From: Paenibacillus sp. JZ16
GTDB lineage: Bacteria > Bacillota > Bacilli > Paenibacillales > Paenibacillaceae
DNA length: 64,000 nt
Assembly: GCF_015326965.1 (NCBI RefSeq)
Contig: NZ_CP017659.1
Span: 1,054,001 to 1,118,000, forward strand
Direction: 5' to 3'
Below, in pieces: positions 1-64,000 of this stretch. The notes under the pieces are model-generated. The model was not told where the DNA came from. It worked only from the letters and a program-made list of their open reading frames with translations, and did no database searches. The translations under genes and the position numbers were made by a program. Positions within the stretch are counted from its first letter, which is position 1, and every line of letters begins with the position of its first letter.

Positions 1-236
1 AAAATAAAGTGTCGAACTTGAAAAAAGTCACTGCTAGATCTTGGAATTTACCCGATGATAGCTCTCGATACCGGTCCTCGAACGTAGCGGCGCCCCCATT
101 CCATCCGGCGACTTCTTTTTAGTACGAACTCGTAGTAAGTGGCTGTACCAAATTTAATACGTTTTCGTAGCAATGTCAAGATGCAAATGCCGTAGTTATT
201 TTGTGAATAAACTCTTTGCGACCATTTCATTCGTCT
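1..236. other. Window edge with no assigned gene
   Basis: No recognisable gene lies between the window edge and the first VOC gene. A 60-codon open frame on the minus strand (48-230) has no ribosome binding site that I can see and resembles no family I know. It may be a remnant. Confidence 0.4.
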
Positions 237-632
237 CTAGGTTAATTGCTGCGCTATCTCCCAGACATGTCCTGCCGGATCCATGAAGGCAGCAGTGCGT
301 ACTCCCCAAGGCCGGTCCATTGGACCGTTAAGTAGAGTTACGCCATGTGGTTTCAATTCATCACACACTGCATCTACATCATCCACCCGGATAGTAAACT
401 GGAAACGAGATCCGGAATCTCGGTTTGCGACTGTTCCAGGATGGATCAGACCATATGCTTCAGAAATATCCAGGAGATTTATGCTCATATTTCCGAAGTT
501 GAATACCGCAGAAACAGCGTCTTCATATACGACGGATAATCCGAATACTTCTTGATAGAACGCCCTCGCTCTTTGCAAATCCTCTACAAATAAAGTTATC
601 ACATCCATATTCAAGGATCCTAAAGTTTTCAT
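237..632 (-). CDS. VOC (glyoxalase/bleomycin-resistance fold) family protein
   Basis: This is a small protein of about 131 residues with the vicinal-oxygen-chelate pattern: a beta strand starting MDVITLFVEDLQRA, the FYQEVFGLSVVYED helix-strand unit, and a C-terminal DPAGHVWEIAQ strand that usually ends a VOC domain. Members bind a metal and act as lyases, dioxygenases or drug-binding proteins; the substrate cannot be read here. I chose the ATG at 632 (an adjacent ATG lies at 635) because AAGGGG stands just upstream, whereas the longer frame to 665 has no such site. The gene follows the DinB gene with 22 bp between, so the two are probably one transcript. VOC and DinB proteins are often paired in Bacillales stress-type loci. 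Confidence 0.8.
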   Translation of the reverse strand: MKTLGSLNMDVITLFVEDLQRARAFYQEVFGLSVVYEDAVSAVFNFGNMSINLLDISEAYGLIHPGTVANRDSGSRFQFTIRVDDVDAVCDELKPHGVTLLNGPMDRPWGVRTAAFMDPAGHVWEIAQQLT

Positions 633-654
633 CATATACCCCTTCACGTTAAAA

Positions 655-1164
655 TTAAAACTCAAGTTTTAGATCCAGTTCGACCTTCTGCCGTAAGTGA
701 TGGCGGAAATGCATACCGACCAAATCGAACCACTCCCGTGCGTTGAGCCACCCAAATCCCTCATGTCTGACTTTATAATTTGGGTTTATTGCATTTAAGT
801 TTTCCTCCCATTCATACATTCTCTGAAGCACCGTATCGAGTCCGCGAATGAGATCATCCACGGTTTCCGAATTACTTGGGGTATTCTCAGGCCCATCCGG
901 TAATCTGATTTTTATCGGAGGAAATGAACCGGCGCAAAACAATTGATAACCAGCCTCTGTCTTTCCTTGCAGTTGCTCTTCACTCATGGACGCACATCTT
1001 TGCACTTGGTCAAGGTAATCGAGAGCAGTGAGGATCATATGGTCATACATTTGGCCGAGTGACCATACGCCTCGATCAGATACATGTCTTAATTGGTCGA
1101 TGGAATACTGCTGCAGATTGATCTTGTATAAATCGATTAGTTCCGAATAATTCAATTGCCTCAC
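655..1164 (-). CDS. DinB/YfiT-like four-helix metalloprotein
   Basis: The product of about 169 residues matches the DinB superfamily: an N-terminal helix with YSIDQLRHVSDRGVWSLGQMYDHM, in which the WSLGQMYDHM motif supplies a metal-ligand histidine, and a C-terminal EWFDLVGMHFRHHLRQ helix that supplies the other histidines. DinB-fold proteins include bacillithiol or mycothiol transferases and many proteins of unknown role. The start is a GTG at 1164. A TTG at 1155, preceded by AGGTGAGG, is an alternative, so the first three residues are uncertain. It lies upstream of the VOC gene in the same direction and probably shares its promoter. Confidence 0.8.
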   Translation of the reverse strand: MRQLNYSELIDLYKINLQQYSIDQLRHVSDRGVWSLGQMYDHMILTALDYLDQVQRCASMSEEQLQGKTEAGYQLFCAGSFPPIKIRLPDGPENTPSNSETVDDLIRGLDTVLQRMYEWEENLNAINPNYKVRHEGFGWLNAREWFDLVGMHFRHHLRQKVELDLKLEF

Positions 1165-1319
1165 CTTTCCATCATGTCAAATCAACTCATTCTCATCCTA
1201 TTACAGTAGAGTATTGGATATTTCTTTTTATTTGCTATTTTGTCTTACTTTTCAGAGTCAAGCAATTTCACAATTCAGGCATGGCTCATAATAGTATATG
1301 TATCCTTTAATATTGGAAA

Positions 1320-2210
1320 TTAATTACTGGGCAGTTGGATGTCATGCCAACCACTTACATCACATTGGCCATATTCATTATCGCCTACAGCCACCACCGT
1401 GCCGTCCGATTTTACGCCGAGAGTATGAACGCAACCCGCAGCAATTGAAACAATATCGCGCCAGCCGCTTACATTACATTGGCCATGCTCATTCCAACCC
1501 ACAGCCGTCACCGTACCGTCCGATCTTAGGCCGATGGTGTGATGACTACCCGCCGCTATCGCCATAGTATCGCGCCAGCCGCTTACATCGCATTGGCCAT
1601 GCTTATTTAAACCCGCAGCCACCACCGTGCCGTCCGACTTAAGCCCGACAGTATGAAGGTACCCTGCCTCAGCTGCCACAATGTCGCGCCAGCCGCTTAC
1701 ATTACATTGGCCATAACGATTGTTACCCACAGTTGTCAGCATTCCATTCGATTTAAGCCCGACGGTATGCCAGTCACCAGCCGCAACCGCAACCATATCA
1801 CGCCAGCCGCTCACATTGCATTGGCCTTCATGATCTCGACCCACAGCCACCACCGTGCCATCCGATTTAAGCCCGACGGTTCGACGCCAACCCGCCGCAA
1901 CCGCCACGATGTCACGCCAGTCGTTTACATTGCATTGGTCATGCTTGTTCCAACCCACAGCTGCCACGGTGCCGTCCGATCTAAGCCCGACGGTATGAGC
2001 ATTACCTGTATTCGTCGCCATATGAACATTCCCCGCCGCTACCGCAACCATATCTCGCCAGCCGCTTACATCACATTGGCCATATTTATTATCCCCTACA
2101 GCTGTTACCGTACCGTCCGAATTAAGTCCTACGGTATGACGGCAACCCGCTGCTATGATATCTTTCGGCATTGCCCATACCTTGCTATATCCAAGTTCAC
2201 CCTTTTCCAT
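1320..2210 (-). CDS. RCC1-repeat (beta-propeller) protein
   Basis: The 296-residue protein is almost wholly built from seven tandem repeats of about 38 residues with the consensus D-[IM]-VAVAAG-x-x-HTVGL-[KR]-SDGTV-x-AVG-x-N-x-x-GQC-[ND]-VSGWR. This is the RCC1 (regulator of chromosome condensation) blade motif, which folds as a seven-bladed propeller. Repeat 2 carries a nine-residue insertion (HMATNTGNA). No signal peptide or membrane segment is visible, so the protein is probably cytoplasmic. The start at 2210 follows a clear GAGGAGAG ribosome binding site. RCC1-like proteins are common in Paenibacillus but their role is unknown. A binding or scaffold function is the likely general property; nothing here indicates a partner. 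Confidence 0.85.
   Translation of the reverse strand: MEKGELGYSKVWAMPKDIIAAGCRHTVGLNSDGTVTAVGDNKYGQCDVSGWRDMVAVAAGNVHMATNTGNAHTVGLRSDGTVAAVGWNKHDQCNVNDWRDIVAVAAGWRRTVGLKSDGTVVAVGRDHEGQCNVSGWRDMVAVAAGDWHTVGLKSNGMLTTVGNNRYGQCNVSGWRDIVAAEAGYLHTVGLKSDGTVVAAGLNKHGQCDVSGWRDTMAIAAGSHHTIGLRSDGTVTAVGWNEHGQCNVSGWRDIVSIAAGCVHTLGVKSDGTVVAVGDNEYGQCDVSGWHDIQLPSN
1330..2190 (-). repeat. Seven tandem ~114-bp coding repeats (RCC1 blades)
   Basis: The DNA repeats with a period of about 114 bp. The string CGCCAGCCGCT(T/C)AC recurs at each blade boundary on the plus strand. The DNA-level similarity is high enough for recombination to change the copy number. Confidence 0.8.
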
Positions 2211-2364
2211 TAAGCTCTCCTCCTCGTTTGTTCCGTCTAACTTCGATCATACAACATTCATGCAAGTACTCGTTTGATATACCCATAATCCTTGTGGGGA
2301 TGGCTGTAAATCTCAAGATGTTGTCATCATACTTCAGAGTTTGACTTTAAGGAAGGTGTAGCCA

Positions 2365-2505
2365 ATGGGACAAAATACCTTTATACCGTAACCAATTTCC
2401 AAAGGACTTCTCGTTAGCACCACCGCATTGAGAAAATATGAAGATCTAAGTTTGGTGCCGGGCGTACCTCGTACAACCAGTAATAGAAGATATTATACAC
2501 CTTAG
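2365..2505 (+). pseudogene. MerR-family regulator remnant (N-terminal HTH only, in-frame stop)
   Basis: Reading from the ATG at 2365 gives MGQNTFIP, a TAA stop at 2389, then in the same frame ISKGLLVSTTALRKYEDL and VPGVPRTTSNRRYYT before a second stop at 2503. The LRKYEDL...VPRTTSNRRYY pattern is the MerR helix-turn-helix plus the start of the wing. Nothing downstream continues a MerR coiled coil. This is therefore the N-terminal third of a dead MerR gene carrying one nonsense codon. It lies just ahead of a truncated CMD gene, a pairing often seen in intact loci. Confidence 0.65.
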
Positions 2506-2590
2506 CTCCCGAACTGAATTGCTTGCGTTAGAGATGACTTTAAGGTTTATACTTATTCCTAACCATGAAATGATTGGAGGAATAAATGAT

Positions 2591-2791
2591 ATGGCAGAAA
2601 AACAAACGGCTGGACGTAATTTACTCGGTGAGTTTGCACCCAAATTCGCTCAACTCAATGATGACGTCTTATTTGGTGAGGGATGGTCCAGAGAAGAGGA
2701 GTTATCCCCTCGTCATCGAAGTATAACTCGTTATAAAAAGAATGCATCGAACCTATGGGTCTGCTGCATTTTTTCGGGATCAGCAAATTGA
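2591..2791 (+). pseudogene. Carboxymuconolactone decarboxylase (CMD) family gene, 3'-truncated
   Basis: An ATG at 2591 with GGAGG about 15 bases upstream starts MAEKQTAGRNLLGEFAPKFA, followed by LNDDVLFGEGWSREEELSPR. This is the N-terminus of CMD/AhpD-like proteins, which normally run 120-250 residues and carry a CxxC or related redox motif later on. The similarity ends near 2725 and the frame runs into unrelated sequence and a stop at 2789. The catalytic half is absent, so the gene is not functional. Confidence 0.65.
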
Positions 2792-2829
2792 CATCCATAC
2801 AAACCTTATGATACTATCCTTCCTATTCA

Positions 2830-2853
2830 TAGAGTTAACTCGAAGTCTATAGT
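2830..2853 (+). promoter_or_regulatory. Putative MerR operator/promoter upstream of merR
   Basis: TAGAGTTAACTC at 2830-2841 matches 12 of the 14 bases of the palindrome at the SDR promoter. A TATAGT (2848-2853) could be the -10 box. The -35 region is weak. Confidence 0.45.
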
Positions 2854-2872
2854 AGTTATAAGGAGAGATATG

Positions 2873-3289
2873 ATGAAGACATATTCGATCAGTGAAGCAG
2901 CAAAGGAATTAAATGTCACTGCTTATACGCTGCGTTACTATGACAAGGAAGGACTTATGCCTTTTGTTGAACGCACGGCAAGCGGCCAACGTTTGTTTAA
3001 AGAATCCGATCTTGCCGCTTTAAAGGTAATTGAATGTTTAAAATCCACAGGTATGCAAATCAAGGAAATAAAGACCTTCATAGATTGGGTGATGGATGGA
3101 GATGCCACATTGCAGCAAAGATTTGACATGTTTATGGAACGAAAAGCTATAGTGGAAAAACAGATGGAAGAACTAAAACAAACAATGGAACTAGTCGAGC
3201 ATAAATGCTTATACTACAAAACGGCATTAGAAGCCGGAACTGAAGATATTCATATAAACAATAAAATAGAAATTCCTATTTCTAACTAA
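2873..3289 (+). CDS. MerR-family transcriptional regulator
   Basis: The 138-residue protein has the MerR N-terminal winged HTH (MKTYSISEAAKELNVTAYTL, then RYYDKEGLMPFV and an SGQRLFKESDL wing) and a long dimerisation coil rich in E, K and M (residues 80-120). Two ATGs lie at 2870 and 2873; the second is better spaced (7 bases) from AAGGAG. No metal-binding cysteine pair stands out, so a small organic or electrophile effector is more likely than a metal. It precedes the SDR gene by 152 bp in the same direction. A half-matching copy of the SDR operator, TAGAGTTAACTC, lies at 2830-2841 ahead of this gene, which suggests autoregulation. Confidence 0.88.
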   Translation: MKTYSISEAAKELNVTAYTLRYYDKEGLMPFVERTASGQRLFKESDLAALKVIECLKSTGMQIKEIKTFIDWVMDGDATLQQRFDMFMERKAIVEKQMEELKQTMELVEHKCLYYKTALEAGTEDIHINNKIEIPISN

Positions 3290-3383
3290 AGATGAGCCTC
3301 CTGTAATTTAGATGATAAATACGGGTGGCTCTTTCTTTTGTTTCTTATACGTTAGCCGATCTCTAAATCGTTAAAATCCTCTC

Positions 3384-3414
3384 TTGCTTTAGAGTTAACT
3401 CTATGGTTTACACT
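3384..3414 (+). promoter_or_regulatory. MerR-type promoter with 19-bp spacer and TAGAGTTAACTCTA palindrome
   Basis: TTGCTT (3384-3389) and TACACT (3409-3414) are separated by exactly 19 bp, the long spacer typical of promoters that MerR proteins activate by DNA twisting. The spacer begins with the perfect 14-bp palindrome TAGAGTTAACTCTA (3390-3403). The same palindrome in the same position is found at 55061-55074. Confidence 0.75.
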
Positions 3415-3441
3415 CAATTTATACTCAAAGGAGGAATCGAG

Positions 3442-4188
3442 ATGACGATTGAAAACAAAGTAGTTATAATCACTGGAGCTTCTTCCGGAATTGGAGAAGC
3501 TACTGCAAAATTATTGGCAAGCAAGGGTGCCAGAATTGTTATGGGCGCACGCCGCGAAGACAAATTAAAAGCCTTGGCTGAGGAAATTCAAAAAGCTGGT
3601 GGACATGCTGCTTATCGTGTAACAGATGTTGTTAATCCAGATGATAGTCATAAACTTGTTCAGCTAGCTAAAGACACTTTTGGCGGTGTCGATGTAATCT
3701 TCTTGAACGCTGGACTAATGCCTAATTCCCCCCTTTCCGAATTAAAAACAGACGAGTGGCACCAGATGGTTGACGTAAATATTAAAGGTGTATTGAATGG
3801 TATCGCCGCAGTATTGCCAACATTCACATCGCAAAAGTCTGGACATATCATCACTACTTCATCCGTGGCCGGGCTCAAAGCTTACCCAGGCGGTGCGGTT
3901 TATGGCGCAACAAAGTGGGCTGTTCGGGATTTGATGGAAGTGTTGCGCATGGAATCAGCCCAAGAAGGTACGAACATCCGCACAGCAACGATATATCCCG
4001 CGGCGATCCACACGGAATTGCTGGATACAATTACGGATAAGAATATTTCTGAAGGTATGACTGCGTTGTACGAACAATATGGCATTTCACCTGATCGAGT
4101 AGCCAATGTTGTCGCATTCGCGATTGATCAGCCAGAAGATACGAACGTTAATGAATTTACAATTGGACCAACAAAGCAACCTTGGTAA
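3442..4188 (+). CDS. Short-chain dehydrogenase/reductase (SDR, classical)
   Basis: This is a 248-residue classical SDR with an N-terminal VVIITGASSGIGEATAKLL nucleotide-binding glycine motif (TGxxxGIG), LNAG at about residue 88, a catalytic Ser near residue 138 (TTSSVAG) and a YGATK motif carrying the catalytic Tyr and Lys. It probably reduces or oxidises a carbonyl or alcohol with NAD(P)H. I took the ATG at 3442 because AAAGGAGG precedes it; the longer frame from 3403 starts inside the promoter palindrome. The gene is preceded by a MerR-type promoter and is almost certainly the target of the adjacent MerR regulator. It ends before a terminator at 4233. Confidence 0.9.
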   Translation: MTIENKVVIITGASSGIGEATAKLLASKGARIVMGARREDKLKALAEEIQKAGGHAAYRVTDVVNPDDSHKLVQLAKDTFGGVDVIFLNAGLMPNSPLSELKTDEWHQMVDVNIKGVLNGIAAVLPTFTSQKSGHIITTSSVAGLKAYPGGAVYGATKWAVRDLMEVLRMESAQEGTNIRTATIYPAAIHTELLDTITDKNISEGMTALYEQYGISPDRVANVVAFAIDQPEDTNVNEFTIGPTKQPW

Positions 4189-4232
4189 TACTCATAAGAT
4201 AAAGCAAAGAGCTATTCAGCTACTAAAAGATC

Positions 4233-4267
4233 AGGCTGTCGAGATAACCTCGGCAGCCTTGTTTTAT
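4233..4267 (+). terminator. Intrinsic terminator after the SDR gene
   Basis: The stem AGGCTGTCGAG / CTCGGCAGCCT (one G-T pair, five-base loop) is followed by TGTTTTAT. Confidence 0.75.
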
Positions 4268-4386
4268 GTTCATAATAAAAAGACCCTCAAAGAGAGCCTT
4301 TTTTAGGTTAATGCTAAGAATGTTGATTAAGGATGATTCAGCTAACACCTATACTCTGAAGTCGTTGTAGCGGGATTCTCACTATA

Positions 4387-6120
4387 TTATTCTTCGAACA
4401 ACTTCTCGCCACGATGGAGCCGCCATGCAATTTTAGCCGTATGCGGCGTCTCACGGGAAGTCGGAGCATGCGACGCCAAATAACGGGTAACCGCAAGGAT
4501 CAGCGTTTCGCGGGCCCTCTCTGCGAACGGTCCAGACTCGGAAGCCCAGTGGTCATATTCCGCCACGGCCGCCTCGTACATCTGGAAGGTGTGGAATTCT
4601 GCATCCTCTCGAAGGAGCGCATGACCCAATACGTTGAATAAAGGTTCTGGCTTTCCGCCGCTGCGCAGATAACGGATCACCCATGCCGCCGCCGGCGCCA
4701 CTTGCTGTTGCTTGTTGAGAATCTCAAGCAGCTCGGCGGGCTGCGGTACTTCCTCTGTTGCACCCATTGCATCTGGTCTCGGTGCAGCAGGGACGTTCAA
4801 AAACCGGTCGAGGTAAATCGTAGCCGCAGTATGGAAAATACCGCGAACCAGCCATAAATCAGCGGAGCGGATCAAACCTTCGTGAACGGCGTGAGCATGC
4901 GTAAAGGTGTGCAGCACCGAGATCCAGTCCCCGAAATCGTTATGCGTATGGAAACGGACGATCCGTTCTGAAGCAGCCAATGCGGCAATTTGCGAGATAC
5001 GCACTGCAGAGGCGCCCCCGAGTAAAGCATCCTTCAACATGTGTACTGTCCGAAGCGGATCATCGCCAAGCAGCGCTTGAAACAGCGCCTCGTCATCGAT
5101 GCCAGAGCCCCCGCTTCCCGTTGAAACGCCTTTTTGGGACAGCTCCTCAAACGCTTCCTTTATCGGCTGAACCAAATTGACCGGGGACTGCCAGCTATGA
5201 AGCTCTTCGCTCCGCGATGCGTTCCCGAACATCGGAACGAGTGAAGCGAGTACATATTGGTGCTGCTCGTGCCCAACGTACTTCAAGCTCTCAAATGCCT
5301 TATTATGGAAGTCTAGCGTATGGCCTCCATTAATATAAAAATGATCCGTCGCCGCCATGCTCATCATAGAGAATAATCGCTTCTTATCGGTTCCCGCTTG
5401 CACGGCAGTCAGCAGTACCCGTTCCGCACCGCGCGTATCCCGAACCTCAATGCAATCGCGATACCATCCCGTCAACCGTTCTTCGGAGACGCCTGCATCC
5501 GGAAGTGGATCGAGTAAGAATCGCGTTCCGCCACCGGCTGATTCGCGCGCCGTGTGCAGGAGTCCTTGAAACAACGCAAGGATCCGGCCTTGTTTATCGA
5601 GCTTTGGCAGGACGTTGGCCATCGCGGTCAAAATCGTTAATCCAGAGCCCCACCCTTGCCTGCGCTGTTTGACCCCAAATTCGATCCCAATCGCGGCAAT
5701 TTCCGTATCTGGAACGCCCGCCTCCATTAATCCGACTATGGACTTGGCTATGACAAGTCCGATATTTTGCTCAAGGCCGCTCAGAAGTCGGTCTTTATAC
5801 AGCTGTACTTGATTGCTGTTCCTGGATTTTGGGTTGACCCATATCAAACCGTCTTGAACGGTTATATCGTGTACCGGTACATCGTCCGCCCAAGGGTCCA
5901 GCGTTCCGCCGCTGCATACATCAAACCGGGCATGATGCCAATGGCATGTCAAAATTCCGTTGCATAAACTTCCCATGTGGAGCGGAAAACCGAGGTGAGG
6001 GCACCGGTTGTCAAGCGCGTGCACTTCATCCTCGTGATAAAATACTACGATGCCCCCCTTAATCAGCTTCGGTCCTTCTCGAAGATCATCCACTGTACCC
6101 GCCTGAATCCAACCATTCAT
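4387..6120 (-). CDS. Rieske [2Fe-2S] protein with long uncharacterised C-terminal domain
   Basis: The 577-residue protein starts with a Rieske domain of about 100 residues: CPHLGF at about residue 40 and CHWHHARFD at about residue 59 form the C-x-H...C-x2-H cluster-binding pair. The remaining 470 or so residues are mainly helical, with GGHTLDFHNKAFE, several His-rich helices (ERIVRFHTHNDFGDW, FTHAHAVHEG) and no oxygenase mononuclear-iron motif or flavin motif that I recognise. The histidines could bind a second metal. It is far longer than a stand-alone Rieske ferredoxin. GGAGG lies 7 bases before the ATG at 6120. The gene appears monocistronic. A redox enzyme fed through its own Rieske cluster is the plausible reading; the substrate is unknown. 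Confidence 0.8.
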   Translation of the reverse strand: MNGWIQAGTVDDLREGPKLIKGGIVVFYHEDEVHALDNRCPHLGFPLHMGSLCNGILTCHWHHARFDVCSGGTLDPWADDVPVHDITVQDGLIWVNPKSRNSNQVQLYKDRLLSGLEQNIGLVIAKSIVGLMEAGVPDTEIAAIGIEFGVKQRRQGWGSGLTILTAMANVLPKLDKQGRILALFQGLLHTARESAGGGTRFLLDPLPDAGVSEERLTGWYRDCIEVRDTRGAERVLLTAVQAGTDKKRLFSMMSMAATDHFYINGGHTLDFHNKAFESLKYVGHEQHQYVLASLVPMFGNASRSEELHSWQSPVNLVQPIKEAFEELSQKGVSTGSGGSGIDDEALFQALLGDDPLRTVHMLKDALLGGASAVRISQIAALAASERIVRFHTHNDFGDWISVLHTFTHAHAVHEGLIRSADLWLVRGIFHTAATIYLDRFLNVPAAPRPDAMGATEEVPQPAELLEILNKQQQVAPAAAWVIRYLRSGGKPEPLFNVLGHALLREDAEFHTFQMYEAAVAEYDHWASESGPFAERARETLILAVTRYLASHAPTSRETPHTAKIAWRLHRGEKLFEE

Positions 6121-6226
6121 GAAAACGCCTCCATTTTCAATATCATGCGAATTCCTTGCATATAGAATATCTTATTTCCAAAACTTTTGAAACATGTATG
6201 TTTAAAAAGTGAATAGAAATCGATTA

Positions 6227-6580
6227 CTAGGAATGTTTTGTAGGATGATACACGGAGTTCCTCAGAAATATGGATACAGAACTTAGAATCAAAAATAGAA
6301 TTCCCCCAAAGACAACGTATTGGGTTCCTAATCTTGATATAAATAGTCCACACACTGTGGCTCCAATGGTTGTTCCTAAATTTGTGGATGTCAAGAATAT
6401 ACCATTAGCAAACTCGGGAGCCTCGGGAGCTGTGGACGTAATCCAGTATTGATTGATGTTAGCTCCTATTCCGGCCAAAATTCCCCAGAGTAAAATGATT
6501 AGGTATATTGGTACATATCGGCCTAGAGATATTCTGGTATTCTTTATGTCGAAAAGAACTTTATCGACACTTCGTCGTAA
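6227..6580 (-). pseudogene. MFS transporter remnant (C-terminal part)
   Basis: An open frame extends upstream of the first ATG to about 6580 and encodes GRYVPIYLIILLWGILAG, then PEFANGIFLTSTNLGTTIGA and a final hydrophobic helix. This is the last three or so membrane segments of a 12-TM major facilitator drug-efflux-type transporter. The N-terminal eight or nine helices are missing; the frame runs directly into the end of the neighbouring VOC gene. It is a deletion remnant and not a working pump. Confidence 0.7.
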
Positions 6581-6583
6581 AAG

Positions 6584-6967
6584 TTACTTCTCCACAATCT
6601 GAATTAGGTTACCGCAGGTATCGTCGAAGACAGCTATTGTAAGCTCGCCCATTTTTGTCGGCTCCATAGTAAACTTTACGCCTTGTTCCAACAATCGTTT
6701 ATACTCTTTATTAATTTCTGCAACGCCAAACATGGTTGCTGGGATGCCATCGGCAAATATCTTCTTTTGATACTCCTTGGCGGCAGGATGGTTATTCGGT
6801 TCGAGTAAAAGCTCGGTACCGTCCTGCTCATCGGGCGAAACAAGCGTTATCCACCTAAATTCTCCGACGGGAACGTCCTCCTTTTTTACAAAACCAAGCT
6901 TTTCTGAATAAAACTCCAGTGCCTTGTCTTGATCTTCCACGAATAAACTGGTAACCATTATTTTCAT
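6584..6967 (-). CDS. VOC (glyoxalase-fold) family protein
   Basis: This is a complete 127-residue single-domain VOC protein: MVTSLFVEDQDKALEFYSEK, GTELLLEP, an ATMFGV strand and a terminal DTCGNLIQIVE strand that carries the last metal-ligand position. Such proteins act in detoxification or as antibiotic-binding or unknown enzymes. The ATG at 6967 follows AAAGGAGG. It is not cotranscribed with an obvious partner. An MFS remnant begins immediately beyond its stop codon. Confidence 0.85.
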   Translation of the reverse strand: MKIMVTSLFVEDQDKALEFYSEKLGFVKKEDVPVGEFRWITLVSPDEQDGTELLLEPNNHPAAKEYQKKIFADGIPATMFGVAEINKEYKRLLEQGVKFTMEPTKMGELTIAVFDDTCGNLIQIVEK

Positions 6968-7053
6968 GCTGTTATTGCCTCCTTTGATATTTGCAACGTT
7001 GGTGCTCTGTTAACAATCTGACTCTAAACAGAAAAAACCATACATTCGTCAGA

Positions 7054-7090
7054 AGAAAGAGGCTGTTCTTGAGACAGCCTCTTTCTTGTA
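7054..7090. terminator. Bidirectional intrinsic terminator
   Basis: A 12-bp perfect stem, AGAAAGAGGCTG / CAGCCTCTTTCT, with a nine-base loop. The A/T tails lie on both sides. Confidence 0.7.
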
Positions 7091-7576
7091 GCTTATATGG
7101 AGTGATATTCATACATCGCCTCGGTAACCGAGGTTCGCTTCGCCGGTATTCCCTTCAACATGTTCCCCGGAATAATTCGAACATCCCTTCAATCGGACCT
7201 AAATTCATTAGGAATCGCTTTGAACCGTAGATAACGAAACGAGGACCGGACCGGCAAAATCCGAAGCTTCCTCGCCTTTTGGATTGTGAAGACGGAACAG
7301 GAAAGCGTCGCCTGTTTCAGACTTCCACACCAGCAGAGAGTCTTGGATTCACATGAGTTCACCCTTTCTGTATTCCGTTCATACGCTTCATGTCTGCAAT
7401 GGATGATCACATAGCCACTGATTTCACGATATTTGCAATCGGTTTAAGTCCAGAATATCGAGCAACTGCTCCATGTAAAGTTACAGATCTGTCTGCAATG
7501 AGGCGGATCTCATTTTCATTAAGTCTCCACGAGATTATCCAGAAATAACTCCCATCTTTATCCTTCTGATGCCTAA
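7091..7576. other. Gene-poor stretch with decayed coding sequence
   Basis: No intact gene is visible. On the minus strand an open frame of 47 codons (7208-7348) reads QDSLLVWKSETGDAFLFRLH and then NPKGEEASDFAGPVLVSL, which looks like real protein sequence but has no start of its own. I do not recognise the family; it is probably a gene fragment. Confidence 0.4.
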
Positions 7577-8494
7577 TTATTGCTCGTCGTTAAGGTATGC
7601 GCGGATGACAATGTCTTGGTCGTGATTGCCGAATCCGGCACCATAAAGCGTCAATCCCCCTGCGTTAACCGCATGCTCATCAACCGCGAAACGAATCGTC
7701 CAGAACGGTTCCCACAGCTTGATATCCCCGAGGGTCACCTCCGACATTCGTTCATTATCCATGTATGTACCCGATGCATCAATCCGGATCGTCTTCAACA
7801 ACCCGTATTGATTCACGTTTCGATGCCACCAATCAGGTGTAAATCTCCCTCGCGCCGCTCTTCCGAAATCAGCCGGACTTGTCCATGTCCCAAGAGGGAT
7901 CCCGTTGAATGTAAAATCAATATCCGATGGCCAATGGTCTCTTAAACCTGGAGCTTCCGAAGCAATTTCCATGGCGATTTCAATGTATTCAGCGGATTGA
8001 TCGGCTAGTAAAAAGTTAGGCATTTTGTACTCAACATAGCCCCACCCAAACCACAGAATGGCGGCGTGTACCCGTTCGGGGTCGAGAAAGTACCGCTGGT
8101 CGTCCCACACTCCGATTTCTTTCTCGCGCGTACCAAGCCCGCAAGTCGGATGGATCTCAAAAGCGGTGTAATGACCGACTGAAATACGCTGCTCCCTAAT
8201 CTTCACGGGTTGGCTAGCAAAAGGCAGCTCAATCTCGATGGTTTTTGGTTTGAGGAAACACATTTTGTGCGTGCCCCCGCCCTGCCGCACCCTGCGACTT
8301 CCGATGAGTCCGGCTTGTTCGAGTTTCCGGATGTGCATCGTGACGATCGATGGACTGAGCTCCAATCGATTGGCAATATCCTTCACATTCATTTCCTGAT
8401 CGGCAACGAGACGCATGATGTTCCATCTGACCTCGCTGGCTAACGCTTCGTATAACGGCATGAATTTCGGTTCCCCGTTTGCTTTGATGATCAT
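7577..8494 (-). CDS. ArsR-type HTH transcriptional regulator with large C-terminal ligand domain
   Basis: Residues 10-75 form a winged HTH of the ArsR type (EALASEVRWNIMRLVADQE, DIANRLELSPSIVTMHIRKL, GLIGSRRV). About 220 residues follow that resemble a sugar-binding or jelly-roll domain (YTAFEIHPTCGLGTRE, GWGYVEYKMPNFLL, FNGIPLGTWTSP, WWHRNVNQYG). The protein is about 305 residues, much longer than metal-sensing ArsR proteins. The gene is divergent from the GH43 xylosidase, and such regulators commonly control glycosidase genes in Paenibacillus; I infer that it senses a xylo- or arabino-oligosaccharide. The second ATG (8494) is better spaced from GAGGAG than the first (8497). Confidence 0.8.
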   Translation of the reverse strand: MIIKANGEPKFMPLYEALASEVRWNIMRLVADQEMNVKDIANRLELSPSIVTMHIRKLEQAGLIGSRRVRQGGGTHKMCFLKPKTIEIELPFASQPVKIREQRISVGHYTAFEIHPTCGLGTREKEIGVWDDQRYFLDPERVHAAILWFGWGYVEYKMPNFLLADQSAEYIEIAMEIASEAPGLRDHWPSDIDFTFNGIPLGTWTSPADFGRAARGRFTPDWWHRNVNQYGLLKTIRIDASGTYMDNERMSEVTLGDIKLWEPFWTIRFAVDEHAVNAGGLTLYGAGFGNHDQDIVIRAYLNDEQ

Positions 8495-8519
8495 CATAAT
8501 CTCCTCGTATCTGTTGAAA

Positions 8520-8640
8520 TCACATATATATTAATTTAATGGAATTAACATGAATCTTCAAACCAAATCCATTGCAAGACTTTAACCCATGGTGTTTAAT
8601 TTCCTTAGCTGCTAATCACTTTAGATTTATATACATGTGA
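8520..8640. promoter_or_regulatory. Intergenic control region with inverted TCACATRTATA sites
   Basis: TCACATATATA (8520-8530) and the reverse complement of TCACATGTATA (8630-8640) flank the divergent promoter region between the ArsR-type regulator and the xylosidase. They are probable operator half-sites. No clear catabolite-response element is visible. Confidence 0.4.
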
Positions 8641-8661
8641 ATTTATGAAAGAGGTGGATCG

Positions 8662-10152
8662 ATGAAATACCATAACCCGGTCATTAAAGGATTTTATCCT
8701 GACCCCAGTGTATGCAAAGTAGAAGATACTTATTATTTAGTATGCAGTTCCTTTCAGTACTTCCCTGGTGTTCCGATTTTTGAGAGCAAAGACCTGATTA
8801 ACTGGAAGCAAATCGGTCATTGCCTAACCAGAGAGAGTCAGATTCAGCTCGGCAAGGTAAGCAGTTCCGGCGGGGTTTTCGCCCCCACGATACGGCACCA
8901 CAACGGGAGATTCTACATGACCACGACCAACGACACCACGCGTCAAAATTTCTATGTATGGACGGACGATATTTACGGTGAATGGTCCGAACCGATTGAG
9001 GTGGATCAAGGGGGGATCGATCCCGATTTGTATTTTGAAGACGGAAAAGTCTTCTTTATGAGCAACGGAAAAGACGATAACGGGATTGGCGGCATTGTGC
9101 AGTGTGAAATTGACATTGAAACGGGCGACAAGCTGTCGCCAAGTCGTTCCATATGGCAAGGAACCGGCGGACGATATTTGGAAAGCCCTCATATGTATAA
9201 AATCAATGGCCGGTACTACCTTATGGCGGCTGAAGGCGGTACGGAATATGGACATATGGTCACTTATGCACGGGGGGATTCGATCTCCGGCCCGTTCGAA
9301 GCCTATCCGAACAATCCCGTATTGACCAATCGCAATCTGGGCGGGTATGAGCTGCAGGGCGTTGGCCATGGCGATCTGATCCAAGATAACGGCGGCAATT
9401 GGTGGATGCTCCATCTGGGTTTCCGTCAAATTGGCCAATGGCTTACCTACCATCATCTTGGTCGCGAAGTTTTCCTTACACCGGTAACTTTTAACAAGGA
9501 TGGCTGGTTTACGGCAGGACATAACGGCACCGTCCTCACGAGTTTTGAGACCGATCGGATCTCAAATCATGTCGTCCAGCAGGAGAAAAAAACCTTTACG
9601 TTCGAGAACACGGACTGGAATCTGGACTGGTGCTTCCTCCGCCATCCTGCTGCAGAGAACTATCGGTTAGAAATCGATAAGGCACAACTTAAAGGGACCG
9701 GAGTGAGCTTGGATATGCCGGGGTCGCCCACATTTATCGGCATTCGCCAAAGAGACTTCAACGCGGAAATCTCATGTGACGTGCAGCTTACGAGCGGAGA
9801 AGCCGGCATCACGCTTTATTTGGATGAACATCATCATTATGATTTAGCCATACGTAAAGAGGAGACCGGTTATAAAGTGATCGAGCGCCTGAATATCGGT
9901 GACATTAAATCCATTGAATCTGAAGTAGAACTGGGGAATGTCAATCATGCGACCTTAAAGATACGGGCAAGTCATGAGCGCTACAGCTTCTTCATTCACG
10001 CTAACGGCAAGGACATACTCCTGGGCACGGCACAAACCAGATACCTTTCCTCTGAGGTTGCGGGAGGATTTACAGGCGTACTCATCGGTTTATATGCCTT
10101 TGGAGAAGGCTCAATGGCTGAGTTTTCAAAGTTTACGTGCGATTATTTTTAA
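8662..10152 (+). CDS. GH43 beta-xylosidase / alpha-arabinofuranosidase
   Basis: The 496-residue enzyme begins NPVIKGFYPDPSVCKVEDTY, with the general-base Asp of GH43 in YPDPS. GGIDPDLYF carries the second acidic residue that tunes pKa, and YLESPHMYK carries the catalytic acid Glu. These three mark the five-bladed propeller of family 43. The C-terminal 190 or so residues form a beta-sandwich (SPTFIGIRQRDF, GITLYLDEHHHYDL) typical of xylosidases that release xylose from xylo-oligosaccharides. There is no signal peptide, so it acts on imported oligosaccharides. AGAGGTGG precedes the ATG. The divergent ArsR-type regulator probably controls it. Arabinofuranosidase activity cannot be excluded. Confidence 0.9.
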   Translation: MKYHNPVIKGFYPDPSVCKVEDTYYLVCSSFQYFPGVPIFESKDLINWKQIGHCLTRESQIQLGKVSSSGGVFAPTIRHHNGRFYMTTTNDTTRQNFYVWTDDIYGEWSEPIEVDQGGIDPDLYFEDGKVFFMSNGKDDNGIGGIVQCEIDIETGDKLSPSRSIWQGTGGRYLESPHMYKINGRYYLMAAEGGTEYGHMVTYARGDSISGPFEAYPNNPVLTNRNLGGYELQGVGHGDLIQDNGGNWWMLHLGFRQIGQWLTYHHLGREVFLTPVTFNKDGWFTAGHNGTVLTSFETDRISNHVVQQEKKTFTFENTDWNLDWCFLRHPAAENYRLEIDKAQLKGTGVSLDMPGSPTFIGIRQRDFNAEISCDVQLTSGEAGITLYLDEHHHYDLAIRKEETGYKVIERLNIGDIKSIESEVELGNVNHATLKIRASHERYSFFIHANGKDILLGTAQTRYLSSEVAGGFTGVLIGLYAFGEGSMAEFSKFTCDYF

Positions 10153-10185
10153 AAAATTTCCCTGAACGGGTTATCAAAAAAATAA

Positions 10186-10223
10186 AAAGCCGGTTACTCA
10201 GGATTATCCTGGGTACCGGCTTT
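10186..10223. terminator. Bidirectional terminator between GH43 and hydrolase genes
   Basis: AAAGCCGGT and ACCGGCTTT form the base of a long hairpin, with TCAGGA/TCCTGG pairing inside. It serves the two convergent genes and overlaps the last codons of the hydrolase. Confidence 0.75.
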
Positions 10224-11298
10224 CATTGTAACCATGTTTTTTTATTTTCTTCAAAAAATCAACCATGATCCTAATAAATTCATCCGGCTTTTCAAAATGA
10301 ATATCATGCCCGGATTTAATCGTGTTCATCTCATTTCCTTTTAAAAGGCTGTGTACCTTTTCAGCATCCTCATCACGGTTTGCCGCATAAAGCACTCCAT
10401 CTTCGCCAAATTGTGTGGCTGCCTTAATATATACAGAAGGAGCGTTTATTCTGGACAAGGTTTCTTCCTGATTAAATCCTTTAAACCAATCACCTGTATA
10501 AAAAGTCTCAGCAAAATCGAGGTCAAACTGGTCTAAATAATGTGTGCCATGTATCCATTTATAGGGGACGTACCATAATTTCAACGGCTCACCGGGATGT
10601 GCTTTCCGGTACCCTCTTGTACTCCTTGCAATAAGTTTTCTTAAATCGCCAAACTTTCCCCATAAATAACTGTTTTCCATATAGTACACGACATAATCAT
10701 CTTCAACGGTTTGATTCTTAAAGTTATGGATGAGTTCAAAACTATCAAGCCAGACAAATGTTTTCTGCATTTCATGCGGCTCCACACTAAAAAACGGCGG
10801 GTCCTCCAAAACAATGCCTTGCACGGCTTCGGGTGCATTAGCTGCAATCCATGCTGCTAAAATACCGCCGGAAGAATGGCCTGATACCACGGCTGGTTCA
10901 CCTATGACATTTTCAATAAACCAAACAAAATCCTTTCCCATAGCAACAGCTGTATATTTTGAAGCATCATGACTAGACTCTCCATGCCCGTGACAATCAA
11001 CTGCAAATACATGATAATATTGAGCGAGCTCCGGAAGTACTCTAGCATAATCTTCCCACAGCATGGACTGCCCGTGTATTAACAGAAGAGCCGGTCCATG
11101 AGCTGGTCCTTCAGCGTAATTTAATATCGTTCCATCATCAAGAGTCACCTGTTTTTCTATGTAGCCGGCACGATATGTTTGCTCTAACGGTTTTTTATCA
11201 TAATTCATATTTAGATAAGCATAAATGACTAGGGTAATTGCGACAATTACACCAATGATTGCAAGTACCAGTAAAATTACTCCTTCACTATGTATCAC
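10204..11298 (-). CDS. Membrane-anchored alpha/beta hydrolase
   Basis: The 364-residue protein has one N-terminal membrane helix (VILLVLAIIGVIVAITLVIY, residues 8-27) followed by an alpha/beta-hydrolase domain. Visible features are the oxyanion-loop HGQSMLWEDY, the nucleophile elbow GHSSGG (Ser near residue 142) and the late catalytic His in SGHDIHFEKP. Family members cleave esters, lactones or haloalkanes; the substrate is unknown. The start is a GTG at 11298 with GGAGGAG upstream. The C-terminus overlaps the terminator hairpin shared with the GH43 gene. Confidence 0.82.
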   Translation of the reverse strand: MIHSEGVILLVLAIIGVIVAITLVIYAYLNMNYDKKPLEQTYRAGYIEKQVTLDDGTILNYAEGPAHGPALLLIHGQSMLWEDYARVLPELAQYYHVFAVDCHGHGESSHDASKYTAVAMGKDFVWFIENVIGEPAVVSGHSSGGILAAWIAANAPEAVQGIVLEDPPFFSVEPHEMQKTFVWLDSFELIHNFKNQTVEDDYVVYYMENSYLWGKFGDLRKLIARSTRGYRKAHPGEPLKLWYVPYKWIHGTHYLDQFDLDFAETFYTGDWFKGFNQEETLSRINAPSVYIKAATQFGEDGVLYAANRDEDAEKVHSLLKGNEMNTIKSGHDIHFEKPDEFIRIMVDFLKKIKKHGYNESRYPG

Positions 11299-11429
11299 TC
11301 CCTCTACTCCTCCTCCGAGAATACTTCAGCTTGGATTACCTTCACCAAAAGCCAGTAACCTACTTCGCATTATACTATTCTCATTCGGATTATCTACCAA
11401 TCATCGGTAACATGAATTGTTATTTTGAG

Positions 11430-11580
11430 TTAACATTCCATTGCGTCGACCACGGCATGAATCTCGGTCGTCAATCCGCCCCGTGATGTCCGATCGCTTG
11501 CTTGGTCCCCTTTTGGCTGGCCCCATGCTGGTGGACTCGGACAATCGTTGTATCAATAAGGGAGCATGTTGTTCCATCAT
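11430..11580 (-). mobile_element. IS5-like transposase remnant
   Basis: The minus strand encodes SLIDTTIVRVHQHGASQKGT followed by KQAIG, then after a frameshift SRGGLTTEIHAVVDAMEC. This is the central DDE region of IS5-family (IS427-like) transposases, whose usual form is D-x-TxVRxHQH...GRSRGGLTTKIHAxVDA. Only about 50 codons remain, in two frames, with no terminal inverted repeats that I can see. The remnant abuts the stop codon of the next hydrolase gene. Confidence 0.7.
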
Positions 11581-13086
11581 TTATAATAGTGAGGTTGCGA
11601 ACTTCATCTCGGGAAAGCGGTTATCCGGTCCTTTCATTAAGTTTCCACCTTGATTTTTCAGATACATGTCGAAGAAATCCAGCATATAGGCATTAATAAC
11701 GGAGCTCGCTCTTTCAGGTGCAATTTTTCCTGTAATGCCCAGTATTTTGAAAATGGGAGAAATGAACTGGACATCGGCAAAATTCAAATGCTCCGTATGT
11801 TCAATATAGAGGACTTGTCCCCCTTCGCCGACCGTTTCGCGCATCCGTTTAAGCTCCAGCTTTTTATCTTCCGTTACTTGATCCATCCACTCTCGTGTTG
11901 AGCCCATACGGTCAAGCTCCGCATCCGTGTAAACTCGGTTTTCCCTCACCATTTGTAATTGTTCAAATCCGCTTTCCGAGTGGATGAATAAAAACGGCTT
12001 TTGCAGACCCTCTCTGTCACGCAGTCGGTAAAGCCCTCCGTCCAAGTCAATTCCAGCCGTGATTCGCGGATCGTATGAAGCGTCATAGGCCGTCGCTCCG
12101 CCGATGGAATGACCAAACACCCCGACATGTTTGAGATCAATCTTCCCTTTAAAACGACTTGGAATCTGCCCCGATTGGATAAGCTCGAACTGGTCCAGCG
12201 CAAAAGCCACATCATCTGTTAAAACTTTTCCCAATATGTCGCGATTTCCGCTTTCGGTCCGATAATCGTGGTCGGGCGAAAATAAGTCGTTGGTTGTGCT
12301 GGTCGTGATTTGACCGTCCGGAAACTCAGTTGCAAATGTATTGAAGGTGTGGTCGATCACGGCCACGATATATCCGTGACTCGCGAGATTTTCGGCTTGC
12401 GACGTATGGAGGAACCTGGAAGAGCCGAAGCCGGGATTCGCAAGGATCAGCGGGTATGAAGTCTGTGCTGAAGAGACTTCGGCCCCAGAATAAGCATGAC
12501 TGGATACGTACTTCAAGTGTTGAAAAGTAAACCCGGGAAGGCCATAGTTCGCTGCCATGTAACGTAAAATTCGGGTATCGGGAATAAAGGGAGCATACTT
12601 GCCGGAGCCAGCTTGGGCCGGATACCACACCTGAACCATCAATTCCCTCTTGCCTGTCGCGGTTGTGCCAAATGTCTCCTCCCGGCTTGAATCGATGAAA
12701 TGAAAGACTTGTGTACTTACCTTCAGCTCGCCAGTTGGCTCCGGAAAGTTGAATACGGGAAACACATAGAGGAAGCATCCCGTTGCGATTAACCCAAATC
12801 CGATAAAAAGGCGGCCCAGCACCCTACGGATTCGCGAAGCAGTCTGAACGACTGCCGGTGTTTTGAAAGCGTCTATCAGTGAAAGAATAAGCATCAGGAG
12901 CGTAAATCCATATAAAAATAAAAGCTGAACCCTGTATCCTTCGACAAGCAAATGGATCACCAAAAAAATGGAGCCTGCTCCACTTGTCAGGAGCAAAGCT
13001 GTTCTTCGGATACGCTGATTAGCAATGAACTGGAATGCCAACAAACACGCACTCGAAAAGAATAGCAGCATTTCAAAAAACCTCAC
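11581..13086 (-). CDS. Membrane alpha/beta hydrolase, PAF-acetylhydrolase-like
   Basis: The 501-residue protein has four or so N-terminal hydrophobic helices (residues 5-22, 30-47, 52-70, 92-110) and then a hydrolase domain that resembles the platelet-activating-factor acetylhydrolase / dienelactone hydrolase group: VQVWYPAQ, a LANPGFGSSR oxyanion segment, the nucleophile motif GHSIGGATA (Ser near residue 325), and EHTEHLNFADV carrying the likely catalytic His. It may act on a lipid or an exported ester. The ORF ends at 11581 exactly where the IS5-like remnant begins, so the last few residues may come from an insertion junction. Confidence 0.78.
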   Translation of the reverse strand: MRFFEMLLFFSSACLLAFQFIANQRIRRTALLLTSGAGSIFLVIHLLVEGYRVQLLFLYGFTLLMLILSLIDAFKTPAVVQTASRIRRVLGRLFIGFGLIATGCFLYVFPVFNFPEPTGELKVSTQVFHFIDSSREETFGTTATGKRELMVQVWYPAQAGSGKYAPFIPDTRILRYMAANYGLPGFTFQHLKYVSSHAYSGAEVSSAQTSYPLILANPGFGSSRFLHTSQAENLASHGYIVAVIDHTFNTFATEFPDGQITTSTTNDLFSPDHDYRTESGNRDILGKVLTDDVAFALDQFELIQSGQIPSRFKGKIDLKHVGVFGHSIGGATAYDASYDPRITAGIDLDGGLYRLRDREGLQKPFLFIHSESGFEQLQMVRENRVYTDAELDRMGSTREWMDQVTEDKKLELKRMRETVGEGGQVLYIEHTEHLNFADVQFISPIFKILGITGKIAPERASSVINAYMLDFFDMYLKNQGGNLMKGPDNRFPEMKFATSLL

Positions 13087-13233
13087 GTCAACTCCCCCTT
13101 AAAAATAATCCTATCAAGTGAGTATTTTAGAGGAGCAGCCAGGTTGGTACCATTGATTTAGATGACAATTACCTTACACGCTTGTAAGCTTGCACGATGA
13201 TGGTGGCAAGGCCCGGATCATCCAAGGATAAAA

Positions 13234-13258
13234 ATGACCGGCGGTTCGACCGGTCATT
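13234..13258. terminator. Hairpin after the vat gene
   Basis: ATGACCGG / CCGGTCAT with an eight-base loop. The flanking A/T runs are short, so termination may be weak. Confidence 0.45.
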
Positions 13259-13365
13259 TACCTCTAAACCCCTATGACAACATAAGTCTCTACATTCGTT
13301 TAAGAACCCTTTTTTCGCCCATGACGTTCATCATATCAGATGGCCATTTTTCATTAAAAAGGACT

Positions 13366-13998
13366 CTAATTTTGTCTCATCTTTCTAAGCAAGTTCATAT
13401 CTCCGCTTACAATTGCGCCAATATATTGATTTATGACTTCGATATCGCAATCCCACCATTTAATATCCAATAACTCTTGAATGACTTCGGTGGAATATCG
13501 CTTGCGAATTTCCTTCGCAGGGTTGCCTCCAACGATCGTATACGGCTCCACATCCTTTACAACGACAGCTTCAGCGGCAATGATAGCCCCGTCGCCAATC
13601 CTTACACCGGACATGATCGTTGCACGCCTTCCGATCCACACGTCATTTCCAATGATCGTATCTCCCTTGATCGGTAATTGATCTAATGATGGAGTGAATT
13701 TCTCCCAGCCGTTTCCAAAGATATTAAATGGAAAGGTTGAACCGTCCATCCGATGATTCCCTCCATCCATCATAAATCTGACCTCGGAAGCAATGGAACA
13801 AAACTTGCCGATCATTAATTTAGTTCCAATGAATTCATAATGATACAATACTTGATCCTCAAATGATTCTCCGTTTAAGGCATAGTAGTATGAATAATCC
13901 CCTGCGATAATATTAGGCATTGTAATCGTGTTCTTGATAAACTGAAGATTGTTATCTCCGGGTATAGGATATCTCTCATTTGGATTCGGTCCTGTCAT
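13366..13998 (-). CDS. vat: Vat-family streptogramin A O-acetyltransferase
   Basis: The 210-residue product begins MTGPNPNERYPIPG, the characteristic N-terminus of Vat xenobiotic acetyltransferases, and continues with hexapeptide-repeat left-handed beta-helix turns (IGTKLMIGKFCSIASEV, IIGNDVWIGRRATIMSGV, IGDGAIIAAEAVVVKDV). The catalytic His falls at residue 82 in GGNHRMDG, as in VatD. Vat enzymes move acetyl from acetyl-CoA to the C-14 hydroxyl of group A streptogramins and so confer resistance. The start at 13998 matches the family; the longer frame from 14058 runs into the leader. Upstream lies a structured leader with two terminators, so antibiotic-dependent attenuation is likely. Chromosomal Vat genes are known in Paenibacillus. 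Confidence 0.9.
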   Translation of the reverse strand: MTGPNPNERYPIPGDNNLQFIKNTITMPNIIAGDYSYYYALNGESFEDQVLYHYEFIGTKLMIGKFCSIASEVRFMMDGGNHRMDGSTFPFNIFGNGWEKFTPSLDQLPIKGDTIIGNDVWIGRRATIMSGVRIGDGAIIAAEAVVVKDVEPYTIVGGNPAKEIRKRYSTEVIQELLDIKWWDCDIEVINQYIGAIVSGDMNLLRKMRQN

Positions 13999-14072
13999 TG
14001 TTACATCATCCCTCTCTTCGCATTTTATCTGGCTGATACGATAACTTCGTTCACACAACTATCGGCCACACA

Positions 14073-14106
14073 AAAAAGCCTCCTTTCCGGTCATCGGATA
14101 GGAGGC
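14073..14106 (-). terminator. Leader terminator 1 (proximal to vat)
   Basis: On the minus strand GCCTCC and GGAGGC pair, with an inner CCG/CGG contact, and TTTTTT follows. It sits in the vat leader 75 bp before the start codon. Its 5' arm contains TCCTATCC, which is also complementary to the distal hairpin's 3' arm. Confidence 0.7.
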
Positions 14107-14170
14107 ACACATACAAACAAAAAGACGCACTGCTATACAAAAAACAGTCGCACTTTATGTTAATATATAA

Positions 14171-14249
14171 AAAGCCCGCACGAATCCTATCCTGAAAACC
14201 TGGAAATATCGTTTTCTTTGGTGGATAGGATTAGTAGATCATCGGCTTT
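14171..14249 (-). terminator. Leader terminator 2 (distal to vat)
   Basis: AATCCTATCC and GGATAGGATT form a perfect 10-bp stem. An outer AAAGCC/GGCTTT stem closes it, and the RNA continues GGGCUUUUUAUAU. It is a strong intrinsic terminator inside the vat leader. Confidence 0.75.
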
Positions 14250-14278
14250 TGGTCACCCTTTCATTACTGAATAAGATA

Positions 14279-14307
14279 AATTTACCATATTCCCCATATG
14301 GAATCAA
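14279..14307 (-). promoter_or_regulatory. Promoter of the vat leader
   Basis: TTGATT (14302-14307), a 17-bp spacer and TAAATT (14279-14284) read leftward. This would give a leader of about 270 nt. Just downstream, AAAGGGTG precedes very short reading frames (MTKSR and MIY) that end at the 5' arm of terminator 2. Confidence 0.5.
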
Positions 14308-14413
14308 CCGATTGTGTGTTTTACCGAGGAATCACGCCGCCAATTTCTATGCAGCTTTCAAACCCTCTTGGTCTCAGACATTACATACGGAGGCTATTTT
14401 ATAATCGGGACGA

Positions 14414-15155
14414 TTATTCAAAATCACTTCTCAACAGCGGTTGAGTGCTGCATCGGAAAGATCCCCCGAAACTTCTTGATATTTTAAAATCTACATACTC
14501 TACTTTAACTCCTCTTTTTTCTAACTCATCTCCAATAAATTTAAATTCATGATCTGTAATATATACATTTTCATTCACAGGAAGACCATTTGTTGCAAGT
14601 CTGGAAGTGTCTTCTAATGTTACATGTATTTTATCCCAATCTTTAAACTGTTCAGGTATTCCATCTAACAATGCTTCTTCGCATACTATCATTAGCCCTT
14701 CTCTAACCAGGCTAATCGCACAGTCAAGATGAAGGATGGTATGGTGAAGTGGTACCTCGACTACCTTATATCCAAAATTACTCATTAAATTTCTCAGCCA
14801 TCTAATACCATTTCCATTGGATGCAAGCCCGGACCTGCCTACAAATAAAGTTTTATCCAGGACTAAAACATCTCCTCCTTCCAAAAATGGCCCCTCTTCT
14901 GAGTAATGCCCTTTTGATATATCTGGCTTAGGAATAGATAAGTATAAGCATTTATTATTGTCTGACTCCATTGCTAATATATTTCTAACGGGCAGTATCT
15001 CATTTCTTCTATGTGGAAATCTAAGAGAACCTTCTATTAACAGATAAAAACTCCTCATCACCTGAATCTTCCTTCGATGGAAATGCAAACTCAGATTGAG
15101 CCATCACAACTCTTTTCAAAGGAGCAAACTCACTTTTTACAAAAACATTACTCAT
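14414..15155 (-). pseudogene. Amidinotransferase / dimethylarginine-hydrolase-like gene with internal deletion and frameshift
   Basis: A good start (GGAGG before ATG at 15155) gives MSNVFVKSEFAPLKRVVMAQ, then SEFAFPSKEDSGDEEFLSV, after which the frame stops. The rest continues in another frame from about 15035: LIEGSLRFPHRRNEILPVR, FLEGGDVLVLDKTLFVGRSG, HHTILHLDCAISLV and a C-terminal FGGSFRCSTQP holding the catalytic Cys. These are motifs of the amidinotransferase/DDAH superfamily, with the His and Cys in place. Family members have some 60-80 more residues between the two parts, including the FVRDP-type segment. An out-of-frame internal deletion has inactivated the gene. Confidence 0.75.
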
Positions 15156-15324
15156 ACAAATACCTCCTTGTATTTAATATTGCAAACGATTTCCACTCAC
15201 CACAGACGACGAACTTGATCGCATGTCGTGAAACTGCAGAGTAATAAAACCATAAAGTAACGGGAAGTCTAACAGCGATCTAAGGTCAACTTGCTGTGCC
15301 GGAAATATGAATAAGGAGTGGGAA

Positions 15325-16233
15325 ATGATGAAAGTAGTGGTGACAGGAGCAGCCGGAAAAATCGGCCGCTGGACAGTAAGAACCATATTGGAAGCTGGCC
15401 ATGATGTTATAGCCACAGATCGATTACTACGGGAAGAATCAGCATCAAAAAATTTTATACAAGCAGAGCTGCGTGATTATGGTCAAGTCTGTCAGCTTTT
15501 AATGGGAAGTGATGCCGTTGTACATCTTGGGAATATCCCAACTGATGTAAGGAATACACCCCAAGCGATATTCGAGAATAATATGCTCGTTAATTTTAAC
15601 ATTCTAGAAGCATGTAAAGATTTTAAAATTCCCAAGCTGGTATGGGCTTCAAGTGAAACGGTTTTGGGTTATCCGTTTGTACCGGAGCAACTGGATTACC
15701 TCCCTGTTGATGAAGAGCATCCAACTACCGCGAAGTCATCCTATGCCATGGCGAAACTGCTGACGGAACACCTAACAGGCATGTATCATAAACTTACGAA
15801 TCAACAGCTCGTCTCGCTTCGCTTCGCAAATATGTATGAACCGGATGAGTATGAAAAAATCCCTATCATGCATTGGAATGATGAACAAAAGGATATTCAA
15901 AAGAAAAACGCCTGGGCCTATTGCGATGTTAGAGATGCTGCCAAAGCCTGTCTTCTTGCAATTGAGAAGGATAATTTAGGTAATCAAGTATTCCATATCA
16001 CAGCCCCGGACACCATCATGCCGGATCTTAGCCAGGATTTGGTCAAACGATTTTTTCCCAATGTGTCCTTAAAGAGAGAGGTACAGGGACATGAGACGCT
16101 GATGGCAATTGATAAGGCAAGAGATATACTTGGATATGAACCGCGGTATTCATGGCGTAGTGTTCTTCATAACGATGGTTCATCGAAGGCGCTGCCTGAA
16201 GATCAGCTTGCTTTATCGAAAACAAACATATAA
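15325..16233 (+). CDS. NAD(P)-dependent epimerase/dehydratase (extended SDR)
   Basis: The 302-residue protein opens with MMKVVVTGAAGKIGRWTVR, the GxxGxxG Rossmann motif of extended SDRs. SSETVLG carries the catalytic Ser/Thr region and SSYAMAKLL the Tyr-x3-Lys pair. WAYCDVRDAAKACLLAIE matches the conserved segment of sugar-nucleotide and uronate-type dehydrogenases. The ATG pair at 15325/15328 follows AAGGAG. It probably acts on a sugar or sugar derivative; the substrate is unknown. It is a single-gene unit ending at a terminator at 16277. Confidence 0.85.
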   Translation: MMKVVVTGAAGKIGRWTVRTILEAGHDVIATDRLLREESASKNFIQAELRDYGQVCQLLMGSDAVVHLGNIPTDVRNTPQAIFENNMLVNFNILEACKDFKIPKLVWASSETVLGYPFVPEQLDYLPVDEEHPTTAKSSYAMAKLLTEHLTGMYHKLTNQQLVSLRFANMYEPDEYEKIPIMHWNDEQKDIQKKNAWAYCDVRDAAKACLLAIEKDNLGNQVFHITAPDTIMPDLSQDLVKRFFPNVSLKREVQGHETLMAIDKARDILGYEPRYSWRSVLHNDGSSKALPEDQLALSKTNI

Positions 16234-16276
16234 GTCCACTACACATATATTCATGTTCGAAAAATACACCAAAAAG

Positions 16277-16316
16277 AAAATGAGCTCAGGCAATGAAGGC
16301 CTAGCTCATTTTTCTT
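16277..16316. terminator. Bidirectional terminator
   Basis: AATGAGCT-C-AGGC pairs with GCCT-AGCTCATT, with A- and T-tracts on the two sides. It serves the epimerase gene and the convergent FMN-protein gene. Confidence 0.7.
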
Positions 16317-16393
16317 TGACTTGGGATAGAACCAGATGCTAATCGGGTTTAGTTTAATCAACTATGGTGGGCGCCCCCAATGAATAAGGGAGT

Positions 16394-17812
16394 TTACTGT
16401 AGAGACAGAGGTTCATCCGGATCGTTCATTTCCATTACGTCCGGAATAACGTTAGATGCCGTGGATGGTTTTGGCTTTCCTGGAGGGAAACCGGCATAAT
16501 CGATCCGCAGTACTTGGGCTAAATCCCGGTCCACTGTAACCAGATCCCTTTTGTTGATTTGTGCCAAATCCGTTTTCCCAAGGGTATACGCGACTAATTT
16601 CATTTCCTCGACAGACGATTTGAGGAATTTAGCCAAATGTTCCGCGCCCCTATCAACATCCAAACCTTCTTTGAACTTACGCCAATCGATAGGAACTTGC
16701 TGCGGTTGTTCGGTCGCCAGCGTCTTAGCCGCTTGCGTCTGTAGGGCTATCAAGGCGATTGAACCGATATAGACCGCGTCCGCCCCTAACGCCATTGCCT
16801 TTAGGAAATGCCCCGGCGTCGTTAACCCCCCACTAGCGATGACGGAAATGCTTTGTTTAACCCTGCGTTCTTCCAAATACTGAACCGTTCTTGCGAGCGC
16901 AAATAACGTTGGGAGCCCGACGTCATCCAGAAGTGTCGGCGGACCTCCCTGCGTTCCTGCTTCCGCACCGTCCACGACAAAATAATCCACTCCCGCTTGA
17001 ATGGCGACCTCCAACTCCCGTTCCATAAAATGAGTCGCACAGATTTTAATCCCAACCGGCACTCCGTATTTATTCTTCAAGTCCTGCACCAGAGTAATCA
17101 TGTCCTCCGTTTTGTTTACTCCCGAGATACGGGAATGAATCGAGGCATTTTCGCCGGGTTTCAGTTTTTTGGCAATCCGCAAATCCTCCTCAATCTGCTC
17201 CGACGCCATCGACATCGGAGCGGCTGCGAGGGCCCCTTGACCGAGCTGGATTTCTATAGCATCCAATTGCCGGAGAGATTCATCGTCGTTCATCCACCCG
17301 CCGCGATGAAACTGGCCGATGAACAACTTGGCTTCCCTTCGTTCCTCATCGACTAAAGGCGCTTCTCCTGAATTGGTTGCCGTACCTGCCATACTTGCAC
17401 CACGAGCCAAAGCGACCTTTACCTTCAAACTTAATGCTCCACCATATGACATACCGCTAATGAGAATAGGAATTTCTAGATTTAGTGGCTTTTTCGCTTG
17501 AGGACCAATCGTGACGCCTGTTTGGATTTGCACGCTGTCTTCTGTGGGCAGGCGAAACATATGTACGGGGTTAAGCAAAATTTTATGCCAGTCGGATAAT
17601 ACCATCGGACTCCCCAAAGTGCGTTCGATTGCTTTTCCGCTTTCCGCCCGCATCCCGGCTTCAATGATTGCCCGCGGCGTCAGCTTTTGCATGGTTGTAA
17701 ACATGAAAAACGCATGTTCCGTATATGGATCTTGTAACATACGCTTCATATAATGGTCCACAATCTCGTCCATTACACCGTTCGTCATCTTGCGAATCAT
17801 CCAACGAAACAA
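16394..17812 (-). CDS. FMN-binding glutamate-synthase-like protein (GltB central/FMN domain family)
   Basis: The 472-residue protein corresponds to the FMN-binding domain of glutamate synthase as a stand-alone protein. Characteristic stretches are LEIPILISGMSYGGALS, TNSGEAPLVDEER, KPGENASIHSRISGVN, VDYFVVDGAEAGTQGGPP and VIASGGLTTPGHFLKA followed by LGADAVYIGS (phosphate-binding loop). The cysteine cluster of full glutamate synthases is not evident. Bacillales have such proteins (YerD-like); their reaction is not settled. The start is a TTG at 17812 with GAGGGGG upstream; an ATG lies four codons further in. Confidence 0.85.
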   Translation of the reverse strand: MFRWMIRKMTNGVMDEIVDHYMKRMLQDPYTEHAFFMFTTMQKLTPRAIIEAGMRAESGKAIERTLGSPMVLSDWHKILLNPVHMFRLPTEDSVQIQTGVTIGPQAKKPLNLEIPILISGMSYGGALSLKVKVALARGASMAGTATNSGEAPLVDEERREAKLFIGQFHRGGWMNDDESLRQLDAIEIQLGQGALAAAPMSMASEQIEEDLRIAKKLKPGENASIHSRISGVNKTEDMITLVQDLKNKYGVPVGIKICATHFMERELEVAIQAGVDYFVVDGAEAGTQGGPPTLLDDVGLPTLFALARTVQYLEERRVKQSISVIASGGLTTPGHFLKAMALGADAVYIGSIALIALQTQAAKTLATEQPQQVPIDWRKFKEGLDVDRGAEHLAKFLKSSVEEMKLVAYTLGKTDLAQINKRDLVTVDRDLAQVLRIDYAGFPPGKPKPSTASNVIPDVMEMNDPDEPLSLQ

Positions 17813-18193
17813 ACTAATCCCCCTCTTGTATGCTAATTGCTATTACCGATTCTATGATGAAGAAAATTACTAATATTGATCTGACGTTATCAAGAGCATT
17901 CATTCCCTACTCAATGCAGTTGGTTACGTATCTCATGCTGTCATGAATTTACTTATTATTTGTTAACCGTCTCATCCTATTCATGGGATTACCGTATAGC
18001 TCTATGCTTTAACAATTGATGAAAGGCTATTGGAAAGTTCAACATCATGTAAGTTGCATCCAGACCGATGAAGTGGATCATAAATAATAAACTTGCCCAT
18101 GCTGCGCTTCATCTTGCTATGCTTCAGATACTCCCTCAACCACCACGCGCTCCCTCATTTCGTGTGTTTTGACTGAATGATAGCGAATAGGGG
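17813..18193. other. 380-bp stretch without a firm gene
   Basis: No intact gene. On the minus strand 18002-18154 is open (WWLREYLKHSKM...) with a possible TTG start and GAGGGAG upstream, encoding about 45 residues of unknown type. Support is weak. Confidence 0.35.
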
Positions 18194-18997
18194 TTACCGC
18201 AAGATGATCAAATAGAAGAGAGCCGCTAAGACAAAACGATATAGAGCAAACCATTCCAACCGAAGTCGCTTAATCAGTTTGATAAACGTCACGACGGCAA
18301 TCATGGCGACAAGAAAGGATGTTGCAAAGCCAATAAACATTAGGACGAAATCATCAGAACTCAGCAAATCCCGACTATCATATAAATCTAGCAAGCTTGC
18401 ACCAAACATAACAGGCACGGAGATTAGGAACGTAAAATCCGCGGCGGCTTTTTGGCTGGTGCCAAGTAAAAGTCCGCCTGAAATCGTCGAACCCGATCTC
18501 GAGAATCCCGGCCATAAAGCCAAACACTGAAACAGGCCAATCCCGAAGGCTTGTTTATAATCAATCCGATCCATTGTATCAGCGGTTTCGGTTCTCCTAC
18601 TCCGTGCTGCAATGATCATTAACACGCCACCGGCCACTAGCCCGATTAAGACTGGGGTTGGGCCGAATAATTGGCTTTTTATTGTGTCCTTGAGCAGAAG
18701 ATATACAATTAATGCCGGTAACATAGCCAAAATCATATGTATAGCATTTAATCCTCGACTACGGGAAAAGTCCATTCGAATCAGATTAGTCCCAATCGCC
18801 AAATACCTTTTCCAGTACAGAATGAGAACGGCCATTACCGCACCCAGCTGGATAACAATTTTAAAAGTTATGGCGGCGTCTCCCTCAAAGCTTAGCAAAT
18901 GGCCCGCTAAAATTAAATGTCCAGTAGACGATACCGGTAAAAATTCGGTTAAGCCCTCTATTATGCCGAGTATGATTGCTTTAATTACATCCGTCAT
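18194..18997 (-). CDS. uppP: Undecaprenyl-diphosphatase (UppP/BacA)
   Basis: The 267-residue integral membrane protein has both UppP signatures: EGLTEFLPVSSTGHLIL near the N-terminus and PGFSRSGSTISGG in the middle, which supply the catalytic Glu, Ser, Arg and His. Eight or so hydrophobic helices are visible. The enzyme removes phosphate from undecaprenyl diphosphate on the outer face of the membrane, recycling the lipid carrier for peptidoglycan and teichoic acid synthesis. Extra copies raise bacitracin resistance. AAAGGGGGATAT precedes the ATG at 18997. It stands alone. Confidence 0.95.
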   Translation of the reverse strand: MTDVIKAIILGIIEGLTEFLPVSSTGHLILAGHLLSFEGDAAITFKIVIQLGAVMAVLILYWKRYLAIGTNLIRMDFSRSRGLNAIHMILAMLPALIVYLLLKDTIKSQLFGPTPVLIGLVAGGVLMIIAARSRRTETADTMDRIDYKQAFGIGLFQCLALWPGFSRSGSTISGGLLLGTSQKAAADFTFLISVPVMFGASLLDLYDSRDLLSSDDFVLMFIGFATSFLVAMIAVVTFIKLIKRLRLEWFALYRFVLAALFYLIILR

Positions 18998-19118
18998 TAG
19001 TGGATATCCCCCTTTGGAAATCTAACATTTCCAGTATAAGGGGGACATCTATATATTCCCATCGATTCATATAACATTATTTCATTCCAAGTGACAACAT
19101 TGTCACATTGTTCAATTG

Positions 19119-19895
19119 CTACTGTTCCTGTCCCCCCTGATAGATCGTTTCATCCTGACGCACTTTGCGTCCCGCTGCCTTGGCCAGCTCAAGCAGCTTT
19201 GTCGCATCATCCTGAGGTTTGTATCCGATCAGTTCCTCCAGATAATCGATATTGTAGTAGTTATCACTGTTAGCAGAGGTGCCGTACAGATTCAAAAATT
19301 TCAGTTCGTCATCTGCCTCAATGCAACAAACGATCAATTGGAGCATATCGCGTTCGGATATCCAGATATGCCCCGCACGTTCTGAATGAGGACGATTGTC
19401 CCCGGGAAAGTTGCCAATACGAATATTGAACGATGAGATCTTGCCTTGGTCCGAATACAGTCGGCCCAGCAGCTCGATATAACATTTGCTGAGTCCGTAA
19501 AAGCTATCTGGACGATATGGATCTTGGGGCCCTACCATCTCATTTGTCTTGTAATACCCGGTTGCATGATTCGAGCTGGCGAATATGATACGGCGCACGC
19601 CATTGTGCACCGCCGTCTCAAATAACTTGTAGGCACCGCTCACATTTCCCGCAAGCACTTTGCCAAGAAAATCCCCCTTGTCCTTGATCCATGCAAAATG
19701 AAGCACCGTATCAACTCCTTGCGTCAGCTCCGTCAGCCTCGTTTCGTCTCCGATGTCCATTTGTACAATGCCCAGCTTCTCGTCCGCCTGTATATCCGCT
19801 CCAACAACCTCATACCGGTTGTCTTTAAGCAGCCCGTTGTAAATGACATTTCCTATGGTGCCTGCCGCTCCCGTTATTAACAATTTGCGTTTCAT
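19119..19895 (-). CDS. NAD-dependent epimerase/dehydratase, uronate-dehydrogenase-like
   Basis: The 258-residue extended SDR has LLITGAAGTIGNVIY (GxxGxxG), VLHFAW, FASSNHATGYY (active-site Ser with the SSNH motif typical of uronate dehydrogenases) and SFYGLSKCYIELL (Tyr-x3-Lys). Uronate dehydrogenases oxidise glucuronate or galacturonate to the lactone. The length and SSNH motif favour that, but a different sugar is possible. GGGGATCG precedes the ATG. It is a single gene. Confidence 0.8.
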   Translation of the reverse strand: MKRKLLITGAAGTIGNVIYNGLLKDNRYEVVGADIQADEKLGIVQMDIGDETRLTELTQGVDTVLHFAWIKDKGDFLGKVLAGNVSGAYKLFETAVHNGVRRIIFASSNHATGYYKTNEMVGPQDPYRPDSFYGLSKCYIELLGRLYSDQGKISSFNIRIGNFPGDNRPHSERAGHIWISERDMLQLIVCCIEADDELKFLNLYGTSANSDNYYNIDYLEELIGYKPQDDATKLLELAKAAGRKVRQDETIYQGGQEQ

Positions 19896-20009
19896 TTGTC
19901 GATCCCCTTTCCCGCTTCATAGTCACACGATTGGTGTGCTGTTAGTAATTTAATTACCCGGAACGAGAAGGATATATACGAAAATCCGGATTAGGTGAAT
20001 AGGTAAGGG

Positions 20010-20057
20010 AAACCCCAAAAGCAAGCCGAGTGATTTTTCGGCTTGCTTTTGGGGTTT
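20010..20057. terminator. Perfect 20-bp hairpin
   Basis: AAACCCCAAAAGCAAGCCGA (20010-20029) is followed eight bases later by its exact reverse complement (20038-20057). It lies between the upstream end of the 19.1-kb gene and the end of the BBE oxidase gene (20142). It most likely acts as a terminator for the latter, although a long T-run is absent. Confidence 0.6.
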
Positions 20058-20141
20058 GGGATCATTTATTTGGTATAAACCATGGTTAACTACTTCAAAA
20101 ATGCGACTGCAATAGCACATATATCGACTACTTTGTTTTGA

Positions 20142-21509
20142 TTAAGCTGGCGGAATGCTTTGCGGGTTGTTAAATACATTACTCGGATCGTATTTCGCCT
20201 TTACTTTCCTCAATCTGGCGTAGTTCTTTCCATAATAGACCGATCCTGAATTTTTTATGCCCTGATCCGGAACGTTAATGTAGGACCCCACGATATAAGG
20301 CTGCAGCTTCTTCCTGGTGTTCCGGGCTAAGGCAATATTTCTAGCCGCATGGGATGGCTTCACCCATGAGCTGTTCCATTCGACATAGAACTTCGCTTTT
20401 CGCCAGTAGAATGCGGTGGATTTAGGTGCGATACGACTTATGGCGCCACCCCAGTTGAGGAAGAAAAATCCGGCTGGAGTCCCTCCTTCTGCTTTTTCTA
20501 GAAACTCGCGCATGATTTTAAAGGCTTTATCCGGGAATGGGCGTCTGCCGAAGCTGCTGGAGAACTGATTGCTATATCTTTGAGTAAGAACTGGATCGGG
20601 AGCTAGCAGAAATTTCGTAGCTTCCGTGTATGGTAGGAATCGGATGGTTTTTTGAGTAGGTGTCCCCACGCTAAGAATAGGTTCCAATTGGCGAAGGGCT
20701 TCGCTTTTTGATCCAAGGTACAGTCCCAACATACTGACGTTTCCGCCTTTTTTGGGACCGACGTTTAATTCGCTGCCCAACTTGGTGCTGGCGTTAGGAG
20801 CCCATATTTGCCATTTTTTCACGACTTTTTCGAATTGTGCCCAAGGCCAGGTGATGCTGAATACGGTAGCTTTGGCTGGTGCTCGCAATACTTTGAATTT
20901 ATATTTGGTGTATACGCCGAAGTTGCCGCCACCGCCGCCGCGGGAAGCCCATAGGAGATCGGAGTTTCGTTTTTTGTTTGCCCGAATGATTCTTCCCTTA
21001 GCGTCAACCATCTCAAGCTCGAGTAAATTATCGCTGATGAGGCCAATCGTCCTTTGCAGCGGGCCAATTCCCCCGCCAAGCGTAATTCCGCCGATGCCAA
21101 CCGTCGGACTGTCACCAAATGGTGCAATATAGCCTTGGCGCGCCAGCGTATCAACGATCCTACCTACCCGATTCCCTGTTTCGACGACAACGGTGCCGCT
21201 TTTTTTATTCAGCTTGATTTTCTTCATCTCGCTTACGTCGATGACTATGCCTCCATTGACCTGTGAAAGGTTGGTCTCTAGGGCATGCCTTCCGCTTCGC
21301 GGGCGAATAGGGACATTATTTTTCCGGGCCCATCTTATGGCGTTTGCTACATCCTGCGTTCTTTGAGCGAACACAAAAACTTTGGGAAATCTGTCCGTAT
21401 GAGGATCCCAATTCTTGCGAGCCGACTCATAACCTGGATCCCCCCTAAAAATCACTCGCCCTGTAAGCTTAATGTCTGATTTCACCGAGCTATCCAACTC
21501 CTTAATCAT
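20142..21509 (-). CDS. FAD-linked oxidase, berberine-bridge-enzyme (BBE) type
   Basis: The 455-residue protein has the PCMH FAD-binding domain (VANAIRWARKNNVPIRPRSG, then RHALETN, where the His can bind FAD through its 8-alpha position) and GIGGITLGGGIGPLQR. The C-terminus YDPSNVFNNPQSIPP is the BBE signature. In bicovalent members a Cys precedes the second glycine segment; here the position reads FGDSPTVGIGG, so flavin attachment is probably monovalent. Such enzymes oxidise sugars or alcohols with O2; Bacillus YvdP/CotQ is the nearest kind I know. The ribosome site ahead of the ATG at 21509 is poor. A GTG eight codons in (21485), preceded by AAGGAG, may be the true start. Confidence 0.85.
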   Translation of the reverse strand: MIKELDSSVKSDIKLTGRVIFRGDPGYESARKNWDPHTDRFPKVFVFAQRTQDVANAIRWARKNNVPIRPRSGRHALETNLSQVNGGIVIDVSEMKKIKLNKKSGTVVVETGNRVGRIVDTLARQGYIAPFGDSPTVGIGGITLGGGIGPLQRTIGLISDNLLELEMVDAKGRIIRANKKRNSDLLWASRGGGGGNFGVYTKYKFKVLRAPAKATVFSITWPWAQFEKVVKKWQIWAPNASTKLGSELNVGPKKGGNVSMLGLYLGSKSEALRQLEPILSVGTPTQKTIRFLPYTEATKFLLAPDPVLTQRYSNQFSSSFGRRPFPDKAFKIMREFLEKAEGGTPAGFFFLNWGGAISRIAPKSTAFYWRKAKFYVEWNSSWVKPSHAARNIALARNTRKKLQPYIVGSYINVPDQGIKNSGSVYYGKNYARLRKVKAKYDPSNVFNNPQSIPPA

Positions 21510-21641
21510 TAGTGAGCATTCTTTGCTTCAACAAATTAGGCAGGTACCATATAACGTATGAGGAAGCTCAATGTCCCGTATGGGCTGGAGCTGATAAGGC
21601 TTTTAAATACTGTTCTACATCCTGCTCTATCGAAATCTGCA

Positions 21642-21676
21642 TTAAAAAAAAAGCCTGGTGAACCAGGCTCTTCTAA
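21642..21676 (-). terminator. Terminator after the PhnB-like gene
   Basis: AGCCTGGT / ACCAGGCT stem. On the minus strand it is followed by nine Ts. Confidence 0.8.
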
Positions 21677-21756
21677 GAATACTATATAGCAGCTTACTCT
21701 ATGTTACGCCCCGACATGTACCGGAAGATTGAAAGCAGGCCAGCTCTTTATTTGTG

Positions 21757-22176
21757 TTACCTTGTAGTGAAAATCTGAAAGGTAATTCCGAACTTATCCG
21801 TAACCATTGCGTAAGCTGGGCTAAAATACATTTCTTGCAGTGGCGTAATCACTTGACCTCCTTGTTGTAAAGCCTCATAAAAGTGTTCTGATTTTTCAAT
21901 ATCGTTTGTCGTAATACAAATGCTCAACCGATCTCCCGGCTGCGTTTGCTGACCAGGTTCCGTATCGGCTACAAACATCTCAATTTCCCCGATCCTTAAG
22001 ACGGAGTGAGCCACTCTATCCTTTACATCTGACGGCATGGCGTTCTGGATACTCTCAGGTGCCTGTCCAAATGTTTGCTTTGACAAGACTTTAGCATCCA
22101 ATGCTTTTTCGTAAAATGCAATCGCTTCATTGGCGTTTCCGTTCAGCATAATGTAGGGAATGAAATGTAACTTCAT
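21757..22176 (-). CDS. PhnB-like VOC protein
   Basis: This 139-residue protein of the PhnB / 3-demethylubiquinone-methyltransferase-like branch of the VOC superfamily contains YIMLNGNANEAIAFYEKALDA, MPSDVKDRVAHSVLRIGE, ERY-like AYAMVTDKFGITFQI, and a CITTNDIE segment. The role of these proteins is not established. AAAGGAGCT precedes the ATG. It is monocistronic, with its own terminator. Confidence 0.85.
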   Translation of the reverse strand: MKLHFIPYIMLNGNANEAIAFYEKALDAKVLSKQTFGQAPESIQNAMPSDVKDRVAHSVLRIGEIEMFVADTEPGQQTQPGDRLSICITTNDIEKSEHFYEALQQGGQVITPLQEMYFSPAYAMVTDKFGITFQIFTTR

Positions 22177-22351
22177 TTCTAAACAGCTCCTTTAGCTTCA
22201 TTTTTTGGATTCTACTTACTTCCTCTTGTAGCTTCATCTAACATGCCTAAGCGCATTTAGGCTTTGAACCTATTATGATTGATAATAGTGACAGTTATTG
22301 TCATAAATATAAAAAATGCCGGGACGTTTACAGCTTCCAGCGTAAAATGAG

Positions 22352-22381
22352 AAAAAGTCGCGGATTCCGCGACTTCTTTTG
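22352..22381. terminator. Terminator after rph
   Basis: AAGTCGCGG / CCGCGACTT with a three-base loop, A-tract on one side and CTTTT on the other. Confidence 0.75.
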
Positions 22382-22432
22382 CATACTGTTGATTGTGGTC
22401 TCGTGGCGAATGCCACGGCTTGTCGTATTTAG

Positions 22433-25090
<2,658 letters not shown>

Positions 25091-25128
25091 TCAACATCTC
25101 TCCTAACCATTAATTTGAGAAAAAACAT

Positions 25129-25157
25129 TTGACAAGAGTTTCTCAGCATGATACACT
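25129..25157 (+). promoter_or_regulatory. Strong antisense promoter in the rph leader
   Basis: TTGACA (25129-25134), 17-bp spacer, TACACT (25152-25157), preceded by an A6 tract like an UP element. It points away from rph into the rph promoter. The same layout occurs at helD (54364-54392). Confidence 0.65.
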
Positions 25158-25211
25158 TAGATTGTAAGATAAGATAATTATGTCCATACATCAAATCTCA
25201 GTCGTGATCTG

Positions 25212-25240
25212 ATTATATCATCGCGTCTGTTTATATGCAA
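25212..25240 (-). promoter_or_regulatory. rph promoter
   Basis: TTGCAT (25235-25240), 17-bp spacer, perfect TATAAT (25212-25217), reading leftward. The core ATGATATAATCAG is nearly identical to the helD promoter core. Confidence 0.7.
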
Positions 25241-25241
25241 T

Positions 25242-25279
25242 AAAAAAGAATCTGATGAAACTGCCAGGTTCTTTTTTTA
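25242..25279. terminator. Hairpin upstream of the rph promoter
   Basis: AAAAAAGAA-T-CTG pairs with CAG-G-TTCTTTTTT. It can end the candidate antisense RNA on the plus strand. Confidence 0.6.
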
Positions 25280-25510
25280 GTTTCGCTACTATTGTTCTTG
25301 TCATCAGGCTAAGATGTCTCGCTTCTTCCGACCCAGCTACATCTTGCCCAAAGTTTAAAAGGTCAGGTAAGCCGCTGGCATGTTAGCTACTTAGATCTAA
25401 AAGCGCTTCTCGGCACGTGGAGTACATCTCACAGCACTACTGAGGTTGATTCTAATCGATGCATTGGCCGCAGCAATCTTAGCGCCACCCATTTTCGTCG
25501 CACGTTTCAG
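25280..25510. other. Spacer with no identified gene
   Basis: I see no supported gene, repeat or site between the rph control region and the terminator of the 25.6-kb gene. Confidence 0.5.
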
Positions 25511-25516
25511 GCAAAT

Positions 25517-25548
25517 AAAAAGAGCTGCGTATTATCGCTGCTCTTTTT
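25517..25548. terminator. Terminator after the 25.6-26.6 kb gene pair
   Basis: AAAAAGAGC / GCTCTTTTT with inner GCG/CGC pairing. It lies just beyond the stop of the 25.6-kb gene. Confidence 0.75.
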
Positions 25549-25594
25549 ATGTATTAAAATTGGCTGGAATCCTCCACTTGCGCTTTTGCTTACT

Positions 25595-26059
25595 TCAGTA
25601 TTCCCCTTTTATGACAAAGAACGAACCCCGAATGGTTCCAGCTAGTTTAGACTTCTGCCTAGCAAATTTAAACTTCCCTTCTAACTCCTGCGGTACCTCC
25701 ATCCCCTCAGAAAGCTTAAAACCGACGGCACGCTTCTTCGGGTCATCAATCGTATACATGACATTGACCGCAAGACCATCCTCATAAAATACGAAAGCCC
25801 ATTTGATATTTTCCACTTGGAAACGAGATGTTTCTAATGGGTTGGCCGCAAACTCGATATCACGTTCTTCTTTCAAAATCCGGTTCACATAGTCGAGGGT
25901 TTCCTGGCTTTCGTCGGCTGGTACGACGGTGAATTCATGCTTATATTTGTTCATAAAGTAACGGGCTTCATTCGCTCGTAAACCAGCAAGAGCTTCTACT
26001 ACGGGTGAAGACTCTAAACCCACCGTAGACACCGTTTTAAAATCAACGATATTGGACAT
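25595..26059 (-). CDS. Conserved protein of unknown function
   Basis: I do not recognise this 154-residue protein with confidence. It begins MSNIVDFKTVSTVGLESSPV, has a helix-rich middle (GLRANEARYFMNKYKHEFT, TLDYVNRILKEERDIEF) and a C-terminal beta-rich part (VNVMYTIDDPKKRAVGFKL, GTIRGSFFVIKGEY). No signal peptide or membrane helix. Two ATGs are present; the upstream one touches GGAGGG, so the inner one at 26059 is the likely start. It lies 76 bp after the effector-binding-domain gene in the same direction, and both are divergent from the WYL regulator, which suggests a shared regulon. Confidence 0.75.
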   Translation of the reverse strand: MSNIVDFKTVSTVGLESSPVVEALAGLRANEARYFMNKYKHEFTVVPADESQETLDYVNRILKEERDIEFAANPLETSRFQVENIKWAFVFYEDGLAVNVMYTIDDPKKRAVGFKLSEGMEVPQELEGKFKFARQKSKLAGTIRGSFFVIKGEY

Positions 26060-26135
26060 GTTCATCCCTCCTAAAAGTTTGGTGAGCGTTAGTTCATGGA
26101 CCTACTTCGAGCAAAGATTACATCGAAACATTCAC

Positions 26136-26615
26136 TCATTTCCTGACAACAGGGATCCACAACTCACCAAATACCAACCCGTCTCGCTGTCCCATCTCTA
26201 CCGTTGCATTTGGCCCGCCTACATAGGCAAAATTCTGAGCTTCCGGCAAGACTTGTCCGAAGGCAATGCCAGTAAGTTTATTACTCAACTCATCTGCCGT
26301 GTTCCCTTCCCCTTTTACTACGAGGTATTCCCCTTTAGGAAACTGAATAACCCTAGTTGCCTCGGGTAGAGATGTCTCTGTCATGACGCCAGCATAATAC
26401 ATCATCTTGTTATTCACCGCTTCGTTTACGGCAAAAATGTAGTCATTTGCGGCAACAGCCTTTAACGTATCAAGGCTTCCATCTTGTTTCACTGCTTCCC
26501 AAAAGTCTGCCTTCTCCTTGTTTATGCCAGCATAGTCTGTGTAATCGCTCTGAAGCTCAGTCCCAATTCCCAAAACGATAAAGCTGTCTTTTTCCTCAAG
26601 CGTATAATTTGTCAT
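26136..26615 (-). CDS. GyrI-like effector-binding domain protein (YobU-like)
   Basis: The roughly 159-residue protein matches the stand-alone GyrI-like/AraC effector-binding domain (SHS2 fold): a starting beta strand SFIVLGIGTEL, DFWEAVKQDG, YYAGVMTET, FPKGEYLVVKGEG and a terminal GLVFGELWIPV strand. Such domains bind small hydrophobic or cyclic compounds. The frame can start with TTG at 26621, but ATG at 26615 is better spaced from GAGGTAGGG. It faces the WYL regulator gene across about 110 bp. B. subtilis has the same kind of pair (YobU effector-binding protein beside the YobV regulator). Confidence 0.85.
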   Translation of the reverse strand: MTNYTLEEKDSFIVLGIGTELQSDYTDYAGINKEKADFWEAVKQDGSLDTLKAVAANDYIFAVNEAVNNKMMYYAGVMTETSLPEATRVIQFPKGEYLVVKGEGNTADELSNKLTGIAFGQVLPEAQNFAYVGGPNATVEMGQRDGLVFGELWIPVVRK

Positions 26616-26727
26616 ATTCAATCCCTACCTCTTTTTTTATTTTTATCAAATGATTTGTCTTTTCACTTGATGGGTTTATAATAACCTTAAATCATGTCAA
26701 AAAATGATACTGTTTAAAGGAGAACCG

Positions 26728-27690
26728 ATGAAAAAAGTTGAACGGATCAATATCATTATGCGGTATATCAACAACCGTGCCCACTTTACCATTTCTGAAA
26801 TCATGCAGGAATTTAACATTTCTCGTTCGACAGCGATTCGAGATATTAGAGAAATTGAAGCCATGGGGATGCCGCTTGTCGCTGAAGTTGGGAGGGATGG
26901 GGGTTATTTTGTCATGAACAACTCTGTCCTGCCCACAGTCCGCTTTACCGATAATGAAATTAAAGCTCTGTTTATAGCCTTTATGGCCACAAGAAATCAA
27001 CAACTCCCTTATCTGAAGAGTCGTCAATCTTTAGCAGAAAAATTGCTAGGTCTCATCTCGGAAAACCAGCAAGATGACCTTGTTCTGTTAAATCAAATTT
27101 TGCTTTTTGAAGGGACTAACCCTCATAATCCAGACCTGCTTGATCTGTCTGACCTGCCCCACCCGATGTTAGAAAAACTCATCCAGATCCTTCTGGTGGA
27201 CCGGTATCTATTGGTTTCCGTCAAGGAAGAGAAGATCATAAAGTCTTATCCCATTTATCTCTTGCATCTTTATCGTGAAAAAAGCCTATGGCAAATCGAA
27301 GGTTTTGACTTAGAGGATGGGAAGAGGCGGATTATTCCTGTCGACAATCTCACCGACGTACAACCATACCCCGTGAAGAAAAGAATAAGTAAGAAAAAGA
27401 TTCTAGAGCAACTAAGTAAGCAGGAAGAGATCATCAATCTTGTCCTTGATCTTGGCCCAAAGGCGATTGCTCAGTTCAAAAAATACCATCCTTTAAAAGT
27501 TTCAATTTCTTATACGAATCCATACCAAACCACCGCCACTTTAAAGACATTTATCAATGTTCTTCATTCGGAAGAATTAACCGAAATGACCAATTGGCTG
27601 CTTTTCCTAGGTGGAGATATTAAGATCAGGGAAATACCGGATGAAGTCGTTTCAGGTTTAAAAGAACGATTAAGCCACTACTGTCCGTAG
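26728..27690 (+). CDS. HTH/WYL-domain transcriptional regulator (YobV/YafY-like)
   Basis: The 320-residue protein starts MKKVERINIIMRYINNR, followed by an HTH_11/DeoR-type helix-turn-helix (FTISEIMQEFNISRSTAIRDI) and VGRDGGYFV. The C-terminal half (residues 140-235) is a WYL-like ligand domain with YPIYLLHLYREKSLWQIEGF; the WYL triad itself is degenerate. AAAGGAGA precedes the ATG at 26728; the longer frame from 26704 lacks a site. It is divergent from the two effector-type genes and probably represses them. Confidence 0.87.
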   Translation: MKKVERINIIMRYINNRAHFTISEIMQEFNISRSTAIRDIREIEAMGMPLVAEVGRDGGYFVMNNSVLPTVRFTDNEIKALFIAFMATRNQQLPYLKSRQSLAEKLLGLISENQQDDLVLLNQILLFEGTNPHNPDLLDLSDLPHPMLEKLIQILLVDRYLLVSVKEEKIIKSYPIYLLHLYREKSLWQIEGFDLEDGKRRIIPVDNLTDVQPYPVKKRISKKKILEQLSKQEEIINLVLDLGPKAIAQFKKYHPLKVSISYTNPYQTTATLKTFINVLHSEELTEMTNWLLFLGGDIKIREIPDEVVSGLKERLSHYCP

Positions 27691-27715
27691 GTTTTGCCTT
27701 TGGAAACATCCACTA

Positions 27716-28657
27716 CTAAGGTACTCTTCCCATTGTCTTTGATCGTAAGGTATATTCCGGTCCCAGCCGTTCGATTACTCGATCCAATTGTCTGGTTAGA
27801 TAAGGCGAAACGACACCAATGCCGGCCGTTGCTTCTAACAAGGAAAAAGTTTGCCCACCCCACGGGCCTTGTGGATCAAAGACTTGTCTACCGATTCGCA
27901 AACCATCTGCTGCCATTGATGTATTCAAGCGTTCCAATCCTTCATGAATTAACCCAACCGGAAGCAGTTTGTTCCTACGCCGAGACCATTCTGCTAAGAA
28001 GGACATGCCGCGCAATATATCATATTCAAAAAACCTCGGAAAGCAAGGTTTCAGCCAATCGGTATCGATGACATTCCCATTTTGTTTAGAACAAACAAGT
28101 CGATGCTCAATTAAATAACGTGCACCTTCGTCTAAGAAAACAGCTTCCTGTTCAGTGAATTCCCGATCAGTATGCCGTAAGATAGCTTCAAGCGGAGGCA
28201 ATGTTGAGACAACAGAGCTTTTTTTAGAACGAGTATAAGCATCAGGATCGCAATTCAGTCCGCCATCAGGAAGCTGATGCTTTAAGAGCCATTCACGAAT
28301 CCAAGGCAGTTCCTTGTCCAAATCACAGCCATACCCCATTAGAATCATATAGAATACGGCAAGTTCACAATGGCAGCAATCCAACTTCATCTTATCACTT
28401 TCACTTGTTGGATGATCATCGGCGGATATAATAAAAGTTGGCCAGACCTGGGTTTTGAGAAGGTGTATCGCTCTTTCAATAGCGGACTGGGGGATTCGTT
28501 TCACTTCTCCCATTTCATAAAGAGCAGCCATATGCCACCAAGCTCCATCCCATTTTCGACGAGTGTACTCGCCGTGAGCCATCGTAAAATGCGGTGCAAA
28601 TTCAAGAAACTGAATAGATTCTTCAATGGCCAAACGAATAGTTTGATTATTTTCCAT
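27716..28657 (-). CDS. Terpenoid-cyclase/prenyltransferase alpha-toroid fold protein, function unknown
   Basis: The 313-residue soluble protein has repeated helices with toroid-type motifs: KWDGAWWHMAALYEMGE, LLKHQLPDGGLNCDPDA (QxPDGG, a QW-like motif), FFEYDILRGMSFLAEW and FDPQGPWGGQTFSLLEATA. This fold is used by squalene cyclases, protein prenyltransferases and several unrelated enzymes. The DxDD cyclase acid motif is not obvious, so catalysis is uncertain. AAAAGGAGAT precedes the ATG. The gene converges on the WYL regulator with 25 bp between stops. Confidence 0.75.
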   Translation of the reverse strand: MENNQTIRLAIEESIQFLEFAPHFTMAHGEYTRRKWDGAWWHMAALYEMGEVKRIPQSAIERAIHLLKTQVWPTFIISADDHPTSESDKMKLDCCHCELAVFYMILMGYGCDLDKELPWIREWLLKHQLPDGGLNCDPDAYTRSKKSSVVSTLPPLEAILRHTDREFTEQEAVFLDEGARYLIEHRLVCSKQNGNVIDTDWLKPCFPRFFEYDILRGMSFLAEWSRRRNKLLPVGLIHEGLERLNTSMAADGLRIGRQVFDPQGPWGGQTFSLLEATAGIGVVSPYLTRQLDRVIERLGPEYTLRSKTMGRVP

Positions 28658-28753
28658 CTAGTATCTCCTTTTTTAAACCTCGCGAAGTATTGTTATAGAC
28701 ATGTTGAACAGCCTTAGCAAGTAAATTCCTTGATATGTGCACTAACAACTTAT

Positions 28754-29008
28754 TCACCTGCCTTTCTTATTAGCGGCGGCGTAATAGGACTCCATAATAT
28801 TTCTGAAGAATGAAGACCGAGAGATCGCTCGTTCTTCACACTCACGATCAATTTCTTCCCAAATATCTTTTGTCAGAGTCAATGATATCTTCTTTGTTAT
28901 GCCGATTCCCTTTCTTCCTGCCCCCTCGCGAGGCCCTCCACGATCAAAGACGAAGCCGAGCTGACCGTCTTTTTTAGAAAGACCGATCTTGAATTGTTCA
29001 TCCTCCAC
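28754..29008 (-). CDS. Ribbon-helix-helix (CopG-like) small protein
   Basis: The 84-residue protein has a basic, Gly-rich N-terminal arm (FDRGGPREGAGRKGIGIT) followed by a ribbon-helix-helix core (KKISLTLTKDIWEEIDREC, then RAISRSSFFRNIMESYY). RHH proteins are dimeric DNA binders, often autoregulators or antitoxins; no toxin gene lies next to it. The frame begins at a TTG (29014), but GTG at 29008 is 8 bases from GGGGTG and is the likelier start. Confidence 0.75.
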   Translation of the reverse strand: MEDEQFKIGLSKKDGQLGFVFDRGGPREGAGRKGIGITKKISLTLTKDIWEEIDRECEERAISRSSFFRNIMESYYAAANKKGR

Positions 29009-29280
29009 TGCCAAGTCACCCCATTGAATTGAGTTACTTAAATCAATAATACATATTCATATTTTATCATAGATTTCTATTTACTGCCAATTAGAAATAT
29101 CAAAATAGTTGTCTTCTAACAAGCTGCTGGATACCGAAATCATCAGGAATAACCCTTGATAAATCATAAAATCAATGTGAAACTGGACTTTAGTCGAGGT
29201 CCCCTCCCTTCCGCAGTCTGTTTCGAATCACGGAGTTAATCGTTACAATATAGCTAAGTATTTTTGAGGAGCGAATGATC

Positions 29281-30027
29281 ATGAATTACGAACATAAAGT
29301 ACAAAGGGAAATTGCCGACTGGGAACAGAAAATGTTCAAACCGCCGGGATGGCTGGAAAAGACATCGAAAACCATTGGCAATCGAATCAATCATTTGATT
29401 CCCCCGAAGGTGCACAGCATTATTACGACCACCATACGATCGATCGTGCGCACAGCGTTGTTCGGTGCGGAATATACGCCTAGCCGTCCGGTTCAGCATA
29501 CGCTGGAACTGGAGACTGCCGATCAAGAAGCGAAAGAGTTATTTGCCCTGTACCAGAAAATTGCGGTTGCCGAAGGCGCTGGAACGGGTGCTGGCGGCAT
29601 TATGTTTAGCATGGTAGACTTTCCAGCTTTAATTGCGATCAAAATGAAATTTTTGTTCGAGCTGGCCCATGTTTACGGTTACGACACCAAACACTTCTCC
29701 GAACGGGTGTTCATTCTCAAGGTATTTCAAATGACCTTTTCAGGGCAGGAAAACCGTGCGAGGTTGCTCCATTCCATCAAACATTGGCATATGGAAAAGG
29801 AACAATGGCTCTCTGACGCAGAATACGCCCAGAATATGGACTGGGAGACATTTCAGATCGAGTATCGCGACGCCATGGACTTTCGGAAGATGCTGCAGAT
29901 GGTTCCTGGGATCGGCGCTGTCGCGGGCGCGTGGGCCAATTACACCATTCTCGAGGAGCTGCGCGAATCCGCCATGAACGCTTATCGCCTCCGCAGATTA
30001 CACGATGATTTCGTGGATTTGGGTTAA
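29281..30027 (+). CDS. EcsC family protein
   Basis: The 248-residue protein has the EcsC family pattern: an N-terminal helix YEHKVQREIADWEQKMF, INHLIPPKVHSIITTTIR, a glycine-rich amphipathic segment AEGAGTGAGGIMFSMVDFPA, and MVPGIGAVAGAWANYTILEE near the C-terminus. EcsC was first seen with the Ecs ABC transporter of Bacillus but occurs alone widely, and its function is unknown. The hydrophobic Gly-rich segments suggest membrane association. The second of two ATGs (29281) is better spaced from GAGGAG. Confidence 0.85.
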   Translation: MNYEHKVQREIADWEQKMFKPPGWLEKTSKTIGNRINHLIPPKVHSIITTTIRSIVRTALFGAEYTPSRPVQHTLELETADQEAKELFALYQKIAVAEGAGTGAGGIMFSMVDFPALIAIKMKFLFELAHVYGYDTKHFSERVFILKVFQMTFSGQENRARLLHSIKHWHMEKEQWLSDAEYAQNMDWETFQIEYRDAMDFRKMLQMVPGIGAVAGAWANYTILEELRESAMNAYRLRRLHDDFVDLG

Positions 30028-30078
30028 TCCTCTCTATATCGCCATATGCATATCCAAGAACGTTGCTTGAACAAAAAC

Positions 30079-30112
30079 AAAGGCAGTTAATCCGCAGATT
30101 AGCTGCCTTTAG
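30079..30112. terminator. Bidirectional terminator
   Basis: AAAGGCAGTTAATC / GATTAGCTGCCTTT, 14 bp, four-base loop. It separates ecsC from the convergent GNAT gene. Confidence 0.7.
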
Positions 30113-30174
30113 GTTTGCCTTGAACCCACATCCGATATCACGAACCCAATACCCGTTTTTAGCTAAAATTCTTT

Positions 30175-30723
<549 letters not shown>

Positions 30724-31176
30724 TCAATATAATCTCTTATTGCCCTTTTTTACAAACTCCCAGTCTTTTTCAACGTTCTTTCTGACTCTTTGTAGCAGAT
30801 TAAACATGACTTCTGCTTCACTTTCGGAAAATCCCTCTAATGCAACCGTATACGAGTAATCATGTTCTCTTTTTATAAAAGGATACACATGTTTCCCTTT
30901 CTCCGTTGGAAAGAGTTTTTTGATTTTTCTATTATGTTGATCTTCTTTCTTCTCAATAAAGCCATGAAGTTCAAGCTTTTTGATAGCACGGGCTGCAGTT
31001 GTTCGATCTACTTTTATCATCTCAGCTAACTTCTCTTGAATGATTCCTGGGTTTTCACATACTCGCACAAGGTACAGATACTGTCCTTTCGTCAGGTCAT
31101 ATTCTTTAAATTCTATATTGCTAATCGAATCTAATGCCCTTGCGATCATTCCAATTTCACGAAGAATTCCTTTCAT
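30724..31176 (-). CDS. MarR-family transcriptional regulator
   Basis: The 150-residue protein has the MarR winged HTH (LTKGQYLYLVRVCENPGI, QEKLAEMIKVDRTTAARAIK, HGFIEKKEDQHNRKIKKLF with the wing, LFPTEKGKHVYPF). It forms an operon with the downstream GNAT gene. Two copies of TTGTA-N2-TGCAATAAAAC flank its promoter and are likely autoregulatory operators. GAGGGAG lies ahead of the ATG. Confidence 0.9.
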   Translation of the reverse strand: MKGILREIGMIARALDSISNIEFKEYDLTKGQYLYLVRVCENPGIIQEKLAEMIKVDRTTAARAIKKLELHGFIEKKEDQHNRKIKKLFPTEKGKHVYPFIKREHDYSYTVALEGFSESEAEVMFNLLQRVRKNVEKDWEFVKKGNKRLY

Positions 31177-31203
31177 ACATTGACTCCCTCGTTTTCATTT
31201 ATA

Positions 31204-31264
31204 TTGTAAATGCAATAAAACGCATGTTTATTTTAATATAACAATGTTGTATTTGCAATAAAAC
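31204..31264 (-). promoter_or_regulatory. MarR operon promoter with two direct operator copies
   Basis: TTGCAA (31253-31258), 17-bp spacer and TAAAAT (31230-31235) read leftward. The 18-bp element TTGTA-(AA/TT)-TGCAATAAAAC occurs at 31204-31221 and 31247-31264, 43 bp apart. One copy overlaps the -35 box and the other lies downstream of the -10. Confidence 0.6.
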
Positions 31265-31265
31265 A

Positions 31266-31310
31266 AATGACCACTTCAATGAAATGTCCTGATTCATCGA
31301 AATGGTCATT
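31266..31310 (-). terminator. Terminator after the ECF41 sigma gene
   Basis: AATGACCA-TTTC-ATGAA pairs with its complement over 17 of 18 or so positions. On the minus strand TTTGTTTTATT follows. Confidence 0.7.
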
Positions 31311-31333
31311 AGATTTAAGCTGCACTCGAGGAC

Positions 31334-32185
31334 CTAAACCCGAGCAAGCTTATCCGGGTTCCGTACGGCATACATTCTGGCAAGCTTTCCGTGCCGGAGT
31401 TGTATGCATATCGCCGCCAAAATTTCGTTCCCCGAACGGATGACGAAGCCGGTCTCACCGTTAAGAGGTGCGGGCTCGAGGTGAAGTTTCCCTTGTATGC
31501 TTTGGAACCCGTCGAGCAAGACTCGGGCCACATAATCGCGCGTTTGTATGGGGCGCTTGTACGCCAGGGCTTTACCGCCTCCGTCGGCAACGAACATGAC
31601 GTCTTCGGTAAGCAGTGACAACAAATGATCGATATTCCCTTGATCGAGGGACACGAGGAAACGGTTTATCCATTCCTTTTCATCTGCGTCGTTCTTTACG
31701 GGCTCCTTCTCGGAAACCCCCATCTTGCTTCTTGCCCGGCTCATCATCTTCCGGCAATTCGCCTCTCGCTTCCCGATCAGATCGGCAATTTCTGCATATT
31801 CGAAGCCAAGTGCTTCACGCAAAACGAAAACCGCCCGCTCTGACGGGGACAGCCGCTCGAGCAGTACGAGCATGGCGTAAGATAGCAGATCGAAGCGGAC
31901 AACGGTTGCTTCGATGGTATCCGCCTCAGGCGTCCGAATCGGTTCAGGGAGCCAGGGACCAACGTAAATTTCGCGTCTCTTCCGTGCTGATTTTTGCTGA
32001 TTAAGGCAGTGGTTGGTTACCATTCTGCACAAATATGCCTTCGGCTCCTCCAAACGCTCGGGTTGTACGTCGTGCGCCTTAACAAACACGTCCTGCACCG
32101 CATCTTCCGCATCTGCCACAGAGCCTGTTAATTGATAGGCCAGCGTGAATAGGAGCGCTTTATATTGATCGTACAGTTCTTCCAC
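31334..32185 (-). CDS. ECF41-type RNA polymerase sigma factor with SnoaL-like C-terminal domain
   Basis: The 283-residue protein has sigma-2 (LFTLAYQLTGSVADAEDAVQ, DVFVKAH) and sigma-4 (LSPSERAVFVLREALGFEYA, EIADLIGKREANCRKMMSRA) regions. A fused NTF2/SnoaL-like domain of about 110 residues carries VADGGGKALA and ends with RNPDKL. The DGGGK and NPDKL motifs are hallmarks of group ECF41, in which the extension modulates sigma activity instead of a separate anti-sigma factor. ECF41 genes are usually next to carboxymuconolactone decarboxylases, oxidoreductases or epimerases, and here an NDH-like oxidoreductase lies directly upstream (45 bp) in the same direction. The start is a GTG at 32185. Confidence 0.9.
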   Translation of the reverse strand: MEELYDQYKALLFTLAYQLTGSVADAEDAVQDVFVKAHDVQPERLEEPKAYLCRMVTNHCLNQQKSARKRREIYVGPWLPEPIRTPEADTIEATVVRFDLLSYAMLVLLERLSPSERAVFVLREALGFEYAEIADLIGKREANCRKMMSRARSKMGVSEKEPVKNDADEKEWINRFLVSLDQGNIDHLLSLLTEDVMFVADGGGKALAYKRPIQTRDYVARVLLDGFQSIQGKLHLEPAPLNGETGFVIRSGNEILAAICIQLRHGKLARMYAVRNPDKLARV

Positions 32186-32230
32186 TTCGTCTTCTCACCT
32201 TCTCTTATCTGCAAGCTAGATCTCTTCTTT

Positions 32231-33424
32231 CTATAGAAGTTTACTGCCTGCTTTCCATGCAATATTCCTGAATTTCCATGCAAGTTTTCCGGTTATAATC
32301 AGGTTGACCCCCCGTTTGCGTCCCCACACCAACCCGCGGTTTTTCCCAAGTCCAATGCAGAAAAAATCTAAGGGAACCTTCTTGTGAACCGGAGCGGGGC
32401 GTCCCTCCAAATCGGCCATAACGATTTTCCCCAATCGTTCTCCCTGTAGGCCGCCTTCTTTGCACGTCATTTGATCTGCGATGTCGTTTCTCGGATCGAC
32501 GATTCTCGTACAGTCGCCGATGCTGTATACACCCGTTGCCCCTTGCACGCGATAGGATCCATCCACTAGAACTTGACCGTCCGGAGTAAGCGGCAAGCCC
32601 ATACTGCGAAGGTCCGGATTCGGAATCAGACCAATCGTCCATATACACAGGCCAACCGGCAGACGATCACCATTGCTGACCGTCACCACGCCTGCTTCCT
32701 CTCTTAGCGCCTTACGATTATGAAGCACGGTCACTCCGCATTTGTTAAGCGTCAATTCCAGCTTATGTCCCACTTTCTCGGGTGCTTCTGGGAATAACCG
32801 CTCCCGCGCATTCAGTAAATAGACAGCGACTTCGGACGAATCAAGTCCCAGTAAAGCTGCTTCCTTCTGCATCTCTAGCGCCAGCTCAGCCGATGTCTCA
32901 ATGCCACTGATACCCGCTCCCGCAACTGCGACGCTCATCAGTCGCTTACGTTCCTTAACATCTGTCTCGTGAACAGATTGCCGTAGATTGGCGCGCCAGC
33001 GCTCCCGGATGACTGCTGCGGTTTGCTGATCGGTTAAAGAAATGCCTCCCCGATCAGGATCAGGGCGCCGAAAGACGCTACCGACCGCTACAACTAAAAG
33101 ATCATAAGGAATCCAGGCCTCATCTCCATGCGCATCCTTATATTGAATCTGCTTCCCCCCGCTATCCACGGACGCAACCGTTCCTTGCACGAATTCGACT
33201 CCTTCTGAAAAACTATAATGCGTCCAAGGAATCATAATCACTTCCTCACCTACGGCCGGACGGAACAACAGTATTTTGCGCACATGACCGGGCTGCTTGT
33301 CAAACAGAACAAACCGAATCCGCCGTCCATTCGTCATGTTCCGGGTTGTTTCTTTTATCGCTTTAAGCGCTGAAAGCCCTGCATGGCCGCCTCCAATAAT
33401 GATGCATGTCAAGTCGTTCATCAT
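32231..33424 (-). CDS. NDH-2-like FAD-dependent oxidoreductase
   Basis: The 397-residue flavoprotein has an N-terminal FAD motif (CIIIGGGHAGLSALKAI), YDLLVVAVGS, a second dinucleotide-binding motif for NAD(P)H (VAVAGAGISGIETSAELA), LCIWTIGLIPNP and GVYSIGDCTRI. The arrangement is that of type II NADH:quinone dehydrogenases and related disulfide-less reductases. A C-terminal membrane-association helix is not pronounced. It precedes the ECF41 sigma gene and is probably the target of that sigma; a TGTCACA box lies 50 bp before the start. GGAGCTGAGGA precedes the twin ATG. Confidence 0.87.
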   Translation of the reverse strand: MMNDLTCIIIGGGHAGLSALKAIKETTRNMTNGRRIRFVLFDKQPGHVRKILLFRPAVGEEVIMIPWTHYSFSEGVEFVQGTVASVDSGGKQIQYKDAHGDEAWIPYDLLVVAVGSVFRRPDPDRGGISLTDQQTAAVIRERWRANLRQSVHETDVKERKRLMSVAVAGAGISGIETSAELALEMQKEAALLGLDSSEVAVYLLNARERLFPEAPEKVGHKLELTLNKCGVTVLHNRKALREEAGVVTVSNGDRLPVGLCIWTIGLIPNPDLRSMGLPLTPDGQVLVDGSYRVQGATGVYSIGDCTRIVDPRNDIADQMTCKEGGLQGERLGKIVMADLEGRPAPVHKKVPLDFFCIGLGKNRGLVWGRKRGVNLIITGKLAWKFRNIAWKAGSKLL

Positions 33425-33473
33425 TCCTCAGCTCCTTTGCATTTTGCACATAAAACAATATAGGGTGCTGATT

Positions 33474-33480
33474 TGTGACA
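33474..33480 (-). promoter_or_regulatory. Possible ECF41 -35 box (TGTCACA)
   Basis: TGTCACA on the minus strand, about 50 bp before the oxidoreductase start. This heptamer is the known -35 motif of ECF41 promoters. The matching -10 (CGTC) is not exact: TGTT lies 16 bp on. Confidence 0.5.
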
Positions 33481-33543
33481 TTTCCGACGGCGATTCTTTA
33501 AGATCCGGGTTAGAGCGCCTCCCCAATCTGGGAAAGCCCCGTT

Positions 33544-34227
33544 CTATTTCAGAGTAAGTTTTAAAGCGGGACGCACGCCGTCACGGGAGAGACTGACATT
33601 CGCATAGCTGCGAATACTGCAGCTTGGACCGACAAAAAACGCACGCGAAGGCTTGTTTCCTTGTGTTCGCAGCCACCACCAGGAACAGCCGACTTCTTCG
33701 CCGTTTCTGATGATGTAGTTATCCTGGTTTGTTTTATCGTATACATATAAGCTGCATCCATCGTATTTTTTCGATTTGGCAAAATCCGTTCCAACGGCAC
33801 GCCGTAACTCCTTTCCGTGAATCTCCGATAACTCCTTGATCTCTGTAACGCTAAGCAAAAAAACTTTATCCTCCGTATCCGGGCTGCCATCTCCGTTGTC
33901 CGAACAATGCGACGTCTTTATGAATTTTTTTTCTGTCGCATTAAATGCGGTGTTGTAGAATTCATCGTTCAGCCACTTGCGCAAATCACAATCATGCCAC
34001 GTAATATCCACGCTATCACGCCACTTCGTATCCACGCTTTCGCCGTGATACCGCCTGCAGTCCAAAATGTACTCGCTCAACAGGAACAGCTCTCTTCCTG
34101 AATTTTGCAGCACCCTCCACAGGATCGGGGAATTGTCTGCACCGTCAGAAGACTGCGGGTAAGTGCCGAAGGTAATGAAGCCGCCAGCCTTTGCGCTTCG
34201 GGACGGGTGGGAAGCAAAATGATCCAT
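33544..34227 (-). CDS. DUF6273-domain protein
   Basis: The roughly 227-residue protein shows the DUF6273 pattern: GGFITFGTYPQ at the N-terminus, ILWRVLQNSGRELFLLSEYI, WHDCDLRKWLNDEFYNTAF, SVTEIKEL, SWWWLRTQG, and VSLSRDGVRPALKL at the end. The fold resembles a formylglycine-enzyme/lectin-like sandwich; function unknown. No signal peptide. An ATG at 34227 is 12 bases from GGAGGAG, whereas a TTG at 34233 is 6 bases away and may be the real start. It is a single gene. Confidence 0.8.
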   Translation of the reverse strand: MDHFASHPSRSAKAGGFITFGTYPQSSDGADNSPILWRVLQNSGRELFLLSEYILDCRRYHGESVDTKWRDSVDITWHDCDLRKWLNDEFYNTAFNATEKKFIKTSHCSDNGDGSPDTEDKVFLLSVTEIKELSEIHGKELRRAVGTDFAKSKKYDGCSLYVYDKTNQDNYIIRNGEEVGCSWWWLRTQGNKPSRAFFVGPSCSIRSYANVSLSRDGVRPALKLTLK

Positions 34228-34546
34228 TCTCAAAAAGATCTCCTCCTTTACGTATCTAGTTGGATTGTACAACATGGATGCAAGTGCTAAGTTAAAGTCG
34301 GTACACCCTTGATCCTTCCCATTTCAATTTATAATAGCTTAGCTAGGTACTTTAATGTTTGTTTCTAAGGCTTGTGGGCGTTGAATTTGTTTGATGCCCA
34401 TGAATTCCACCTCAGTTATGGCTTGTCCTCCGACAATCCTATTTGTTATGGTATACGTAGTCCTACGCTTGATGTTGATTAGGAGAGCACAAAAATGCCG
34501 TTAAACTTACGGCATTTTTATATGTTATAGGTTGGAGGAGTTAGGG
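34228..34546. other. Intergenic region with one hairpin
   Basis: Apart from the hairpin at 34491-34521 and possible weak promoter boxes, I see nothing coding in this 318-bp region. Confidence 0.5.
34491..34521. terminator. Terminator-like hairpin just upstream of the MmcQ gene
   Basis: AAAAATGCCGT / ACGGCATTTTT, 11 bp, seven-base loop, U-tract on both strands. It ends only 26 bases before the start codon, so on the plus strand it would act as an attenuator unless the gene's promoter lies within those bases. Confidence 0.7.
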
Positions 34547-34888
34547 ATGAGAAGTAGACAGGAAGCCATCGATTACTGCTTGAGCTTGGACCATTCGTAT
34601 GAGGATCAACCATTTCGTGATAAAAATTGGACCGTGGTTCGACATAAAGATACAAATAAAGTTTTTGCGTGGATTTTTGAAAAAGAGGATCATATTTGGA
34701 TCAATGTAAAGTGTGAATCCGGCATGATGGAGTTCTTACGGCAGGCATACACTGCAGTAGTCCCGGCCTTTCATCTTAATAAAGACCATTGGAATTCGAT
34801 TATTCTTGACGGCACCGTACCTGAAGAAGAAATCCGTGAAATGATCAAACAAAGCTATGTTTTAACTAAGGCGTCTTCTCGAGATTAA
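34547..34888 (+). CDS. MmcQ/YjbR family protein
   Basis: The 113-residue protein has the MmcQ/YjbR fold pattern: EAIDYCLSLDHSYEDQPF, KVFAWIFEKEDHIWINVKCE, VPAFHLNKDHWNSIIL and DGTVPEEEIREMIKQSY. These proteins resemble DNA-binding domains structurally but have no defined role. The ATG at 34547 follows GGAGGAG by 6 bases. Its last 23 bases overlap the convergent DHFR-like gene. Confidence 0.88.
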   Translation: MRSRQEAIDYCLSLDHSYEDQPFRDKNWTVVRHKDTNKVFAWIFEKEDHIWINVKCESGMMEFLRQAYTAVVPAFHLNKDHWNSIILDGTVPEEEIREMIKQSYVLTKASSRD

Positions 34889-35453
34889 CATCGTTAACTG
34901 CATTCCTATCCAAATGATAAATGAGCTGCACGACCCCGGAGGAGAACGTTTTTGTATTCACCATCTTTAAATTCAACCTTTGCTTGATATCCATAAACAA
35001 CGGTTTTCCTTCTCCCAGGATGACAGGGTGAACCGATAATCTGAATTCATCAACCAGCCCTAACTGAATAAAGGTTGTAATAAGGCTTGCTCCCCCATAT
35101 AACCAGATGTCTTTACCCGGCTTATTCTTTAATGCATTTACTTCTTCAAGGATATGATCATTGATGTATGTCGCTTTATGATCGCTCCCTGTTTGCGTCC
35201 TGGAGAACACATATTTTTCTTTACTGTGAACGTTTGACCATAATTCTTGCTCAGCATCCGACGGATCCATATCCGGCGTGAACCGCCCCCATAAATCATA
35301 ACTTTTTCTTCCATACATTATCGTATCGATTTGATTTAAAAAATCCGCAAACCCCATCTCAGGGTCCATAATGCACCAATCTACTTCCCCACTCTTCCCT
35401 TCAATAAAACCATCCAACGTAACGGCTAAATCTAAAATGATTTTACGTTTCAC
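34866..35453 (-). CDS. Dihydrofolate-reductase/RibD-C-like reductase
   Basis: The 195-residue protein matches the RibD C-terminal / DHFR-like family (YyaP/YwjB group of Bacillus): IILDLAVTLDGFIEGKSGEV, TIMYGRKSYDLWGRF, DIWLYGGASLITTFIQLGLV, FRLSVHPVILGEGKPLF. It probably binds NADPH; the substrate is unknown. The start is a GTG at 35453 with AAGGAGCT upstream. Its 3' end overlaps the MmcQ gene by 23 bases in convergent orientation. Confidence 0.85.
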   Translation of the reverse strand: MKRKIILDLAVTLDGFIEGKSGEVDWCIMDPEMGFADFLNQIDTIMYGRKSYDLWGRFTPDMDPSDAEQELWSNVHSKEKYVFSRTQTGSDHKATYINDHILEEVNALKNKPGKDIWLYGGASLITTFIQLGLVDEFRLSVHPVILGEGKPLFMDIKQRLNLKMVNTKTFSSGVVQLIYHLDRNAVNDVNLEKTP

Positions 35454-35557
35454 GATTTGTAGCTCCTTTCGGGATATATCACTCAGTGTAAATTATAATT
35501 ATGTCATCTTATGTCTTATATCATAAATGTATTTTATCTGCCCGTTAGCTTAAAAAA

Positions 35558-35585
35558 GACAACCGATCATAATGATCGGCTGCCT
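35558..35585. terminator. Hairpin between the DHFR-like and SDR genes
   Basis: CCGATCAT / ATGATCGG stem with a single-base centre and A/T-rich flanks. It probably terminates the SDR transcript. Confidence 0.5.
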
Positions 35586-35677
35586 TCTTCTGTCATGATT
35601 AAACTTTGGTTCTCTGATAATACAATGACAGCTCGTAACTCGTACGTTACAATGCTAGACGGTAAAGTAAATCCACT

Positions 35678-36472
35678 TTAGAAACCGCCTCTGGAATGAA
35701 TAATTTGTCCGGTAATCCATTGTGAATCTTCACTTGCTAGAAAAGCGATCAGACGGGCCGCATCTTCGGGAAGACCAATCCTCCCCATCGGAAATCTCGG
35801 AAGCAGGGCTGTTTTCACCTCTTCGGACATCCAGCCCGAATCGGTAGGACCGGGATCGATAGCGTTCACAGTGATATGAAGCGGAGCCAGCTCTGCAGCC
35901 AATGATTCGGTATAAACGGAGATGGCTCCTTTCGTTGCAGCATAGATGAGATTACCGGGCATTGGGCCTTTTCCTTGTCCAGAGGTAAGATTAATGATTC
36001 TTCCGCCGGGTAACCCGTCGTTATGTGCACGTTGCTCTGACTCAAGCATACGAGCGAATTCGGCACATAGCATGAAAGTCCCTCTAATGTTTACAGCACA
36101 ATGGGCATCGATAAGAGCTTCATTTAATTGACGAAAATCGGCATCGACGCTATACGTAGCATTATTGACAAGGATTGTCGGAAGACCGATCGTAGTTCGG
36201 ACTTCTTGCAGCAGTTTGACAGCCGAACCGGAATCGGCTAAGTCCAAATTCATATGTGCGGCTTGAACGCCCAACTGGCGAAGTTCGTCGGCAAATAAAT
36301 TTGGCCAACTCTTGTCTGCGTCATTTGGATATATTGTTTTATCATAGTCATATAGATGAGTGTAGAATAAATCGGCACCTTCGCGAGCCAATGTCCGGCA
36401 TATCGCGGCTCCGATTCCCCCCGGACGGCTTACGCCAGTTACGATGGCAATTTTCCCTTGCAGTCTCTTCAA
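35678..36472 (-). CDS. SDR family oxidoreductase
   Basis: The 264-residue SDR resembles a 3-oxoacyl-ACP reductase: KIAIVTGVSRPGGIGAAICR (a GxxxGxG variant), VNNATYS, LTSGQG with the catalytic Ser, IYAATKGAISVYTESLAAEL (Tyr-x3-Lys) and a C-terminal WITGQIIHSRGGF. The two-residue insertion in the glycine motif (SRPGG) is typical of a Bacillales subgroup. The start is a TTG at 36472 with GGAGG 11 bases upstream. It is monocistronic; the substrate is unknown. Confidence 0.88.
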   Translation of the reverse strand: MKRLQGKIAIVTGVSRPGGIGAAICRTLAREGADLFYTHLYDYDKTIYPNDADKSWPNLFADELRQLGVQAAHMNLDLADSGSAVKLLQEVRTTIGLPTILVNNATYSVDADFRQLNEALIDAHCAVNIRGTFMLCAEFARMLESEQRAHNDGLPGGRIINLTSGQGKGPMPGNLIYAATKGAISVYTESLAAELAPLHITVNAIDPGPTDSGWMSEEVKTALLPRFPMGRIGLPEDAARLIAFLASEDSQWITGQIIHSRGGF

Positions 36473-36949
36473 GATTAGAAATACCTCCTACGGTTAAGAG
36501 AAGACAAGAGAATCGTTCATCATGGGAGATGAATTGCTTCCGCTGCCTTAACCAAAAAAAGCGGATACATCAAGTATTCGCGCAGCGGATGAAATAAACG
36601 GTCTCTCGCATCCCTCGAAATGGTTGAGGATGGCATGATTCACCAAACCTATGGCAATTAGCCAAGGTCGAATCACGCGATCACCTACAATCAAACCATT
36701 ACAAGGAAGTCCACATTGGAATACGAGTCCCCTTTCCTTCATCTCCAAGAACAGATTACAAAATATAACCAGAACAAGTCAAGGAAGATATCCAAAGTAT
36801 AGTACCTTAATTGAACGTATCTGACAGTTAGTTTAACAACAGCCTGAAATCACAGCCGCAACCGAACGGCAACAAAAAGAGCGGGAGGCTCCTCCCGCTC
36901 TAACTACGTTAATCCATGAACATGATATAACTGATCTTTATTCTGATTC
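36473..36949. other. Intergenic region, one unassigned frame
   Basis: A 66-codon frame on the minus strand (36548-36748) has no good ribosome site and no family I recognise. A terminator lies at 36878-36901. Nothing else is evident. Confidence 0.4.
36878..36901 (-). terminator. Terminator after the giant SLH gene
   Basis: AGAGCGGGAGG / CCTCCCGCTCT, 11-bp stem, followed on the minus strand by TTTTTG. Confidence 0.8.
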
Positions 36950-39900
36950 TTAAGAAGCTTCCCGGCTTTTGACCAGGTAGTTGTAGATCAGCTCTGCTGC
37001 CATTGCCCGATCGGTAACGGACTTCGGTGACAGCTTGCCTCCACCTGTGCCTTGAATCAATTCGGCATCCAGCATGAAGTCCATCGCTTCCTTCGCATAA
37101 CCGGATACGTCTTTCGCATCGGTATAGCGTTCGATGTTATCATCTCCACCCGGCAACTCGCTACCGGCCGATTCCATGATCGCATGGAGCATGACGACCA
37201 TATCCTGACGCGTGATCGAGTCCTCCGGTCTGAACCGGTTATCTCCCGTTCCATGGACCAGTCCCAGCTTCTTCGCTGCGGATAAATACGGCGTATAGTA
37301 CCGGCTGCCCGCGTCGGCAAAATTACTGTCATCATCCGTATTCTCCGGTTTGATGCCGAAGGCGTTCATGGCCATGACCAGAAAATCGGCCCGGCTGATC
37401 TCCTTCTGCGGGAGATACTGACCTCCCCCTGTCCCCTTAACTATGTCTCGGGCAGAGAGGAAATGTACGGCGTCTGCATACCAGCTGCCCGGTTCTACAT
37501 CCCGATAGTATACTTGCTTATATGCGACTGCATACGTGCCAAGCTTGTCCGTCTCGAAAGTCAAGGTACGAGTATTGGCATTGTAATATCCGTTCAGCAC
37601 AGCAGATACGGAGCCCATCGCATCGACTTCCCACGCGACTAACTGATCCGCTCGTTCGTCAGCCTTGGCTTCATAATGGAGCGATACCGTTACAGGGGTG
37701 CCGCTTCCCGGCCATTCCACCGTCTTGCCATCGATTTGCAGCAGCAACTCGACGACCGGTCTGTTCCCAATCCCGGCAAGTCGGTCCGCGGAAAGCCCGC
37801 TTCGATTACCCGGCCGAATTACGAGGCTCGTCAACTGCCCTGCTTCCGACAGACGGTTCAGCATATCGGAAGGCAGCTTCACGGTTGCCTGCGGTGTAAC
37901 GATCTCGATCCGTTCCCGCGTGTGATTGCGGTTCAATGAAGCTGACGGGACCTGGATGACGATTTCACCGTTGAAAGACCGGGCACTTTCGTCCAGTTGT
38001 ATCGTCACGGTCTTGATTCCGCGCGAGTTCGCTGCGACGCTGTCGAAGGCACGGCTGAGCTCTGCTTCGCCGATCGCTACCTGAGCCTTCTGACCGTTTA
38101 TGGCGACCTCCGCCGTAATCGTTCCCGGTCTGGAAGGTCCGGTGGTCGGCAGCGTTCCTCCTGGCTTGCTTTGACCCGGATGATTACTGTTGCCTCCGTT
38201 ATTGCCGTTGTTTCCGTTGTTGCCATTGTTGCCGTTATTTCCGTTATTTCCGTTATTTCCGTTGTTGCCGCCGCCCCCATTGTTTCCGCCTCCGTCATTC
38301 CCGCCGCCCGGAGGAGACGTTTTCTTCGAGGTCGTAAAGCGATAGATTGGGCTAAGCTGCTTGGCGCCGAATTCATCGGTAATATCCATATACCAGTAAT
38401 ACGTCTCACCGGCTTCGCGTCCATTCCATACGGTAGAGGCGATTTCCCCGGACTTCACGTCCTTTTGCTCGCCAATCAGTGTATCTTTGTACACGTTAAC
38501 CGCAAAATAATCGGTTGCCACCCGTTTTTGAATGTCCCTGAACGCAAACGGCTCGGTAAAATCCTCGATGGCATCATCAAAGAAATTATAATCGTCTAAG
38601 TAAGGTGAATACGTATCCACGTCCAGCGTACCGGAGGTTGGATCGAATTTCAGCAGGCGCAGATACCCGTTGCCTCCGTTCGGTCCTCCCTGATAGTCCG
38701 CCAGCATTTCGATGACCTGCCTTGTCGATCCGTCCGGATGCGTCACCGTCTTCACGACCCGGTTCGCAGCATGATAATGTCCGCTTAGCACCAGCTGTAC
38801 GTTTTTGTTCGGCGCGATGACCTGGTCATAAACGCTCTGCGCCATATTGGACAAGGTGCCGTTGCTCTCCAGATATGCATGCATGCCGACGATCGCAATG
38901 CGGTCCGCATGCTTCTTCAGCGCCTCGTTGGCCCAAGCGATCGTCTCTGGCGTGTCCTCTAGTCCAAAGCCGATATACAGGAAAATAAAGTCATGGCCTC
39001 CAAACGACACGAGGTCGTAATGGTTGCGGTTGTTATCCATTTCCCCGCCATACCAAGGATTGTTCTTATACCGGTCGGCCCCGACATACTTACCGTAGTA
39101 GGAGTAATCCACACCATCAATGATGACGTCGTGATTGCCCGCGAGTACACCATACGGTACGCCCGCTTCATCCAGCTTCTTCAAGTTGCGGTCGGCTACC
39201 ACCCACTGCTTCTCGTCGTCAGCCACGTTCACAATGTCGCCGGTATGGATCACATAACTGAACAAGCCCTTCTTATATTCTTCTGCGATCCAATCGCCCA
39301 GTTTATCGAATATGTCCGGGTACGATTCCGCGTAATACTGCGTGTCCGTAAACCACAAAATGTTGAACGGCGCATTCGCGCTCTTCACTTCATCCTGAAC
39401 CATGGCCTGGATTTTGTCGTTTCGCACGTAACGCTTAGGATCCACTTCTGCTGTCAGGGTAATGTCGGATTCGGCTTCATCACCGGTGGCCGACTTTAGC
39501 GCGGTCCACTTGCCCGTCTCATAATCCCATGCATACAGCGTCACGATGCGTCCAGGAAGCGTACGTCCTTGCCAGTGCAGCTCTACCGTATCCTGTTCCG
39601 ACCATGCTTCGTCCAGTTGGACTTCGAATCGATGATATGGGAAGCCGGATTCCGTATCCGTAACAAGATACTCCCCGTCAGGGTAAGCAACTTTGTCGGC
39701 CTCCTCCTTGCCGATTCCCTTTTCGCCGTCCGGCGCCAGTACAAGCGGCGGCTCCCGGTCTGCAACGTTGATATGGCCTTTGATCCCGTCTTCACGGGCA
39801 AAATCGTATTTATCCCCTTCCAAGAAGCGAACGTCCATCGAGTCCCCGCTCGGATCGCTGAGTCGCGCTCTCAGGCTCGGATTCAACCCTGTGTTCTCCG

Positions 39901-42883
39901 CGAAATCGGCTGGGGAAACTTCGCCAGGAAGAAGAGGTATCTCGTCTTCAATTATGAAGTTACGGGAGATGTCCGCCGAATTGCCTGCTCCGTCGAGTAC
40001 GGTCACTTTTAGAATATGCTCGCCCGGTGCAAGCAGCGCGGAAGACGTTTCGTAAGGAAGTGAGATTGGCTCGCCATCAAGCTCCGCCGTAATGTCGGTC
40101 ACGCCGCTTAGATGGTCCGATGCGACCACATCCAGCGTGAACGCCCCTTTGAGCTGCATGGCGTCGGTCAACAACTGCCCTTCCCCATACGATATTCCTT
40201 CAATCTCGGGAGCGGTATTGTCCACAGTCACGTCGATGGACTGGAAGGCTTGTCCGTTCATTGACATGCTTAGAGGATACACCCCATCCTTTACGGAAGC
40301 GGTGTCGAGCTCTGCATATCTTGCCGTGAACTTGTCCTGCGGAATCGGAAAATGGAAATCGCTGATCATCGGCTTGTTCGGGTTGCTGCCGTAATCCGCA
40401 TCTCCGAAACCGTAATACGTATCCTCCCGATAATTCACGGTCGACTGTCCGAGATTGCCCAGGTAGTTCAGCACCTTATCCGGTTTGACTACCGAACCGT
40501 CCGGGAGCACGAGATGGAGATTCATCACTTCGAAATCGTCATGATTGTTCTTGCCGAATACCTTGTCGTGATCTTTGAGTTGATACGGCGCATTCTCATT
40601 CCCGGTATGGACGGAAACAGTCGTTCCGGTCACGAAGAGGTCGGGAGCCATATCGAACATCGACCATGCGCCGTCGATATATTTGGGCAGTATGCGCCCG
40701 AAAAATTCCGTCTCTCCGCTTGCATTGAGTGCGCTTGCCGACGCTTGATAGATCTGATCGATCCCCCGGGTCTGCATGCCCAGCTTTACCTTGCCCGTCA
40801 GCGCCTTGCGAAGCGGCAGCGGATTGCCGTCGAAGCGAACTTCGATATCGTCCTCGGCGCGGGAGCCGTAAGCGTAGAAGGATGCCTTCCCGCTCAGCAT
40901 GCTGCCTTTGGCTAAGGATAACCCCGGATCCGGCAGCTCCGTCCCCGTGCTTTCTTCGTTAACTGTCAGAAGCCCGCCTCTGGAGTTATATGGGACCCGC
41001 GTGCGGTTGCCGTTTCCGTCGACTGCATCGATGATATAACGATAGGCTCCGATTTCATTCAGCGTGATCGAGCCTTGGTAGACATAACGTCCATTATCCT
41101 GGGACGCAAGCGTCAGCGCATGTTTATCCGTAAAAGCCGTCGGCTCCTCGGAGGCTGCTCCAATCAACACCTCGGCGGAAGCAAGTGGCTCGTCGCTAGT
41201 GACGGTAACTGCATATGCCTGACCCTTGCCCAAATTATAGGCGGTCTGCTCATGCTCGAGCGTCGGGGCTATCATGTCGACGCCTGTTACCGGCGGCACC
41301 TGCCCCGGATCAATGCTGCCAGGATTGGCGTACATCCGGTTATCCAATCTTCTCATGGTCGTCCCTGCATCCGGATAGGCATATCGAACGACTGCATTAC
41401 GTACGTCGTTGACCAGCCTGTCCGGGCTGTCCGGCGTGCTGGGATCATACCAGGCCTGTACGATGTACGAATGGGCTTGTCCCGGCGCGGACAGAGCAAG
41501 CCCGCGATGCAGGGAATTCGGAAGATTGAAATCCGAAGCTTTCGAATTATCGTAGAAAATAATGTCGTTATCGTTCAGTGTGCTGTTAAAGTGCAGGTTG
41601 AAGTCGGCCGTCGTTGTGTATCCTTTGCCGTTGGCCACGGCTTCCTTCGCGAACCAGATGACGGCCGAGCTGTAAGGCTCGATTGCGGTATGATCCGGGA
41701 TCATCCAACTCTTAGGTGCCGTCTGACTCGGGTACAGATACCAGAGCGTATAATCCTTAAGGTCCAATACCTGATTCGAATTATTGTAGATTTCAACGTA
41801 TTCGTACTGGTTGCCGCTTCCCCACCGGTAATCCCCGGCCGGATTCGGCAGAAGTTCAGTAATCAGGATGCGCGGAACGGTCCCGCCGGCAGCTCCTCCG
41901 GTTAAAGCCGTTTCATAATCGGCGGATCTCGCCTGCTGAATTCCATCCGCTGCCTCGATATAATACTGCAGCTTCTCCCCGATCAACTGATCGGCCGGAA
42001 TGACCGCATCAAATTGATCACTGCCGCGACCGACCATGTCGATCATGCTGTAGGGGCTGCTGACGGCCGTTTTGTAATACAGCTTTACTTTTAGCGCATC
42101 GCCGTCTGCGTCATAGACACTTGAGCTTACGGTCAGCGGCTGCGTCCGATCGGCCGAAGTAACCGGCGTGTGACTGATATCAGGTACACGATTGTCAGGC
42201 GGCGATAGCTGCCCCGGATCGATGATTCCGGCGGAAGGCGCAGCTTCCCGGGCGTAAGGAATCATTCCTGTACCGCCGGCAGGCGGCTGAAGATGCACGC
42301 TCTTGCCGTCGCCGACATCCTCGGCGGTATAATAGAAGCCGCTGATCACGGCGGCGTCATCGCCTTTTCGGGTTATGTATAAGCCGCGGTCCGTGTTGTT
42401 GAGGCCGTCCTGTCCCCGAAGCTTGAATACCGGCACATGGCCGGGAACCGAGTGATACTGACGAAAATCGGATTCGGTCAATGCGGCGGCCGCCCCGGAT
42501 ATGGACGAGCTTGTCCGTTCCACCCAGAGCACAGCCGGGCTGTCTGCCGGGATGACCACCCCATCCGGATTGCCGTAGACCGTGTCCGTCACCGTCAACG
42601 TCTTCACGCCCGTATTATAGTCGTAACGAATGTTGAACTCGTCATTAAACGAGATCGGTGCTCCCGAATGATTATAAAGCTCAACATATTCGAACAGATC
42701 GGCCCCGCCCGCGCCCTCGATTGTTTGCTGATTCGACCGGTCATCGGGATAAACTTCCGAGATAAATACGGGCATCGCTCCCGATGGCGCAGCATAGGCC
42801 GGGGTACTTGCAAGTGCAAGCTCAAATAAGCTGCTGCCGATCAGTATGCCGGATAATAAGCCGGCGATCCATTTTCGCTTCAT
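36950..42883 (-). CDS. Giant SLH-anchored surface protein with lamin-tail domains and a calcineurin-like phosphoesterase
   Basis: The 1977-residue protein has an N-terminal signal peptide (MKRKWIAGLLSGILIG..., cleavage near AYA-A, residue 31). Two lamin-tail (LTD) domains follow (about 36-180 starting VFISEVYPDD, and 339-500 starting ILITELLPNPAG), with Ig-like segments between and after. A metallophosphoesterase domain spans about 1170-1440: WFTDTQ, VIHTGDIV, VLAGNHDVI and VLSGHYHAAN give the D-x-Q, GD, GNHD and GHxH metal ligands. A Gly/Asn linker (about 1524-1564) with GNN triplets precedes a beta domain, and three SLH domains (about 1795-1970) bind pyruvylated secondary wall polymer. It is probably exported, wall-bound, and hydrolyses extracellular phosphoesters, perhaps nucleotides or DNA. 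GGAGGAG precedes the ATG. Confidence 0.93.
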   Translation of the reverse strand: MKRKWIAGLLSGILIGSSLFELALASTPAYAAPSGAMPVFISEVYPDDRSNQQTIEGAGGADLFEYVELYNHSGAPISFNDEFNIRYDYNTGVKTLTVTDTVYGNPDGVVIPADSPAVLWVERTSSSISGAAAALTESDFRQYHSVPGHVPVFKLRGQDGLNNTDRGLYITRKGDDAAVISGFYYTAEDVGDGKSVHLQPPAGGTGMIPYAREAAPSAGIIDPGQLSPPDNRVPDISHTPVTSADRTQPLTVSSSVYDADGDALKVKLYYKTAVSSPYSMIDMVGRGSDQFDAVIPADQLIGEKLQYYIEAADGIQQARSADYETALTGGAAGGTVPRILITELLPNPAGDYRWGSGNQYEYVEIYNNSNQVLDLKDYTLWYLYPSQTAPKSWMIPDHTAIEPYSSAVIWFAKEAVANGKGYTTTADFNLHFNSTLNDNDIIFYDNSKASDFNLPNSLHRGLALSAPGQAHSYIVQAWYDPSTPDSPDRLVNDVRNAVVRYAYPDAGTTMRRLDNRMYANPGSIDPGQVPPVTGVDMIAPTLEHEQTAYNLGKGQAYAVTVTSDEPLASAEVLIGAASEEPTAFTDKHALTLASQDNGRYVYQGSITLNEIGAYRYIIDAVDGNGNRTRVPYNSRGGLLTVNEESTGTELPDPGLSLAKGSMLSGKASFYAYGSRAEDDIEVRFDGNPLPLRKALTGKVKLGMQTRGIDQIYQASASALNASGETEFFGRILPKYIDGAWSMFDMAPDLFVTGTTVSVHTGNENAPYQLKDHDKVFGKNNHDDFEVMNLHLVLPDGSVVKPDKVLNYLGNLGQSTVNYREDTYYGFGDADYGSNPNKPMISDFHFPIPQDKFTARYAELDTASVKDGVYPLSMSMNGQAFQSIDVTVDNTAPEIEGISYGEGQLLTDAMQLKGAFTLDVVASDHLSGVTDITAELDGEPISLPYETSSALLAPGEHILKVTVLDGAGNSADISRNFIIEDEIPLLPGEVSPADFAENTGLNPSLRARLSDPSGDSMDVRFLEGDKYDFAREDGIKGHINVADREPPLVLAPDGEKGIGKEEADKVAYPDGEYLVTDTESGFPYHRFEVQLDEAWSEQDTVELHWQGRTLPGRIVTLYAWDYETGKWTALKSATGDEAESDITLTAEVDPKRYVRNDKIQAMVQDEVKSANAPFNILWFTDTQYYAESYPDIFDKLGDWIAEEYKKGLFSYVIHTGDIVNVADDEKQWVVADRNLKKLDEAGVPYGVLAGNHDVIIDGVDYSYYGKYVGADRYKNNPWYGGEMDNNRNHYDLVSFGGHDFIFLYIGFGLEDTPETIAWANEALKKHADRIAIVGMHAYLESNGTLSNMAQSVYDQVIAPNKNVQLVLSGHYHAANRVVKTVTHPDGSTRQVIEMLADYQGGPNGGNGYLRLLKFDPTSGTLDVDTYSPYLDDYNFFDDAIEDFTEPFAFRDIQKRVATDYFAVNVYKDTLIGEQKDVKSGEIASTVWNGREAGETYYWYMDITDEFGAKQLSPIYRFTTSKKTSPPGGGNDGGGNNGGGGNNGNNGNNGNNGNNGNNGNNGNNGGNSNHPGQSKPGGTLPTTGPSRPGTITAEVAINGQKAQVAIGEAELSRAFDSVAANSRGIKTVTIQLDESARSFNGEIVIQVPSASLNRNHTRERIEIVTPQATVKLPSDMLNRLSEAGQLTSLVIRPGNRSGLSADRLAGIGNRPVVELLLQIDGKTVEWPGSGTPVTVSLHYEAKADERADQLVAWEVDAMGSVSAVLNGYYNANTRTLTFETDKLGTYAVAYKQVYYRDVEPGSWYADAVHFLSARDIVKGTGGGQYLPQKEISRADFLVMAMNAFGIKPENTDDDSNFADAGSRYYTPYLSAAKKLGLVHGTGDNRFRPEDSITRQDMVVMLHAIMESAGSELPGGDDNIERYTDAKDVSGYAKEAMDFMLDAELIQGTGGGKLSPKSVTDRAMAAELIYNYLVKSREAS
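38189..38310 (-). repeat. GNN-triplet linker repeats
   Basis: Tandem 9-bp units coding Gly-Asn-Asn repeat about eight times and are preceded by GGGN-type units. The synonymous codons vary. It is a flexible linker between the phosphoesterase and the C-terminal domains and a likely site of length variation. Confidence 0.8.
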
Positions 42884-42959
42884 GTGCTCCTCCTTTATGC
42901 TTTTATCCTCTAAAATCCTAAAGCATAAAGGTCAAGCGGATATCAAACGAAATCGCATG

Positions 42960-42973
42960 TTTCGTAAACGAAA
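42960..42973. promoter_or_regulatory. Inverted repeat upstream of the SLH gene
   Basis: TTTCGTAAACGAAA, with six-base arms and a two-base centre, lies about 80 bp before the start codon. A further AAACGAAA half-site lies 15 bp nearer the gene. It is a candidate operator. Confidence 0.35.
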
Positions 42974-43115
42974 GTAAGGGGAACGTTTAATCATACATGG
43001 AAACAAATTGCAGCATCATTATACCCATCCTTTTTCTGAATGAAGAGTTCATAACGTACCCATAATACGATGGTTCGGAGCTCGAACAAATATTTCAGAT
43101 GAAGGAGTGAATGAA

Positions 43116-43265
43116 ATGCAGCGAATGATCCCTTTCAAAATCAATAATCAGAAAACCGTTATATCTTTATTGGCTGTTGGGGTGGGTGCTACACTGATTG
43201 GAATGGCATATAGACGCAGGCTCAACGGAAATGCATGGAGTCGTATGCTCAGGTCTATTCGATAA
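43116..43265 (+). CDS. Small DUF3918-like membrane protein
   Basis: A 49-codon gene encodes MQRMIPFKINNQKTVISLLA followed by VGVGATLIGMAYRRR and a basic tail. It has one hydrophobic helix (about residues 15-30) between basic ends, as in the small DUF3918 proteins of Bacillales. AAGGAG lies 8 bases before the ATG at 43116, and a terminator follows the stop by 24 bases, which supports a real gene. The role is unknown. Confidence 0.7.
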   Translation: MQRMIPFKINNQKTVISLLAVGVGATLIGMAYRRRLNGNAWSRMLRSIR

Positions 43266-43288
43266 TTTTCCTGAAGAGTGAACTTAAT

Positions 43289-43325
43289 AAAGCAGTCGGA
43301 TGACAAACTCCGGCTGCTTTATTTA
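43289..43325 (+). terminator. Terminator after the small membrane-protein gene
   Basis: AAAGCAGTCGGA / TCCGGCTGCTTT followed by ATTTAT. Confidence 0.75.
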
Positions 43326-43435
43326 TATAAATAGTTTATTTGCCTTTATCGATGGGAATCGGTTAATTTTTCTACGTATAAGGAATGGGACGATGAGTCA
43401 GATTAACCTTTGTGCTATATAAAAAGGGTGGTGAC

Positions 43436-44038
43436 TTGTTAGAAATGCCTCTGTCTCCGCGTTTGTATCACTGGTTTGTCCGTCCCCAATGGATTACCAA
43501 AAAATATATCCATGACCATATTCAGAAGCACTTCCAATTGGAGAATAAGTTCATCCTTGATTTTGGTTCGGGTACCGGAGCAAATTGCTCTATTTGTCAT
43601 TCAGATCGGTATCTTGGCATTGAGCCCAATATGGATCGGGTTCGTCTGGCCAAAAGACTGTACCCCAACCATACATTTGAAATATTTGATGAACGCCAGA
43701 TCCCTATAGAAAACAACTCCATTGACTATATCTTTGTCGTTGCTGTTCTTCACCATATATCAGATGAGCAGATTCGTTCATATTTGGTCGAGTTTGAACG
43801 CATTTTGAAACCAGGTGGCAAGGTTATCGTCATGGAGCCGTATTTTTGTATGAAAAGAAGATTTAACAATCGATTTATGAACTGGTACGATGATGGAAAG
43901 TATATCCGCAGCGAAAACAGCTACCTAGATTTATTCCAAAACGGGCAATACCGATGTGAGGTACTTAAGAAGTTTACAAAGTGCATGGTATATAACGAGA
44001 TTTACTTCACGGCGGAACCAACCAGGCAACTAAATTAG
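43436..44038 (+). CDS. SAM-dependent methyltransferase (class I, Methyltransf_11)
   Basis: The roughly 200-residue protein has the class I SAM motifs: FILDFGSGTGANC (motif I), YLGIEPNMDRV (motif II acidic residue), IDYIFVVAVLHHISD (motif IV region) and ILKPGGKVIVMEPYF (post-motif). The N-terminus SPRLYHWFVRPQWITKKYI is seen in methyltransferases near polysaccharide or lipid genes, but the target is unknown. The start could be TTG at 43436 (4 bases from AGGGTGG) or ATG at 43445 (13 bases away). It appears monocistronic. Confidence 0.85.
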   Translation: MLEMPLSPRLYHWFVRPQWITKKYIHDHIQKHFQLENKFILDFGSGTGANCSICHSDRYLGIEPNMDRVRLAKRLYPNHTFEIFDERQIPIENNSIDYIFVVAVLHHISDEQIRSYLVEFERILKPGGKVIVMEPYFCMKRRFNNRFMNWYDDGKYIRSENSYLDLFQNGQYRCEVLKKFTKCMVYNEIYFTAEPTRQLN

Positions 44039-44122
44039 AGTCCTCGAGCCGCCAATCTGCATAAATCTGATCTCAATACACATTCTATGTTGTACATCTT
44101 AGAGAAAAGGGTGGTATGCGAA

Positions 44123-44296
44123 ATGGCAAATAACAGGAACTATAATCATAATCAGCATGATCGTACGGATAATAATGGTCAGCGCCAGAACAAGGTTCAT
44201 GGTGGTGAGTATCGCAATGGACGTCTTAGCCAAATTAAAAACAATAACCCGGAAGGTGAAGATATTCCGAATGAGTTTATAAGTCGGAAAGAGTAA
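44123..44296 (+). CDS. Small hydrophilic Asn/Gln-rich protein
   Basis: The 57-residue product starts MANNRNYNHNQHDRTDNNGQ and ends GEDIPNEFISRKE. It is strongly hydrophilic, rich in N, Q, R and H, with no cysteine or membrane helix. AGGGTGG stands 8 bases before the ATG at 44123. It resembles small spore or stress-associated proteins in composition only; I do not recognise a family. A terminator follows at 44351. Confidence 0.6.
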   Translation: MANNRNYNHNQHDRTDNNGQRQNKVHGGEYRNGRLSQIKNNNPEGEDIPNEFISRKE

Positions 44297-44350
44297 TAGA
44301 TATCTATTTAACAATTCTTCACTCTAGCCTCTATTATCCAGGTTGTGGTT

Positions 44351-44386
44351 AAACCCCACTGATTTTTTTAACAGTGGGGTTTAACA
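44351..44386. terminator. Bidirectional terminator
   Basis: AAACCCCACTG / CAGTGGGGTTT, 11 bp, with a T-rich loop and flanking A/T. It separates the small hydrophilic-protein gene from the convergent AHSA1 gene. Confidence 0.75.
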
Positions 44387-44398
44387 TGCTGGAAGCCG

Positions 44399-44833
44399 CT
44401 ATTCGAGTGTCTTTCCAAGTGCATTAAGCATCTCATTTGTCCCATGCTCACGCACTTCAGGCGTATCATACCCGTCTAAGAATGCCCCCTGCTCCGTGAA
44501 GACCAGCTTTGTGCCATCCTCGGTCGGGATGAGCTCGACCGTTGTGATTGAAACGGAGATACGTTTGTCATCCGAATCCAGGGTATAGCTGTAGACGATG
44601 CGCTCTTCCGGCACAATCTCTTGGTAGCACGCGTCAAACGTAAAGACGGGCCCCTCTGGCGGGCCACCGCTGCTATATTCGCGTCCCCCCACATGAAACT
44701 CGAAAATATCGGGTTTTGAGAACCACTTTGCTTTGGCAGCCGGATCGGCCCAAGCTTGATAGACCCTCGCAGGCGAAGCTGAATAAGACCGTTCGACGAC
44801 GAAAGTGGCATGTTTAACAAATCGTTCGTTCAT
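44399..44833 (-). CDS. AHSA1/SRPBCC domain protein
   Basis: The 144-residue protein contains the START-like AHSA1 pattern: FVVERSYSASPARVYQAWAD, KAKWFSKP, IVPEERIVYSYTL, VSITTVELIPTEDGTKLVFT, EQGAFLDGYDTPEVREHG. The deep cavity of this fold binds hydrophobic ligands; specific roles are mostly unknown. The gene starts 2 bp after the stop of the MerR gene and so forms a tight operon with it. A regulator/SRPBCC pair like this usually responds to a small toxic or lipophilic compound. Confidence 0.88.
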   Translation of the reverse strand: MNERFVKHATFVVERSYSASPARVYQAWADPAAKAKWFSKPDIFEFHVGGREYSSGGPPEGPVFTFDACYQEIVPEERIVYSYTLDSDDKRISVSITTVELIPTEDGTKLVFTEQGAFLDGYDTPEVREHGTNEMLNALGKTLE

Positions 44834-44835
44834 AA

Positions 44836-45336
44836 TTAATCCTCCCTAGATTTCGATTTTTTCTCTTCCTCGGCAATAAAATTACCCAATACATCCAGAT
44901 GGTGTTCCCAGCTCGTTCTCCGCTCGATGACTAACTTCTCATGGCTTTTTTTAATCGCTTGCATGAGGTCAGTGAAGTCTTCAACCGCTAATGGCGCCAT
45001 CCCCTGCATCGACTTGGATAGATGATGAAGCTGTTCAAGAAGCTGCTGCTGCACCTTGATTTGTTCCTTGATTCGGGCTATTTGCAGCTTGACGATCTCT
45101 AGTGGGCTGATCTGCTCGTCCTTCAGGATGAGCTTTACATCCTCCAAAGATAAGCCTAATTCTTTAAGCGATATAATCTGCTGCAGGCGTGACAGGTCAG
45201 ATTCGTCGTACAGCCTATGACCGGACTCCGTCTTGTCCGATGGAGAGAACAAACCGATTTGATCGTAAAATCGCAAAGTCCGCACGGTGAGCCCCGTTTG
45301 TTTGGCAAGCTCCCCTACCTTCCAATTTCGTTTCAT
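44836..45336 (-). CDS. MerR-family transcriptional regulator (TipAL-like N-terminal type)
   Basis: The 166-residue protein has the MerR HTH (WKVGELAKQTGLTVRTLRFY, DQIGLFSPS, SGHRLYDESDL) and a long coiled coil (residues 85-120, RIKEQIKVQQQLLEQLHHL). The C-terminal 50 residues hold ERRTSWEHHL. It is the first gene of an operon with the AHSA1 protein. Its promoter has a 19-bp spacer carrying TGACGTTACGTTA, a MerR-type dyad, so it likely activates its own operon. AAAGGAGCTC precedes the ATG. Confidence 0.9.
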   Translation of the reverse strand: MKRNWKVGELAKQTGLTVRTLRFYDQIGLFSPSDKTESGHRLYDESDLSRLQQIISLKELGLSLEDVKLILKDEQISPLEIVKLQIARIKEQIKVQQQLLEQLHHLSKSMQGMAPLAVEDFTDLMQAIKKSHEKLVIERRTSWEHHLDVLGNFIAEEEKKSKSRED

Positions 45337-45347
45337 AAGAGCTCCTT

Positions 45348-45363
45348 TAGTTAGCGCTAACTA
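45348..45363. promoter_or_regulatory. 16-bp palindrome in the 5' UTR of the MerR/AHSA1 operon
   Basis: TAGTTAGCGCTAACTA is a perfect palindrome and lies next to the ribosome binding site, downstream of the presumed transcription start. It may be a second operator or an RNA hairpin over the ribosome site. Confidence 0.5.
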
Positions 45364-45378
45364 TGTACCGGTAGTTTT

Positions 45379-45409
45379 AGTATAAAAGATGACGTTACGT
45401 TAGGTGCAA
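45379..45409 (-). promoter_or_regulatory. MerR-type promoter with 19-bp spacer
   Basis: TTGCAC (45404-45409), 19-bp spacer, TATACT (45379-45384). The spacer contains the near-palindrome TGACGTTACGTTA (45390-45402). Confidence 0.7.
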
Positions 45410-45513
45410 CCGAAAATTATTTTTTTGTTGAAATTTGTTTGGATTGCTCTCTTATCTAAAGCAGTGAGCCATAGGATAAGGAAGCCACCCCAATAACGAT
45501 TAATTGCAAACAA

Positions 45514-45541
45514 AAAACTCCGCGTTTAACGCGGAGTTTAA
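45514..45541. terminator. Terminator after the YdeI-like gene
   Basis: AAACTCCGCGTT / AACGCGGAGTTT stem with flanking A/T. Confidence 0.75.
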
Positions 45542-45580
45542 TCTATGTATGTTCTCTTCCTCCCACAAAGATAACATAAA

Positions 45581-46174
45581 TTAATCATTTAACCCCTTCC
45601 CATCCAGGATATGCGCAATATATTTTTCAATCCTTGACTCTCGGGTTTTGGATTGCTTGGGTGTAGAAAAATGTAGAATATATGCTCTTTGTCGTCCCGG
45701 TGTCAATGCTTCAAAAGCCGCTTTTAAATCGGGCATGTCCACGAATTTGCTTTCTAATTCTTCCGGTATGGTGTATTCCCTATTCTTTTTATAGTTCACT
45801 TGCAAACCGGCTTTCTCAACTTCGATGGCTTCATCAATATATGTTTTCAAGATAAGTTGCATTTCATCGATCTCTTGAACATTGGTGAACCGAATCTGAC
45901 GCGCCGCCTGAACATTCGCGGTTTGTTGGATTAGAATCCCATGGGGATCTTTTAACAACGCCCCTTTGTGAAACAGAAGCGCACAGTAATCCTTAAAGCC
46001 ATGAATCAAAACGATGTTTTTATCGTCAAGCGTGTAACATGGATGCATCCACTTAAAATCCTCGGTCAACCCGCAGTCAAGAGCGATTTCTCTCAGCAGC
46101 TTAAATTCTTCCTTCCACTTCTTAAGTTTGTTAAAATAGGGATCTATCTTTGAATTCCTTTCACCGTTTACCAT
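45581..46174 (-). CDS. YdeI/OmdA-like DUF1801 protein
   Basis: The 197-residue protein has an N-terminal DUF1801 part (KIDPYFNKLKKWKEEFKLLR, DFKWMHPCYTLDDKNIVLIH, KDYCALLFHKGALL) and a C-terminal YdeI-type helix bundle (FEALTPGRQRAYILHFSTPK, QSKTRESRIEKYIAHIL). B. subtilis YdeI is the best-known member; the molecular role is unknown. GAGGGGGGACC precedes the ATG. It is monocistronic. Confidence 0.88.
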   Translation of the reverse strand: MVNGERNSKIDPYFNKLKKWKEEFKLLREIALDCGLTEDFKWMHPCYTLDDKNIVLIHGFKDYCALLFHKGALLKDPHGILIQQTANVQAARQIRFTNVQEIDEMQLILKTYIDEAIEVEKAGLQVNYKKNREYTIPEELESKFVDMPDLKAAFEALTPGRQRAYILHFSTPKQSKTRESRIEKYIAHILDGKGLND

Positions 46175-46348
46175 CGAGGTCCCCCCTCAAGTTTTTTATG
46201 CAGCAATTCCAATCCATTCTCGAGCTCCAGAGCGGTTGCAATTAAGTATAGGACACTGTTTGGTGTCGTGTCAACGGAATCCGCGACCCTCGCATGCGTA
46301 GATGAAGTTTTTGCTGCCGATCGCAGATTCAGTTCAGTTTAGCAGCAG

Positions 46349-46384
46349 TTCAATCGAATTGAATCGAATTCGATTTTGATTGAA
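46349..46384. repeat. Nested inverted repeat
   Basis: TTCAATC ... GATTGAA encloses the perfect 14-bp palindrome AATCGAATTCGATT (46362-46375). It lies 10 bp beyond the stop of the 46.4-kb gene and lacks a T-run on either side. Confidence 0.5.
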
Positions 46385-46394
46385 ACTGACTCGT

Positions 46395-47327
46395 TCATTG
46401 AATCATTCCGGTGATCAACTGTAAATCCATGCCCGTCCCGCTAATCAACAATCGTTCCTTCTTGTTCCCGAGCAATTGCTGGGTCCAATCCACGAAACCG
46501 CCATCTACTATATTCACTCCATTCACATTCACTTCGAAGTTCAGGCCTTTATAATACTGGTTGCTGCTCTCTACCCTATCTTCGATAAATAAGCAGGAGG
46601 GAAACTCTACATTCAAATGATCGACCATTCTGTCCAGGAAACCTTCTGAATCGGTATAGCCCTTGCGCATATGAAGAAATACCTTTGTCTCCTGACCAAG
46701 CTTCCCACCATAATAATTGAGATAGAATGCGATGTGCCGGGTCAGTGTATCTTTCTCGAAGCGATATGAACCGGTATCTTTTCCTGAACTAACCAAGGTG
46801 AATAAACCGAAATGAGGCAGGACGTTGGCCTGTTTATACCATTGCCCTCGAGTGACTCTGCTGGCTGCGCAAACATGCACATCGTTGATGCTGTTGTTTA
46901 TTGATTTGTTCTTTATGCCATTCGCCAGATAAATCGCAAGCATATTGGTGCTGTCCGACATCAATTCAACGCCTCTTGTTGCTGATATCACCTTGTTTTG
47001 ATCAACCTTTGCAATCACTGAACAGCTTCCCAACGGACTAGCTGGAGAAAGCTCCAATGAGGTAAATCCGCTATTTTCGGCCAATTCGAGCATATCAAGC
47101 TCTATTTTCTTCAGTTTAATTGGACTGAGTTCGGAAGGCTTCACAAAACGATTCGTGGCATATTTGTTTAACAAGTCGACGGGAGAACTTTGAGCCGTCA
47201 TTTCTTGTGAAAGCGCGAGAAGAAGCGTAGTCATCTCCGATTGCGACAATTTTGTTGTCAGTTCCGTAAGCAAACGTTCATTTCCTAATTTTGCAAGGAT
47301 TGTATGTACGATTTGGGAATGTTCCAC
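46395..47327 (-). CDS. Uncharacterised conserved-looking protein
   Basis: I do not recognise this 310-residue protein. Visible traits are an N-terminal helical part (HTILAKLGNERLLTELTTKL), then ELSPASPLGSCSVIAKVDQN, KVISATRGVELMSDSTNML, a VHVCAASRVTRGQWY strand and a GGFVDWTQQLLGNKKERLL segment near the end. The alternation of strands and an N-K-V-x-S-A-T-R-G motif suggests an enzyme, perhaps of an aminoacyl-tRNA-synthetase-like fold, but this is only an impression. GTG at 47327 has GGAGG 6 bases away; the longer frame to 47492 overlaps the PNPOx-like gene and was rejected. It follows that gene by 56 bp and may be cotranscribed. Confidence 0.7.
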   Translation of the reverse strand: MEHSQIVHTILAKLGNERLLTELTTKLSQSEMTTLLLALSQEMTAQSSPVDLLNKYATNRFVKPSELSPIKLKKIELDMLELAENSGFTSLELSPASPLGSCSVIAKVDQNKVISATRGVELMSDSTNMLAIYLANGIKNKSINNSINDVHVCAASRVTRGQWYKQANVLPHFGLFTLVSSGKDTGSYRFEKDTLTRHIAFYLNYYGGKLGQETKVFLHMRKGYTDSEGFLDRMVDHLNVEFPSCLFIEDRVESSNQYYKGLNFEVNVNGVNIVDGGFVDWTQQLLGNKKERLLISGTGMDLQLITGMIQ

Positions 47328-47383
47328 TTTCAACCTCCTCAAAGTCACTCTTGTCCCATCGTCCAGCCGCGAGATACCAACCG

Positions 47384-47944
47384 CTATGTCCTTATACGTT
47401 TCCCAAGAGACGTCGGCAATCCGTCGAGGCTGCTCAAATTCTTTTCCTGCCAGTAACTGTGCAAGCCTTCTTCGCCTTTTTGCTCCGCCCACCGCTGGAG
47501 CGTCTCTCGCTCCTTCTCGTACGACATGAATGGAACCGCATAGCCGCAGGACGTCTGGACTTTATGTATGTCGACCATAATTATCTGCCGGACTCCAGGC
47601 AGCGGCTCGAACATTTCGTACAGCTGCTCCCACTCGTTGTCCTCCGGGAGAATCACTGTTCCGGTCCCGTATAGGCGCAGGATGTTCGGCGGCCCCTGGA
47701 ATGCGCAGAACATCATCGTGATACGACCATTCTCTTCGATATGAGAGCTGGTCTCATTGCCGCTTCCGGTCAAATCCAAATACGCAACCTTACGATCGGA
47801 CAATATCCGAAACGTGTCATATCCCTTCGGCGACAGATTGACATGCCCATCCCTCGACATGGGCGCCGTTCCGACAAAGAACAGCTGCTGCTTTCGGATG
47901 AAGGCCATATGCTCGGGGAGCATGGCCGGAAACTGTTTACCCAT
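47384..47944 (-). CDS. Pyridoxamine 5'-phosphate oxidase-like flavin protein
   Basis: The 186-residue protein is a split-barrel FMN/F420-binding family member: FIRKQQLFFVGTAPMSRDGH, VNLSPKGYDTFRILSD, VAYLDLTGSGNETSSHIEEN, RITMMFCAFQGPPNILRLYG. The RITMMFCAF...RLYG pattern is typical of PNPOx-like proteins of general oxidoreductase type. The substrate is unknown. GGAGGGG precedes the ATG. It probably leads a two-gene unit with the 46.4-kb gene. Confidence 0.9.
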   Translation of the reverse strand: MGKQFPAMLPEHMAFIRKQQLFFVGTAPMSRDGHVNLSPKGYDTFRILSDRKVAYLDLTGSGNETSSHIEENGRITMMFCAFQGPPNILRLYGTGTVILPEDNEWEQLYEMFEPLPGVRQIIMVDIHKVQTSCGYAVPFMSYEKERETLQRWAEQKGEEGLHSYWQEKNLSSLDGLPTSLGKRIRT

Positions 47945-48386
47945 TCGAATCCCCTCCGATAAACTTGTAGTTGGTTTGATTCACCCGTGAACACCGGCCA
48001 AGTCGCGTTCTAAGGCGGGCCGGATCGCTTGCTTCAGGCTTGATCTCGTGCTTGGCTATACGTACATTGTATTCGAAGACGGCCCATAAATATAATATAT
48101 TCTTAACAAGCATAGATACACTTCGGTTATGAATGAGACAACGAGCTCTTCGCGGGAGGCAAGCAACAAGAACACGGTAGTACCGCCTGAAGCGGCATGA
48201 TGGTTTTTGGTGGTAATGCGGGGGATGTTTTTAGAATTAATCTGAAGGATAAGTAGAATTGCAGCTCGTAAAGCATACTGAACAAGGCCGAAAGCGTTAA
48301 ATTGAGCGTGTACGTCTGGAACATGTATTGGAAGCCTGATCCGAATGGAGTCTGGCTTCCAATATACACTGCAGCTTTTATATCTA
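47945..48386. other. 440-bp stretch without a convincing gene
   Basis: The only clear structure is an 11-bp inverted repeat at 48326-48364. The frame at 48127-48369 on the minus strand has no ribosome site and reads like noise. Confidence 0.5.
48326..48364. repeat. Inverted repeat downstream of the SnoaL-like gene
   Basis: TATTGGAAGCC and GGCTTCCAATA, 11-bp arms with a 17-base loop. There is no U-tract, so termination would not be of the classical type. Confidence 0.5.
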
Positions 48387-48791
48387 TTATGGGTTCTCGT
48401 AGTTTTTTAACGGCATACCTACATATTCGCGGAAGGAGCGGATCCGCCCTGCCTCAAATTCAAAGACGATTGCAAGCTCATTACGAAAAGGCCGCCCATT
48501 CAACAAGCCTTCCGAGCGAAATACCACCATCCCGTTGTCCTCATTCTCAAGAACGATGAGCGGAGTCAGCTGCATCTGAAATACGGAGCGCTCGAACCTG
48601 ATCAATTCCTCAAACCGCTCTTTGCCTTGCTGTTCATGATTCCACCCCTCTAGCGGGAGCGGAACAGAGAAATGAAAGTCTTCCGTAACCTTATTAAGAA
48701 AATCAGCTGTATCCCCCGTTTCCAACGCATGCCTAAAGGCATCAAACCCTTCGCATGTTCGGGATTGGACTGAGTCTAGAGATTTCTCCAT
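48387..48791 (-). CDS. SnoaL-like/NTF2-fold protein
   Basis: The 134-residue protein has the NTF2 cone pattern: an N-terminal helix (CEGFDAFRHALETGDTADFL), DFHFSVPLPLEGWNHEQQ, KERFEELIRFE, NGMVVFRSEGLLNGRPFRN and a final ELAIVFEFEAGRIRSFREYV strand pair. Such proteins are isomerases, ligand binders or unknowns. ATG at 48791 follows GAGGAGG; the longer frame to 48899 was rejected. It lies about 110 bp after the DinB gene on the same strand. Confidence 0.87.
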   Translation of the reverse strand: MEKSLDSVQSRTCEGFDAFRHALETGDTADFLNKVTEDFHFSVPLPLEGWNHEQQGKERFEELIRFERSVFQMQLTPLIVLENEDNGMVVFRSEGLLNGRPFRNELAIVFEFEAGRIRSFREYVGMPLKNYENP

Positions 48792-48902
48792 AGAAAATTC
48801 CTCCTCATTACGGTTTATTGTTTGCTTCAAATATAATTGAGTTTTCATTGAGTCGTTTTGAATGGTGAGACGTCTTGAAATAGGAATCTTGCTTAACATT
48901 GG

Positions 48903-49373
48903 TTAACTCGACGAAAGAACCTTTAACTGGCTCGAAATCGTTCCAAGGTGAAAAGCTTCATGAATCAGGATAAAGTTTAACAGCTCACCAGAGGTGTTGA
49001 AATGGAACGGTCCCAAGTCAAACGGAGCCGAAAGCTCCTCGCCCAGCATTTCAGGCTTCAACTCAGTGATACGGGAAAGCTGCGCCGTTAACATCTCGAC
49101 CATCGCTTCCTTCGATGGTGGAGCAACCGTCCAATCCAAGGGCTTTGTGCCAGAGTTAAACAGCGTTTCATAAGAGCCCGGTACGATAGGCGTGGAGTCG
49201 AAGATCAAGGGAGAATACTTATCCATCCAATAAATCATATGGCCGACATTCCAACGGACCGTATTGTTGAAACCAGCCGGTTGGATATCGAACAGTTCCT
49301 CCGGGATCGCCTGCACCTGCTGCTGCAGCACTTGACGTGCGGTTGTTGCCGTATTGATAATCATTTCAGACAT
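48903..49373 (-). CDS. DinB family protein
   Basis: The 156-residue four-helix protein has a first metal-ligand region RWNVGHMIYWMDKYSPL and a C-terminal LNFILIHEAFHLGTISSQLK, giving the three-His DinB site. DinB-like proteins in Bacillales include bacillithiol transferases. GGAGGAATTAGC precedes the ATG. It lies between the SnoaL-like gene and the divergent LysR gene, which could regulate both. Confidence 0.88.
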   Translation of the reverse strand: MSEMIINTATTARQVLQQQVQAIPEELFDIQPAGFNNTVRWNVGHMIYWMDKYSPLIFDSTPIVPGSYETLFNSGTKPLDWTVAPPSKEAMVEMLTAQLSRITELKPEMLGEELSAPFDLGPFHFNTSGELLNFILIHEAFHLGTISSQLKVLSSS

Positions 49374-49566
49374 GCTAATTCCTCCTTTATCGTGAGAACC
49401 GCTTGATATGTTCCCATTTTATGTCTTACGGAACTAACCATCAATGCAGTGGGCGTTACCGGAACGTTAAGTATCAGTTAACGATTATTCGTTGACAGAA
49501 GAAGAAGTCGGAGCAACAATAAGGATTGAGCATGATACACGATGCATTAGAAAGCAGGTGCGAGCA

Positions 49567-50469
49567 TTGGAGTTAAAACAACTGCAATATTTCATGGCCA
49601 TTTGTGAAGAGCTTCATTTCACGAGAGCTGCCGAAAAAATGGGAGTCAGCGCACCCAACATTAGCCAGCAGATAAGAAGATTGGAAGAAGAACTCGGAGT
49701 TCTGCTGTTCGATCGTGTGGGAAAAACCATTGTCCTTACAGACGCTGGAGCCATTCTTCGCGAACACGGTGCTGCCGTTTTCAGGCATCTGCAGCAAGCG
49801 GGCGACGCCATTGCAGATCTGAAGCAAATGCAAGGCGGGTCCCTTTCCATCGGGGTCTTGCCCGGTGACGCGGATCTCATGTTCAATGCCATGCTATTAA
49901 ACTTCCATCAGACCTACCCCACCCTCTCACTGTCCCTTTTGGAAACCACGAAAGTAACCGAACAAGTCCTGGACCGAAGCATCGATGTGGGCGTAACCAT
50001 TGGACCTGTTATCGATGAACGTCTCACGACAATTCCCCTGTTTCATGAGGAGTTCTCATTGGCTGTAAGTAGGAATGATCCCCTTGCCACGGAGAATTTC
50101 ATCCCCTTGAACAGGCTGCAAGGCTTAAAGATGGTCATGTTCCCAGGAGACCACCAATGCCGCAAGGTGATTGACCGCTTTTGCATGGACAACGGGTTTA
50201 CACTTCAGTCGAAATTGGTGACGACAACGTTATCTTCCCTCCTTCAGATGGTACAGAGCGGAGTCGGCGCTTGTGTTCTGCCGCGACTTCTATTGGAGAA
50301 TCTTCACAATCCGGACATCAAGGTCGTGCACCTCAGGAACCCTACGCCTTCTCAGGACATTTGTCTGATCTACCGCAGCGACAGGTATGTCGGATACGCC
50401 ATGCGTACGTTTATCAAGACCTTGAGAGCCTACATCGACACAGCTATCCATCAATCGAAGTCTTCGTAG
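49567..50469 (+). CDS. LysR-family transcriptional regulator
   Basis: The 300-residue protein starts MELKQLQYFMAICEELHFTR, with the LysR HTH (AAEKMGVSAPNISQQIRRLE, LGVLLFDRVGKTIVLTDAG). The two effector subdomains follow (LSIGVLPGDADLMFNAML, VDVGVTIGP-like DRSIDVGVTIGP, VGACVLPRLLLENL). The start is a TTG at 49567 with AGGTG 6 bases away, which gives the usual LysR length; the frame to 49492 would add 25 odd residues. It is divergent from the DinB/SnoaL genes, about 190 bp away, and probably controls them. Confidence 0.9.
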   Translation: MELKQLQYFMAICEELHFTRAAEKMGVSAPNISQQIRRLEEELGVLLFDRVGKTIVLTDAGAILREHGAAVFRHLQQAGDAIADLKQMQGGSLSIGVLPGDADLMFNAMLLNFHQTYPTLSLSLLETTKVTEQVLDRSIDVGVTIGPVIDERLTTIPLFHEEFSLAVSRNDPLATENFIPLNRLQGLKMVMFPGDHQCRKVIDRFCMDNGFTLQSKLVTTTLSSLLQMVQSGVGACVLPRLLLENLHNPDIKVVHLRNPTPSQDICLIYRSDRYVGYAMRTFIKTLRAYIDTAIHQSKSS

Positions 50470-50642
50470 AAGGTAGCACCACCAGTAACAAACCCGCTCA
50501 AGCCTTCTCCCTTCCCCTATCTCAACTAAGAATACAAACTTTTCAAAATTCTTTTTTAGTACTGCATTGCGAATCTAGCCAATATATTCTAAAGACATGA
50601 TCACGATGGCTTCTTCTATTCTCAGGAAGGGAAGAAAAGAAT

Positions 50643-51566
50643 ATGCCGATACCTCCGCCAATCTTGCAGAGGGGCGATACCGTTGGAATCGTTACCTTGG
50701 GCAGCCCGCTCGCTGCAGGCATCATTAATGCACGAATCGAATATTTGAGAACAATGGAGCTTAATGTTGTATTGGGTCAATATGTATATGCGCAAAACGG
50801 GTTTCTTGCCGGCACAGACGAGCAGCGAGCCTCCGATTTAATGATGATGTTTCGAGATGAGCAGGTAAAAATGATACTGCCTACCAGAGGCGGTACAGGC
50901 GTGGCCGGAATTCTTCCCTACCTGGATTACGACGAGATACGAAGTAACCCAAAAATCGTCACGGGGTACAGCGACATCACGGTACTATTAAATGTTCTGC
51001 ATCAATATGTAGATTTAATAACATTCCATAGTCTGATGCTTATTGACTTCAAACCCGAAACGCCCGCTTATAATTTCGATCAGTTTTTTTCCGCGACATC
51101 CGTGTATTCATTAACCCGGCCAATCTTGAATCCGCCGGGGATGCCGTTGATAAGCCGTATTCCGGGCAACGTGACGGGGCAGCTTGTGGGCGGTAATCTC
51201 ACATCGTTTGTCGATACGCTGGGCACGCCATTCGAAATCGATACACGGGGTAAAATTCTCGTTCTTGAAGAAACGCATGAACCCACCAATACCGTCTACA
51301 GATACTTGAACGATTTAAAGCTTGCCGGTAAATTTAATGACTGCATCGGCATTATTATGGGAGAATGCTCAGGCTGCCAGGCAGCTTATGGCATATCCTA
51401 TGAAGATTTAATCAACGAATTTGTTGTACCTCTCGGTAAGCCGCTTATAACAAATCTTGCTACAGGACATGGGATGTATAAAGCCGCCTTGCCAATTGGC
51501 GCAACAGTACAACTCGATTCCGTCAATAATAGAATAACGACGGTTGAACCTACAGTCAGCATTTAA
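50643..51566 (+). CDS. S66 family peptidase (LD-carboxypeptidase / MccF-like)
   Basis: The 307-residue protein has the S66 serine peptidase pattern: GDTVGIVTLGSPLA, MILPTRGGTG, VTGYSDIT with the nucleophile Ser, GQLVGGNLTSF, KILVLEETHEP with the catalytic Glu, and LATGHGMYKAALPIG with the catalytic His. S66 enzymes cleave the L,D-bond of muropeptide tetrapeptides in peptidoglycan recycling; the MccF subgroup hydrolyses microcin C-type antibiotics. The two cannot be told apart by eye here. AAGGGAAG precedes the ATG. A terminator lies at 51685. Confidence 0.9.
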   Translation: MPIPPPILQRGDTVGIVTLGSPLAAGIINARIEYLRTMELNVVLGQYVYAQNGFLAGTDEQRASDLMMMFRDEQVKMILPTRGGTGVAGILPYLDYDEIRSNPKIVTGYSDITVLLNVLHQYVDLITFHSLMLIDFKPETPAYNFDQFFSATSVYSLTRPILNPPGMPLISRIPGNVTGQLVGGNLTSFVDTLGTPFEIDTRGKILVLEETHEPTNTVYRYLNDLKLAGKFNDCIGIIMGECSGCQAAYGISYEDLINEFVVPLGKPLITNLATGHGMYKAALPIGATVQLDSVNNRITTVEPTVSI

Positions 51567-51684
51567 CTTCGGCTAAGACGATAAAAGGTCATGTCTATCG
51601 ACAAGACCCACAATTCTGGGCCGGAAAGGAAAGTCCCCTGCCCTTGCAATGAATGACGTAGAGTTCAGACTAATAAGCGCAAAA

Positions 51685-51720
51685 AAACAGCCTTGGCCGA
51701 ATAACGGCAAAGGCTGTTTA
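51685..51720. terminator. Bidirectional terminator
   Basis: AAACAGCCTT-G-GCCG pairs with CGGC-A-AAGGCTGTTT, five-base loop. It serves the S66 gene and, on the minus strand, helD. Confidence 0.75.
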
Positions 51721-51900
51721 CATGTTTTCATACAAGCGAGTCAGCGCCTTTGTTTGCATAGGAGCTGACATGATCACTGCTTTCTGATCATCGAGCTGTG
51801 CATGGTTAAAAATTAGCTCGAGGATCAAATTGATCTGTTCTCGAAGAAATGGCTAAATCATGAGCAGAACCTTGTGGCGGAGGGCGTCATCACGGATCCG

Positions 51901-54318
51901 TCAATATGCCGCTTTCTCATATAAATCAGCTGGCAATGCCTGCACGAACGGTGACCAATCGTCCGTTGTGTATACATGAAGTCGGTGCATGGCCCGCGTA
52001 CATGCTGTATACAGAAGCTTGCGATCGTTTTCCCGGCTGTAAGCTTGAGGTGATGCCTCATAAATCAGAACGGCATCAAACTCAACACCCTTGGCGAGAT
52101 ATACGGGAATAACCATAACTCCTTTTTCAAAGGTGACCGTCTCCTTCGTAATGAGCTGCAATCCTTCGCTTCCTTGCTCCCTTAAAGATTCAAAGGCTGC
52201 GCGGCTTTCAGCCGCAGACTTCGTAATGACGGCAATAGAGTCTAAGCCCTCGGCTCTAAGTGCTGCGATGTCTTTCAGTATTCGTGCATCGCGCATTTCT
52301 TCGTCATCTAACTTCACAAGAAGCGGCTTATGTCCGCTCCTGTCAAAGGGGACGATTTCCGACTCAGCAGAGAGCAGCGTTTTCGTAAATTCCACAATCT
52401 CCAGTGTTGAACGATAGCTGCGCACAAGGTGGATCAAACAAGTTTCGGCTTCACCATAAAGTCGAGTAAGCGGCGAATCGGACTCATGCAGCTTGGTAGA
52501 CTGCGTAAAGATCGCCTGCCCGAAATCACCGAGTACCGTCATGCGGGCACGCGGAAATAGTTTTTTGAGATACTCATATTGAAACGCCGAATAATCCTGC
52601 CCCTCATCGACGAACACATGCCGAATCTCCGTGTTCGTTCGAACGCCTTCGATCAGTTCTTTTAAATACAGATACGGAGTCGCATCCTCATAGAATAATT
52701 CGAGCCGGTCCAGCTTTTCTTTGGTTTGCCTACAAATTTCAGACCATAGAACAGGGATCTCGGTCTCATTTGTCTTCTCTCGATAAGCAGCTTCATCATC
52801 AAACAATTGGACGTATAAGCTTTGGACATCGATAAACGAAAATCGCTTCACGCCTTGCCTTAGCGGTTTGAAGCTCATCTTCACAATCCTTTGGCTGAGG
52901 ATGTCTTCCTCCCGCTCGGCGAAGTCAAAGTCACCTTCATCTTCTCTGCGCTTATTGCTTATTTTCTCGTAAACAACGGCATAACGCTCGGCGATATCAA
53001 ACACTTCCCTATCCTTATGCAACTCGCTGAAAACTTCCGCATATTGCTCGTTGTCGAGGTATTGAAGCTCCTCCTCAACCCAGGACGCCCTCCGCTCTTT
53101 GCGCTCTAATAATGAAAGTTCCTTCAGAAGCCACTTTTGTAAGAGATCAACACGATTGGCTAAGCTCAAGGAAGGATCGTAGCTGTAGAATTGGGTTCTC
53201 ATTTGCTCCGACGTTATCAGAACACGATCCCGAAACCGAATGCCTTTGAACAGGATGCCTTCCCGCCCCAGCCACTTCGCATAGTTCTGCAGAGCCCTCA
53301 TGAAAGCTTCGGATGCCTTGTACTTCATCCCTTGAAGACGAGCCTCGTAATTCGGAGTTGATTGTGCGGTCAACACATATTCGATCTGATTGAAGGGATC
53401 CTCGACATGGAAGGATGAACCCAGCCAATATTCGAGATATTCCTGAAAAGTCGTCTGCTGCATGTTCTCCTCGCCGAGCTCGGGAAGGACAGTGGATACA
53501 TAACTGTTGAACATTTGATTTGGCGAGAAAAGAACGATCTGGTCTGCCTTAAGCGAATCGCGGTTTTTGTATAGCAAATACGCCACACGTTGCAAGGCTG
53601 CGGAGGTCTTCCCACTGCCAGCCGCCCCCTGGACGATAAGCAGCCGGCTAAAATCGTTTCGGATGATGGCGTTTTGTTCCTTCTGGATGGTTGATACGAT
53701 ACTCTTCATTTGGGAGTCCGCGCCTTTGGCCAGCATTTGCTGGAGCAGCTCGTCGCCGATCGTTACGTTCGCATCAAACATATGACGGATTTGTCCATCG
53801 TGAATCTGATACTGCCGTTTCAACTCCATCATACCCGTGATCTGCCCGACCGGCGTGACGTAAGAGGCCGCACCGGGGGAATGGTCGTAGTAAAGACTCG
53901 CGATGGGACTGCGCCAATCATATACCAGGAAGCTCAATTCATCTTCATCGACGAAGGATGATACGCCGATATAAATCTGCTCGCTCACATTCAGGCCGTC
54001 CTCTAGAAAATCAACACGCCCAAAATAAGGAGACGGCAGCAGCCGATGTAAGCTCCTCCATTGCTGCTTCAGAAGCCGGTGACGACGCTCCCTTTCGGAT
54101 AACACCGCAGCCTGTTGTTTAATCGTATAAAATGTTTCTTCAAACTCTTCGTCCGAGCTCGTGTTGACTGTAACCTCTTCCCAGAATCGCCTGCGAATCT
54201 CAGCAGCCTGATCGCGCATCCCGGTAACGCTTGGTTCCAACTGGTCGATCCTCGCCTTCATCTTTCCCCTTACCTGATCCAGCCGTTCTTGTTCTAACTG
54301 CCATTCCTTCGCTTCCAT
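51901..54318 (-). CDS. helD: HelD-type RNA polymerase recycling helicase-like ATPase
   Basis: The roughly 805-residue protein has the HelD layout: an N-terminal coiled-coil arm (residues 1-100), a pre-motor part (SFLVYDWRSPIASLYYDHSP), Walker A in LIVQGAAGSGKTSAALQRVA near residue 235, an inserted bumper region (about 330-560), VFVDEGQDYSAFQYEYLKKL (Walker B), TVLGDFGQAIF, LVRSYRSTLEI, VIPVYLAKGVEFDAVLIYE and LLYTACTRAMHRLHVY. HelD binds core RNA polymerase, pushes into the main channel and releases stalled complexes; related HelR proteins displace rifamycins. A GTG at 54333 is possible but touches the ribosome site; ATG at 54318 is used here. Its promoter region matches that of rph. Confidence 0.92.
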   Translation of the reverse strand: MEAKEWQLEQERLDQVRGKMKARIDQLEPSVTGMRDQAAEIRRRFWEEVTVNTSSDEEFEETFYTIKQQAAVLSERERRHRLLKQQWRSLHRLLPSPYFGRVDFLEDGLNVSEQIYIGVSSFVDEDELSFLVYDWRSPIASLYYDHSPGAASYVTPVGQITGMMELKRQYQIHDGQIRHMFDANVTIGDELLQQMLAKGADSQMKSIVSTIQKEQNAIIRNDFSRLLIVQGAAGSGKTSAALQRVAYLLYKNRDSLKADQIVLFSPNQMFNSYVSTVLPELGEENMQQTTFQEYLEYWLGSSFHVEDPFNQIEYVLTAQSTPNYEARLQGMKYKASEAFMRALQNYAKWLGREGILFKGIRFRDRVLITSEQMRTQFYSYDPSLSLANRVDLLQKWLLKELSLLERKERRASWVEEELQYLDNEQYAEVFSELHKDREVFDIAERYAVVYEKISNKRREDEGDFDFAEREEDILSQRIVKMSFKPLRQGVKRFSFIDVQSLYVQLFDDEAAYREKTNETEIPVLWSEICRQTKEKLDRLELFYEDATPYLYLKELIEGVRTNTEIRHVFVDEGQDYSAFQYEYLKKLFPRARMTVLGDFGQAIFTQSTKLHESDSPLTRLYGEAETCLIHLVRSYRSTLEIVEFTKTLLSAESEIVPFDRSGHKPLLVKLDDEEMRDARILKDIAALRAEGLDSIAVITKSAAESRAAFESLREQGSEGLQLITKETVTFEKGVMVIPVYLAKGVEFDAVLIYEASPQAYSRENDRKLLYTACTRAMHRLHVYTTDDWSPFVQALPADLYEKAAY

Positions 54319-54363
54319 GTTTTCTGAACACACTCCTTCTCAATCTGGTCCGAAAAAAGTGCA

Positions 54364-54392
54364 TTGACAAATCAGGATCACCGATGTACAAT
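54364..54392 (+). promoter_or_regulatory. Strong antisense promoter in the helD leader
   Basis: TTGACA (54364-54369), 17-bp spacer, TACAAT (54387-54392), followed by TAGATT and preceded by an A6 tract. It points away from helD and matches the antisense promoter at rph. Confidence 0.65.
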
Positions 54393-54398
54393 TAGATT

Positions 54399-54472
54399 AG
54401 GATAATAAATTATAATATCGGTTTCTTAATGACTTTTCAATTGCGCTACTGATTATAGCATAGCGCTTTTTT
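54399..54472 (+). ncRNA. Candidate antisense RNA opposite the helD leader and promoter
   Basis: The transcript from the 54364-54392 promoter would run about 72 nt, across the helD start site, and end at the hairpin GCGCTA / TAGCGC plus T6 (54443-54472). No reading frame or ribosome site is visible. Confidence 0.4.
54443..54472 (+). terminator. Terminator overlapping the helD promoter
   Basis: GCGCTA (54443-54448) and TAGCGC (54461-54466) followed by six Ts. The hairpin contains the helD -10 box. Confidence 0.65.
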
Positions 54473-54480
54473 GTGTTCAA
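54452..54480 (-). promoter_or_regulatory. helD promoter
   Basis: TTGAAC (54475-54480), 17-bp spacer, TATAAT (54452-54457), reading leftward. The core ATGCTATAATCAG differs from the rph core by one base. Confidence 0.7.
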
Positions 54481-54518
54481 TTGTTTTTTGTACTCCTTGG
54501 CGCATCTGCCAAGTTTTT

Positions 54519-55028
54519 TTATTTTCCCATAAAATCAAAAAAACCGCGTTGTAGGAAGAGGTCCCGCAACCCGGTTTTATCCAATGTAAGTCCGCTGGCG
54601 TTTAACATGGCTGAAGCTCCGATATAGCGGGCCTTTCCGGCTTTCACCACATCATGAAGAGCCTCCATTGGTACCCAAGCGCTTGAGGCTTTTGTCGATT
54701 TCACTCATAATTGCTTTCCGGGACAGACCCATACCGTTAGGACCTTCGTGCATACGGAAATGAACTTTGGTCGCAAGGACGATTTCATCCCGATTGGCAT
54801 AATCCTTTAATGCGCGGCCCACATCTCCTCACTTGGACCGTCTGAGTACACATTCGCCGTATCGAAAAAGTTGATGCCTAGCTCCAATGACTTTTTAATA
54901 ATAGGACGACTGTTCTCCTCATTAAGCACCCATTGATGCACCCACCGCTCTGCTGCGCCAAATCCCATGCATCCAAGACAGATGCGGGATACGTCGAGCC
55001 CGGTATTCCCTAGTTTCACATATTCCAT
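54519..55028 (-). pseudogene. Aldo/keto reductase gene, frameshifted and deleted
   Basis: The start (ATG at 55028) gives MEYVKLGNTGLDVSRICLGC and INFFDTANVYSDGPSEE, a typical AKR N-terminus with the catalytic Asp and Tyr, and then a stop near 54807. A second frame continues with RALKDYANRDEIVLATKV and LSRKAIMSEIDKSLKRLGT. A third resumes at MEALHDVVKAGKARYIGASA after a gap of about 20 codons and ends soon after. AKRs run about 320 residues; most of the C-terminal half is missing. The promoter upstream remains intact. Confidence 0.85.
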
Positions 55029-55049
55029 GAAAATCCCTTCTTACATTTA

Positions 55050-55080
55050 AGTCTATCACCTAGAGTTAACTCTAGATCAA
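55050..55080 (-). promoter_or_regulatory. MerR-type promoter of the dead AKR gene, with TAGAGTTAACTCTA palindrome
   Basis: TTGATC (55075-55080), 19-bp spacer and TAGACT (55050-55055). The spacer begins with TAGAGTTAACTCTA (55061-55074), identical in sequence and position to the SDR promoter at 3384-3414; with its flanks it is a 16-bp perfect palindrome. Confidence 0.75.
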
Positions 55081-55180
55081 TCCTTATTTCATAATGTACC
55101 GCTTATTTATATTGGCGCGATTTCTGTGACTTAGTATGCCTATTGGATCGGCAGGCTCTCCCAGGTATTATACTCATACC

Positions 55181-55642
55181 TTAAAATGCGGGCTTAATTA
55201 CCATAAGGAGAATAATCATGACTGCTATTAGGTTTGCCACCGTATCTCGGGATTGCTTTCTTTGAAATAACGTCTTATATTCTGAGGAAATCTCGTTAGG
55301 CCCTGACGTATTCGACGCGATTCCTTGCATTTGTTTCAGGATGGGTTCAACCGCAAAGATCGCATACATGCCTGAGATAAAAAACAACACTAGCGAAGCG
55401 ATGTACCATTCCGTTTGAAACAAGTAAGGGTTTATCCAGCCCATCAATAATCCTGATATGAGGATAATACCAAAGGAAACATTGGCATTTCGGTTCAATT
55501 TTTCAACGATATGATGAGCATATCTCAACTGTTCCACCGACTTCGCCCTCTTCAAAATCATATTGAACAGAAACACCGGCCCAACTCCAAAAATTGCGGA
55601 TAGAATATGGAACACTAACAGTGAAGTATACAGGTAATACAT
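55181..55642 (-). CDS. DUF2269-like integral membrane protein
   Basis: The 153-residue protein has four hydrophobic helices (about 5-27, 53-70, 80-97, 133-150) with a HILSAIFGVGPVFLFNMIL first segment and ISGLLMGWINPYLF, as in DUF2269 membrane proteins. Function unknown. It is the third gene of a MarR / NAD(P)-binding / membrane-protein operon, with 15 bp from the preceding stop. AGAGAGGGGATG precedes the ATG. Confidence 0.82.
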   Translation of the reverse strand: MYYLYTSLLVFHILSAIFGVGPVFLFNMILKRAKSVEQLRYAHHIVEKLNRNANVSFGIILISGLLMGWINPYLFQTEWYIASLVLFFISGMYAIFAVEPILKQMQGIASNTSGPNEISSEYKTLFQRKQSRDTVANLIAVMIILLMVIKPAF

Positions 55643-55657
55643 CTTATCATCCCCTCT

Positions 55658-56272
55658 CTATTCCTTGCTCCAAGTAACACAATATATTTTCCTGAAGTTC
55701 GCATTGTTATCAAGAGCATCAACTAATACCTTGGCCAAGTCTGCTCTAGAAATTTGATATGGACCGGAAGCAAAACCATGACGTTGTTCCTGAACTCTTA
55801 TCTTTCCGGTTGAAGGGTTATTATTTAATTGAGCTGGTCGGTAGATACTCCAATCAAGGTCACACTCCTGGATGATTTTCTCGGCTTTATCAAGTTCCGT
55901 CAATTCGTGACGAAAGATCCATCTTGCGAATGAAGCGAAGATTCTGGGGCGTTTGGCTTCGAGTAAATAAGAGCTGACAAAAATGAGACGCCGGGTTTTT
56001 CTTTCCTGCATCGATCTAATAATTGTTTCCGTAACGCCGGCTATATCGGTTTTGCCGCCGATAATCGCAATTACAGCATCACTTCCGTCAATCGCATGAA
56101 GAACGTCAGATTTATGAAGTCCATCTCCAGTTACGATCTTGTCAAAGCTCTGATCCATACTTAACAACTGCGGGCGTCTTGTAAACGCAATAAGCTCGTG
56201 CCCACGCTTCTTACCGTACTTTAGAACCTCCAGTCCTGTCGGACTCGTTGAACCTATGACGGTTATTCTCAT
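55658..56272 (-). CDS. NAD(P)-binding (NmrA/atypical SDR) protein
   Basis: The roughly 204-residue protein begins MRITVIGSTSPTGLEVLKYG, an atypical-SDR glycine motif, with ELIAFTRRPQ, GSDAVIAIIGGK, RLIFVSSYLLEA, DWSIYRPAQLN and YQISRADLAKVLVDAL. The pattern is that of NAD(P)H-binding flavin-reductase-like or NmrA-type proteins. The second ATG (56272) is 6 bases from GGGGAG. The middle gene of the MarR operon, with 24 bp on one side and 15 bp on the other. Confidence 0.87.
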   Translation of the reverse strand: MRITVIGSTSPTGLEVLKYGKKRGHELIAFTRRPQLLSMDQSFDKIVTGDGLHKSDVLHAIDGSDAVIAIIGGKTDIAGVTETIIRSMQERKTRRLIFVSSYLLEAKRPRIFASFARWIFRHELTELDKAEKIIQECDLDWSIYRPAQLNNNPSTGKIRVQEQRHGFASGPYQISRADLAKVLVDALDNNANFRKIYCVTWSKE

Positions 56273-56296
56273 ATCCATCTCCCCTGCTCATTAGAA

Positions 56297-56758
56297 TCAC
56301 TGACGAGTTGAAGTTTGTACATGTTTGTTCAAATTGTTTAATATGATTTTTAACAACCTTATTAATTCCAGGTACTCTTCTGCTGAGATCCCTTCTGTTC
56401 CAATCTCCATTACTTCTGCTAGCGCTTCCTCAATCTTCGGAACGACAGCCCTTCCGGAATCGGTAAGATATATCTTTTGGTTCCGTAGATCGATGGGGTC
56501 AATTTCTTTGCGAATATAACCCTCAGATTCAAGCTTTCGGATCGCCTTTGCCGTCGTTGTCTTGTCGACCATCAATTGCTCGCTTAGTGTTTTCTGATTC
56601 ACCTCCTCTTTCATTGAAAGCATTAGCAAAAACATGTGTTGCCCAAATCCCAAGCGAAGCGGGGCTAGACGCGGAGTAAGCAGCATATGCAAATGTCGAT
56701 TGATTGCGGTTATTTCTTTTCCGTACGATTCGTTCTGGAATTCAATCCTTTTCATCAT
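56297..56758 (-). CDS. MarR-family transcriptional regulator
   Basis: The 153-residue protein has the MarR HTH: FGQHMFLLMLSMKEEVNQKT, SEQLMVDKTTTAKAIRKLES, GYIRKEIDPIDLRNQKIYLT (wing). The first gene of an operon with an NAD(P)-binding protein and a DUF2269 protein. Its promoter lies between the arms of an inverted repeat, AACCAACTA ... TAGTTGGTT, a likely self-operator. ATG at 56758 is spaced 6 bases from GGGG; an ATG directly follows it. Confidence 0.9.
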   Translation of the reverse strand: MMKRIEFQNESYGKEITAINRHLHMLLTPRLAPLRLGFGQHMFLLMLSMKEEVNQKTLSEQLMVDKTTTAKAIRKLESEGYIRKEIDPIDLRNQKIYLTDSGRAVVPKIEEALAEVMEIGTEGISAEEYLELIRLLKIILNNLNKHVQTSTRQ

Positions 56759-56780
56759 ATTCAACCCCAATAGTATTATT

Positions 56781-56824
56781 AACCAACTATATACATTTTA
56801 ATTGAATTTAGTTGGTTATTGCAA
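56781..56824 (-). promoter_or_regulatory. MarR operon promoter and inverted-repeat operator
   Basis: TTGCAA (56819-56824), 18-bp spacer and TAAAAT (56795-56800). The arms AACCAACTA (56781-56789) and TAGTTGGTT (56809-56817) lie on either side of the -10 box. Confidence 0.6.
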
Positions 56825-56920
56825 CCAAATTCAACGAAGTTCTGTTTGTTTACCATTCCAAGCTCCCGCTTTCGAATATTTTCTATCCATTTAGATAATA
56901 AATAGCGATCCTCCATAAAA

Positions 56921-56946
56921 AAAAGCCGCGATTATCGCGACTTTAA
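56921..56946. terminator. Terminator after the GH20 gene
   Basis: AAAG-C-CGCG and CGCG-A-CTTT pair around ATTAT, with A-tract and T-rich flanks. Confidence 0.55.
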
Positions 56947-57065
56947 ATGCTATGAGTATATCCTCGTACAAATGAAATTTTCTCCTGTAACTCACCAAAC
57001 ATGACTCCAGACTACCTCTTTCAATTATTGGCGTTTGAATGTGTTGAGGTCTGCTGCTCTAAAAC

Positions 57066-59009
57066 TTATTCTTGAGTTTGCCGAATCCCTTCGTATTGTT
57101 CAAGCAGCCTATACATCGCTCGGGTGCTGGTTGTAAGACCGCCTTCCTTATTGCGGATCCGCCATAATCGATTAAATTCTTCAATAACCAGCTTGAGCTG
57201 AGATTCCAGATCAATGATGCAATTGACCTCATCTTGTGCATCAGACATATCGATCCGGCACATATATCGGTGAATGCCAACTGCCTGTTCAATCAATCGC
57301 AGGGTATTACGCAGTTCGTCTGTAATGACGTCGGCATCGCGAACTTGAAGATCAACTCTTCCCAGCTGTTCTTTACGCTTCTTCAGCCACGCCAGCATGT
57401 CATGATATTGAAAATTCAGCTGAAACGAATCGACTGTCGTGCCGTTAAGCTCTGCAAATATCCGCAAAAACAAGCTAAGTTCTTTCTCCAGCTGCTCCCG
57501 GCTCTTTAATCCGCGGGTCAGCAAAGCACTCAGATAGGTGCCGTTATCAAGCGAGCTGTTCTCCAAATGGTAGTATCGTCCCAATTCCATCAGGAAATGC
57601 CCGATCTCACCGCTGGCGTCTTTAAATACGTACTCCGACAGATAGCTCTTCAGTTCATCTTCCCGATGCAGGTTGCCTTCCGTGCACCAGCTTAACCCCG
57701 CTGCATACGCATACCCTGGATAGCTGATGACCGGAACCTGCCAATGTCCGTTATCTCCCCAGTCGGTCACGATAAGTCCTCCGGCTCCGTATTTCTGACC
57801 TTGGACCGCTGCGTCCGCGATATTGTCCAGCATATTGTCGGTCCGCCCGGACAGGGAGGACCAAGAGCTGGTACCCGGACAGACGAAATACGATATTCCG
57901 TGCTTTTGCAGCATGCTGCAGTGCTCAACAAAAGAAATGCTGCTGTCATAATTCCAGTCGAGGATCGTCACATCGTCCGGGATCCGTTCGGCCACTTCCG
58001 GATGGCGGGTCAATACATCTCCCCACATCATCGCTTTCTTTCCGTGGCTTCGAACGATATCCGTCACGCCCTCTGCATACTCCATATACAGCGGACCCAA
58101 TCCGATCGCATCGCAGCGCTTCTTGCTTTTGCCGGATCCAAGACCAAACGGCTCATCCATATTGATGTTCACCCAATCGGATGTGAACGCGGGCAGCAAT
58201 CCGTCGAACATCCCCCGGATCAAATCTAGAGAACGCGGGTCCACAGGATTCAAGGTGGTGGGAGGGAATGTCAATGGATACGGACCATCAATCGGCATTC
58301 CATCCGGATGCTCCGCAAGGTCACGGTATGCAGGTTTACTGAGCCAATCTCCCATGTGGCCCAGACAATTCTGATTCGGCACCAGATCGATAAATCGGCT
58401 TGCGGCGTATGCGTCCAATCTCCGGAAATCTTCCGCAGTCATTGGCGTGCTTTCAGGGAACGCCGTCTTATGCTGCGTATATTCGAAGCAGTATCCCTCC
58501 ATATACAGCTGCAGATGATTCAGCTTTAAACTCTCCATCTGGTCTAGCAGCTGGAACAGCTCGGTCAGCTTCGGAATTTTGCTCCGTCCGATATCCAGCA
58601 TTAAGCCGCGTACCGGGTAATCGGGCTCATCTTCTATTCGGAAGCAACTCCAAGTAAGGCCTTGGCGAGAGAGTAGCTGCACCAAGGTAACCACTGCATA
58701 ATTCAACCCGGCCGGTTGACTGTATTCGATATGGAGACCTGCTTCATCCCATTGTAAGACATAGCCTTCCGGATGCAGCCTCTCCTGTAAAGAGACCGAT
58801 ATCGGAATGGACGAATCTGTTGAAGGATCATCCCGAAAAGAACCAGACAATGCCTGCTCCAATCGAGTTTTCAGTCTCACCTGCTCCACGGCTGGGACTT
58901 CTCTTTCCTGAATTTCATACGAAACGCTGCCCGACCAGTTCTTCTCTCCACCCAGCCATTTCACAAGTCGCGGCCGTGGATACAACGGCATGGGTTGCTC
59001 CTGTTTCAT
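57066..59009 (-). CDS. GH20 family beta-N-acetylhexosaminidase-like enzyme
   Basis: The 647-residue protein has a GH20b-like N-terminal domain (about residues 1-120), then a TIM barrel starting YPVRGLMLDIGRSKIPKLTE, with LNHLQLYMEGYCFEY and VNINMDEPFGLGSGKSK holding the adjacent Asp-Glu acid pair of GH20. A helical C-terminal region of about 150 residues follows (ELSLFLRIFAELNG, HDMLAWLKKRKEQLG). GH20 enzymes remove terminal beta-GlcNAc or GalNAc by substrate assistance. There is no signal peptide, so it acts on imported oligosaccharides. The last gene of the ABC permease / GH3 / GH3 / GH20 unit, 100 bp after the GH3 stop. Confidence 0.87.
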   Translation of the reverse strand: MKQEQPMPLYPRPRLVKWLGGEKNWSGSVSYEIQEREVPAVEQVRLKTRLEQALSGSFRDDPSTDSSIPISVSLQERLHPEGYVLQWDEAGLHIEYSQPAGLNYAVVTLVQLLSRQGLTWSCFRIEDEPDYPVRGLMLDIGRSKIPKLTELFQLLDQMESLKLNHLQLYMEGYCFEYTQHKTAFPESTPMTAEDFRRLDAYAASRFIDLVPNQNCLGHMGDWLSKPAYRDLAEHPDGMPIDGPYPLTFPPTTLNPVDPRSLDLIRGMFDGLLPAFTSDWVNINMDEPFGLGSGKSKKRCDAIGLGPLYMEYAEGVTDIVRSHGKKAMMWGDVLTRHPEVAERIPDDVTILDWNYDSSISFVEHCSMLQKHGISYFVCPGTSSWSSLSGRTDNMLDNIADAAVQGQKYGAGGLIVTDWGDNGHWQVPVISYPGYAYAAGLSWCTEGNLHREDELKSYLSEYVFKDASGEIGHFLMELGRYYHLENSSLDNGTYLSALLTRGLKSREQLEKELSLFLRIFAELNGTTVDSFQLNFQYHDMLAWLKKRKEQLGRVDLQVRDADVITDELRNTLRLIEQAVGIHRYMCRIDMSDAQDEVNCIIDLESQLKLVIEEFNRLWRIRNKEGGLTTSTRAMYRLLEQYEGIRQTQE

Positions 59010-59109
59010 TGAATAGACACTTCCTTTCCCTGATCCGACACATGAAGAATTTTTTCATATCATGATTGTGGTAATGTTTGAATCAGCTATTCTTAGCAAC
59101 TCATTCCAG

Positions 59110-61374
59110 TCAGTTATTCAAATAGTCAATCAAGTCACTCAGCTGCTTCTCTGTCGTTTTGCCGCCGCTGAACGACAACAAGCCGCGCAATGGCATGGCG
59201 TCCAGGAACGCCCGAAACATTTCCGCATGGGAACTGTCTTCAATCGCTGATGCAAACGGGAGCTTGCCGATAAAATCCTCTACAAAAGCCGCGCCTTTGA
59301 CGGTCATTTTCAAATCCGATACGGTGGAGTTGCGATGGAATACAATCTCCCGCACCGTTGTGGACTGCACCTCAACGATCTCCGTAAGCACGATGTCCCG
59401 GGAGGACTTGCCGATTCGAAGTTCAAATTCGCCGCTCTCGACGACCCAGTCCTTCAGCTCAACGTCATAATAGGCGAAGCTTCTGTGATCCAGCTCGAAC
59501 GTAATGGTCTTGGCTTCCCCCGGAGCCAATTCCACCTTGTCAAAGCCCTTCAGCTCCTGTTCAGGCCGAATCACGCTGCTCTCCATATCATGAACATAGA
59601 GCTGAACGATCTCCTTGCCAGGTCGGGCTCCCGTATTCATCACATCGACGGAAACGGTGAGCTTCTCATTATCTTTTAGCCGCTTTTTATCCACGGTCAG
59701 ATTGGAGTATTCGAATCTGGTGTAGCTCAGCCCGTGACCGAAAGGAAACAGGGGAGCCAGCTTTTTCGAATCATAATAGCGGTACCCGACAAACAAACCT
59801 TCGCGGTATTCGACGCGGTCGCCTTCCCCGGGAAAAAACAAGTACGAGGGATTGTCGCTTAGCTTAACCGGGAACGTCTCGGCCAGCTTTCCAGACGGAT
59901 TCGCGTCACCGAATAGAATGTCGGCTATTGCTCCGCCAAGCGCCTGTCCGCCAAGATACGCTTCCAGCACCGCCTTGGCTTCTCCAAGCCACGGCATTTC
60001 CACCGGTGCGCCGTTGCTGAGCACCACTGCCAGATTCGGCTGCACCATCGCTACCGCTTCGATCAGAGCGATCTGATTCGGCGGAATCCGCAGATGCTTC
60101 CGGTCAAAGCCTTCCGATTCATAACGGTTTGGCAACCCGGCAAAAACAACGGCAACGGTAGCCTCGGATGCGAGGGCAATCGCTTCCTGAAGCAGCTGCG
60201 GGTCAATGTCCTCTTCGTTCAGTTTATAGCCGGGGGCGTAATGGACCTTCGCATCGCCGGCCGATGCCTCTAATTCCTCTAAGATATCGTCCAGCCGGGT
60301 CGGACGAATCTTGGAGCTGCCACTGCCCTGATAGCGCGGCTCTTTAGCTAATTCGCCGATGACGGCAATGCGGCCGCTTCGGGCCAAAGGCAGCAGTCCG
60401 CCTTCATTTTTAAGCAGCACCATACTCTCTTGAGCCACCTCGCGAGCCAGACGGTGATGCTCCGCCTGATCGAAGGCCGCATCAGGCTTTCGCTGATCTA
60501 CGGCCTTGAAGATCACGGCAAGCAGACGCTCCACCGCAGCGTCCAGCTTGGATTCGGGCAGCTGGCCGTTTCTTACGGCCTCTACAATTTTTGCATCCCC
60601 CTCGCCGTGACTTGACGGCATCTCCAGCTCCATTCCGGCCGCAAGCGCCTTGGCCCGCTCATTAACCGCACCCCAATCCGAAATGACAAAGCCGTCATGG
60701 CCCCATTCGTTTTTCAAAATATCGGTCAGCAGCGTCTCATTCTCGGAAGCAAATTCCCCGTTCACTTTATTGTAGGAGCACATCACCGTCCACGGCTGTG
60801 CTTGCTTGACGGCGCCTTCAAAACTGGCCAAATAAATTTCACGCAGCGTCCGCTCGTCGACCACAGAGTCCGACGTCATCCGCCGATGCTCCTGGTTGTT
60901 GGCCGCGAAATGCTTGAGCGAGGTCCCTACCCCCTGACTCTGTACCCCTTGGATATGATGGGTCGCCATCTCGGTTGATAAGTAAGGATCTTCAGAGAAA
61001 TACTCAAAGTTGCGCCCACATAAGGGAGAACGCTTGATATTAGCTCCAGGCCCCAGCAATACAGCTACGTTCTCCGCCTGGCATTCTCTGCCGAGCGCTT
61101 CGCCCATCCGGTAGATCAAATCACGGTTCCATGAGCTCGCTACGCCCGCCGCCGACGGAAAACATGTTGCAGGCACGCTGTCGAACAAGCCCAGATGGTC
61201 AGCCGAGGCCCGCTGCTTGCGAAGCCCGTGCGGTCCGTCCGTCACCATAACGGATGGAATGCCCAGCCGCTCGATCCCTTTCGTATGCCAATTGTCCTTA
61301 CCGGAGCAAAGGCTCGCCTTCTCCTCCAAGGTCATCTGCGAAACCAGTGCTTTCAAATCCCGCTGATCGGTCAA
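59110..61374 (-). CDS. GH3 beta-glucosidase-like enzyme
   Basis: The 754-residue protein has the GH3 barrel ([45 protein letters not shown] with the KHF motif, [13 protein letters not shown] with the nucleophile Asp near residue 235), the GH3 C-terminal alpha/beta sandwich ([32 protein letters not shown]) and a fibronectin III-like domain ([16 protein letters not shown]). A tail of about 80 residues follows. It probably cleaves beta-glucosides or beta-xylosides. The start is a TTG that overlaps the stop of the upstream GH3 gene (TTGA), with GGAGG 7 bases away; translation is probably coupled. Confidence 0.9.
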
Positions 61375-63917
61375 TTCAATTCCTCCCCGTTATGATTCAT
61401 TTCATCCAGCAATTCAAACTCTATCCCATCCGATAGATCCCGGCTGCTGGAACCGATGTACACCTTGAATGTGCCGGGCTCAGCCGCGTAGCCGGAAGCC
61501 GGCGACCAGAACGTCAATGCCTCGACTTTAATCGTAAACGTAACCTCCCGGCTCTCTCCCGGTTCCAGCCATACTTTCCGAAAGCCCTTCAGCTCTTTAA
61601 CCGGTCTTACAATACTCCCGCAGCAGTCCTGAATGTACATCTGAACGGTTTCCTCCCCGGAAACACCGCCCGTATTCGTCACTTTCACCGTGACCGTAAT
61701 GGTACCGTCCGCCGTCATTTCGCGACGGTCCAGGGTGATCGCCGATATATCAAAAGTCGTATAACTCAGCCCATATCCGAATGGATATAACGGGTCATTC
61801 GGTCCGTCCAAGTATTTGGATATGAATTTATCCTTTCCATTCGTATCAGTTACCGGTCTGCCGGTGTTAAAGCTGTTGTAGTATACCGGCACCTGCCCGA
61901 TGCGGGCAGGAAAGCTCATCGTCAGCTTCCCTGACGGGTTGTAATCTCCTGTCAACACGTCTGCGATCGCGTGACCTGCCTGCGAGCCTAAGAACCAGGT
62001 TTCCAGAATGGCATCGACATGCCGGTCATACCAGTCCAGGACCAGCGGACGTCCGTTCGTCAGGACAAGAACCGTCGGTTTGCCTTCCGCGATCACGGCT
62101 TCCGCCAGCCGCTGCTGCGCCTCGGGAATGACGACATCCATGCGGGAAGCGGCTTCACCGGACATATCGCTGCTCTCACCCAGCGCCAGAACGACGATGT
62201 CGGCCTCTCTCGCCTGCAAGATTGCAGCCTCGATTCCGCCGTCAATCGCTTTATTCACGCCGCTGCCTTGAGCATAGAGGAGGCGCTCCGCAGGGATGCC
62301 TTTCTCCAGAAGCCCTTCGTACAGGGTCACCGTTTCATGGCCGTACCGGGAGAACTGCCACGGTCCGAGCAGATCCTTGCTATCGGCAAACGGACCAATC
62401 AGCGCGATTTTGCCAGCATCATTAGCCAGCGGGAGCACGCCGTTATTTTTGAGCAGAACGGCCGATTTGCGCGCCAACTCCAAACTCGCCTGCAGATGCG
62501 CTTTGTTAAAGTGGTATTCGATTTCTTTCTCAGGGCGAATATATCGATATGGGTCGTCCATTATACCGGTTTTGTACTTCACATATAAAATGCGGCGAAC
62601 AGCATCATCGATTTGCCGTTCGCTCACCTTACCTTCCCTGACCAGCGCAGGCAAATGATCGAAAGCGCGTGTCACCATTTCGATGTCCATCGTGGCATGA
62701 ACTGCTTTTAGCGCAGCCTCCTTCGTATCCTTCGCGTGTCCGTGAATCCGAATCTCGTCAACAGAGCCGTAATCGGAAATCAGGATTCCGTCAAAGCCCA
62801 GCTCTTCCCGCAGCAGCTCTTTCAGTACGAACATATTAGCCGCAACCGGGACACCCTGATAAATATTAAAGGCATTCATCACCGAGTCGGCTCCCGCTTC
62901 CAGTGCAGCCTTAAACGGCGGAAGGTACACGTTTCGCAGCGTGCCCTCCGAGATGTCCACACTGTTATAATCCCTGCCGGCTTCTGCTGCACCATAGGCA
63001 ATGAAGTGCTTCAGGCAGGCGACCAGCGTCTCTTCGTTATGCAGAGACGCTCCTTGGTACCCTGCAACTTGAGCTTTGGCAATTAACGCCCCTAAAAACG
63101 GATCCTCGCCGGCTCCTTCCGATACTCTGCCCCAGCGGGCATCACGGGTAATGTCGATCATCGGGCCGTGATTGAATATCGTTCCGGAAGCGCTGGCCTC
63201 CTTAGCGGCGATCGCGCACGCTTCTTGGATCGCTTCCATGTCCCAGCTGCAGGACCATGCCAGTGGAATCGGGAAAATAGTCTGCGAGCCGTGGATGACG
63301 TCCGCATGAAACAGCAGCGGAATGCCGTGCGGCGATTGCTCGACGGCTATTCTCTGCAATTCGAATACTCTTGTGATGTCAAAGGCTCCCAGTACCGACC
63401 CTGCCCTGCCCTCGGCAATCAGCTTCTCGGGCGGGTCGGATTCCACGGCATTCCCGAAGGAGAAATTGGAGGCCTGGCACTGGCACATTTGACCAACCTT
63501 CTCCTCCAGCGACATGTCGGCAAGCAACGCTTCTACAGCCTCTGCAATCTCTTCGTCCGTACGCTCCCGTACCCCGCTCTTTCGATGCTCCGCTGCTCCC
63601 TCCAGCAAGGATTGTGCTAGATAGGGCCCCCGCCCCCTTTCACCTTGAAGGGGGAAGCTTCCGAACGAGGGGATGCGAAGCTCGCCGGTGAACGAGTCCC
63701 CGTCGAACGACAGCTGGACGGAAAGATCCTCATCCGGCTTCCAAAACACTTTACCCAGTCCCCGTAGTTGGCTGCCCTGCACCGTAACGTCGGGGAATGA
63801 GAGCGGAACCGGAAGGGGCTCCATGACGGCATCGAGGGTGTAGTCTGCTTTTTTGCTGATTTTAAACTGTATTTTCATTCGCGGTTTGTCGATGATGCAA
63901 TGCCAATTTCCTATCAT
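61371..63917 (-). CDS. GH3 glycoside hydrolase with N-terminal extension
   Basis: The 848-residue protein has an extra N-terminal region of about 130 residues, then the GH3 barrel ([65 protein letters not shown] with the nucleophile Asp), the C-terminal sandwich ([32 protein letters not shown] with the likely acid/base region) and a FnIII-like end ([17 protein letters not shown]). The pattern fits beta-glucosidase/xylosidase types such as BglX. ATG at 63917 has AGGAG 10 bases away; the longer frame to 63944 has none. It overlaps the next GH3 by four bases and follows an ABC permease gene by 48 bp. Confidence 0.9.
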
Positions 63918-63964
63918 TTCGACTTCACTCCTGTCCTTGGTCATCTTGTTTTATACGTTCTGGT

Positions 63965-64000
63965 TTAGCCCTTTACCGCACCGATCGTCATGCCTTTAAC
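63965..64000 (-). CDS. ABC sugar transporter permease, C-terminal end only
   Basis: The minus strand at the window edge encodes VKGMTIGAVKG and a stop at 63965. The F-V-K-G-M-T-I-G-A-V-K-G ending is typical of carbohydrate ABC permeases of the MalG/LplC type (CUT1 family), which end just after the last membrane helix. The rest lies beyond the window. It sits upstream of the GH3 genes in the same direction and likely imports the oligosaccharide that they cleave. Confidence 0.8.
   Translation of the reverse strand, partial: VKGMTIGAVKG

What the first reader, a model, noticed from the sequence alone, without database searches (positions are those of the whole stretch)
54364..54480. helD carries the same convergent-promoter element as rph
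At helD: A6 tract, TTGACA, 17 bp, TACAAT, then TTAGATT and an A/T stretch with GATAAT, then CTGATTATAGCAT covering the sense -10. At rph: A6 tract, TTGACA, 17 bp, TACACT, TTAGATT, GATAAT and CTGATTATATCAT. The spacing between the opposed -10 boxes is 65 and 60 bp. A terminator with T6 ends the antisense unit inside the helD promoter. Two rifamycin-related genes sharing this layout suggests a small regulon. This may be a Firmicute counterpart of the rifamycin-associated element, not described to my knowledge.
Basis: partly seen in the sequence, partly recalled or inferred. Interest (0 to 1): 0.85.

Follow-up and report, generated by a model that had tools for sequence, protein, structure and literature searches.

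The report
Rifamycin-sensing paired promoters in Paenibacillus
In this Paenibacillus-like genome two genes that look like rifamycin-resistance genes, helD and rph, each carry a predicted second promoter aimed back at their own promoter, a layout shown in Bacillus subtilis to switch such genes on when rifampicin jams RNA polymerase and likely to do so here, and the same predicted layout sits before spare copies of the main sigma factor, which may therefore belong to the same response.

Summary
helD (54364-54480) and rph (25129-25240) each have a near-consensus antisense promoter facing a weaker-looking sense promoter. They are the only two places in the 64 kb window scoring 20 or more; five shuffled windows gave none. 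The layout is conserved at helD and rph across Paenibacillus and, for helD, into Cohnella, Alicyclobacillus and Aneurinibacillus. It is not undescribed: a January 2026 paper (PMC12802891) shows that such paired promoters are the rifampicin sensor of helD and pps (= rph) in B. subtilis. So helD here is a new member of a known kind, not a relative of the actinobacterial RAE. Two extensions came out. A second helD in this genome carries the layout. So do 30 of 30 short SigA paralogs examined (11 in the window's genus, 19 in five other genera of its family), against 0 of 20 housekeeping sigA upstreams and 0 in 800,000 strand-bases of genome sample. The parts of the 2026 paper that I saw name no sigma-factor target. 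Rifamycin induction of any of these genes here is inferred, not shown.

The parts
51901..54318 (-). helD (class I HelD, 805 aa)
   Evidence: NCBIfam NF041464 HelD_BACSU, 1104 bits against cut-off 419; UvrD domains
54353..54358 (+). A6 tract upstream of the antisense -35 (possible UP element, inferred)
   Evidence: sequence; longest A-run 4-7 in 27 of 27 helD1 and 5-9 in 27 of 27 rph elements tallied, but only 1-3 in 15 of 15 helD2 elements (3, 3 and 5 upstreams without a qualifying pair were dropped first)
54364..54392 (+). antisense promoter TTGACA-17-TACAAT; predicted start near 54399
   Evidence: 11 of 12 consensus; TTGACA in 30 of 30 helD loci, own and 29 congeners, and in 77 of 78 scored loci of the named scan
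54452..54480 (-). sense (helD) promoter TTGAAC-17-TATAAT with extended -10 (TGC); predicted start near 54445
   Evidence: 10 of 12, TG before the -10
54443..54472 (+). hairpin GCGCTA/TAGCGC + T6 wrapped around the sense -10: weak antisense terminator or a protein operator
54496..54520 (+). stronger intrinsic terminator (T7) upstream of the sense -35; likely end of the antisense RNA
   Evidence: (z -4.0)
22433..25090 (-). rph (rifamycin-inactivating phosphotransferase, 885 aa)
   Evidence: NCBIfam NF041857, 1516 bits against cut-off 999; a PEP-synthase-named model scores higher, 1687
25129..25157 (+). antisense promoter TTGACA-17-TACACT at rph; predicted start near 25164
   Evidence: TTGACA in 27 of 30 rph loci, own included
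25212..25240 (-). sense (rph) promoter TTGCAT-17-TATAAT; predicted start near 25205
   Evidence: not listed by the simple scan
25242..25277 (+). terminator-like hairpin upstream of the rph sense -35 (13-bp stem, 10-nt loop, T-tract)
   Evidence: -12 kcal/mol, z -4.0; not listed by the scan, which allows loops up to 8

Best explanation
[quoted passage not shown] subtilis. Inferred steps: without drug, polymerases leaving the stronger antisense promoter run over the slower sense promoter, keep it quiet and stop at a terminator just beyond it, making a short non-coding RNA of roughly 75-120 nt. At low rifamycin a drug-bound polymerase is more often trapped at the busier antisense promoter, interference stops, and a drug-free polymerase can leave the sense promoter and transcribe helD or rph. 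No regulator protein or ligand-binding RNA would be needed. Seen in sequence only: promoter pairs, their asymmetry, spacing, terminators and conservation. Not shown here: transcripts, start sites, promoter strengths, drug induction. The same layout at a second helD and at short SigA paralogs suggests a wider regulon of RNA-polymerase rescue factors.
For: Promoter pairs and scores. Conservation: TTGACA antisense in 30 of 30 helD and 27 of 30 rph upstreams and 77 of 78 scored loci of the named scan, which shares some genomes; pairs scoring 20 or more at 15 of 20 second-helD upstreams. Gap between -10 boxes in the 27 rph elements tallied: 54 in 20, 52-55 in 26. Specificity. Asymmetry: antisense closer to consensus than sense in 67 of 69 tallied elements, equal in 2. 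Terminator-like hairpin in the antisense direction upstream of the sense -35: 25 of 30 helD1, 24 of 27 rph, 13 of 15 helD2 elements, against 13 of 150, 7 of 135, 7 of 75 letter-shuffled segments (only upstreams with a pair were given for helD2). Predicted start-to-start distances of about 47 (helD) and 42 bp (rph) lie near the 39 bp reported for B. subtilis and above the 22 bp left by the uninducible del17 construct. Mechanism shown there: mutating the antisense -10 removes repression and inducibility, order of promoters matters, and a rifampicin-resistant polymerase abolishes induction.
Against: No transcript or drug-response data for this organism. The B. subtilis antisense promoters have 19-bp spacers; these have 16-18. 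Consensus match is a poor proxy for strength. At rph the simple promoter count is not above shuffles and no terminator is listed. Three of 30 rph upstreams lack the pair (L035, L057, L058), as do 5 of 20 second-helD upstreams. The hairpin over the helD sense -10 could be an operator for an unknown repressor.
Confidence: 0.87

Rival explanations
1. Base-pairing control: the antisense RNA acts by pairing with the helD/rph 5' leader rather than by transcription interference.
For: The antisense RNA would be fully complementary to the leader between the two start sites.
Against: Sequence between the promoters varies between genomes while boxes and spacing persist. No Rfam family matches at the helD region. 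In B. subtilis the antisense transcript falls as the mRNA rises, mutating the antisense -10 also raises sense transcription in vitro, and order and spacing of the promoters matter.
Confidence: 0.05
2. Operator model: the inverted repeat around the helD sense -10 binds a dedicated repressor, and the antisense promoter is secondary.
For: A stem of 6 or more pairs with 3 or more G-C flanks the -10 in 29 of 56 elements with a TTGAA sense -35, against 33 of 1560 random positions. Some of those stems use a G-T pair in the sense strand, which would be a C-A mismatch in the antisense RNA.
Against: Seen in 0 of 20 helD elements of the other type in the same call, so it is not the shared feature; the antisense TTGACA is.
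Confidence: 0.05
3. General initiation sensor: the pair responds to any fall in antisense initiation (initiating GTP level, other polymerase inhibitors), with rifamycin only one input; a sigma-factor target would fit this.
For: B. subtilis Panti-helD needs more GTP and helD rises in sporulation. The seventh base after the antisense -10 is G in 21 of 27 rph and 13 of 15 helD2 elements, but 13 of 27 helD1. A review passage reports induction of the B. subtilis helD promoter by streptovaricin too.
Against: Does not exclude rifamycin sensing; rph belongs to a rifamycin-inactivating enzyme family.
Confidence: 0.3
4. Chance or ordinary face-to-face promoters of neighbouring genes.
For: Such pairs do occur at divergent regulator genes with a palindrome between them (TetR/FadR-like, PadR-like by my reading).
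Against: At helD and rph the antisense side leads into a terminator-like hairpin; conservation and shuffles.
Confidence: 0.02

Closest known systems
Dual-promoter rifampicin alarm of B. subtilis helD and pps (Sudzinova et al. 2026, PMC12802891; abstract, sections 36, 37, 44, 45, 47-50 and some passages read)
   Same: Same two gene families, convergent sense/antisense sigma-A promoters, antisense nearer consensus, short terminated antisense unit, similar start-to-start distance.
   Different: Antisense spacers 16-18 bp instead of 19; a hairpin around the sense -10 in the helD of this clade; a second helD copy; short SigA paralogs as an extra target class, not named in the parts I saw (supplement not readable here).
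Rifamycin-associated element (RAE) of Actinobacteria (passages in PMC10719064 and PMC12802891; consensus recalled)
   Same: Marks helD-type and rifamycin-modifying genes and is linked to rifampicin induction.
   Different: A 19-bp palindrome thought to bind an unknown factor; not found in the window; no opposed promoter in the passages seen.
Transcription interference switches such as phage 186 and icsA (as named in PMC12802891)
   Same: A strong promoter silences a weaker opposed one.
   Different: Here the predicted signal is drug-arrested polymerase.

Membership tests
Dual-promoter rifampicin alarm (PMC12802891) | Two convergent sigma-A-type promoters within 300 bp upstream of the gene | tested here: met
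   sequence match only:
Dual-promoter rifampicin alarm (PMC12802891) | Downstream gene is helD or pps/rph | tested here: met
   HelD_BACSU and RIF_Ptrans_rph above cut-off
Dual-promoter rifampicin alarm (PMC12802891) | Antisense promoter stronger, sense promoter slow to escape | tested here: inconclusive
   only consensus match: antisense higher in 67 of 69, equal in 2; strength and escape not measurable here
Dual-promoter rifampicin alarm (PMC12802891) | Start sites far enough apart (39 bp; induction lost when shortened by 17) | tested here: inconclusive
   predicted about 47 and 42 bp for helD and rph from -10 gaps 59 and 54; start sites unmapped
Dual-promoter rifampicin alarm (PMC12802891) | Short antisense RNA ended by an intrinsic terminator | tested here: inconclusive
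   hairpins present at both genes and in most relatives, but the scan lists one at helD only; the RNA itself is not testable
Dual-promoter rifampicin alarm (PMC12802891) | Induction by sub-MIC rifampicin, lost with rifampicin-resistant polymerase | not testable with these tools
   needs experiment
RAE | 19-bp palindromic sequence upstream of the gene | tested here: not met
   0 matches at up to 3 mismatches in the window; consensus recalled from memory

The most novel reading that the evidence does not exclude
Paenibacillaceae make a rifamycin-inducible stand-in for their housekeeping sigma factor: a short SigA paralog lacking region 1.1, driven by the same paired-promoter alarm as helD and rph, which supplies initiation factor to polymerase freed by HelD, so the alarm restarts transcription as well as inactivating drug and clearing stalled polymerase.
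Probability: 0.42. Interest if true: 0.82.

Novelty: new member of a known kind. Interest (0 to 1): 0.52.

Why it matters
It carries a protein-free antibiotic sensor from one model species to a large soil genus, and shows that the layout searched strictly is close to a marker of helD and rph there: 73 of 92 hits in 40 genomes. The 2026 paper's own survey (18,798 genes in 11,591 assemblies) spreads over many functions. If the sigma paralogs are on the same alarm, the response includes a replacement initiation factor, a new idea about how bacteria ride out polymerase inhibitors that one RNA experiment can test.

Tried and rejected
RAE in Firmicutes: no match. Rfam: no family at 54200-54700. Terminator inside the helD promoter as a defining part: covariation test on 7 sequences uninformative; the wider stem test shows it in 29 of 56 elements of one type and 0 of 20 of the other, 2 of 78 loci not placed, so a clade feature. 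helD2 and helD1/rph elements as copies of one sequence: no alignment above shuffles (scores 4.5 and 6.0; 265 and 166 of 500 shuffles as high), while helD1 and rph do align.

Other candidate members: of 19 hits not at helD/rph, the downstream genes are scattered; two elements recur, each in two genomes (L101/L102, L104/L105), and some hits lie inside coding sequence or at divergent regulator genes with palindromic operators. A maltose-O-acetyltransferase-like gene has the pair in 2 genomes (G019, and two copies in G026, one of them judged by eye) but not in its next relatives: left as a lead. A pattern with fixed 17-bp spacers and gap 25-54 in 30 SigA2-bearing genomes gave 99 hits: SigA2 27 (26 of 30 genes), HelD 22, rph 3, other 47 at 41 places, reversed control 10; so specificity falls with shorter gaps. 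In the window's own genome that pattern gave 4 hits: rph, SigA2, helD2 and the TetR/FadR-like gene. My first scorer missed the SigA2 antisense -10 (TAATCT, 3 of 6 matches) in most of the window's clade; the later regex (TANNNT) was written after seeing it, which favours the 30 of 30 count; the controls used the same regex.

Full-length second SigA copies, judged apart: pair present in G153, G144 and G131, near miss in G146, absent in G067 and G097. Five distant RpoD-like genes (38-40% identity) lack it. In a class draw of 81 genomes, 75 of them outside the family, no second RpoD above 70% identity was listed outside Paenibacillaceae. Left out of the SigA2 count: sigma fragments of the broken-up genome G023 and one G146 piece that proved to have a region-1.1-like start.

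Full report
What is in the sequence. helD (51901-54318, minus strand; NF041464 HelD_BACSU) and rph (22433-25090, minus strand; NF041857) lie about 27 kb apart, edge to edge. Upstream of helD the plus strand reads A6, TTGACA, 17 bp, TACAAT (54364-54392), facing TTGAAC-17-TATAAT on the minus strand (54480-54452). Upstream of rph: TTGACA-17-TACACT (25129-25157) facing TTGCAT-17-TATAAT (25240-25212). Edge-to-edge gaps between -10 boxes are 59 and 54 bp. The sense -10 word ATGMTATAATCAG occurs twice in the 7,421,843-base genome, at these genes only. Scoring convergent pairs over the window gives just these two places at 20 or more, and none in five shuffled windows; in 400 kb sampled from the rest of the genome there are 2 such pairs. 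The two elements align at 87 of 117 positions, better than all 1000 shuffles. The simple promoter scan is less kind to rph: 1 site against 0.8 in shuffles, because the sense -35 matches 3 of 6; at helD it finds 6 against 0.5.

Conservation. Among the 30 best loci of each search of 61 genomes (own genome included), 30 of 30 helD and 27 of 30 rph upstream regions carry an antisense TTGACA promoter. At a score of 18.5 or more stand 27 of 30 helD and 27 of 30 rph regions, against 0.4% and 1.3% of shuffles. In a second, named scan, which shares some genomes with the first (contig lengths coincide, for example P. lactis and G002), 80 of 86 relatives were kept; 77 of 78 scorable loci have TTGACA on the antisense strand and 73 score 18.5 or more. 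The set includes Cohnella, Alicyclobacillus, Ferroacidibacillus and Aneurinibacillus. For base tallies I kept 27 helD1, 27 rph and 15 helD2 elements and dropped 3, 3 and 5 upstreams without a qualifying pair. In these the antisense promoter is nearer consensus than the sense one in 67 of 69, equal in 2. A terminator-like hairpin in the antisense direction sits upstream of the sense -35 in 25 of 30 helD1, 24 of 27 rph and 13 of 15 helD2 elements, against 5-9% of letter-shuffled segments.

Specificity. A looser pattern in the window's genome gives 7 hits (reversed control 0): rph, helD, a second helD, a short SigA paralog, and 3 others. A pattern describing only boxes and spacing, run on 40 congeneric genomes, gives 92 hits; 30 lie directly upstream of rph, 27 of helD2, 15 of helD1, 1 of another helD copy, 19 elsewhere; the reversed pattern gave 4 hits in all. 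The strict pattern misses members: it found 30 of 38 rph, 27 of 40 helD2, 15 of 29 helD1 and 1 of 3 helD3 genes that I listed (a helD1 in pieces in G034 was left out).

What it is. PMC12802891 (abstract and sections 36, 37, 44, 45, 47-50 read, plus passages) demonstrates in B. subtilis that helD and pps, the local rph, are controlled by two convergent promoters. The stronger antisense promoter represses the slow-escaping sense promoter by interference; in its model sub-MIC rifampicin stalls polymerase at the antisense promoter and releases the gene. The start sites are 39 bp apart, and removing 17 bp abolishes induction. With starts taken 7 nt after each -10, the gaps here correspond to about 47 bp (helD), 42 bp (rph) and 34-41 bp (helD2 elements, gaps 46-53), so they lie near that geometry. 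Thus the best reading is that helD in this genome is a member of that known system. Shown here: sequence, conservation, specificity. Inferred: promoter function, interference, rifamycin response.

Clade variants. The antisense spacer is 16-18 bp, not 19. In the helD type with a TTGAA sense -35, an inverted repeat brackets the sense -10 in 29 of 56 loci (33 of 1560 random positions). In the window it is a 6-bp stem with a 12-nt loop and T6, weak as a terminator; it may end some antisense transcripts or be an operator. It is seen in 0 of 20 loci of the other helD type, so it is not needed for the layout.

Second helD. The 52% identical helD2 (G000:C1:1997832-2000132) carries its own pair, TTGAAT-17-TATAAT facing TTGACA-17-TATAAT, gap 53; 15 of 20 helD2 upstreams examined score 20 or more, 5 do not. 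Its element shows no alignment to those of helD1 or rph beyond shuffles, so shared layout rather than shared sequence.

Short SigA paralogs. Hit G000:C1:1688096 lies upstream of a 316-aa RpoD with regions 1.2, 2, 3 and 4 but no region 1.1; the genome has a normal 377-aa SigA elsewhere. Six short paralogs scanned in Pfam, this one included, all lack region 1.1; for the rest that is read from frame length. I collected the paralogs listed (31 genomes; 98 genomes) with at least 75% identity and a reading frame under 345 aa, leaving out fragments in G023 and one G146 piece that proved to have a region-1.1-like start: 30 genes, 11 in the window's genus and 19 in five further genera of the family. 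All 30 have sense TTG-17-TANNNT facing antisense TTGAC-17-TANNNT (29, 25 of these with TTGACA; 1). Controls with the same pattern: 0 of 20 housekeeping sigA upstreams and 0 in 800,000 strand-bases of the window's genome. The gap is 42-45 in 21, 42 or 37 in one, 37-38 in three, 49 in one, 27-29 in four. A terminator-like hairpin stands upstream of the sense -35 in 21 of 29 (14 of 145 shuffles). In a tree the housekeeping SigA proteins form one group (support 85/87) while the short paralogs fall into several (4 label changes, 3-4 in bootstrap trees; well-supported branches force only 1, so a single origin is not excluded). The layout is thus either old or was acquired more than once. Full-length second copies are mixed: 3 of 6 have the pair.

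Reading of the sigma result. PMC11464796 (abstract, passages, sections 7 and 8) shows mycobacterial HelD and sigma-A together on polymerase, with HelD contacting sigma region 2 in the primary channel. It also notes that mycobacterial sigma-B lacks a helix that wraps around HelD, so a shortened sigma may bind HelD complexes less well; that cuts against a tight HelD partnership. A paralog without region 1.1 and with nearly unchanged promoter-reading regions (alignment) could still serve polymerase that HelD has freed. This is inference. Also against it: predicted start-to-start distances are about 30-33 bp in most, 25-26 in three and 15-17 in four, shorter than the 39 bp proven to work, and the last four fall below the 22 bp of the uninducible construct; these may use the pair differently, for example as a sensor of initiating nucleotide or of sigma-A activity. 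Paper searches for a SigA paralog in Paenibacillus or a rifampicin-induced sigma of this kind listed nothing relevant (listings only). The parts of PMC12802891 that I saw name none, though it gives 'transcription factors' as a class; of 29 places with 'sigma' or related words 12 were shown, and its supplement was not available.

Verdict. Observation confirmed; interpretation right in substance about a shared element and small regulon, wrong on novelty and on kinship to the RAE. The helD element is a new member of a known kind; the sigma paralogs are the part a specialist would not expect.

Noticed in passing
G000:C1:1687134-1688081 (outside the window; L090, L142): Short SigA paralog without region 1.1 with convergent promoters upstream; same layout at 30 of 30 such paralogs collected in the family.
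   Followed up: yes
G000:C1:1997832-2000132 (outside the window; L069, L091): Second helD (52% identical) with its own convergent pair, gap 53, score 23.
   Followed up: yes
L107/L112, L108, L113: Maltose-O-acetyltransferase-like genes in two congeners have convergent promoters upstream, their next relatives do not.
   Followed up: partly
G000:C1:4681669-4681769 (L359); L099, L362: Face-to-face promoters with a GAATGAGTATTCATTC-type palindrome between them at a divergent TetR/FadR-like gene (my reading of the protein start), recurrent in the clade: a look-alike class with an operator.
   Followed up: partly
L092, L106: PadR-like regulator and aldo-keto-reductase-like gene with opposed promoters around a palindrome of the ATATCCAACGTTGGATAT type; gene names are my reading of the protein starts.
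   Followed up: no
L035, L057, L058: Three congeneric rph genes lack the promoter pair; one of them (L058) has an internal stop.
   Followed up: no
L060: One rph element has a -10 gap of 40 instead of 52-55, a natural test of the spacing rule.
   Followed up: no
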